From Peptococcaceae bacterium 1109 (GTDB lineage: Bacteria; Bacillota; Limnochordia; Darwinibacteriales; Darwinibacteriaceae), in assembly GCA_001028815.1 (NCBI GenBank), contig LDJB01000008.1, positions 1 to 32,537 on the forward strand: a stretch of 32,537 nucleotides of DNA, read 5' to 3'. The notes under the pieces were generated by a model. That model did not search any database. It saw only the letters and a program-made list of their open reading frames with translations, and was not told the DNA's origin. The translations under genes were made by a program, and so were the position numbers. Positions 1 through 32,537 of this stretch are shown piece by piece (position 1 is the first letter of the stretch; each line of letters begins with the position of its first letter).

Positions 1-59
1 CGTATGTGGTTTCTCAACTCATTGGCCAGGAGGACATTGTCAAGGTACGCCCTCTTTAA
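1..59 (+). CDS. 3' end of a plus-strand gene, product unknown
   Basis: One plus-strand frame is open from the window edge to a TAA at 57-59 and reads protein-like, ending in SQLIGQEDIVKVRPL. Only about 18 residues are visible, too few to name a family. The gene converges on the GH2 operon and probably shares the terminator at 115-145. It could be a chance frame, but the composition and the terminator placement favour a true C-terminus. Confidence 0.4.
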   Translation, partial: YVVSQLIGQEDIVKVRPL

Positions 60-114
60 CGCTTACAAAACTTCCATCTCCTGCCAGCCCCTCCGTTCGT
101 GTTAGGAAGCACAA

Positions 115-145
115 AAAACCGGCTGAGCTTATCTCAACCGGTTTT
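115..145 (-). terminator. intrinsic terminator closing the GH2 operon, probably bidirectional
   Basis: AAAACCGG (115-122) pairs with CCGGTTTT (138-145), and an inner TGAG/CTCA adds to the stem. Read on the minus strand the hairpin runs into a T tract, just after the GH2 stop codon. On the plus strand it also ends in TTTT, so it can serve the convergent gene at the left edge. Confidence 0.85.
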
Positions 146-150
146 CCTGC

Positions 151-1938
151 TCATCGTTCGGGGTCCACTCCGAAGATGGCCTTGAATCTGTCGGGGTCCA
201 CTTTTGGTTTGCGGTCGTATGTCATGAGGCCGTTGACCTCCTGCTCTACATCTGTCAGCTGTGTGTAGCAGAAACCGCAGATTTCGTCCTCATCCAGGAT
301 AACCTGCGTCAGCGCGGCCATCCGCTCAAGCATTTCCTCATAGCTCTTTGCCGACTCTCCATACCCCCAGCCTTCTGCCCCCTGCTCTTCCGCCTTAACT
401 CCACCATATTCGGTGATCATGATGGGCTGCCCTTGATACGGGAAACCATCAAGCAAAATCTGATTGCCGTGAGTAAAGACACTGGTGTGACGGTCTTCTT
501 TGAACGCTGCATACTTCCTGCGGAGGTCATCGGCGTCTTGCGTGTAGTCATGGATGGCGATAATATCCGTCACCGCCTGGTGCCAGCCATCGTTGCCTAC
601 CACGAGCCTGGTTGGATCCAGGCACTTCGTCAGATGATAGAGTGTGATCAGATAATGCACCAGACGGGGATCACCTGAGAACTCTTTCCGCGTGAGCTGG
701 TCCACACCCCACGATTCATTCACAGGCACCCATGCCATTACCGATGGATGGTTGTAATGCTGGATTACGAGCTGCTGCCATTCAGATGTGATGTTTTGGC
801 ACAGCTCTTCATCGTAGATGTACGGCGCAGGCATCTCGCACCAGGCGAGCAGCCCCAGCTTGTCGCAGAAATAATAGTAATACGGATCCTCAAACTTCTG
901 GTGTTTGCGTGCCCCGTTGAATCCAAAGGCCTTGGTCATCTCCACATCATAGCGAATGGCATCGATGCTTGGCGGAGTGTACACTCCTTCAGGCCAGAAC
1001 CCTTGGTCGAGTATCATGCGCAGGTAGTACGGCTCGTTGTTTAGGTAGATTTTGCCGTTTTCCGCATGGACCTTGCGCATGCCGGCGTACGTTTGCACTT
1101 CATCTAACACTTGGCTCCCCTTGAGCAGAGTAAACTTTACATCATACAAGACAGGTGATTCAGGCCACCACAGCTGCGCATCGGGGATCTCAAGGGTCAA
1201 CACCCCATCTCTCCGGGGGATAATATCTGAGAAAAACGTGTGCTTCTCTTCGATATCTGTGGTGAGACTCGCTACCTGCTGGCCATCTAAGGATACATCA
1301 CACTTGAGGGTCAGCCCTGGCTCAAAGCCGCTTAACCAGTAGTCGATGCACAGTGTTCCCTTGTCAATATCCGGAACCATGCGCACGTGATCAAGATAAG
1401 TGCCTCCCACTGCCTCCAGCCAGACTGACTGCCAGATCCCTGTCACAGGGGTATACCAGCAGCCGAAGTTTTCGTACCGGGCCTTCTGCTTGCCCCTGGA
1501 CTGGCTGGTCAGGGGGCGGTCCACAACCCGGACTGTGATGGTGTTGGCACCAGAGCACAAGAAAGGAGCGATGTCCAACGTGAAGCTAGCGTAGCCGCCC
1601 TTGTTCTCTCCCGCAAGGTGGCCGTTGATCCAGACAATAGCGTGATAGTCTACCGCCCCGAAATGGAGCAGAATCCCCTTCCCTTCCCATTCGGGAGGCA
1701 GGGTAAACTCCCGCTGATACCACACAATCTCATGTACCTCTTGAATGTTTACTCCGCTGTAAGGTGATTGATAGCAGAAGGGCACCTCAATTTGCACCCC
1801 GTTTGGAAGTGGGTTCCGGAACCACTCCTGCACTATACCTTCGTCGCGATCGTCAAATGCAAAGAACCATGGGCCATTAAGGGTTTGCCACTGATTACGT
1901 ACAAAATGTGGCCTGGGATACTCGCTGCGTAGGGCCAA
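151..1938 (-). CDS. glycoside hydrolase family 2 (beta-galactosidase/beta-glucuronidase-like)
   Basis: A cytoplasmic retaining glycosidase, 595 residues, with no signal peptide. The GH2 order is visible: an N-terminal sugar-binding jelly roll (about 1-180, beginning SEYPRPHFVRNQWQTLNG), an immunoglobulin-like sandwich (about 180-290), and a TIM barrel from about 295. The acid/base is probably E408 in WVPVNESWG and the nucleophile E510 in MITEYGG. At under 600 residues it is a compact GH2 without the C-terminal domains of LacZ. The start is TTG, set by AAAGGAG 8 bases upstream. It is the last gene of the lacI, binding protein, permease, permease operon, so it likely cleaves an imported oligosaccharide or glycoside. 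The sugar (galactoside, glucuronide or other) cannot be read from the sequence. Confidence 0.93.
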   Translation of the reverse strand: MALRSEYPRPHFVRNQWQTLNGPWFFAFDDRDEGIVQEWFRNPLPNGVQIEVPFCYQSPYSGVNIQEVHEIVWYQREFTLPPEWEGKGILLHFGAVDYHAIVWINGHLAGENKGGYASFTLDIAPFLCSGANTITVRVVDRPLTSQSRGKQKARYENFGCWYTPVTGIWQSVWLEAVGGTYLDHVRMVPDIDKGTLCIDYWLSGFEPGLTLKCDVSLDGQQVASLTTDIEEKHTFFSDIIPRRDGVLTLEIPDAQLWWPESPVLYDVKFTLLKGSQVLDEVQTYAGMRKVHAENGKIYLNNEPYYLRMILDQGFWPEGVYTPPSIDAIRYDVEMTKAFGFNGARKHQKFEDPYYYYFCDKLGLLAWCEMPAPYIYDEELCQNITSEWQQLVIQHYNHPSVMAWVPVNESWGVDQLTRKEFSGDPRLVHYLITLYHLTKCLDPTRLVVGNDGWHQAVTDIIAIHDYTQDADDLRRKYAAFKEDRHTSVFTHGNQILLDGFPYQGQPIMITEYGGVKAEEQGAEGWGYGESAKSYEEMLERMAALTQVILDEDEICGFCYTQLTDVEQEVNGLMTYDRKPKVDPDRFKAIFGVDPER

Positions 1939-1959
1939 ATCTATTTCTCCTTTCTCTAA

Positions 1960-2796
1960 CTAACCTTTCAAACCAGTGAGGGCGATGCCCTGGATAAACT
2001 GCCTCTGGAACATCAGGAACACCACGAAGACCGGCAAGGACGCAATTACCGCACCAGCCATCTGGATGCCGTACTCACGCCCGTAATAACCTGCTAGGGT
2101 AGAAAGGCCAATGGGAAGCGTGTACATGTCCTGCGTCGATATGGCAATCAGCGGCCACATAAAGTCATTCCACGCCCAGACAAAAGTAACAATGGCCAGA
2201 GCAGAAAGGGCCGGCTTAGCTAGGGGCAGTGCGATCTGCACAAAGACCCGGTAGCGGCTTGCGCCATCGATGGCCGCGGCTTCTTCCAGGTCGTGGGGAA
2301 GGCTCAAGAAGAACTGCCTCAGCATGAACACCCCAATGGCCACCCCCAGGCGGGGCAGGACCAATGCTAGATGGGTGTTAAGTAGGGTTGCTTCATTGAG
2401 CATGAAAAATAGCGGAATCATGGTCACCTGGGCGGGGACCATCAACGTTGCAACTACGATCATGAAAAGGACGTCTCTTCCAGGAAAGCTGATCCGGGCA
2501 AAGGCATACCCTGCCATAGAATCGATGGCCAGCACGCCAAAGGTTGCTGCAGCAGCGACGATCACGCTGTTAAGCAGCCATTTAAACAATGCGGCCCGCT
2601 CCAGCACCCCCTGGTAGTTGCTCAGCGTGAAAACCGCTGGAATCCAGCGGGGAACAGCCTCCATGATCATGCTTTCTGGTTTCAAAGATGTGGAAACCAT
2701 CCAGAGAACAGGCAACACCCAAAGAATGCCTACAATGTACATGACCAGTGTACCGAAGACTCTGCCAGTTGACATTTTCCGCCTCACTGCCGACAT
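1960..2796 (-). CDS. carbohydrate ABC transporter permease, MalG type
   Basis: An inner-membrane permease of the CUT1 sugar importer class, 278 residues with about six transmembrane helices. The cytoplasmic EAA loop that docks the ATPase is clear (EEAAAIDGASRYRVF, then LPLAKP). It starts with ATG; the GGGAG of its ribosome-binding site lies at the stop of the upstream permease (three bases between genes), so the two are probably translationally coupled. It forms a heterodimer with the product of 2800-3684 and takes substrate from the binding protein at 3754-4980. No ATPase gene is nearby, so it probably uses a shared MsmX/UgpC-type ATPase encoded elsewhere. Confidence 0.93.
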   Translation of the reverse strand: MSAVRRKMSTGRVFGTLVMYIVGILWVLPVLWMVSTSLKPESMIMEAVPRWIPAVFTLSNYQGVLERAALFKWLLNSVIVAAAATFGVLAIDSMAGYAFARISFPGRDVLFMIVVATLMVPAQVTMIPLFFMLNEATLLNTHLALVLPRLGVAIGVFMLRQFFLSLPHDLEEAAAIDGASRYRVFVQIALPLAKPALSALAIVTFVWAWNDFMWPLIAISTQDMYTLPIGLSTLAGYYGREYGIQMAGAVIASLPVFVVFLMFQRQFIQGIALTGLKG

Positions 2797-2799
2797 CCC

Positions 2800-3684
2800 T
2801 TACAGCTCCCTTCTTCCCATTACCCGCCATTGGACAATGGTCAGCACAAACATGATGAAGAACAGGACATACGCAATTGCCGAAGCATAGCCCATGCGGA
2901 AGTAGCGGAAACCCTGCTCATACAGGTACTGGACAACTGTGCGCGTGCTCCCATATGGGCCTCCGCCGGTCATCACAAACACCTGCCCGAACACCTGAAA
3001 CGAAGCAATGACCTGCATGATGACAACAAAGATTGTCGTGGGGCGCACAAGGGGAACGGTGATCCTGAGGAAGCTCTTCACAGGGCCCGCTCCGTCGATG
3101 CGCGCCGCTTCGTAAAGCTCTTCAGGTATATCCTGCAGTGCTGCGAGGAAGACCACCAAGTTGAACCCAATAGTCCACCAGATGGTGGCTAGTGCTATGG
3201 AAGGCATGGCCGTCCGGGCCTCTGCAAGCCAGCCCAAGGGCGCAATCCCCATCTTTCCTAGATAGTAGTTGACCAACCCGTAATTGCGCTGCAGCATCCA
3301 GCGCCAGACAATGCCCACAATGGATACGGTGAGAAGGTAGGGAAAGAAGATCATGCCTCGCACAAGTGTCCTACCCCGGAAGGGATAGTTAAGCCCTGCC
3401 GCGAGGAGCAGGCCTAGAATCACTAGGGGAGGCGTCGTCAACAGGACGAAGTAGACAGTATGCCACAGGGAACTTCGGAAGTTATTGTCCGTCCAGAGCT
3501 GACGGTAGTTTTCCAGGCCGACCCAAACGGGATCACCGAAAATCCCCCAGTTATGAAAGCTCATGTAGAATCCCTGGATCAGGGGATATAAGACCACGAC
3601 GACCAACACAATTAAGAAAGGTAGCAGGAGCACATAACCGGCAATGGCATCAGAAACACGTTTGCTGAATCCGGAGAACTTCAT
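2800..3684 (-). CDS. carbohydrate ABC transporter permease, MalF/UgpA type
   Basis: Partner permease of the first sugar importer, 294 residues. It has an N-terminal membrane helix after a basic start (MKFSGFSKRVSDAIAG), further helices, and the EAA motif YEAARIDGAGPVKSF followed by VPLVRP. The C-terminal part contains MTGGGPYGSTRT, usual in MalF/UgpA-type sugar permeases. It starts at ATG with GAGGGGG 7 bases upstream. A strong hairpin at 3711-3740 separates it from the binding-protein gene, which may lower its expression relative to that gene. Confidence 0.93.
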   Translation of the reverse strand: MKFSGFSKRVSDAIAGYVLLLPFLIVLVVVVLYPLIQGFYMSFHNWGIFGDPVWVGLENYRQLWTDNNFRSSLWHTVYFVLLTTPPLVILGLLLAAGLNYPFRGRTLVRGMIFFPYLLTVSIVGIVWRWMLQRNYGLVNYYLGKMGIAPLGWLAEARTAMPSIALATIWWTIGFNLVVFLAALQDIPEELYEAARIDGAGPVKSFLRITVPLVRPTTIFVVIMQVIASFQVFGQVFVMTGGGPYGSTRTVVQYLYEQGFRYFRMGYASAIAYVLFFIMFVLTIVQWRVMGRREL

Positions 3685-3710
3685 ATTGTTGCCCCCTCTT
3701 TATTGCGGGT

Positions 3711-3740
3711 GATGTGGTGCCCGCTAGGGGGCACCACATC
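3711..3740 (-). promoter_or_regulatory. intercistronic stem-loop between binding protein and permease
   Basis: A perfect 12-bp stem (GATGTGGTGCCC with GGGCACCACATC) around a 6-base loop, directly after the binding-protein stop. There is no T tract, so partial termination or protection of the upstream mRNA from 3' decay is more likely than full termination. The second ABC operon has a hairpin in the same place (11532-11556). Confidence 0.7.
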
Positions 3741-3753
3741 ATCAATCAATCTC

Positions 3754-4980
3754 TTAGCGCACGAGGCTGCCAATAATCTGCTCTAGCGTCTTGAGGGCTT
3801 CTTCCGGAGTCTTCACGCCGGCAGTTACAGCCTGTACTTCTTCGTTCAGGGCTGTCTCGATTTCCAGCACGTTAGGATGCTGCGGGAGATAGACAACGGT
3901 CTCAGCCTGGGCTGCATAATCTGGACGGTAGGGCAGAGCCTTGAATTCTGGGCTTTCCAGAACAGACTGCCTGGTTGGGATGTGTCCCGCAAGAGCCCAC
4001 ATGTAGGAGTTCTCTGTCATCCAGTCAACGAAGGTGAGGACCGCATCCATCTTCGCTTTATCTGCTCCGCCGCGCTGCACTGGGATCACAAAGGCGTGAG
4101 AGTTTGCCCAGCCTGCAGGTGAGCCGAACAGGGTTGGCCACGGAACTACGCCGAAGTTCAGGCCTTCGATCTGCTCTAGGTAGCCTGTGACCCATACGCC
4201 ATTGAAGTGGAAAGCAGCATCGCCCTGGGCAAAGATAGCCACGGACTCGTCGTAGCCGATGACCAGCTCAGGATATGCCAGGGGGATAGATGCCCAGAAG
4301 GTCAAGGTCTCCAAGGCTTCGGGGCTGTTGATAGTTACTTCATTACCCACGAAGACGTCTCCGCCAGCCTGTTTCAGGAACGCGTACCAGCCTCTCCAGC
4401 TGTTACCTACATACTCCACACTTAGCGGGTAATGCCCGGCAGCATCGATCTTGTCGATCAAAGCCCGGAATTCTTCTGGGCTTGTGGGCGGGTCAAACTC
4501 GCCTGCACTGTTTAAGAGGCCGAGCTCTCCCAAGATGTCCTTGTTGTAGTAGAGGACCCATGGATGGACATCCAGTGGAATGCCATATTGCTTGCCTTGG
4601 TAATTCAGGCCCGTCCAAGCACTCTCTACATAGTCATCTACCGGGATGTTGCGGCTTGCCAGCTCTTCATCGAAGGGCAGCAGCATGCCCTGGTTGGCGT
4701 AGGCCGGGACATGAGTGGTGTGCATAATGGCTACATCTGGCCCGATTCCGCCTGCGATGGAGGTGAGCAATCTGTTGTAATAGTCATCCCAAGTTACGCC
4801 ACTCACTTCCACCCGGATATCAGGGTGCGTTTCGTTGAAATTCTGTACCATAGCGGACATGAACTCGCCATCGCCACCGCTGAAGTTGTTCCAGAAGTTG
4901 ACGACAATCTCAGCAGCCACTGGCTGAGCGGGCAGAGCAACAAGCAGAAGAAGTAGAACAACGACAAACAGTCTCTTCAC
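3754..4980 (-). CDS. extracellular sugar-binding protein of ABC importer (family 1)
   Basis: Captures the substrate outside the membrane and delivers it to the two permeases downstream. I place the start at GTG 4980, because AAGGAGG lies 8 bases upstream; an ATG at 4998 would overlap that site. This gives 408 residues beginning VKRLFVVV, with a Sec signal peptide ending near PVAA before EIVVNFW. There is no lipobox cysteine, so anchoring is not obvious in a single-membrane cell. Family-1 features include NFWNNFSGGDGEF near the N-terminus, the repeated Trp/Tyr-rich pocket segments, and GVWVTGYLEQ in the middle. The neighbouring GH2 suggests an oligosaccharide or glycoside ligand. Confidence 0.92.
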   Translation of the reverse strand: MKRLFVVVLLLLLVALPAQPVAAEIVVNFWNNFSGGDGEFMSAMVQNFNETHPDIRVEVSGVTWDDYYNRLLTSIAGGIGPDVAIMHTTHVPAYANQGMLLPFDEELASRNIPVDDYVESAWTGLNYQGKQYGIPLDVHPWVLYYNKDILGELGLLNSAGEFDPPTSPEEFRALIDKIDAAGHYPLSVEYVGNSWRGWYAFLKQAGGDVFVGNEVTINSPEALETLTFWASIPLAYPELVIGYDESVAIFAQGDAAFHFNGVWVTGYLEQIEGLNFGVVPWPTLFGSPAGWANSHAFVIPVQRGGADKAKMDAVLTFVDWMTENSYMWALAGHIPTRQSVLESPEFKALPYRPDYAAQAETVVYLPQHPNVLEIETALNEEVQAVTAGVKTPEEALKTLEQIIGSLVR

Positions 4981-5003
4981 AAGAACTACCTCCTTCATAG
5001 GCT

Positions 5004-5017
5004 TAAGTCTGGACTTA
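5004..5017. promoter_or_regulatory. 14-bp palindrome upstream of the sugar-binding protein
   Basis: TAAGTC-TG-GACTTA is a perfect inverted repeat in the 106-base gap between lacI and the binding-protein gene, just ahead of the ribosome-binding site. It could be an operator for the upstream LacI regulator or a small leader hairpin. It does not resemble the AACGTT repeats at 6169-6191. Confidence 0.35.
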
Positions 5018-5086
5018 GGGTATCAGTTACAGCAGAATCCTACAAAGCGAGCAGCATTATCTTTCCTTTCCCTCAGCTCCCTCCCT

Positions 5087-6139
5087 TCACAGATGGGGTG
5101 TAGTCTCTCTGACAATCAACTCAACTGGAACGCGGACCACCTTGGTTTCCGCGCCACTGCCGTTGATAGCTTTGCTGACATAATCCACGGCCTCCCAGGC
5201 GAGCCTATCTTTGGGAATCCTGACAGTTGTGAGGGCGGGATTGTGGAAAGCTGCCCACTCAATGTCGTCAATGCCCACCACGGCCATATCCTCAGGGATG
5301 CGCAAGCCGTGTCGCTGGGCCGCGTACATCACGCCCATGGCCGTCAGGTCGTTTACCGCCACTATCCCAAATGGGGGTTTGAGGCTGCCAATGATCCTCT
5401 CCCCAATCACCTCTCCTGCAGTAATATCTGAAGTGCCAGCCAGCCTGTGATAGGTCTCCACGGTAGCGGTGATGCCTGTGTACCCCTTGCTCAGCTCTTC
5501 CCAGGCTGCCACACGCTCGGAGAACACCGGATTGTATTCTTCGCTCGCCAGGCGGGCATCTGCCATCACTAGCCGCTCATAGCCGCACCGATACAAGTAG
5601 TCTAGGGCTAGGGCTATCGCCTGCTTGTTGTCCACATAGACCTCATGAAACAGGCCTGGCGCTGCAGTGTAAGGCTCGATGGCTGCCACAGGCAGGCGAC
5701 TGCGCTTAAGCAGCTTGGCGAGATCAGGCGGCATGGTTCCCCAAGTTACAACACCGCTAATGCGATCCTGAACGAGGGCCTTAACCGCGCCCATGGATTC
5801 TTCATCCACGGCCACGTAGGACAGATAGAAACCAGAGCGGCTGACTGCCTCCTGGATCTGGTGCATAACGATGCCGAAGAAGGGGTGGGAGAAGAAACCC
5901 TCCGCTCCTTTTGTCCGTCCCTCGTACAAGGATAGGAAGAGTATAGATCTGTACTTCTTGCCCAGGCGGAGGTTGCGCGCCTCTCTGTTCGGTTGGTAGT
6001 TGAGGCGTGTCGCTATCTCCCAGATGCGCTCCTGCGTATCTTTGGCGATCCCGAACTCATCACCCCGGTCATTCAGCACTTTGGAGACTGTTGTCACCGA
6101 TACTCCTGCCGCTTGGGCAATGTCCTTTAAACGAACCAT
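5087..6139 (-). CDS. LacI-family transcriptional regulator
   Basis: A sugar-responsive DNA-binding repressor or activator, 350 residues. The N-terminal LacI helix-turn-helix is clear (KDIAQAAGVSVTTVSKVLN, residues about 5-23), followed by the hinge region and a periplasmic-binding-protein-like effector domain (for example AVVGIDDIEWAAFHNPALTTV near the C-terminus). The start is ATG with AAGGA 7 bases upstream. It is the promoter-proximal gene of the binding protein, permease, permease, GH2 operon, so it most likely controls that operon and itself. A pair of AACGTT-containing repeats lies just upstream. Confidence 0.94.
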   Translation of the reverse strand: MVRLKDIAQAAGVSVTTVSKVLNDRGDEFGIAKDTQERIWEIATRLNYQPNREARNLRLGKKYRSILFLSLYEGRTKGAEGFFSHPFFGIVMHQIQEAVSRSGFYLSYVAVDEESMGAVKALVQDRISGVVTWGTMPPDLAKLLKRSRLPVAAIEPYTAAPGLFHEVYVDNKQAIALALDYLYRCGYERLVMADARLASEEYNPVFSERVAAWEELSKGYTGITATVETYHRLAGTSDITAGEVIGERIIGSLKPPFGIVAVNDLTAMGVMYAAQRHGLRIPEDMAVVGIDDIEWAAFHNPALTTVRIPKDRLAWEAVDYVSKAINGSGAETKVVRVPVELIVRETTPHL

Positions 6140-6168
6140 CGTCTTGTCCTTTCCTGAAACGAATACTA

Positions 6169-6191
6169 CTACAACGTTAATCTACAACGTT
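6169..6191. promoter_or_regulatory. tandem LacI-type operator candidate
   Basis: The 10-mer CTACAACGTT occurs twice (6169-6178 and 6182-6191), spaced 13 bp start to start, each containing the palindrome AACGTT. LacI-family operators usually centre on a CG step, as here. The repeats lie between lacI and a divergent gene stub, as expected for an autoregulated divergent promoter. Confidence 0.55.
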
Positions 6192-6359
6192 CACTGTGAC
6201 TATGTATTTCCACAAAACGATGGAAACTCCTTCTTTGCTAAAGGGGTTTTTACATTTGTGATTTGGTTTCTAGTGGAGACTGCTTTAGATGCTGTGCTGG
6301 AGGTGTGGAAGGAAATGGCTGTGCAGGGAAAGACATTCACGTTCAAGAGGTGATGAGTC

Positions 6360-6528
6360 GTGAAGATTTCTGGCATGGAGGAGATCGGGAAGGCAAGGGT
6401 ATTGGCTGTGGAGGATTATCCACAACGCAGTGATTGAAGCGCGCAAAATAAAGCCAGAGATACCTCTAATCGGTAACGACGGCATACCTCTTAGGGATGA
6501 GATAGAAATGGTCAAAGTGATCGCTTCT
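6360..6528 (+). pseudogene. frameshifted 5' stub of a gene divergent from lacI, family unknown
   Basis: A GTG at 6360, preceded by AGAGGTGA, opens a frame MKISGMEEIGKARVLAVEDY that stops at 6437. The next frame (+1) from about 6415 continues as IHNAVIEARKIKPEIPLIGN and then DGIPLRDEIEMVKVIA. Restoring two bases (TAT to TATAT near 6417-6420) joins the two parts into one plausible polypeptide. The coding signal ends where the MATE gene's 3' end begins, so the gene is also truncated. I do not recognise the family. Position, ribosome-binding site and composition argue for a relic; chance is the alternative. Confidence 0.4.
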
Positions 6529-7902
6529 TCAGGCGGCAGCTTCTCTGGTCACATTCTTGATCCACTTGTTGCCCCGGAGGCGGTAATAGGCAATAATCCA
6601 CTTGAAGTACTGATCCACTCTAGTGGCGAAAAACACCCAAGGAAGGGGCCACTTCCACACAAAGGCAGCCAGGTAAGTCATGGGAAGGACGATCAGCCAG
6701 CCGCAGATCATGTCCACCAGGGCTACGAAGCGGCTGTCCCCTGCTCCGCGGTTGATGCCCACAAAGCAAGCCGCGTGGTAGGAGGTGCCCAGCATGCTTA
6801 CGGCCATGATGAACATGATATCCACGCTCAGCTTAAAGACTTCTGGATCCCTACTGGAACCGTAGAGTGAAGTAAAAGGAACGCGCAGCATGTATACAAC
6901 GCTGGCCATGATGACTCCCACGACCACAAACATCAGCTGAATAGTCTTGGAGTACTCCCTGGCTGTATCGTATTCACCTCTCCCAACTGCTTTACCCACC
7001 ACAACTGCGGCGCCACCAGCGAGGCCGAAGGTAAAGAGGGTTCCTAGGTTGTAGAGGGATGTGGCGATACTGTTGGCTGCCATGAAAGCCCCACCTAAGC
7101 GGCCAATAATCGCCATCTTAAGTAGCCCAATTAAAGCCCACTGAGCATCAGTTATGCCCACCGGCAGCCCGTAGAAGAGGTAATCCTTGACCATAGTCTT
7201 GTCGATGACCATGAAATCCTGGATCTTAACCTTGATCTGCTTCTGTACCCTAAAGGTGTAGTACACCACCAAAACCATTTCTCCAAGGCGAGCCAGCAAA
7301 GTAGCTAAGGCAGCCCCTCTGATGCCCAAGGCTGGAAAGCCAAGCTTCCCGAAGATCAGGACGTAGTTTAAGCCGATGTTTACCACCAGCGCATAGACGG
7401 CAGTGTAGGTGGTGATGCGCACCACTTCAATGGTTCGCAGCATGCCTACTAAGGCGGTGGATATGGCAAAGAAGATGTAGGAAAAGCAGACGATCCTGAG
7501 ATAATCAAGGGCCAACGAAGTGATCCGCGCATCCCCCTTGTCAATCACGAGCCCCACCATGGCCTTGGGGAAGAGCGTGATAGCTGCGACCACCAAAATC
7601 GCTAGACCCGCGCAGATCCACATCACAACAGCAAAGATCTGCTTGATCCGCTCCATGTCCTTCTTACCCCAATACTGGGCGATCAGCACAGCTGAGCCCC
7701 CAACTAGTCCAGCTAGTGCCGCTGTCACCAGGGCGGTAATGCTGTTCACCTGCGCCGCGGCTGCCTGGGCAAACATGCCATCAGGAGTAAGGGAGACCAT
7801 GATATCGTCCGCCACTGCCACTAAGTAGCCAAGAAGTGACTGGAGGGCAATGGGAATCGCGATCTTAAACATCACCTGGTAGAAGTCTTTATCCTTGACC
7901 AT
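6529..7902 (-). CDS. MATE-family multidrug/cation efflux protein
   Basis: A multi-helix inner-membrane antiporter of the MATE (NorM/DinF) type that extrudes compounds using a Na+ or H+ gradient. I start it at ATG 7902 (MVKDKDFYQVMFKIAIPIAL) because GGAG lies 7 bases upstream; a longer frame from 7956 lacks such a site. This gives 457 residues, normal for the family, with about twelve transmembrane helices in two similar halves. It is separated from the PHP operon by the terminator at 8076-8122, so it should have its own promoter in 7903-8075. Substrate cannot be inferred. Confidence 0.93.
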   Translation of the reverse strand: MVKDKDFYQVMFKIAIPIALQSLLGYLVAVADDIMVSLTPDGMFAQAAAAQVNSITALVTAALAGLVGGSAVLIAQYWGKKDMERIKQIFAVVMWICAGLAILVVAAITLFPKAMVGLVIDKGDARITSLALDYLRIVCFSYIFFAISTALVGMLRTIEVVRITTYTAVYALVVNIGLNYVLIFGKLGFPALGIRGAALATLLARLGEMVLVVYYTFRVQKQIKVKIQDFMVIDKTMVKDYLFYGLPVGITDAQWALIGLLKMAIIGRLGGAFMAANSIATSLYNLGTLFTFGLAGGAAVVVGKAVGRGEYDTAREYSKTIQLMFVVVGVIMASVVYMLRVPFTSLYGSSRDPEVFKLSVDIMFIMAVSMLGTSYHAACFVGINRGAGDSRFVALVDMICGWLIVLPMTYLAAFVWKWPLPWVFFATRVDQYFKWIIAYYRLRGNKWIKNVTREAAA

Positions 7903-8075
7903 AGCACATCTCCACTGTTTCCTAGAATTGAGGGGACTCCGTAAAGGGTATTCCACTGCCTGGGGGAATGTGTGGCTTGACAGGCAGCTCAGACCAGGGA
8001 AGCCAACTCTACTCCATCATAACCCATCTTCCTTAGCGTTTCCATTCCAAAATCCCAATTTGGGAAAGCATAAGC

Positions 8076-8122
8076 AAAAGACTGGATGCAATCACCAGAA
8101 ACGGGACCGATTGCACCCAGTC
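8076..8122 (-). terminator. terminator of the RpiR-to-PHP operon
   Basis: GACTGGATGCAATC (8080-8093) pairs with GATTGCACCCAGTC (8109-8122), 14 positions with one mismatch. On the minus strand the stem is followed by TTTT. It lies 20 bases after the PHP-protein stop codon and marks the end of the second sugar operon. Confidence 0.85.
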
Positions 8123-8142
8123 AGCTGTGCCGGCTACCTCCA

Positions 8143-8916
8143 CTACCACCGCCGCGACTGTATGGCTTGGGGCATCCAAAGTTGCTCCGGGGCCGCACCT
8201 TCAGCTAGCAGAATGTCTAACGTCTCTCTCACCCCAGCCCCCACTCGTTCTGGCCTATGGGCGTCTGTTCCAACGTACAGTGGACAGCCGTACTTTATGA
8301 GGGGCCTGACGATGGCCGCTAGAAAGCTCTCACTCATGGTTCCATCACAGTCAACAAGAGTCCAGGTGGGTATCTCCAGCGGCTTCTGGGCTTTCTTCGC
8401 CGCCGCAGCCTCCTCCTCCAGCCACTCCAGTTTCACATGTTCATAGCGGAAGTCGGCGAACTTGGTGTACTTGGCCAATCCGGACCAGGGATGGGCTAAG
8501 GCGTCTACCAAGGGGTTATGGATGGCGCCTAGGACTTGCCTGTGTGCCCTATGCAGGGCCTCTTCCAATGGTTCATCCTTCGCCGGCCCTTCTATCCATG
8601 GCAAGTGAAAATGGTGAACACCTGCCACGACAAAGTCAACAGGAATATCAAATTCGTCTTCCCCCACAATGGTACCATCAAGGGTGAGAACATCTGCTTC
8701 TACCCCGAGCCATACAGTGAGCGGCAGATCGCCTAGGGCGTCCCGCTCCTTCTGGTTTTCGAAGAAAATCGTCTTGTCAGTGATAGGATGCCAGTGGTCC
8801 GTTAGGCCCACCCCCTCAAGCCCGCGGTTGATTGCACTAGTGACAATGGCCCCGAGAGTCATGCGTGGGTCGGCACACTTAGATTTGTTAGTGTGAATAT
8901 GCAGATCTATGATCAA
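8143..8916 (-). CDS. PHP-domain metal-dependent phosphoesterase
   Basis: A 257-residue cytoplasmic PHP protein, a family that includes histidinol phosphatases and other phosphoesterases. Metal-binding signatures are in the expected order: IDLHIHTN at the N-terminus, GLTDHWHP, GVHHFHLPW, DALAHPW, and GTDAHRPE near the C-terminus. The start is TTG 8916, with GAAGG 9 bases upstream; no ATG fits. It is the last gene of the second sugar operon, 25 bases after the TIM-barrel gene, so a sugar-phosphate substrate is more likely than histidinol phosphate. There are no other his genes here. Confidence 0.85.
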   Translation of the reverse strand: MIIDLHIHTNKSKCADPRMTLGAIVTSAINRGLEGVGLTDHWHPITDKTIFFENQKERDALGDLPLTVWLGVEADVLTLDGTIVGEDEFDIPVDFVVAGVHHFHLPWIEGPAKDEPLEEALHRAHRQVLGAIHNPLVDALAHPWSGLAKYTKFADFRYEHVKLEWLEEEAAAAKKAQKPLEIPTWTLVDCDGTMSESFLAAIVRPLIKYGCPLYVGTDAHRPERVGAGVRETLDILLAEGAAPEQLWMPQAIQSRRW

Positions 8917-8941
8917 AAAGGTCTACCTTCTTTCGCCAATA

Positions 8942-9775
8942 TCACCTAGCGGTTGTGTCATATGATAGGTGCGGCAGCATCCATCCTTGTGTGGAAAAAG
9001 CCCTGTTTAGGACTGGCTCAGACTCGGCCAGATGATTTTCGGAGAACTCGCAGACGAATATCCCCTTATAGCTAGCGGCCTTAGCAAGTAGAGCGAACTC
9101 ATCCCAATCCACCGAGCCCATACCAGGGCCGAGGTGGCTGTCAGTATCCCCCAGATTGTCAGCAAGATGGGTGTAGTCCCAAAACGCCCCCAGCTCGGTG
9201 GCAAAGGCCCGGAGGTTACCGCAAATGTGAGCATGGCCCACATCGATGTTGAGCTTCACTCGTGGGTGCTCATCCAGGAGGGAAAAGAACTCTCTAAACT
9301 CTTTTGGAGTGGAGCCAAAGGGATTGGGAAGATAATCTGGCACGTTCTCGAAGTACAGCGTCTGTCCATTGGCCTCCAGCTTCTCAAGCCAAGGCCTAAC
9401 TATCCTAGCTGCCCTGACCCATCCTCCGTGAGGCGTGGCCAGGAAGTTCAGGTGGATGTTCACCAGTTGAATTCCCATATCCGAACATCGTTGGAGCAGC
9501 TCCAGCCCCCGCGCGGCGGCTTCTGCCTCAGGGATCTCCGCCCAATCGAACCAAGGGTGGGCGGTCACTATGACGTCCAGCTCACGGGCGAGTTCTCTCA
9601 GGTCCCCCATGACCGGTGTGTGAGTCAGGCAGCCGTCCACTAGCTCTTTACCGAAGAGTTCGATCCCGGCGAACCCTAAGGACTTAGCGCGCCTAAGCAT
9701 ATCTGGCCAGGACTTGCGCTCAGCTAGATGATCTGAGCTGATCAGTAACGCCATGTTTTCTCGTGTGCTTTCCAT
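8942..9775 (-). CDS. sugar phosphate isomerase/epimerase-like TIM barrel (AP endonuclease 2 superfamily)
   Basis: A probable xylose-isomerase-like barrel enzyme that isomerises, epimerises or dehydrates a sugar or inositol derivative with a divalent metal. I start it at ATG 9775 (MESTRENMALLISSDHL), 8 bases after GGGGGAG; the GTG at 9784 touches that site. This gives 277 residues. Motifs include GFAGIELFG, VNIHLNFL, the metal-ligand segments YFENVP and NIDVGHAHI, and FVCEFSE near the end. It lies between the permease and PHP genes and therefore probably processes the imported sugar. The exact reaction is not predictable. Confidence 0.85.
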   Translation of the reverse strand: MESTRENMALLISSDHLAERKSWPDMLRRAKSLGFAGIELFGKELVDGCLTHTPVMGDLRELARELDVIVTAHPWFDWAEIPEAEAAARGLELLQRCSDMGIQLVNIHLNFLATPHGGWVRAARIVRPWLEKLEANGQTLYFENVPDYLPNPFGSTPKEFREFFSLLDEHPRVKLNIDVGHAHICGNLRAFATELGAFWDYTHLADNLGDTDSHLGPGMGSVDWDEFALLAKAASYKGIFVCEFSENHLAESEPVLNRAFSTQGWMLPHLSYDTTAR

Positions 9776-9793
9776 GATACCCACTCCCCCAAC

Positions 9794-10615
9794 TTAGGCC
9801 TTGACCGCGCCAGCTGTAAGGCCTGCTACAAAATGGCGCTGCAAGAGGAGAAACAGCAAAATTAAGGGGACAACGCCTATTGTGGCTGCCGCGCTGATGC
9901 GGGGCCAATCCATCTGAAACTGTCCGATAAAGGTGTATAGTCCCACCGGAAAGGTCTTAAGAGCCGTCCTGGTAATCATCAACAATGCAATAAGGAACTC
10001 GTTCCAGGCCGCAACAAACACCATTAGTGCACTGGCCACCATTCCTGGGCGGGCCAAGGGCAAAACAACGCGAGTCAATGCCTGAAAAGGAGTACACCCA
10101 TCTACCTGAGCTGCTTGCTCTAGCTCTGGTGGTATCTGCTCAAAGTAGCTCTTCATCAGCCACACACTGACAGGAAGTGAGGCAGCTGAGTAGACCAGCA
10201 CCAAAACAAGGTGGGTGTTCAGCATACCGAGCTTGAAGGCCATGTAGTAAAGGGCGATGGCATTCCCTAATCCGGGGATCATCTGGGTACCTAGGAGAAA
10301 GAAGAGTAAGAAACTCTTTCCGGGAAATGAAGCCCGAGCAAAGGCGAAACCGGTGAGGGAACCGAGGGTCACCGTCAAGAGAATGGTCACCGCGCTCACC
10401 TTCATGCTGTTGTAAAACTGCTTCAATATACTCGATGAGAAGAGTACATGCTTGTACGCATCGAGAGTCGGATTCTGCGGTATGATGGTTGGCGGAAAGA
10501 TATAGATTTCCGATTGGGTCTTAAACGAAGTTATAATAGTCATTGCTATGGGGCTTACCATCACGAAGGTGATCACTACGTAGGTTAAGACCAACCCTAG
10601 GCGCTTCCAGTTCAT
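9794..10615 (-). CDS. carbohydrate ABC transporter permease, MalG type (second importer)
   Basis: A CUT1 sugar-importer permease, 273 residues, with about six transmembrane helices and the EAA loop EQAAQVDGCTPFQALTRVV followed by LPLARP. It starts at ATG 10615 with a GGGGGG site overlapping the end of the upstream permease gene (11 bases between them), so the two are co-translated. It resembles 1960-2796 in layout, but its residues differ enough that the two importers are not a recent duplication. No ATPase subunit is encoded in the operon. Confidence 0.93.
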   Translation of the reverse strand: MNWKRLGLVLTYVVITFVMVSPIAMTIITSFKTQSEIYIFPPTIIPQNPTLDAYKHVLFSSSILKQFYNSMKVSAVTILLTVTLGSLTGFAFARASFPGKSFLLFFLLGTQMIPGLGNAIALYYMAFKLGMLNTHLVLVLVYSAASLPVSVWLMKSYFEQIPPELEQAAQVDGCTPFQALTRVVLPLARPGMVASALMVFVAAWNEFLIALLMITRTALKTFPVGLYTFIGQFQMDWPRISAAATIGVVPLILLFLLLQRHFVAGLTAGAVKA

Positions 10616-10626
10616 GTGCTTCCCCC

Positions 10627-11511
10627 CTAATATAGAGATTCAGAACGTAGTGCGTAGTAGTAAACAAGGCTGAGGGCAATATTGATCAGGAAAATCACCA
10701 TGGCGATGGCAGATCCATAGCCGATATCTAGGAAAGTGAAGGCCTGTTGATACATATATAGTCCCACTAACTCCGTACTCCTCAGGGGTCCACCGCCGGT
10801 TAATGAATAGACCAAAGAAAACTGCCCAAATGCGCTGATGGACACCATGATCGTGACAATGGTCAGCGTGGGCCTAATCAGCGGCAGGGTAATATGACGA
10901 ATAAGCCCAGCGGATGAACACCCATCGATCTTACCTGAATCATACAGGTCAACGGGGATTTGCTGCAGCGCAGCAAAGAGCAATAAGAAGCTGAAAGCCA
11001 GGTTTTTCCACAATGACACCATGATGATCGTACCCATTGCCATTCCCGGGTACACCAACCAGCCATAGGGGCCAAGTTTGACTGTGGCAAACAGCGCGTT
11101 GAGCAATCCCGTACGGTGGTCCAAAATCCACAGCCACATCGCGGTTACGATAACCTCGCTTAACACCCATGGCAAAAGGATGGCGGTTCGCACTACGGAG
11201 CGGCCCCGCTGCGGGATGTTTAGGAGAAGTGCCAGTGCTAGCCCGAGGACAACTCGCAGCACTAGGCTTCCGGCCATGTAAATGAGAGTTCGCCCAAGAG
11301 CGCCCCAGAAGAATGGATCCGATAGTACCCTGCGGTAGTTGGCCAATCCAACGAAACTAGAAGTAATAGTACGCAGGCTTTCATTGCGGAAGCTCAGCCA
11401 GATGTTGTAAAACGCCGGGTAAAAGGTTACCGCTCCCAGCAGTAAGAATGTGGGCAAGATCATTAGGATATATGGCCATCCGCGTCTTAGGCCAGTAGAC
11501 TTGTGCTCCAT
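10627..11511 (-). CDS. carbohydrate ABC transporter permease, MalF type (second importer)
   Basis: Partner permease of the second importer. I start it at ATG 11511 (MEHKSTGLRRGWPYILMI), with GAGGGGG 6 bases upstream, giving 294 residues; a longer frame to 11544 would run through that site. It has about six helices and SLTGGGPLRSTEL near the end. Its EAA loop is YDSGKIDGCSSAGLI, with the usual E-A-A replaced by D-S-G, while the following IDG and LPLIRP are kept. The changed residues lie at the ATPase-docking face and may tune the fit to a shared ATPase. Confidence 0.92.
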   Translation of the reverse strand: MEHKSTGLRRGWPYILMILPTFLLLGAVTFYPAFYNIWLSFRNESLRTITSSFVGLANYRRVLSDPFFWGALGRTLIYMAGSLVLRVVLGLALALLLNIPQRGRSVVRTAILLPWVLSEVIVTAMWLWILDHRTGLLNALFATVKLGPYGWLVYPGMAMGTIIMVSLWKNLAFSFLLLFAALQQIPVDLYDSGKIDGCSSAGLIRHITLPLIRPTLTIVTIMVSISAFGQFSLVYSLTGGGPLRSTELVGLYMYQQAFTFLDIGYGSAIAMVIFLINIALSLVYYYALRSESLY

Positions 11512-11531
11512 TTGGAACCCCCTCCCGAGAT

Positions 11532-11556
11532 GGAAGGCCGCCAAGGGCGGCCTTCC
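11532..11556 (-). promoter_or_regulatory. intercistronic stem-loop in the second ABC operon
   Basis: A perfect 11-bp GC-rich stem (GGAAGGCCGCC with GGCGGCCTTCC) around a 3-base loop, between the binding-protein stop and the permease ribosome-binding site. No T tract follows. It likely stabilises the upstream message or terminates part of transcription, giving more binding protein than permease. Confidence 0.75.
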
Positions 11557-11578
11557 TGCGCATCTTGTTCGTCCTTGG

Positions 11579-12883
11579 CTATTTCAAGATACCCGTGGCT
11601 TGGCCCCGTTGAATAACATTCCGTTCAGCATCTTCCAGGGCTGTAGCGGGGTCTTTCTGGTTCATCAATACTTCCTGGATGGCAACGCCAAACTCATCTT
11701 GAATAACGGGGAAGATCGGATCCCCTGGCTTCATGTGTGCGCCCTCAAGCTGGCGGCCGAATACCTGGAACAGTTCGGAAGCAAAGATTGGGTCATCGAA
11801 CACCGAACGCCGGGTGGGTAATCCGCCGATTTCCACACACATGGCCCGCATGACTTCCGGCGACAGCATCCAGCTGACGTAGTCCCACGCAGCCTGTTGC
11901 TTATCAGGATCATCGGTGAAAATGCTGTAAATCCAGCCACCTGCGGTCGTGGCACTGGTGACACCATGTTCTGGCACTGGGTACAGCATGGCTCCGATTT
12001 GGCCGGGGAACTGCTGTTCCAAGCTGGGTGCATGGGTGTTGTGCAGGAACGCCATGGCGTACTGGCCTGCACTGAAACCCCGGGCAATATCATCCCAGGT
12101 GTAGGAGTAGCTCTCTTGTGGGGCAACACCGTGTTTGTACACGAGATCATGGTAGAACTGCAGCGACCCGCGACCCGCCTCCGAGTTTATTGCTGGCCAG
12201 CCGTTTTCATCGATCAGCTCACCACCAAGGGCCCAGAAGAAAGGAAACTGTACGAATGTGGCCGGCCCACCTCCGCCGGTGCGGGACCCCGCGATGCCAA
12301 CTCCCCAGACATCGATCTTGCCGTCACCATTCACATCTTTGGTGAGTTTCTTAGCTGCTTCTGCGAACTCATCAAAGTCCCAGGCCTCCAGAAGAGCCGG
12401 TGGAGTGATCCCTGCTTCAGCCAGGAGATCCTTTCGGTAAAGGACAGTGGCAACTCCTGTCTCGTTAAACAGGCCATAGAGCTGTCCTTCATATGAGGCG
12501 TACTCGAGGAATCCGTCAAAGAAATCTGCCCTGGTCTCCGGTTCGATCACCGGATCAAGGGGTTGAATCCAGCCGTTCATTGCGAAATCCTTGACCCAGT
12601 AAAGGTTCAGGATACCCACATCAGGTGCATTGCCCGTTCTGATGGCGCTGATAAACTTGGGCTCAGCAGGGACGCCCTCGTGAGGTTCAAACTCCAGTTT
12701 GATATGGGGATACTTCTCGGTGAAAGCCTTGATCGCGTTCTGATACCATGGTTGATTAGCATAGCTCTGTAAGTCCCAGACTACCAGTTCAACTTGCTTC
12801 GCTGCCATGGCGAGAGAGCAGCTGGCGAGTACCAGCAGAAGTACTAAGCTGCTAACTAAACTGAACTTGGACATGGTCTTCAT
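11579..12883 (-). CDS. sugar-binding lipoprotein of ABC importer (family 1)
   Basis: Substrate-capturing component of the second importer. The start is ATG 12883 (MKTMSKFSLV), 11 bases after AGGAGG, giving 434 residues; a longer frame to 12928 has no better site. A hydrophobic signal leads to a lipobox LASC, so the mature protein is probably a membrane-anchored lipoprotein, unlike the first importer's binding protein. Family features are VVWDLQSYANQPWYQNAIKA at the N-terminus and YEGQLYGLFNETG, typical of CUT1 binding proteins. The segment DVNGDGKIDVWGVG resembles a calcium-binding loop and may bind Ca2+. It is downstream of the RpiR gene with its own promoter candidate at 12961-12988. Confidence 0.92.
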   Translation of the reverse strand: MKTMSKFSLVSSLVLLLVLASCSLAMAAKQVELVVWDLQSYANQPWYQNAIKAFTEKYPHIKLEFEPHEGVPAEPKFISAIRTGNAPDVGILNLYWVKDFAMNGWIQPLDPVIEPETRADFFDGFLEYASYEGQLYGLFNETGVATVLYRKDLLAEAGITPPALLEAWDFDEFAEAAKKLTKDVNGDGKIDVWGVGIAGSRTGGGGPATFVQFPFFWALGGELIDENGWPAINSEAGRGSLQFYHDLVYKHGVAPQESYSYTWDDIARGFSAGQYAMAFLHNTHAPSLEQQFPGQIGAMLYPVPEHGVTSATTAGGWIYSIFTDDPDKQQAAWDYVSWMLSPEVMRAMCVEIGGLPTRRSVFDDPIFASELFQVFGRQLEGAHMKPGDPIFPVIQDEFGVAIQEVLMNQKDPATALEDAERNVIQRGQATGILK

Positions 12884-12960
12884 CTTAATCTGTGCCTCCT
12901 TTGTTTTCTCCTTCTGTTTCCAGCGCATCTTACGGCAACTAGCTTCCAGATCACCTCCTC

Positions 12961-12988
12961 ATTATCAGGTTCATGGTCTATAGTGCAA
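12961..12988 (-). promoter_or_regulatory. candidate sigma-A promoter for the second sugar operon
   Basis: On the minus strand TTGCAC (12983-12988) and GATAAT (12961-12966) are separated by 16 bp. They lie in the 121-base gap between rpiR and the binding-protein gene, about 80 bases before its start. This would let the transport genes be expressed apart from the regulator. Confidence 0.45.
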
Positions 12989-13004
12989 CTATGGAAGTCG
13001 TATG

Positions 13005-13865
13005 TTACTCATCGGCCTGCTCGGAAGAAGACAAGTCTGAGTCAGCGCTTTTGTGCTTTTTGACCTGTTGGACGAAGCAGCTTAGGATGAGTAGTTCTGC
13101 TATACGGGGGAGAAACTCAAGCATCTGGAAGGAATCTTCCCAGATCCCGGTCCTTAGTACATACTCCGCACTATTGCCTACAATCGAGGACGGATAGTTG
13201 GTTAACGCTATAGTCACCGCTCCGTTGCTTCTTGCCTGGGTGAGGAGCTCGGCTACCTTTTCGTTGGTTCCGGAGTGGGAAATCCCGATAGCCGCGTCAT
13301 CTGCATGAACGAAGTCCTCAGGCAAGTTGCTGACACGTGAATCAATCCAGGCAAAAGACGGAATGCCTGTGCCTTGCAGGCTAAAGGACAGCATTTCGGC
13401 TAGACGGGCGGATACAGGACCCATGCCGCAAACATTCACGCTCCTAGAACCAGCAACCGCCCTAGCTGCCTGACTCAAGACATCAGCTTCCAAAACAAGG
13501 GACGTTCCTAGGATGGCGGATATCGCGGCTCGTACGGAGTCATTCCAATCGTCTGTTTCTACTACTGGGGCTAAAGCCACTGATTCAAGAACTGCAGAAG
13601 CCTGCTCAAGTTCATTGCGAAGAGCGGTGACACCGGCGATCCCAAAGGTACGGCAAAACCTGAACAGGCTAGCTTCACTGGTCCCAGTGCGCTCAGCCAA
13701 CTGCTGAGCCGTACAGCGGGACGCCTCATGGGGGTATGTAAGAATGTAATCGGCGATGGCTAACTCTGCGGAATGTAGGAATGGTCGAGCGGCTGCTAGC
13801 TTGACAAGGAGCTTCGCAGGTTTGGAGAACTTCACGAGCAGATCGATAAGGTCAGAGGAAGGCAT
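13005..13865 (-). CDS. RpiR/MurR-family transcriptional regulator (HTH plus SIS domain)
   Basis: A sugar-phosphate-responsive regulator. I start it at ATG 13865 (MPSSDLIDLLVKFSKPAKLL), 9 bases after GAGGTG, giving 286 residues, typical for the family; the upstream extension crosses likely operator DNA. The N-terminal RpiR helix-turn-helix is at about residues 25-75 (LAIADYILTYPHEASRCTAQ, then RTGTSEASLFRFCRTFG). The C-terminal SIS domain binds a phosphosugar (VNVCGMGPVSARLAEMLSFS and AIGISHSGTNEKVAELL). It heads the second sugar operon and is its likely regulator. The last 20 residues are acidic and serine-rich. Confidence 0.92.
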   Translation of the reverse strand: MPSSDLIDLLVKFSKPAKLLVKLAAARPFLHSAELAIADYILTYPHEASRCTAQQLAERTGTSEASLFRFCRTFGIAGVTALRNELEQASAVLESVALAPVVETDDWNDSVRAAISAILGTSLVLEADVLSQAARAVAGSRSVNVCGMGPVSARLAEMLSFSLQGTGIPSFAWIDSRVSNLPEDFVHADDAAIGISHSGTNEKVAELLTQARSNGAVTIALTNYPSSIVGNSAEYVLRTGIWEDSFQMLEFLPRIAELLILSCFVQQVKKHKSADSDLSSSEQADE

Positions 13866-13890
13866 CTGTGCTTTCACCTCACCAAGTAAG

Positions 13891-13910
13891 TGTGATGTGT
13901 CACTATCACA
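13891..13910. promoter_or_regulatory. inverted repeat upstream of rpiR, operator candidate
   Basis: TGTGAT and ATCACA flank an 8-base centre, about 25 bases before the rpiR start codon. The spacing (10 bases between TGTGA and TCACA) does not match a CRP site, so an RpiR autoregulatory operator is more likely. Confidence 0.4.
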
Positions 13911-14002
13911 AGTGTAAGCGCGTTTGATAGCTTTGTCAACAAATAATTCCAATTTCCCAGGTTTTCTTCGTCGTTTTTGTACACATCCCTATCTTGTGTC
14001 AT

Positions 14003-14016
14003 CTATCTCGTGATAG
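14003..14016. promoter_or_regulatory. second inverted repeat upstream of rpiR
   Basis: CTATC-TCGT-GATAG lies about 140 bases before rpiR. It shares the core TATCAC with the 13891-13910 element on one strand. The two may be a pair of sites for the same regulator. The weak point is the short arms. Confidence 0.25.
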
Positions 14017-14104
14017 GTTAATGCGTATAAAGGAGTTCACAAATGACATAAGGGTGCACGTTAAGGACACTATGCACGCACCTACGACCGTTTCTTGTAG
14101 GCAC

Positions 14105-14147
14105 AAAAAACACCTCCAATGCTGGGCATAACCCGGCACTGGAGGTG
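14105..14147 (-). terminator. terminator of the zinc-ribbon membrane protein gene
   Basis: CACCTCCAATGCTGGG (14111-14126) pairs with CCCGGCACTGGAGGTG (14132-14147) with one mismatch and one wobble. On the minus strand the stem runs into TTTTTT. It sits 55 bases after the stop at 14203. Confidence 0.85.
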
Positions 14148-14202
14148 AGTTCGGCCTTTTTCCACATAGACGTTCGAGTGGGGCTGCCAATGAGCCACCT
14201 GG

Positions 14203-14925
14203 TTATCTTCTCTTTGATGTGATGCTCAAGAATGTGGCGGCAGTAAACAGCGAAGCGGTTCCTGCGGCATCCGCAGCCTTTTTCGCCTGCCGGGCAATCT
14301 CTTGCTGTTGCGCGAGGACCTTTTCCCGGTGGGCATCCTCGATCATGCAGTTGATTGCTTCTTTGACAGTATCTGCCCTGCCTGCGGATATTAGGCGCCT
14401 GATCTCAGAGACTACTCTAGGGTTGGAGTATTCAAAGGCAACAGGGCAGTCCCGGAGCTCGCTAAAGTGACTCCGCAGGCCTCTCTCGGTCCCTGTAATC
14501 TCTCTTTCGATCACCTCAAGCCGCTTGACATTTGCCGAATTGGACCATGTGCCGCCGATGAAGCCCATGCCCAAAACTGTCACGAAGAACGCGGGCCAAC
14601 CGGATATCTCAAAGAACAGAGCCAGAACCACAAAGACAATCAGTCCCAAGATGGCAAAACCGAAAACACTTCCTGCGTATGAGCGGCTTTGCCGTGCCGC
14701 TTTTTCCGCGACTAGCTTATCGAAGTAATCATAGTGCTGCTGTTTGCGGGAAAGATGGGCGATGGCATCATCGAGCCGCTTAAGCAGAACAGGTCTCCCT
14801 AAGTTAGCGCTAGAAGCCCGGGGCTCTGCGGGCATAGCCTTTGCATCCTGCCGCGTACCGCACGCGTTGCAGAACTTGGCTTCAGATGGTAACGCATGTC
14901 CACATTCAACACAGTACTTGGCCAA
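14203..14925 (-). CDS. zinc-ribbon membrane protein, function unknown
   Basis: A 240-residue protein with an N-terminal zinc ribbon: C5 and C8 in CVECG, and C19 and C22 in CNACG, a common double-CxxC layout. A polar linker with a short helix follows (about 45-75), then a membrane region of one or two helices (about 84-125). A charged helical tail (about 130-230) contains possible coiled coil and an Ala/Lys-rich stretch. The start is TTG 14925, 8 bases after AAGGAGG. It has its own terminator and probably its own promoter in 14926-15060. Such ribbon-plus-membrane proteins are common in Bacillota and mostly uncharacterised; I assign no function. Confidence 0.85.
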   Translation of the reverse strand: MAKYCVECGHALPSEAKFCNACGTRQDAKAMPAEPRASSANLGRPVLLKRLDDAIAHLSRKQQHYDYFDKLVAEKAARQSRSYAGSVFGFAILGLIVFVVLALFFEISGWPAFFVTVLGMGFIGGTWSNSANVKRLEVIEREITGTERGLRSHFSELRDCPVAFEYSNPRVVSEIRRLISAGRADTVKEAINCMIEDAHREKVLAQQQEIARQAKKAADAAGTASLFTAATFLSITSKRR

Positions 14926-15020
14926 CTCAAGAACCTCCTTACGGTGTATATCAACTTTCTATGCAATCGCTGTGAAGTGCGACACCGATGCCTGTTCCTA
15001 GGACGTAATCCAGTAAGATA

Positions 15021-15034
15021 AGAGTCTAGACTCT
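15021..15034. promoter_or_regulatory. 14-bp perfect palindrome
   Basis: AGAGTCTAGACTCT reads the same on both strands and lies about 95 bases upstream of the zinc-ribbon gene start. It could be an operator for a dimeric regulator; no partner is known. Confidence 0.3.
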
Positions 15035-15176
15035 AACGTGCGGACTGTTACCTCAAGACCATACTTTGGATATTATTTCTAATTCTGCATTCAGCTCTCC
15101 AAACCTGCAAAACTATCCCGCCTTTACCCCTCTCACCTCTTCAGTCAATGCGCCTGGTTTTCAAAGGCCACTACGC

Positions 15177-15211
15177 GGAAAAGGCCGGCTGAGTAAATCA
15201 GGCCGGCCTTT
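15177..15211 (-). terminator. terminator of the 25-residue basic peptide gene
   Basis: AAAGGCCGGC (15180-15189) pairs with GCCGGCCTTT (15202-15211), a perfect 10-bp stem. On the minus strand it ends with TTTT. It starts 15 bases after the peptide's stop codon. Confidence 0.75.
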
Positions 15212-15226
15212 CGGTGTGTTCTTTAG

Positions 15227-15304
15227 TTACTTCTTTCCGCCTTTGGCAGGAGCCTTCGGCTGCTTTGTTGGTGCTGCCTTAGGGGCCTGTTTCTTGTCTG
15301 CCAT
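15227..15304 (-). CDS. 25-residue lysine/alanine/proline-rich basic peptide
   Basis: An ATG at 15304 follows a good ribosome-binding site (AGGGAGGG), and the frame encodes MADKKQAPKAAPTKQPKAPA then KGGKK. The peptide is Lys-, Ala- and Pro-rich with only one acidic residue, much like the disordered basic tails of histone H1-like or ribosomal proteins. A terminator follows immediately, so this looks like a self-contained transcription unit. Binding to nucleic acid or to the anionic cell surface is a guess from charge alone. A longer upstream frame to 15421 reads poorly and would ignore the ribosome-binding site. Confidence 0.6.
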   Translation of the reverse strand: MADKKQAPKAAPTKQPKAPAKGGKK

Positions 15305-15369
15305 GCCAATCCCTCCCTTTTCTGTCCTGATCCACAACGGATGAGGCGGGCAGGATTGACGGCTGGATG

Positions 15370-15384
15370 TTAAGTGGTACTTAA
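15370..15384. promoter_or_regulatory. inverted repeat upstream of the basic peptide gene
   Basis: TTAAGT-GGT-ACTTAA is a perfect 6-bp-arm inverted repeat about 65 bases before the peptide's start codon, where an operator could lie. Confidence 0.3.
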
Positions 15385-15605
15385 GCGTGCCCCTAGCAAC
15401 ACCGCAACTCGTCCGCCCCACGGCTTCATTCTAGCACTGGGGATCCGGAGAGTCGATCGCGGTTTCCGAAGAAAAAGCCTGGATTTTGCCCATGGCGCCC
15501 TACCTCAAACACTTACCTGTCTCCCACTTCACGGAGCATGAAAGATGAATGGATAGCTCGCCTGAGCGTTGTTAGGCCTGGCAGGATGCGTTCTGGCCGA
15601 ACCAC

Positions 15606-16214
15606 CTAGTGGCCAAGGAGCAATGACTTGTGCCTATCCAACATGCCTTTGGTGGGCCTATGTTCCCTGGGCACAAGCCTCCCATCTGGGCCTTGCTGGA
15701 TATACCTGTGCTGCTCTATGCGATCTGCGTAGATAAGCTCTCCGATCACAGAATACATGTCCGCAAGGACCACCAGGTAGTAAGCCATGGATCCGACCTT
15801 TTCTCGGTCAGACAACTGAACGCGAAAGCCTTCATTGTCCACCTGCACGTGCTTTACGGTTGTCTCAGGGGCAAGCCGGGCGAAACTTGTCAACAACCGG
15901 TGCAGTGGTCCCGTGCAAGGGTAAATCTCCTGGAGCACAGCCAGGCATTTCTTGGGAGAAAGCTTGAAGCAATCGCCTTCGTAAGAATGGGCAGCACTAA
16001 TCCAGGCGAGCTGCTCCAGAATCAGCCTTTCCAAAGCAGCTGTCTCGAAGTGCAATCCGCATTTTATTGTCAAAACGGATGCCTGAAATGTATGCTGCAA
16101 TCGTACTAAGGCCGCCCAAGCGGCGAACAGCGCCGGATGGTCGCGACGGTGATCGATTCCCGTCAGGTGATCCAGTGACGAAGCAATTGCCTTTTTCACA
16201 TCAGACAGTGCCAC
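15606..16214 (-). CDS. hypothetical protein, possibly 5'-truncated
   Basis: A 202-residue soluble, mostly helical protein that I do not recognise with confidence. The segment FETAALERLILEQLAWISAA recalls helical proteins of unknown function (DUF5677-like), but this is weak. The listed start is GTG 16214, which lacks a convincing ribosome-binding site. The frame stays open and protein-like upstream to a stop near 16252 (QIDQRDKLTKQVYV), with no good start codon. The real N-terminus may therefore be lost at the junction that also cuts the GH20 gene at 16292. No terminator is evident downstream. Confidence 0.55.
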   Translation of the reverse strand: MALSDVKKAIASSLDHLTGIDHRRDHPALFAAWAALVRLQHTFQASVLTIKCGLHFETAALERLILEQLAWISAAHSYEGDCFKLSPKKCLAVLQEIYPCTGPLHRLLTSFARLAPETTVKHVQVDNEGFRVQLSDREKVGSMAYYLVVLADMYSVIGELIYADRIEQHRYIQQGPDGRLVPREHRPTKGMLDRHKSLLLGH

Positions 16215-16291
16215 ATAGACCTGCTTGGTCAGCTTGTCTCTCTGGTCAATTTGCTACTTCTGCCCAAAGCGCTTCAACGTTCGGTCAACGG

Positions 16292-17593
16292 ATGCAGCAC
16301 CCATTGTGTACATATGAGTTCATTGACGCCATGATCGCCTCAGCAGCGCGGATTTTCCGGTCCCGCACCATCCACATTGGATGTGATGAGGCGTGGAACT
16401 TGGGACTGGGAAACTATTTCTGGAATAACGGACTGCGTCCTAAGGCAGAGATTCTCCGGGAACATCTGGAGAGGGTCATGGCCATTGTGCGGAAATATAA
16501 CTTCACGCCCATGATGTGGAGCGATATGTTCTTCCGGGCGGAAAGCCCAAGCGTGAAAGAGGAATACCACATTCCCCCCGGCGGGCACTTCAGCGAGGCC
16601 ACAAAACAAAGCGTACCCCAGGACACGCAGCTGGTTTACTGGGAGTACATCCGGGATAAGGAATCCATCCGCCAACGCCTTAACCTCCACTTGGAACTCA
16701 CGGACAACTTGGCGGTAGCTGGGCACATTCGCCTTAACCGGAGCGTTGGGGCAAACTACTCCCTCACCTTTCGGGCGGCAGCCGATCTGCTCCCAACTTG
16801 TAAGGAACACGGCATCCGCCACGTTATAGCTACTGTATGGGGTGATAACGGGCCCGAAAGCCATCTCTACGGAGCCTTGCTGGGAATGCAGCTCTACGCG
16901 GAGTACCAGTACCGCGGCACAGTCGATGGGCAGGCGGTCTACGCCGCGTTCCAGCGCTGTGTACATGCGGAACCCAATGACTTTGCTGCGCTGAGGTCCT
17001 TTGACGAGATCCCTGCGGTTCACGGCGAAGCCGGGAACCAGCAGGCTCACAATCCATCACGCTGGCTGCTGTGGCAAGACCCTCTCCTGGGGTTGTTCGA
17101 CTGGAACGTAAAGGATCTTGATCTGGAGATGCATTACCAGGACCTCGCTGTGCGCATGAATGGTGCCGCTGAGCGTAATGTTGCGTTCCAGAGATTGTTT
17201 GAGTACTACAGCCTTGCCGCGCAAGCCTTGGCAACGAAAGCTCTTCTTGGTGTTAGACTGTATGAGGCTTACCAGGAGGGCGATAAGCGGGCCTTGTCTG
17301 ACCTTGCCTATAGCCGCATTGCCGAGGCACGCCAGGCCATCGCCAAGCTCTACCGCGCCCACTACGAGCTTTGGCAGGAGACGTATATGGATGAGGGCTG
17401 GGAGATTTTCGACATCCGCTATGGAGGGCTTCTCGCTCGGTTGGATACAGTTCAGGATCGACTAATCGCTTTTCTGGATGGTGAAAATCCAGCCATCCCT
17501 GAGCTGGAAAGAACGCGGCTACCGTACAACGGTAAGGAAGGGCTCATGCTGGAAACTCAGTATACAAGGATTGTGAGTGCAAGCAACCTGTAG
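16292..17593 (+). pseudogene. 5'-truncated GH20 beta-N-acetylhexosaminidase
   Basis: The C-terminal two thirds of a GH20 exo-hexosaminidase, about 430 codons. The catalytic Asp-Glu pair is present in IHIGCDEAWNLGLGNY, followed by FTPMMWSDMFFR and LVYWEYIRDKESI, and the C-terminus looks natural (TRIVSASNL). The N-terminal part of the barrel that should precede TYEFIDAMI is missing. Upstream DNA instead belongs to the minus-strand gene at 15606-16214. The only starts in frame (ATG 16292 or 16331) have no ribosome-binding site. A working enzyme is unlikely; the intact ancestor would have released terminal GlcNAc or GalNAc residues. Confidence 0.8.
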
Positions 17594-17680
17594 TGGATGA
17601 CACCATTTGGGGCACTATACCCTCAGCGCGGAGGCCAACAAGGAACGTCCACTATGGGAAACTCACCAGCCGCAAATGGA

Positions 17681-17710
17681 CGGCCCTCTACCCTGAGTGG
17701 TAGAGGGCCG
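17681..17710. terminator. perfect 12-bp hairpin between GH20 relic and LRR relic
   Basis: CGGCCCTCTACC pairs with GGTAGAGGGCCG around a 6-base loop. It lies between two convergent relics and can serve both strands, but neither side has a T tract. A similar, shorter hairpin with the same CCTCTAC core is at 20922-20943. Confidence 0.55.
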
Positions 17711-17816
17711 AGCAGTTACTTCTGAATCAGGCGGCAGTCCTATGGTATGTGCGGTGGCCACGGGATGACATCCCGCCGCATGTAGGTTTTACATTCAGCC
17801 TCTTTGCCAAGCTCTT

Positions 17817-19644
17817 CTAAATCGACTGCGGGGTGTACGTGACAACGACGCCCCGATCTTGAAGAGCCTGGATATCTCGCATGTTCTGAGATTCTGGCGA
17901 AAGGTCAAGATAGTTGTTTCGAAGGTCTAGCTCATCACCTTCCCCTAAGCCAGCGTTCCTGACCAAAGGCGATATGTCGGTAATCTTATTCCACCCCAGC
18001 ATGAGCCATTCCAGGTTCACAAGATGCTCGAGCGGAGTAATATCCTCTATCTGGTTCCCCGACAGATGGACTTCCCTGAGTCCAGTAAGGCTTCCTAGGG
18101 GAGTGATGTCGCTCACCTGGTTGGATCCCATGAAGAGGGAAGACAGTTGGGTAAGTCCTGCTAACGGGCTGGATATCGACAACATCATTGCCGGCGAAGA
18201 GCAGGTGCTCTAGTTCTGTGAGTCCTGTCAGCGGACTGATATCGGAAACCTCATTGCCGGTGAAGGACAGCAACCTTAGTTCTGTGAGTCCTTCCAGCGA
18301 GCTGATATCGCATACAGCGTTATATGCGAAGGTTAGCGTTGTGAGTCTTGTTAGTCCTTCCAGCGGAGTAATATCGCTCACTTGGTTTCGGTCAAAAGAC
18401 AGGGTGTGCAGCCAGGTCATTTCCGCCAACGGACTAATATCCTCAACAGCATTGTCGTTGAAATCCAACTCTCTTAGTTCAGTGAGTCCTGCAAGCGGGC
18501 TGATATCACTGATGGCATTTTTCGAAAGATTGAGTATCCGCAGGTTTGCTAAGTACTCCATGCCTGCTAGGCTCGCAATACCCTTCTGCTCTGCATCGAG
18601 CCTATCAATATCCCGGACATCGCCCACGGTGAGAGGCCCTTCCCACTTACCGATTTCCTCTCTTATCGCCTCTTCAAGCTTCTCATCTGCAAAGGTTATC
18701 TCAGTGCTTGCCGTTACAACCCTGAACGTAACGACTTCACTAGGACGCCTATTGGGTGCCAGCGCTAGAGCATAGAGCACCAAGCCATCCTCAGGCACTT
18801 CTATGGGTTCATAGGGCTTGAAGTCTCCTGGATAATCGGGCCCGGTCGTGCTGTAAAGAACTTGGGATCCAGTAGTATCACTGACCAGGTAAAGGGTGTC
18901 CCCGGGTTTTAGTTCCGAAAGCTTCGCGGTACTCTTTGGCGGCTCTGCTGCCGGGGCTTCCAACAAAGCATAGGTTGAGAAATGGGTCACTACCGCTGTG
19001 GCGAAGCCATCCTCGATAGTGGTAGGCTGGTAGTCCCAGTGGTCGTCGCGTTTATGGAAAACACCAGTCCTGGCCGGGTCAGCACCTTCGTCAAGGGGCA
19101 TCCGCAGGCCTACTCCGCTCTCGAAGCTTAAATCAGATTCACTAAAGGAAATGGATACTGCAGCACCGGCCGCAGTTAACCCTTCTAGAAGCTCATCTTC
19201 CATCTCGTCTTTTACATCCTGCACGGCAACTGTCGTATCCGGCGGCAGCGTGATGTTTGATAGATCGATGGAAACATCGTTCACAAAGGTCACCGTCTCG
19301 CCGGACTCAACCGGGGTAGAACTGTCAAGAGTGGCCGCGAAGACCGCTGTCACGGATTTCTTCCCATCGACAGTAATCTTGAACTTGCCTTCAAACTCTG
19401 TAACTTGATCGCCTAGCCAGCCGCTAAACTCCCTGCCCTCATCAGGCGTTACCCGCAGCTCTACTACGGTCGCCTCTGGATATTCATACTTCCCAGGTTA
19501 TGGGGTGACCGAACCCTTCCCCTGTACGCCGATAGTTAGTTCATGCTTTACAAGCTTCGAGCCCCCACCAGCACAACCGCTGAAGACAAGCACCACAGTC
19601 AGCAGCAGGCTCATGGCTACGATAGTAGTCCTCTTGTTACCCAT
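17817..19644 (-). pseudogene. secreted leucine-rich-repeat lipoprotein, broken by a stop and a frameshift
   Basis: An ATG at 19644 with AGGAGAGG upstream starts a lipoprotein signal (VVLVFSGCAGG). An InlB-type bacterial repeat follows, interrupted by an in-frame TAA at 19498-19500 where the reading SVTP-x-PGKYEYPEATVVELRV expects one residue. The same frame continues through a beta-rich region (HFSTYALLEA), a chitobiase-C-like domain (GSQVLYSTTGPDYPG) and nine 22-residue LRRs. An extra G at 18171-18172 shifts the frame within the sixth repeat, and the rest reads on to a TAG at 17817. Without both lesions it would be about 600 residues: an internalin-like surface protein that binds proteins or glycans. 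Sequencing error could explain either lesion, but two in one gene favours decay. Confidence 0.85.
17958..18552 (-). repeat. nine tandem 66-bp LRR-coding repeats, one base out of register
   Basis: Each unit encodes 22 residues of the pattern LTxLxxLxFxxNxVxDISPLxG. Nine units should span 594 bp; the span is 595 bp, which confirms a single inserted base in the sixth unit. Repeats of this kind can slip during replication. Confidence 0.85.
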
Positions 19645-19806
19645 CTTGTTCCTCTCCTTTGCTTGATTGTTAGGGTCTAGGAAGTGTTGCGACCAGTGCA
19701 TTGGATTGTGATTTCGTTATCTAGCAGGGAAACCCTGCCAATTATTATCTAAATCCAAATATCATTTGAATTTGGGGAGAATTCCATGGAAAACTACGCG
19801 CGCGAC

Positions 19807-19840
19807 AAAAAAGCAAGACTGGATTCCCCCGGCCTTGCTT
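19807..19840 (-). terminator. terminator of the small membrane protein gene
   Basis: AAGCAAG (19811-19817) pairs with CTTGCTT (19834-19840); on the minus strand TTTTTT follows the stem. It lies about 95 bases after the stop at 19936. The remaining gap 19645-19806 shows no gene. Confidence 0.65.
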
Positions 19841-19935
19841 AACGCTCACACAGTCCGTTTATCTCCGGCGCATGCCAGCAAAGGCGGCCAACTACCGCTC
19901 GCGGAAAGCAACCCGCTCATGGGAGTAGTACGGGA

Positions 19936-20142
19936 CTAAACCGCCTTCTCCTCCGTCCTGCCTTTGATGAAGTCTACTATGTAATACAACATCAGGGCAC
20001 CGATGGGTTGGAATATCCCAAACAGAATCCACCACCCGGGTTGAGGGAGCTGAGTTTCCTTAGCTCGCCAGTACAGGTATATGGGGACAGCGATGCGCAG
20101 TATGAGGATCCCAAATCCGAAGAGAGCACTAAATGCTTGCAT
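19936..20142 (-). CDS. small two-helix membrane protein
   Basis: A 68-residue protein beginning MQAFSALFGFGILILRIAVP. I take ATG 20142 as the start because AGGAGG is 6 bases upstream; an ATG at 20148 abuts that site. Two hydrophobic helices (about 4-22 and 34-55) flank a short polar loop with WRAKETQLPQPGWW, and the C-terminus is charged (KGRTEEKAV). The layout resembles small phospholipase-D-N or superinfection-type membrane proteins, but I do not assign a family. It has its own terminator and stands alone. Confidence 0.7.
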   Translation of the reverse strand: MQAFSALFGFGILILRIAVPIYLYWRAKETQLPQPGWWILFGIFQPIGALMLYYIVDFIKGRTEEKAV

Positions 20143-20343
20143 ATTCATCCTCCTCTTGATACTTTCTGCCTTTACCATCCGAACACCCTATCAGGTGTAT
20201 TGCCCTCATGTTCGCCAAATGTACCCTTAGCTGATCCGGACAGTCCCTCCATCACCAGAGGTATTCGCCGGTCTGTTAACGATAAGCACCCCCCCGCTCA
20301 GTAGCGGAGCTGCTTGTGATCTCCTATGCTCCAGTCGACAGCT

Positions 20344-20649
20344 CTATGACTTCCTTCTAAACCGCCGTCCGATATTTGCGTAGATGACAAACCCTATGGT
20401 TAGGCCCATGGATAGCAACCCTCCGAGGTTGATCAGCTCCCTATTGCCGGTCACATTCCCTATGGCAGGCAAGAGAAGAACGGCCCCGAGACAATAGAGA
20501 AAGCTGCCTGCGGCATTGCATAAAGCAGCCTCATCGTATTTAGCCTTGGCAGAAGATGTGTTAAAGCCCGCGATCAACCACGACCATCGCTTCACCTTGA
20601 TCAGATACCCCAGAACTGCCATGAACAGGGGCAGAGCAAAGAAGATCAT
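20344..20649 (-). CDS. small membrane protein, DUF3784-like
   Basis: A 101-residue protein with three hydrophobic helices. The start is ATG 20649, 8 bases after GAGGAGG; a longer frame to 20733 has no site. The segment YLIKVKRWSWLIAGFNTSSA then KAKYDEAALCNAAG matches the DUF3784 layout of an N-terminal helix, a polar W/N-rich link and two more helices. Function is unknown; such proteins are frequent in Bacillota. It is followed by a 165-base gap with weak hairpins and no clear terminator. Confidence 0.75.
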   Translation of the reverse strand: MIFFALPLFMAVLGYLIKVKRWSWLIAGFNTSSAKAKYDEAALCNAAGSFLYCLGAVLLLPAIGNVTGNRELINLGGLLSMGLTIGFVIYANIGRRFRRKS

Positions 20650-20975
20650 GAGTTTGTCCTCCTCAAGAACGCTATAGGCTAGGTTGTGTTCGAACCTGGT
20701 TTGCTCCACTAGAATACGCTCTTTTCTGAACATGCACTATACTAGACGGACTTGCTTCACATGGGAACTTCTGGGTATAGCGGCGTTTTCCTGCTGTTCT
20801 TTTACAAAAGCGCAGGCTGAAGATGGTACGCGGAAGTCGAACACCTGTGTTGGCTTAGATCGAGCATTGCCCATCGGACGGCTGTGGGAAAACTCGCTTC
20901 GACTCGTATACAGCAAAACGACCTCTACGCTTGGCGGTAGAGGCCGACATTCATTTGCGCTGGCAGATGAGAGGA
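20650..20975. other. gap with no convincing gene
   Basis: Upstream region of the DUF3784-like gene. A plus-strand frame here (20684-21010) has cysteine- and arginine-rich composition and no ribosome-binding site. It also contains the CCTCTAC/GTAGAGG hairpin at 20922-20943, an orphan terminator-like element. Confidence 0.4.
20922..20943. terminator. orphan hairpin, terminator-like
   Basis: CCTCTAC (20922-20928) pairs with GTAGAGG (20937-20943). On the minus strand GTTTTG follows soon after. There is no intact gene that clearly uses it; it could belong to the short relic frame at 20976-21083. Confidence 0.35.
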
Positions 20976-21083
20976 TTAGGGCATGTTTAGCTCTTCGGGG
21001 GTTTGCATGATCCTGCGAGTAGGCGTAGGATCGCCTTTGCTTTTTGCTTTGATTAGCTTAGGATTCTTGTCATCCAAGAACAT
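20976..21083 (-). pseudogene. possible coding relic, 35 codons
   Basis: A minus-strand frame reads MFLDDKNPKLIKAKSKGDPT then PTRRIMQTPEELNMP and a TAA. It is open upstream to about 21121 but has no ribosome-binding site. The composition (charged, PTPTRR, PEEL) looks like the C-terminus of a real protein, perhaps a transposase, though I cannot name a family. It is out of frame with the HAD gene just upstream. It may be chance. Confidence 0.25.
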
Positions 21084-21118
21084 GTAGGCCTGTTTACTGC
21101 TCAGGCAAAGCGTTAAGA

Positions 21119-21925
21119 TCAGCCAAACAACCCTTCCAAGAGCTCCTTCCTCGCGCGGTAATCGCCCACAATTACATCTGCACCGGCCTTTATTAGGCGC
21201 TCACGTTTCCAAGCATCTATCCCTTGTCTTGCCTTTTCATTGGAGGCAACGCCTACGGCAATTCCGCCAACGCTCTTGACGTTTTCGATCTCCACAAACC
21301 CATCGCCAAAGCCCAAGAGGGACTCTCCCGAAGGGATTTTCGGCAAAATCAGCTTTCTAATCACTTGCTCTTTGGAGAAGTTCTTGTAATCCTCCACGGC
21401 ACCGTAAATCCCTCCGCTAAAGAAGGAGCTTACGCCCAAGGCTTCTGCTTCTTCCACTACATACTTGTGATCTGTGCCGCTGGCAAGATAGAGCGTAAGG
21501 CCGCGCCTTCTAAGCTCCTCGAGGAGTTCTACACTTCCTGGAACTAGGTAGTCTTCAGGCCTTGCTTCGCCGCTTCTTAGCGCCTGGGTGCGATGGGAGA
21601 TGCGCCTAAGCAACCGCCGGTTGTACTCTTCTTTGTAGAAAAGGGGATCTTTCGGCTTACCGCCCCGCCTTTCTACTTCCTCCGCAAGCCAAAAACACTG
21701 GTAGATGGCCTGGATCCCCGTTGATTGGTCCACATACTCCTTCACCTGCGCCTCCAGTCTTTCCAGTGGCTCCTTGGGCGAAGACTCTGCCAGTACCTGG
21801 GTAAAATAGGAGTACATGATGGGCTGCCAGTCCTCCCTGATCAGGGAGATGGTGCCGTCAAAATCAAAGAGGGCTGCCTGAAAATCTCTGCAGACGTTAG
21901 TGTTAATCCATTCGATATAGTGCAT
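21119..21925 (-). CDS. HAD-family phosphatase
   Basis: A 268-residue haloacid-dehalogenase hydrolase that should remove phosphate from a small metabolite. Motif I is FDFDGT with D21 as nucleophile and D23 as acid/base, motif II is YLASGTD, a lysine follows in the KNFSKEQVIRKL region, and motif IV is GFGDGFVEIENV. A helical cap sits between motifs I and II, as in phosphoglycolate phosphatases. The start is ATG, 7 bases after AAGGAG. It is the last gene of the GH29, unknown, kinase, HAD cluster, 66 bases after the kinase. Kinase plus phosphatase recalls heptose activation, but no other heptose gene is here. Confidence 0.88.
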   Translation of the reverse strand: MHYIEWINTNVCRDFQAALFDFDGTISLIREDWQPIMYSYFTQVLAESSPKEPLERLEAQVKEYVDQSTGIQAIYQCFWLAEEVERRGGKPKDPLFYKEEYNRRLLRRISHRTQALRSGEARPEDYLVPGSVELLEELRRRGLTLYLASGTDHKYVVEEAEALGVSSFFSGGIYGAVEDYKNFSKEQVIRKLILPKIPSGESLLGFGDGFVEIENVKSVGGIAVGVASNEKARQGIDAWKRERLIKAGADVIVGDYRARKELLEGLFG

Positions 21926-21991
21926 GGGCTTTCTCCTTAGCTGCTCATTAAGGCGCTGCTGATATTTTCTGCACGCTACCCTTATCTAAAG

Positions 21992-23014
21992 TTAGTCCTT
22001 CCCGCGCGAATACTCAGCAAAGCGCTGAAGAACTTCTTGGGGTGTGGCTGTGCCGGTGGTGCCCAGCTTGGTGATGGTAATGGACGCGATGAGGTTGCCG
22101 AAGAAGGCTGCTTCTTGGGGGGTGGCCCCGGAGGCGAGGGCTACGACGATCCCCGCGCTGGTGCTGTCGCCGGCGCCGACGATGTCTATGGGTCCTTCTA
22201 CTCTTAGAGCGGGAACGTGTACTGCCTGGGTGCCATCATAGACCCACTGGCCCGCTTCGCCGCAGGTTAGGAATACGGGCTTGCTTGTTTGCCGATACAG
22301 GGCTTCCCCGGCCCGTGCTGGATCTTGCGCGACAGTCTGTACTCCTAGGGCGCTGCCTGCTTCAAACTCGTTGGGTTTGATCATAACTTTGGAGAACTGA
22401 TCAATGCGGTTTCTGGAGTCTACGAGGATGATTAAGCCTGGGTGTTTCTCCCCCAGCTCTTTTAGGGCAGCCCTTACCCTGCTTGTGATCACACCGCACT
22501 CTGCTTCTTCCACCTGGTCGATGACGATCACCCCATGGCAAGTGGGGCCCTCCTTTTCGATGGTGGAAACAACGTGTTCCTCAAGCTCTTTCGGTGTTGG
22601 CTCCCAGTTCTTAACATCCAAGCGGTTTAGTTCTTCGCTGTATCCCTCAGACTCTAGGGTTGGCTTCATATATGTTGGGGTAAGGCGGGAAGGGTTTTGG
22701 ACTAGATAAGACACATCTGCCCCTTCCTCACAAAGGAGCTTTTTAAGCTCATGGCCGTAAACATCGCAGCCGATGGTGCCCACGGCCAAGATATGCTTTA
22801 CTCCTAAAGCGCTGAGCTTACTCACCACAGAGCCTGCGGCGCCAGGGCTTGATCTCACTCTCTTTACTTGATAAACCTGCTTCGCTGTCTCCCGGGAGAA
22901 TTCTTTCTTGGTAGGGTCTATGAATAAGTAATGGTCGAGGAAGTAATCTCCCACTACCATGATCTTTAGGCTCTCCGCCTTCTTGAGGATTTGCTCTACC
23001 TGTGCCCTATCCAT
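21992..23014 (-). CDS. PfkB-family sugar kinase, RfaE/HldE kinase-domain-like
   Basis: A 340-residue ribokinase-superfamily kinase that phosphorylates a sugar or sugar phosphate with ATP. The N-terminal VVGDYFLDHYLFID and SPGAAGSVVSKLSALG resemble the HldE/RfaE kinase domain. The ATP/catalytic signature DIVGAGDSTSAG carries the catalytic D283, and MIKPNEFEAG lies in the middle. It lacks the nucleotidyltransferase half found in bifunctional HldE, and no separate one is nearby. The start is ATG with GGGGTGG 4 bases upstream. Operon partners are the unidentified 319-residue protein before it and the HAD phosphatase after it. Confidence 0.88.
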   Translation of the reverse strand: MDRAQVEQILKKAESLKIMVVGDYFLDHYLFIDPTKKEFSRETAKQVYQVKRVRSSPGAAGSVVSKLSALGVKHILAVGTIGCDVYGHELKKLLCEEGADVSYLVQNPSRLTPTYMKPTLESEGYSEELNRLDVKNWEPTPKELEEHVVSTIEKEGPTCHGVIVIDQVEEAECGVITSRVRAALKELGEKHPGLIILVDSRNRIDQFSKVMIKPNEFEAGSALGVQTVAQDPARAGEALYRQTSKPVFLTCGEAGQWVYDGTQAVHVPALRVEGPIDIVGAGDSTSAGIVVALASGATPQEAAFFGNLIASITITKLGTTGTATPQEVLQRFAEYSRGKD

Positions 23015-23066
23015 TATGCCACCCCTGCTCTTAGTTCTACTTTGCCTATCAGGTAAGCACTGCAGC

Positions 23067-24026
23067 TTACCCGTTCTTTACCAACCGATCCCACAGGCTT
23101 GCTATTGTGTGCCGGTGATCACCTTGGATGTAGTAGCTTGTGCCCCCATCCCGGACGGTGCGCACTAGAATGGTCTTCCAGAAGCGGTGGTAGTATTCTG
23201 GTTGGTCTTTACTGGGTTCAGAGTGATAGTCCCTGGACTGAATGGGCTGCATATCTAAGACCGCGGTTGTGAAGTTTGCGATGCGCTTACCCTCGTGGTG
23301 GGCCACGTTCCGGGCCATGGACAGGGCCTTTAGGTATACTTCGGGGCCCATCACCGCAGTGCCGATGTTGAGGAAGACCCCGCCTTCGAGGTTTCGCACG
23401 CTTTCGGCGAAGATGAGGAAGTCAGTGTGGCTTGCCCTGCCCCAGCTTGATCCATCGAAGTTAGGGTGGCCGTGGATAATATCCTGGCCGATGGAAACGT
23501 GTACGGTTACAGGTACCTTGAGGCGGTATCCTGCAGCGAGAATGCTGATATCTCTATGGGGAAACTCCCCCTCATAGATGGCTTTCCCCACAGCTTCTCC
23601 GATGCCGTATCCCCTAGATGCCCCGTCCTTGACTATATCATTGATGTGGCCTGTCTCCTGCCAAAGGCCAAACTGCCCTGCGCTGATGTAGCGTTGGACG
23701 CTTTCGGAGGTACCGCCTACCAAGGACAGTTCGAAGTCGTGGATGACGCAGGCGCCGTTTAGGCCCAGGTGTGTGATGAATCCTCGTTCGAGAAGGTCGA
23801 TAATAAAGCGACTCATGCCCACCTTAATTACATGCGCGCCCATCATGGCGATCACTGCAGATCCCCTGCGCCGCGCCTCGATTATCCTTGTGGCAAGCTC
23901 ATCCAAGTCAGTACTCTCCAGGGGATTTGTGCAGCCAAGCTCCCTCATGTCTTTCACTAAGGTGTCATGTTGGCGTTCACTTAAGGGTTTGAGCCTGATT
24001 TTGCTTACATCAAATCTTGGATACAT
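23067..24026 (-). CDS. conserved-looking 319-residue protein of unknown function
   Basis: I do not recognise this family with confidence. It is soluble, with striking glycine- and histidine-rich segments suggesting a nucleotide- or sugar-binding alpha/beta fold: VIAMMGAHVIKVG (58-70), LGLNGACVIHDFELSLVGG (87-105), VSIGQDIIHGHPNFDG (177-192) and FLNIGTAVMGPEVYLKAL (218-235). A loose likeness to deoxyhypusine-synthase-type Rossmann proteins is possible, but that family's signature residues are not seen. The start is ATG, 10 bases after AGGAGG. It lies between a fucosidase and an RfaE-like kinase, 52 bases from the latter, so it probably acts on the same sugar. The C-terminus (YHRFWKTILVRTV) looks complete. 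Confidence 0.8.
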   Translation of the reverse strand: MYPRFDVSKIRLKPLSERQHDTLVKDMRELGCTNPLESTDLDELATRIIEARRRGSAVIAMMGAHVIKVGMSRFIIDLLERGFITHLGLNGACVIHDFELSLVGGTSESVQRYISAGQFGLWQETGHINDIVKDGASRGYGIGEAVGKAIYEGEFPHRDISILAAGYRLKVPVTVHVSIGQDIIHGHPNFDGSSWGRASHTDFLIFAESVRNLEGGVFLNIGTAVMGPEVYLKALSMARNVAHHEGKRIANFTTAVLDMQPIQSRDYHSEPSKDQPEYYHRFWKTILVRTVRDGGTSYYIQGDHRHTIASLWDRLVKNG

Positions 24027-24105
24027 TGGATCGGTTCCTCCTATCGGCAGGCGACCACTAGGGAAGCAAGTCTAGCCCATGGCCGCTCTTGGGACACACT
24101 GGTGT

Positions 24106-25581
24106 TTACTTAAGCTTTATCCTAAACACCACAGGCAGATTACTCTGTACCTCTTTGGCCTGGATTAGCAGGCCTTCTTCGCTGCGTTCCCACTTGATCT
24201 TCTCACCAAAGCCGAGAACGGATACATCCTCAATGATTCCGTGGAAGTAAGGCTTGCTCGACGCATCCCTCTCGGCGAGTGATCTTATGAGGACTCTGCC
24301 ATCTTGTGGATACTTCAGGACTGTTGCGTACAGGTTGGATCCCCGTACAGTGAAACGGATATCTTCCGGTGTGAACGGTTTTTCGTCATTATCTGTAAAC
24401 TGGCCTTCTGGGATCTTGGTTGGCCCTTCCCCTGATTCTTTCCATACCATCGAGTCATAGATTGCTTCACCGTTGGCCCGGAGCCATCCACCGATGTCCA
24501 ACAGAACCTGCCGCTCTTCGTCGGCAATGGTTCCTTCTGCTTTCGGGCCCACATTGAGAAGCAGGGTTCCATTCTTGCTCACTATATCCACCAAGTCACA
24601 GATAATCTGGTAGGCGGTCTTGTAGCTGTTGTTTTCTGTGTAGCACCATGAGTTCTTGGCTATGGCCGTATCGGCCTGCCAGAAGTAAGGCTTAGCCTCA
24701 GCAAACTGACCCCTCTCGATATCTACCACCGCGGTTCCGAACATAAAGGCATCGTGTTTGTACGTTATCACTACTTCTTGGCCCCACTCATGAGCCCTGT
24801 TGTAATAATAGGCCGCAAACTTCTTGATATACGGCTTAAAGGCACTGTGCTGAATCCACCAGTCGAAGTAAACGATTTTGGGCCTGTACTGGTCCACTAT
24901 CTCACAGCACCGCAGGAGCCAATCTTCGAGGAACTCTTCTGTAGGCTCGGGCTTCCCGTAGAGGTCATGAAACCCGAGCTCAGGCTGGGCCGGCCAGTAG
25001 AAATCACCGCGCACGAGGGGTTCCTTAATGTCACTGTCAAACTGACGCCCGTGTCCCATGAAGAACCAATGCTCAGCTCGGTGGGAAGAAGCACCACCTA
25101 CAAGGCCCTCTTCGCGAAAAGCTTCAAACAGCTCTCCTAAGACATCTCGCTTGGGCCCCATATTGAGAGCATTGTACTTAGAGAGATCGCTCCTATACAT
25201 CTGGAACCCATCGTGATGTTCGGCCACAGGGACTATATATCTGGCACCAGCTTCTTTAAACAGACGAGCCCATTCCTGCGGGTCAAACTTAGGGGCAGTA
25301 AACATAGGAATAAAGTCCTTATACCCGAAATCCTTGTGGTTCCCGTACGTCTTAAGGTGATGTTCGTACTCCGGTGAACCTTGGATATACATCTGCCGGG
25401 GATACCATTCATTTCCGAAGGCAGGGACAGAATAGACTCCCCAATGGATGAAGATGCCAAACTTGGCATTCCGATACCACTCGGGGACTTGGTAATTCCC
25501 CAATGAATCCCAGTCATCGGAAAAAGGGCCCCGTTTGATAACGTCCTCAATCTTTTCCAAGGCGTTCTTGTAGGAAATCAA
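24106..25581 (-). CDS. alpha-L-fucosidase, glycoside hydrolase family 29
   Basis: A retaining exo-fucosidase, 491 residues with no signal peptide, so it acts on imported oligosaccharides. GH29 signatures are EWYRNAKFGIFIHWGVYSVP at the barrel start, AEHHDGFQMY (HHDGF at 122-126), and VYFDWWIQ with the nucleophile D240. NGTLLLNVGPKAEGTI closes the barrel, and a C-terminal beta domain follows from about 390. The start is TTG 25581 with AGGAGA 9 bases upstream; the same region offers no ATG in frame. It heads a minus-strand cluster with the unknown 319-residue protein, kinase and HAD, after a 79-base gap, so the cluster may handle fucose or a fucosylated glycan. Confidence 0.93.
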   Translation of the reverse strand: MISYKNALEKIEDVIKRGPFSDDWDSLGNYQVPEWYRNAKFGIFIHWGVYSVPAFGNEWYPRQMYIQGSPEYEHHLKTYGNHKDFGYKDFIPMFTAPKFDPQEWARLFKEAGARYIVPVAEHHDGFQMYRSDLSKYNALNMGPKRDVLGELFEAFREEGLVGGASSHRAEHWFFMGHGRQFDSDIKEPLVRGDFYWPAQPELGFHDLYGKPEPTEEFLEDWLLRCCEIVDQYRPKIVYFDWWIQHSAFKPYIKKFAAYYYNRAHEWGQEVVITYKHDAFMFGTAVVDIERGQFAEAKPYFWQADTAIAKNSWCYTENNSYKTAYQIICDLVDIVSKNGTLLLNVGPKAEGTIADEERQVLLDIGGWLRANGEAIYDSMVWKESGEGPTKIPEGQFTDNDEKPFTPEDIRFTVRGSNLYATVLKYPQDGRVLIRSLAERDASSKPYFHGIIEDVSVLGFGEKIKWERSEEGLLIQAKEVQSNLPVVFRIKLK

Positions 25582-25647
25582 TTTCGATCATCTCCTGCCG
25601 CTTCTCCTTGTGAGGACTCAACACTGCCCTGCCGCTGCGCCGTCGAT

Positions 25648-25803
25648 CTACTCTGAAGTATAACTGTAACGCGCGTTCTGGGTTGTTCTGGCCCTCTCCA
25701 TTAATTGTGGAATACTTCCCCCGGGAACTAAGATGACGTCTGCTGGCTTAAGAGGTGTTTCTACGACATTGAAGTCAGTGATGCAGTCAAACGGGTAAGC
25801 CAA
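25648..25803 (-). pseudogene. N-terminal fragment of a YdcF/DUF218-family protein
   Basis: A TTG at 25803, 9 bases after AGGAGG, starts a 51-codon frame reading YPFDCITDFNVVETPL then KPADVILVPGGSIPQLMERA. This is the start of a DUF218 (YdcF-like) domain, in which ADxIxVxGG is the opening signature. After RA the resemblance stops (RTTQNARYSYTSE) and a TAG follows, while the family is normally 150 or more residues. The 3' part has been lost. It sits 66 bases upstream of the fucosidase, so its deletion may have placed the fucosidase behind this gene's promoter. Confidence 0.6.
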
Positions 25804-26173
25804 GTATGTCTTCCTCCTAAGGTTTTGTCCAGCTCAGATATGTCTTGGCCATCATTCTGACTTTTTCCTGTTTTGTACACTGCTTTCCTTCATACATAAT
25901 CATTGTATCTCGTGCGGGACAGGATAAAAATGACGGCCGCACCAGCAACCAATGGGATCCCTACTTACTTCGGAGACAGCATGTGAGTACGATCTAAATG
26001 AATGAAGCAACCGAAAACACAGCCATGGCAGCATTCTGTTTTCGTCTATAACGTCTCCCGCAGATAACTTTCTGAATCTTGGTGTTTTTCTATCTTGCAG
26101 AACTAATAGAAGGATTTTTTGAAGTTGCGTCTAATTAGAACGATGTGCCGGGGAGGGTAAGGAGGACACACAT
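25804..26173. other. 370-base AT-rich gap between divergent genes
   Basis: No gene is evident. It should contain the minus-strand promoter for the YdcF fragment and fucosidase cluster and the plus-strand promoter for the gene at 26174. The AT-rich stretch 26085-26135 could hold the latter, but no clear -10/-35 pair is visible. Confidence 0.4.
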
Positions 26174-26464
26174 TTGAGAGAAGGAGATTACACTAGGGCG
26201 CCTGCTGCGAGTTCACAGCGGATCAATCGCCGGAGGAATGCTGTGAACTCACGCAGGACGATTGTGTTGAAAGTCTCCGATAAAGTAATCAGTGAAGTTT
26301 TTAGTGACGATCTACCTGGACCGCTTGAGGACGGTTGCTTCGTTCGTATTGATGAGGTGCCAAGCAGTGTTTCACTGCCGCAGTTCATCCTCTTCTTCGG
26401 CAAACGTGTGAAGCAGTTGGTCTCAATGACCCAAAGCTATGAGTTCGACTTTTCGGAGCTATAG
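26174..26464 (+). CDS. small hypothetical protein
   Basis: A 96-residue soluble protein started by TTG, 8 bases after a strong AAGGAGG. The N-terminal 30 residues are arginine-rich (SQRINRRRNAVNSRRT) and probably flexible; the remainder (IVLKVSDKVISEVFSDDL onward) looks like a small alpha/beta domain. I do not recognise it. It is flanked by non-coding DNA, and a nested hairpin begins 42 bases after its stop, which could terminate its message. Confidence 0.55.
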   Translation: MREGDYTRAPAASSQRINRRRNAVNSRRTIVLKVSDKVISEVFSDDLPGPLEDGCFVRIDEVPSSVSLPQFILFFGKRVKQLVSMTQSYEFDFSEL

Positions 26465-26505
26465 CGTACCCGTCCGAAGTAAGCCTCAAAATGAATACAC
26501 ATCAG

Positions 26506-26557
26506 CCAACTCCTCTAGGATGATGGGGTAATACACCCATAACCACAGAGGAGTTGG
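26506..26557 (+). promoter_or_regulatory. nested hairpin covering a ribosome-binding site
   Basis: CCAACTCCTCT (26506-26516) pairs with AGAGGAGTTGG (26547-26557), and an inner ATGGG/CCCAT (26523-26527, 26536-26540) makes a two-tier structure. The 3' arm contains AGGAG, the likely ribosome-binding site of the frame starting at 26565. The structure could thus control translation, be the end of a small mobile element, or end the preceding transcript (no T tract). Confidence 0.5.
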
Positions 26558-26564
26558 TGCTTAA

Positions 26565-26753
26565 TTGGCGGAAAAAGCGAAGCAAGAGTCATGGGCCGAA
26601 GGCGTTAACCAGTTTCTCGGCAAGTGCCTCAGCCATGTGGTGCAGAGAACCCTTAGTGAATCCGCATACCTGTCGAAAAGCGCGCTAAAAGGATCGGGGA
26701 GCATCATTGGAGAAGGCTGTGCCCGTCTTTTATATCTCAGCCTTCTGCTGTAA
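26565..26753 (+). CDS. possible small protein, 62 residues
   Basis: A TTG 11 bases after AGGAG begins MAEKAKQESWAEGVNQFLGK then CLSHVVQRTLSESAYLSKSA. The first half reads like a helical protein start. The end (ARLLYLSLLL) is less convincing and may be a truncation. I do not recognise the family. It could be the N-terminal remnant of a larger gene cut near 26740, where the convergent flavin reductase gene ends. Confidence 0.35.
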   Translation: MAEKAKQESWAEGVNQFLGKCLSHVVQRTLSESAYLSKSALKGSGSIIGEGCARLLYLSLLL

Positions 26754-26774
26754 AGGCTCCTATCTGGCAGCCCC

Positions 26775-27362
26775 TTACTCGTTATCCAGCGATCTAACCT
26801 TCCGCATCGGCTCGCCCCATTTTCCCATGGCTTTTCCGTCCCAGGAGAAGTATGTACGACAGGTTGTTCTGACAGGCGCTATTACCTGCAGCCGTTCCTC
26901 AATTGTCTTGGTGTCATCAGCTAGTTCCTCGTTGGCCAATACGTTGCGGATTTTGCATAGGAATACTTCGCCATCATGGAGCGGAATTGACTGAGCAACC
27001 TCAAGTTCAAACGCGAGTGGACTGGCATCTAGAATCGGAACGTCAAGCACCGCGCCCTTCCGAGTCTCTACTGGGATGTCCATCTTATCAGCGCCATATC
27101 CATCAGTGTTGCCGAAGTAATCAGCTAGCGAAAGAATAGCTTCAGTAACCAGATTGGCGGAAAACACACCGGTTGCGTGAATGCGATCCTTGGTTAGCTT
27201 CTCCCCTCCGATACAGGCCATCACTCCCAGTTCCGAATCCCAGATATAGCTGAACCAGCAAAACAAACCGAAGTTCGGAGTGCCATCTTCCTTATACGTT
27301 CCATACAAGAAGAGAGTTTGTGGACAGAAGTCGTTACTTATCGAAACCGATACCTTACTCAC
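26775..27362 (-). CDS. flavin reductase-like FMN-binding protein
   Basis: A cytoplasmic split-barrel flavoprotein of the flavin-reductase/FMN-binding family, 195 residues, which would use NAD(P)H to reduce FMN or act as a redox carrier. Family features include LFLYGTYKEDGTPNFGLFCW near the N-terminus, ACIGGEKLTKDRIHATGVFS, and FGNTDGYGADKMD. The start is GTG 27362, 7 bases after GGGAGG; an upstream frame to 27392 would ignore that site. It stands alone, convergent with the small gene at 26565. It is not linked by operon to the secreted flavoproteins at 30.8-32.4 kb, though a metabolic link is possible. Confidence 0.85.
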   Translation of the reverse strand: MSKVSVSISNDFCPQTLFLYGTYKEDGTPNFGLFCWFSYIWDSELGVMACIGGEKLTKDRIHATGVFSANLVTEAILSLADYFGNTDGYGADKMDIPVETRKGAVLDVPILDASPLAFELEVAQSIPLHDGEVFLCKIRNVLANEELADDTKTIEERLQVIAPVRTTCRTYFSWDGKAMGKWGEPMRKVRSLDNE

Positions 27363-27605
27363 TGTGTTTCCTCCCTGGACTATTATTGTCACCTCAGGAT
27401 GTCTGTGAACGCCGCGGGGATTCGTGCCTCAATCCATCCAATGCACAGTCCGCATATCTCTGCTCAACCGTATTAGGCCATCGCTTGAGCCTTACTAGGT
27501 GATCGAGAAGATGGAGTGCACTGGGCTAAACGCAATCATAGCAGAAGGAATGGGCATTACCGCAACGAGCATGAAGACCAGAACCGCATCTTAAGGCCTC
27601 TCCTC

Positions 27606-30038
27606 TCAACCACTCCTTACCACAATGTCCCGAGGAAGGAGGCGGAGAAACTGACTGGGCTCACGTCGTTTCTGTGGGCTAGCCATTTCGTGCCAGCTGA
27701 TATACAGCTTCTGCTTTGCACGTGTAAGCCCCACATAGAAAATGCGCCATTCCTCATCAACTCTGCCCTCCAGCATAGCACCGTAGTTAGGAAACTCATA
27801 GTGCACTAGTCCGGGCATAAATACCACATCAAACTCTAAACCTTTCGCCTGATGGATGGTAATCACCGCCACCCGATCCTTTCTGTCGATACGGTCAATG
27901 TTGCGAACTAAAGCTGCAAAACCTACAAATGCTTCTAAAGCCTGGAGCGGCGGCATCTTACGATCGTCTATTTCCCGGGCTGTATTGCGCAGTTCGTCAA
28001 TATTCCTCAATCTCTTCTCATCGCGACGATAGTAATGGAAAAGCCCACTTTCCTCAAGGATGAGATCTAACAACTGATAAGGACGCAGTTCGGCCATGAG
28101 AGAACGCCACTTATCGATCTGTTCTGCCAGGGGCCTAAAGACATGGGCTGCGGCCTGAACAGTTCTCCGCCGCTCAGCTGCTCCCCGCTCTATTCTAGGA
28201 ACCAAGTATTTCAGAAGTTCCCAAGTTGTGGCCACATCATCCATTGCCCTGTGAGTCGGTTTCTGGGAAAGACTCAATCGCTCGGCTAAATCGCCCAGTT
28301 TATAGGAATTCGTCTCCATGAAACGCCTCGCTAGAGACAGGGTATCGACATAGGAATCACGCATGAAGGCAATCCCGTTGCGACTGCATGCGCTTTCTAA
28401 CATACGAATGTCGAACACCACGTTATGCCCAACAAGCATGCCGCCGCCAATAAACTCGAGGAAATCCCGGAGTACATCTCGGGGTTCTTCCCCGTTTTCA
28501 TCCAAGAATCTGTCTGTGAAGCCGTGCACATACACACTTCTACCCACAGACTCCCGCGGCTTTAGGTAGCGATGGAAGGTATCCACCAATTTCCCTTTGT
28601 GGATCTTATAGGCAGCCAGCTCGATAATATCATCCTCTAAGGGCTGGATTCCTGTTGTTTCGCAGTCGAATACGATTAGAGTGCCGTGTTGTACAGCGTG
28701 AAGCACTGGCCCAAAGGGGTCACCATAATCTAGTGCTGATAGACTAAGAAGGTCAGTCAGCCGAAGCCCGCTCTTGCTTGCATCCTCAATGCGCTTGATG
28801 GTCACATCTCCAACTCCGCTGGCAGGCCTCTGCAAAATGCGGCGTGAGCTGACGCGATCTTCCGAATTGAGGAGAAGCCGCAAACGGGCCATGCAGTCCT
28901 TTACTTCCTGCCGGCGGAAGAACTCATAGGCTTCCACAGTGATATGGGGAACCTGCTCCCCTTCTAGCACTTTCGAGACGGCGCTGGCCCTCTTGTTGGA
29001 ACGGCATAAAACGCCCATGTCTTTATAAGGAACACCACTCCTGCGGAGCCCCTTGATCTGCTGAGCAATCCACCTGGCCTCAGTTCTCTCATCGGGGGCA
29101 GAGTGAATCACAATTGGGTCTCCTTTTGCCGCGGCTTTGGCAGGGCGAGGCTCTGTTTTGCTTAGAGCCGGAACCACAGCACCCGCTGCGCGAACTAAAG
29201 TCTCTGTTGCCCGGTGGTTTTCCACAAAGGTCATATACTTTTGACGAGGAAAATCCTGCCTAAACCGCTCGATAACCGTTTCCGGTACCGAGCCTCGCCA
29301 CTCATAGATGGTCTGGTCGAAGTCACCTGCTAGAACCAAGTTCTGTGCTTTCCGAGCCAGGTGGGCAACCACCTCATATTCCATCAGGGTAGTATCCTGC
29401 ATCTCATCCACTTGTATCAGGTCAAAGCGAGTGCTCCATTCCTCGGCTAGAGGACCGTTGGGCAAGAAGGCTCGGTGAGTTAATAGGATTAAGTCGGAAA
29501 AATCCAGTGCCTTGTATGCAGCCAATTCCCGTTGATACAAAGCAAGCAGCTTATCAACGGTACCTCTCTGTAAAGGGGGCCCTTCCTTAGGAGCTACCAC
29601 CCTTCCGTAGAGCTTGTACTCTTCGAGCATATAATAAGTATCCCTGGCGCTTAAGTGCACCAGTTTTGGCAACTTGAGATCATCAATAATGTCTTGAGCA
29701 TCATCTTCATCAATGATACAGAAATCTTGGGGAACACCCAGCTTGACAGCACCCTGGCGGATGATCCAGGCGCACAGGCTGTGAAAAGTGCGGGTAACAA
29801 CCTTGTGACTGTCTTCAGGGCAGTACAGTTCGATCCGCTGGCGCATTTCTTCCGCGGCGCGGTTTGTAAAGGTCACACAGAGAATCCGCTCAGCTGGAAC
29901 CCCGCGGCGGATGGCTTCAGCGGCACGATTTGCCAAGGCAAAGGTCTTACCTGTACCGACACAGGCATGGAGCAGAATGCTTGTATCAACGCACTCTATG
30001 AACTTCCGCTGAGCATCTGTAGGTCTTATAGGTTTCAT
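27606..30038 (-). CDS. UvrD/Rep-type helicase with an inserted DEDDh 3'-5' exonuclease
   Basis: An 810-residue superfamily 1A helicase. Helicase motifs are Walker A VGTGKT (27-32), motif Ia VTFTNRAAEEM, motif II DEMQD (211-215), motif III LAGDFDQTIYEWRG, motif IV ENHRA, motif V ITIHQAKGLEFDVVFMPG, and motif VI FYVGLTRAK. A DnaQ-like exonuclease lies at about 452-615: D458 and E460 in FDCETTG, D543 in HNVVFDIRML, and H596 and D600 in HRAMDD, so all DEDDh residues are present. It falls between the early 2A/2B segment (GVGDVTIKRI) and the later 2B segment (PYQLLDLILEESG). One polypeptide could unwind DNA and degrade 3' ends in repair. ATG start after GGGGGTG; 14 bases after the upstream membrane-protein gene. 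Confidence 0.93.
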   Translation of the reverse strand: MKPIRPTDAQRKFIECVDTSILLHACVGTGKTFALANRAAEAIRRGVPAERILCVTFTNRAAEEMRQRIELYCPEDSHKVVTRTFHSLCAWIIRQGAVKLGVPQDFCIIDEDDAQDIIDDLKLPKLVHLSARDTYYMLEEYKLYGRVVAPKEGPPLQRGTVDKLLALYQRELAAYKALDFSDLILLTHRAFLPNGPLAEEWSTRFDLIQVDEMQDTTLMEYEVVAHLARKAQNLVLAGDFDQTIYEWRGSVPETVIERFRQDFPRQKYMTFVENHRATETLVRAAGAVVPALSKTEPRPAKAAAKGDPIVIHSAPDERTEARWIAQQIKGLRRSGVPYKDMGVLCRSNKRASAVSKVLEGEQVPHITVEAYEFFRRQEVKDCMARLRLLLNSEDRVSSRRILQRPASGVGDVTIKRIEDASKSGLRLTDLLSLSALDYGDPFGPVLHAVQHGTLIVFDCETTGIQPLEDDIIELAAYKIHKGKLVDTFHRYLKPRESVGRSVYVHGFTDRFLDENGEEPRDVLRDFLEFIGGGMLVGHNVVFDIRMLESACSRNGIAFMRDSYVDTLSLARRFMETNSYKLGDLAERLSLSQKPTHRAMDDVATTWELLKYLVPRIERGAAERRRTVQAAAHVFRPLAEQIDKWRSLMAELRPYQLLDLILEESGLFHYYRRDEKRLRNIDELRNTAREIDDRKMPPLQALEAFVGFAALVRNIDRIDRKDRVAVITIHQAKGLEFDVVFMPGLVHYEFPNYGAMLEGRVDEEWRIFYVGLTRAKQKLYISWHEMASPQKRREPSQFLRLLPRDIVVRSG

Positions 30039-30052
30039 CCCGCACCCCCATT

Positions 30053-30334
30053 TTATGCTTCACGCACCTGGATCGCCCGGTGAGATTCCTGTTCCTTCAG
30101 ATCTGCGATCAACTTGGCTAGCTCTTCACCGCGCTCCACAGCTTGCTGCGCCGCAGTGATAGTCATAATCCTCTCCTTAGTTACGGTCAGCCTCTGGTCC
30201 AGCTCCTCTGTGAATGGTATCTTCAGCGGCCTATAGCCAACAAGTTCGGGACTAACCGGTTCATTGAAGTAAGTCAATAGATACCCCCTCAACGCTAGAG
30301 AAGCAAACACAACCACGCTCAATCCCGTAGACAA
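30053..30334 (-). CDS. small single-pass membrane protein upstream of the helicase
   Basis: A frame of 93 codons from TTG 30334 with one membrane helix (GLSVVVFASLALRGYLLTYF) and a charged helical tail (KERIMTITAAQQAVERGEEL onward). The open frame extends upstream with a very basic stretch (RKERRVRRHRRILKRL) but no ATG, GTG or TTG, and the ribosome-binding site of the TTG is weak. The layout (basic segment, one helix, helical tail) recalls FtsL/DivIC-type proteins, but that is only topology. It lies 14 bases before the helicase start, so it is probably co-transcribed with it. Confidence 0.5.
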   Translation of the reverse strand: MSTGLSVVVFASLALRGYLLTYFNEPVSPELVGYRPLKIPFTEELDQRLTVTKERIMTITAAQQAVERGEELAKLIADLKEQESHRAIQVREA

Positions 30335-30421
30335 ACGCTTGAGTATTCTCCGATGCCGGCGTACGCGTCGTTCCTTTCTAGACTCTTAATACAGTCGTTA
30401 TCTTTTTTACATTATTCTACC

Positions 30422-30652
30422 TCAATGTAGTGAACCCTTTCCAGATGATGGCATGATGGGTAATCGGGCAGTTAGTTCCCTTCTTTTGGCAGTAACATAG
30501 TAGAGCGAAAGCGCGGGGAGAAACACAAGTGCCGCAGTTAAGAAGTTGCTCCCTATGACTCTTTCAGTCATCCAAGCCCAAAAAGCACCATATGGTGGTA
30601 ACAACCGGTGGACAGCTGGTTCCCCAGTAATCGCGCTGACTCCGTCCACCAT
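30422..30652 (-). CDS. doubtful small membrane protein
   Basis: A 76-codon frame with one hydrophobic segment (GSNFLTAALVFLPALSLYYV) and a basic tail. ATG 30652 has only a weak CAGG upstream. The frame is protein-like further upstream (GKNILIEDCQAMVDGVSAIT) to a stop near 30690, which suggests either a real gene with a non-standard start or a relic. Function unknown. Confidence 0.3.
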   Translation of the reverse strand: MVDGVSAITGEPAVHRLLPPYGAFWAWMTERVIGSNFLTAALVFLPALSLYYVTAKRRELTARLPIMPSSGKGSLH

Positions 30653-30795
30653 TGCCTGACAATCTTCGATGAGGATGTTTTTTCCGTTTTACAGGGTAAC
30701 GCTTCGTTCGCTCCTCCACGGGTTCGCTGGTGCCCACATCTGTCCCATACATAGGAAAAGCAGCTCTTCCTGCTTCTCCCAGTCCATCAACGTTA

Positions 30796-30824
30796 TTGAC
30801 AACCCCCCTTTCAAGACGTACACT
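30796..30824 (+). promoter_or_regulatory. sigma-A promoter of the FMN-binding protein gene
   Basis: TTGACA (30796-30801) and TACACT (30819-30824) are separated by exactly 17 bp, a near-consensus housekeeping promoter, 47 bases before the start codon. Confidence 0.75.
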
Positions 30825-30870
30825 GGGATAGTGGCAGCGCACACAAACTTATCCATGGAGAGGTGAACGT

Positions 30871-31455
30871 ATGAAGAACTGGAAGAACATTGGTATTTTT
30901 ACTGTCATTCTTGTTTTTGCCTTGTCCTTTACTGCCCTGGCTTGGAATGACGGCGTCTATGTTGGTAAGGCAGATGGCCACAACGGCCCCCTCAGCCTGG
31001 AAGTTACTGTGGCTCATGGCAAGATCGCAGCCATTAAGGTTCTGGAGCACAAAGAGACTCCCAACATCTCTGACGCTGGCTTCAAAGTGGCTGATACCAT
31101 CATCGCCAACCAGAGCCTCAAGGTTGATGCTGTAAGCGGCGCTACCGTCACCAGCAAAGCGGTTATCGCCGCGGTGAAAAACGCCCTCACCGGTGCTTGG
31201 TCTGACGGCAAGTACAACGGCGAAGCTAAGGGACACAACGGCCCACTTTCGCTCGAAGTTGAAGTGGTAAATGGCAAGATCGCCAACATCGCCATCCTCA
31301 GCCACAGCGAGACTCCTATGCTTTCTGACGCAGCATTCAACAACGTGCCTGCCGCTATCATCGCTGCTCAGTCTACCCAAGTGGATGCTGTTTCTGGGGC
31401 AACTGTAACCAGCAAAACCATTATGGCTGCTGTGAACGACGCGCTGTACAAGTAA
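30871..31455 (+). CDS. secreted protein with two tandem FMN-binding domains
   Basis: A 194-residue exported protein. A Sec signal peptide (about 1-24, ending TALAW) precedes two homologous FMN_bind modules (about 26-107 and 109-193). Each carries the covalent-flavinylation motif DAVSGAT; the expected FMN-bearing residues are T92 and T178. In known proteins of this type (NqrC/RnfG-like) an ApbE transferase attaches FMN through a phosphoester bond. Both modules also share GHNGPLSLEV and a conserved ETP. There is no lipobox or membrane anchor, so it is probably soluble outside the membrane. GGAGAGG precedes the ATG. It is a single-gene unit with promoter and terminator, next to an exported nitroreductase. 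The role is likely extracytoplasmic electron transfer. Confidence 0.9.
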   Translation: MKNWKNIGIFTVILVFALSFTALAWNDGVYVGKADGHNGPLSLEVTVAHGKIAAIKVLEHKETPNISDAGFKVADTIIANQSLKVDAVSGATVTSKAVIAAVKNALTGAWSDGKYNGEAKGHNGPLSLEVEVVNGKIANIAILSHSETPMLSDAAFNNVPAAIIAAQSTQVDAVSGATVTSKTIMAAVNDALYK

Positions 31456-31484
31456 TAACAAACATACCTACGTTTAAGAAAGAA

Positions 31485-31523
31485 GCCACCGATTGCAGGG
31501 TTACTCCCCAATCGGTGGCTTTT
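31485..31523 (+). terminator. terminator of the FMN-binding protein gene
   Basis: GCCACCGATTG (31485-31495) pairs perfectly with CAATCGGTGGC (31509-31519), followed by TTTT and a T-rich stretch. An upstream AAG lets it also work on the other strand. Confidence 0.9.
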
Positions 31524-31559
31524 CATTCTTTGTTTGCTTTTCCATCATGAGACTGATCA

Positions 31560-31588
31560 TTGACGAAACGGCCTTGAGCTGGTAAAGT
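31560..31588 (+). promoter_or_regulatory. sigma-A promoter of the exported nitroreductase gene
   Basis: TTGACG (31560-31565) and TAAAGT (31583-31588) are separated by 17 bp, 42 bases before the start codon. The gene is therefore transcribed separately from the FMN-binding gene. Confidence 0.65.
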
Positions 31589-31629
31589 GAAAGTGAAAAC
31601 AATCACAATACCAGCAGGAGGAATGAAGC

Positions 31630-32409
31630 ATGAAAAGAATCACAGCCCTCGGCCTCGTTCTCGCACTTACTCTGGGAATCGTTGGTACCGCGGCCGCAGC
31701 AAGTTTCGATGCCAGCAAACTGATTAACTGGTACGTTGGCGAGCAGAAGTTCCAGACCGTGAAGAACGGCGCCTGGTCTCAAGACCCTGCCGACCGTCCC
31801 ACCGATGAAGAGCTGACCGAGATGCTCACCATGGCTAACACCATGCAGAGTGCCGTTCACTGGACCCCCTGGTACTTCATCGTCGTTAAGGACGTTGAAG
31901 AACAGAGAAAGATCATCGGTGACCGTTGGGGAGCCCCCGAAGATATGGCCACCGAAGGCACCGTAACCGTTCTGGTTCTGGCTGACCAGATCATAACCGA
32001 AGAAGAAGGCCATGTGTCCCCTTACGAGGGTTACTACATGAACACTCCCAAGTATGCCTACTTTGACACCGGTGCAGCCTGCGCCTTGCTGCAAGTAGCG
32101 GCCTCTTCTCTCGGCTATGGCACCCACTACTTTGGCACCATCAACGGCGAGTACGCCCCCTTTGATGTAGCCGATGGGCAGTATCAGTCCATGAGCCGCT
32201 ATGTATCTGATGAAGATATGCGCGGCTGGGGCTACATGGCTGGCGCGTACGGCGAAGAGCTGAACCCCGACTATATTTACCCTGTCAAAGGCAACTGCGT
32301 GTTTGTAGCTGCCATCGTCATCGGTAAGCCCGCCGCAGAAACAGAAGTGGATGTCATCACCTGGGCTACCAACAGAGCACGTCCTCAGAACTGGACCTTC
32401 TGGGACTAA
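31630..32409 (+). CDS. exported nitroreductase-family flavoprotein
   Basis: A 259-residue protein with a clear Sec signal peptide (MKRITALGLVLALTLGIVGT then AAAA, mature from about residue 25). The rest matches the nitroreductase fold: PTDEELTEMLTMANTMQSAV with HWTPWYFIVVKD near the N-terminus, the central VTVLVLADQ, and DTGAACALLQVAASSLGYGT, the usual dimer-interface helix. These enzymes bind FMN and normally use cytoplasmic NAD(P)H, so export is unusual and implies another electron donor. The ribosome-binding site is AGGAGGAA. It is transcribed alone, right after the secreted FMN-binding protein. The family's usual N-terminal RRS/RRxR motif is replaced by a divergent segment, so it may not be a classical enzyme. 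Confidence 0.88.
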   Translation: MKRITALGLVLALTLGIVGTAAAASFDASKLINWYVGEQKFQTVKNGAWSQDPADRPTDEELTEMLTMANTMQSAVHWTPWYFIVVKDVEEQRKIIGDRWGAPEDMATEGTVTVLVLADQIITEEEGHVSPYEGYYMNTPKYAYFDTGAACALLQVAASSLGYGTHYFGTINGEYAPFDVADGQYQSMSRYVSDEDMRGWGYMAGAYGEELNPDYIYPVKGNCVFVAAIVIGKPAAETEVDVITWATNRARPQNWTFWD

Positions 32410-32444
32410 GCAGTAACGAATAAGCATACAACACTCGCTCCTAC

Positions 32445-32477
32445 GAGGGGCTGTCAGCCTAGTGCTGACAGCCCCTC
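32445..32477 (+). terminator. first of two tandem hairpins after the nitroreductase
   Basis: A perfect 14-bp stem, GAGGGGCTGTCAGC with GCTGACAGCCCCTC, around a 5-base loop. No T tract follows, so it may act together with the next hairpin. Confidence 0.7.
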
Positions 32478-32486
32478 GGGCTATCG

Positions 32487-32527
32487 AAAAGTCCCGGTCT
32501 AGGTGTCTAACCCTAGCTGGGACTTTT
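32487..32527 (+). terminator. second tandem terminator hairpin
   Basis: AAAAGTCCC (32487-32495) pairs with GGGACTTTT (32519-32527), with an inner CTAGG/CCTAG stem. It ends in TTTT at the window's right edge. Confidence 0.75.
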
Positions 32528-32537
32528 GGTTCTTCGG

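Follow-up and report, generated by a model that had tools for sequence, protein, structure and literature searches.

A candidate extracytosolic reductase unit pairing an exported nitroreductase-fold protein with an FMN_bind carrier

We propose that two neighbouring genes specify a flavin-based reductase unit acting outside the cytosol, with a carrier fed via an Rnf-type complex, and we put the probability of this reading at about 0.7. The genes lie in a stretch of DNA, hereafter the window, that opens contig C8 (its first 32.5 kb) in a genome of 2.70 Mb. In the proposed mechanism, ApbE, encoded elsewhere in the genome, would attach FMN by phosphoester bonds to residues T92 and T178 in an exported FMN_bind protein. 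Electrons would exit the cytosol via an Rnf-type complex in the membrane, for which the second Rnf-like cluster described below is the simplest candidate, and would pass from flavin to flavin to this 2xFMN carrier. The carrier would then take over the role of NAD(P)H in reducing the exported nitroreductase-fold protein, which would in turn reduce a small acceptor outside the membrane. The partnership of the two proteins, a guess in the original prediction, is now strongly supported by gene fusions, an operon, a conserved cassette and a linkage count of 10/12 in the exported family versus 0/36 at ordinary nitroreductase loci.

The two genes form a conserved cassette

Both open reading frames have the coordinates originally predicted (table 1). 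Their closest homologue outside the genome is locus L025, where the nitroreductase is 92% identical and an FMN_bind gene (84%) lies directly upstream. The DNA shared with L025 spans 30795 to 32411, its left end coinciding with the -35 box of the FMN_bind gene and its right end with the stop of the nitroreductase gene. When the window was compared with L025 by blastn, there was no other nucleotide match in the window, apart from repeats inside the FMN_bind gene. Only the cassette matches, so the flanks differ, and the pair appears as a discrete, movable cassette. Directly downstream of the homologous nitroreductase, L025 encodes two small proteins (9031-10199) that by eye resemble flavodoxins or FMN reductases.

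Each gene had been credited with a strong promoter of its own. A plausible promoter-like site does precede each gene, but the number of such sites is close to chance by count alone (3 observed, 2.1 expected), and whether the promoters are strong is doubtful. The terminator hairpin and the second promoter-like site between the genes point to two transcription units in the window, where a single operon is thereby ruled out. The contig reads N from 32538 to 35417, directly after the window, hiding the region 3' of the nitroreductase gene. The window also encodes a further flavoprotein (Flavin_Reduct, PF01613; 26775-27392, reverse strand), located 3.5 kb from the gene pair and with no clear signal peptide, and a UvrD-type helicase (27606-30038, reverse strand) whose C-terminal helicase region is interrupted by an RNase_T exonuclease domain.

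Table 1. Positions of the gene pair and its features in the window.
Feature	Coordinates	Strand	Basis
Two-gene cassette	30795..32411	+	sole DNA common to the window and the L025 locus, 84% identity (blastn, window vs L025)
Promoter-like site, FMN_bind gene, TTGACA-17-TACACT	30796..30824	+	conserved block with L025 starts here
Exported 194-aa protein, 2xFMN_bind, predicted covalent electron carrier	30871..31455	+	PF04205 x2
Predicted Sec signal peptide, FMN_bind protein, cleavage ALA/W	30871..30942	+	inspection of sequence and hydropathy
Flavinylation motif 1, DAVSGAT, residues 86-92 (T92)	31126..31146	+	fits consensus D-x-x-[S/T]-G-A-[S/T]
Flavinylation motif 2, DAVSGAT, residues 172-178 (T178)	31384..31404	+	fits consensus D-x-x-[S/T]-G-A-[S/T]
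Intrinsic terminator hairpin between both genes	31481..31523	+	-28.0 kcal/mol in folded fragment, then T-rich tract
Promoter-like site, nitroreductase gene, TTGACG-17-TAAAGT, TG before second hexamer	31560..31588	+	sequence match
Exported nitroreductase-fold protein, 259 aa, divergent extracytosolic family	31630..32409	+	PF00881; AF2 and Foldseek/VIA to FMN nitroreductases
Predicted Sec signal peptide, nitroreductase, cleavage AAA/A	31630..31698	+	inspection of sequence and hydropathy
Segment about residues 43-52, TVKNGAWSQD, site of R-x-S-x-R in ordinary nitroreductases; motif absent	31756..31785	+	sequence comparison

The first protein is a predicted double-FMN carrier

Two FMN_bind domains were found in the first protein (PF04205, E 2.3e-40, 137.5 bits, above the Pfam cut-off). 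The two intact DAVSGAT motifs originally reported are confirmed, with T92 and T178 as the predicted acceptor residues, and both fit the published flavinylation consensus (PMC12052999). Sec signals had been assigned to both proteins of the pair, and their N-termini (MKNWKN..FALSFTALA/W and MKRITALGLVLALTLGIVGTAAA/A) do look Sec-like; beyond them, hydropathy revealed no further strongly hydrophobic stretch in either protein. On the basis of hydropathy and the N-terminal sequence, export is predicted for both.

The same genome encodes a second exported 2xFMN_bind protein, 40% identical to that of the window, with no nitroreductase seen adjoining (L022, 7185-7835, reverse strand). We further noticed an exported protein of 591 aa (L023, 5995-7770, reverse strand) that combines a single FMN_bind domain with two long repeats; each repeat carries a DVVTGAT motif outside any recognised FMN_bind domain.

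The second protein has a nitroreductase fold

The match of the second protein to the Pfam Nitroreductase family is weak but valid (PF00881, 30.4 bits vs a curated cut-off of 23.5), and several of its exported relatives score below that cut-off. PF00881 was the sole Pfam family found, and the FAD-binding catalytic domain PF00890 is absent. AlphaFold2 models were built from 6 and 12 relatives, with mean pLDDT of 52 and 62, respectively; in the second model, the core helix and strands are in the 80-95 range. VIA-align placed the first model close to FMN nitroreductases and iodotyrosine deiodinases (Z 10-11.8), and Foldseek matched the second to FMN nitroreductases (E about 1e-6, probability 1.00). 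On these scores we regard the modelled nitroreductase fold as secure, although not its fine detail. The close subgroup of the family retains both the fold and a PWYFIVV core. Self-flavinylation of this protein was considered and set aside, as it has no D-x-x-[S/T]-G-A-[S/T] motif and its conserved [T/N]-x-G-[T/S] (residues 108-111) is off consensus.

The exported family lacks the FMN-phosphate motif

Both proteins had been predicted to use FMN. For the FMN_bind protein this holds by motif only; in the nitroreductase, the canonical FMN-phosphate motif is missing. R-x-S-x-R, which lies near the N-terminus, was found in none of the 12 exported members but in 26 of 28 ordinary nitroreductases from the same searches. 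Of the two controls without it, one open reading frame was apparently called from a later start and the other has RCSVR, which the pattern does not admit. The exported family is therefore filed as divergent nitroreductase-fold proteins and not as canonical nitroreductases, and the catalytic competence of the window protein with flavin remains putative. A less closely related nitroreductase, an exported lipoprotein (L099, 6456-7232), left out of the family count, has a normal Pfam score, an NTQPW motif and VKTTQFF in place of R-x-S-x-R, with no FMN_bind or ApbE neighbour.

ApbE joins FMN via the same phosphate that nitroreductase arginines hold. From this and the motif loss, the idea of a shared flavin follows naturally: the nitroreductase fold would have given up tight binding of an FMN of its own, and the covalent FMN of its partner, in trans or fused, would dock in the pocket as the redox cofactor. 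We consider this possible, if on balance unlikely. An esterified phosphate would need no arginine anchor, and to our knowledge a Sec-exported protein cannot carry non-covalent FMN along with it, which we count in favour of a shared flavin. The FMN phosphate is held by R24, R28 and R175 in AlbA (PMC11055893) and by Arg15, Lys209 and Arg211 in BtNR (PMC10722498), and an engineered nitroreductase with FMN attached covalently to a threonine via its phosphate, by ApbE, stays functional (PMC10722498). However, the FMN_bind fold normally holds its own flavin, other residues such as R250 and R252 in the close subgroup could stand in for the lost anchor, and a model with a mean pLDDT of 62 is a weak basis for judging such docking. 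That the pair is a natural two-part enzyme, in which the esterified FMN of a separate or long-linker FMN_bind carrier doubles as the nitroreductase cofactor, seems to us unlikely. The nitroreductase may hold a flavin of its own in a modified site or borrow one from its FMN_bind partner; a simple change in free-flavin binding is also a possible cause of the motif loss.

The exported family is linked to FMN_bind and ApbE

Conserved linkage, which the original prediction proposed to look for, was found in related genomes as FMN_bind neighbours, FMN_bind fusions and a nitroreductase-ApbE-FMN_bind operon. In L027 and L028, a single polypeptide joins an exported nitroreductase (62-63% identical to that of the window) to an FMN_bind domain (E 2.5e-16 and 8.8e-16) by a Pro/Ala/Glu-rich linker of roughly 40 residues, and an exported ApbE gene adjoins the fusion in divergent orientation. 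The same ApbE neighbour recurs in L029, which lies at a contig edge. The carrier motifs of the two fusions deviate (SAAT, TGVT), and motif substitutions of these kinds (G to A, A to V) lower flavinylation elsewhere (PMC12052999); against these deviant motifs is set the divergent ApbE of the same genomes.

The same pattern recurs in family members at a greater distance. Three lipoproteins, a nitroreductase, an ApbE and an FMN_bind protein, form in this order a complete operon in L097, and in L053 the gene of a nitroreductase lipoprotein overlaps that of an FMN_bind lipoprotein. L054 (4246-9686) encodes in a row an exported nitroreductase with a C-terminal extension, an ApbE and a 2xFMN_bind plus FAD_binding_2 reductase. 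An exported nitroreductase in L055 and a LysM-nitroreductase in L098 lie beside ApbE, which thus adjoins the nitroreductase in L027, L028, L029, L054, L055, L097 and L098. ApbEs encoded beside these nitroreductases group together, separately from the remaining ApbEs in their genomes (support 0.987), suggesting that some lineages have a dedicated flavin transferase.

Altogether, 10/12 exported members adjoin or are fused to FMN_bind and/or ApbE, L053 being counted by its Pfam FMN_bind match, compared with 0/36 ordinary nitroreductase loci, which were scanned for the same motifs and average only 3.1 kb (Fisher's exact test, about 1e-8). Not all 12 members are independent (window/L025; L027/L028/L029), and the linkage occurs in at least six separate lineages. 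The L052 locus is cut by a contig end. L026 (64% identical) is a true exception, as FMN_bind and ApbE are both absent within 1.5 kb; in the genome concerned, another exported nitroreductase does adjoin ApbE. The family is rare: close members occur in 1/398 genomes of the sample from its own phylum, and in a class sample around another member strong matches occur in 2/391 genomes besides the seed genome. A search of viral contigs and plasmids revealed no relatives.

ApbE neighbours are at least as frequent as FMN_bind neighbours. Together with the lost FMN-phosphate motif, this would suit a nitroreductase-fold protein that is no enzyme but an accessory, capturing extracytosolic flavin for ApbE or scaffolding the FMN_bind carrier. 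We judge such a role improbable: ApbE-FMN_bind systems otherwise need no such protein, the close subgroup has kept its PWYFIVV core and nitroreductase fold, and the long-linker fusion to a carrier resembles the reductase-carrier architecture of FMN_bind-fumarate reductases (PMC8238504). Chance adjacency of an ordinary FMN_bind protein and an unrelated exported nitroreductase, with which the separate promoters, the intervening terminator and the several other FMN_bind loci in the genome would agree, is very improbable in view of the operons, the linkage count and the discrete conserved cassette, and we reject it because fusions in two genomes refute it in practice.

For the reductase unit that we favour, the points counted against it are the unlinked L026, the separate transcription units in the window, the missing phosphate motif and the deviant motifs of L027 and L028.

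Candidate electron donors in the genome

An apbE gene was sought in the genome and is present: the one ApbE (E 1.1e-92, C1:806365-807186) is encoded where a complete rnfCDGEAB cluster ends. Genes for a membrane electron donor were likewise sought, and two Rnf-type clusters were found. The second, at about 180-186 kb of C1 (L019, 3722-10049), has the order rnfC, an rnfD extended by a string of FMN_bind domains, rnfE and rnfA. An assembly gap interrupts the fused RnfD, which has four or more FMN_bind domains ahead of the gap and one beyond it; the RnfE/RnfA-like subunits are divergent, and no rnfB was seen in the stretch. Among the other FMN_bind proteins of the genome, the domains of this cluster are the best match to the window protein (50% identical).

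An outward flow of electrons has been proposed for multi-flavinylated RnfG proteins (PMC8238504), and the second Rnf-like cluster is possibly a one-way electron exporter. The most economical route would lead from the Rnf-like complex over its FMN_bind string to the 2xFMN carrier and on to the nitroreductase. Genome content and sequence similarity suggest this donor; gene linkage cannot show the direction of electron flow.

Relation to known systems

In our literature search, largely of openly accessible main texts, we found no exported or extracellular nitroreductases linked to flavinylation. Two flavinylation surveys (PMC8238504, PMC11334425) do not mention nitroreductases in the main text. 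As far as this search reached, the unit of exported nitroreductase and FMN_bind protein has not been described before, which falls short of proof of novelty. As several members score below the Pfam nitroreductase cut-off, domain-based surveys can miss the family. If our reading is correct, the small group of known reductases that covalent flavins supply with electrons from the membrane would gain a member with a new catalytic fold, and the unit would explain how a nitroreductase can operate outside the cell without NAD(P)H. If the motif loss reflects a shared carrier flavin, this would be a new way of supplying a cofactor to an exported enzyme. The pair also hints that anaerobic Bacillota use an electron acceptor not yet recognised.

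With its RnfD-FMN_bind string and no rnfB in the cluster, the second Rnf-like cluster resembles the multi-flavinylated RnfG and Nqr-Rnf-like systems of outward export (PMC8238504); it is not adjacent to the window pair, and its role as donor is putative. Nitroreductase folds with covalent FMN are known from BtNR-F3 and AlbA (PMC10722498, PMC11055893). BtNR-F3, however, is man-made, and the natural AlbA has an 8alpha-S-cysteinyl link that is not made by ApbE. The cytosolic nitroreductase superfamily (NfsB, BT_1316/BT_1680, BluB, iodotyrosine deiodinase) shares the fold (Foldseek probability 1.00, VIA Z about 11), whereas members of the window family are exported or lipoproteins, are roughly 15-20% identical over structural alignments, lack R-x-S-x-R and are presumably not driven by NAD(P)H. 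The window system is also similar to the extracytosolic Firmicutes flavoproteins that are linked to apbE and descended from non-covalent flavoproteins, but these carry the motif inside the flavoprotein, whereas here the flavin would sit on a separate or fused FMN_bind domain. FMN_bind-containing fumarate and urocanate reductases (L. monocytogenes FrdA and S. oneidensis UrdA; PF00890 and PF04205) are likewise exported and receive electrons via an ApbE-flavinylated FMN_bind domain, fused or nearby as here (PMC8238504). Their catalytic domain has the FAD-dependent fumarate-reductase fold, in place of which the window family has a nitroreductase fold.
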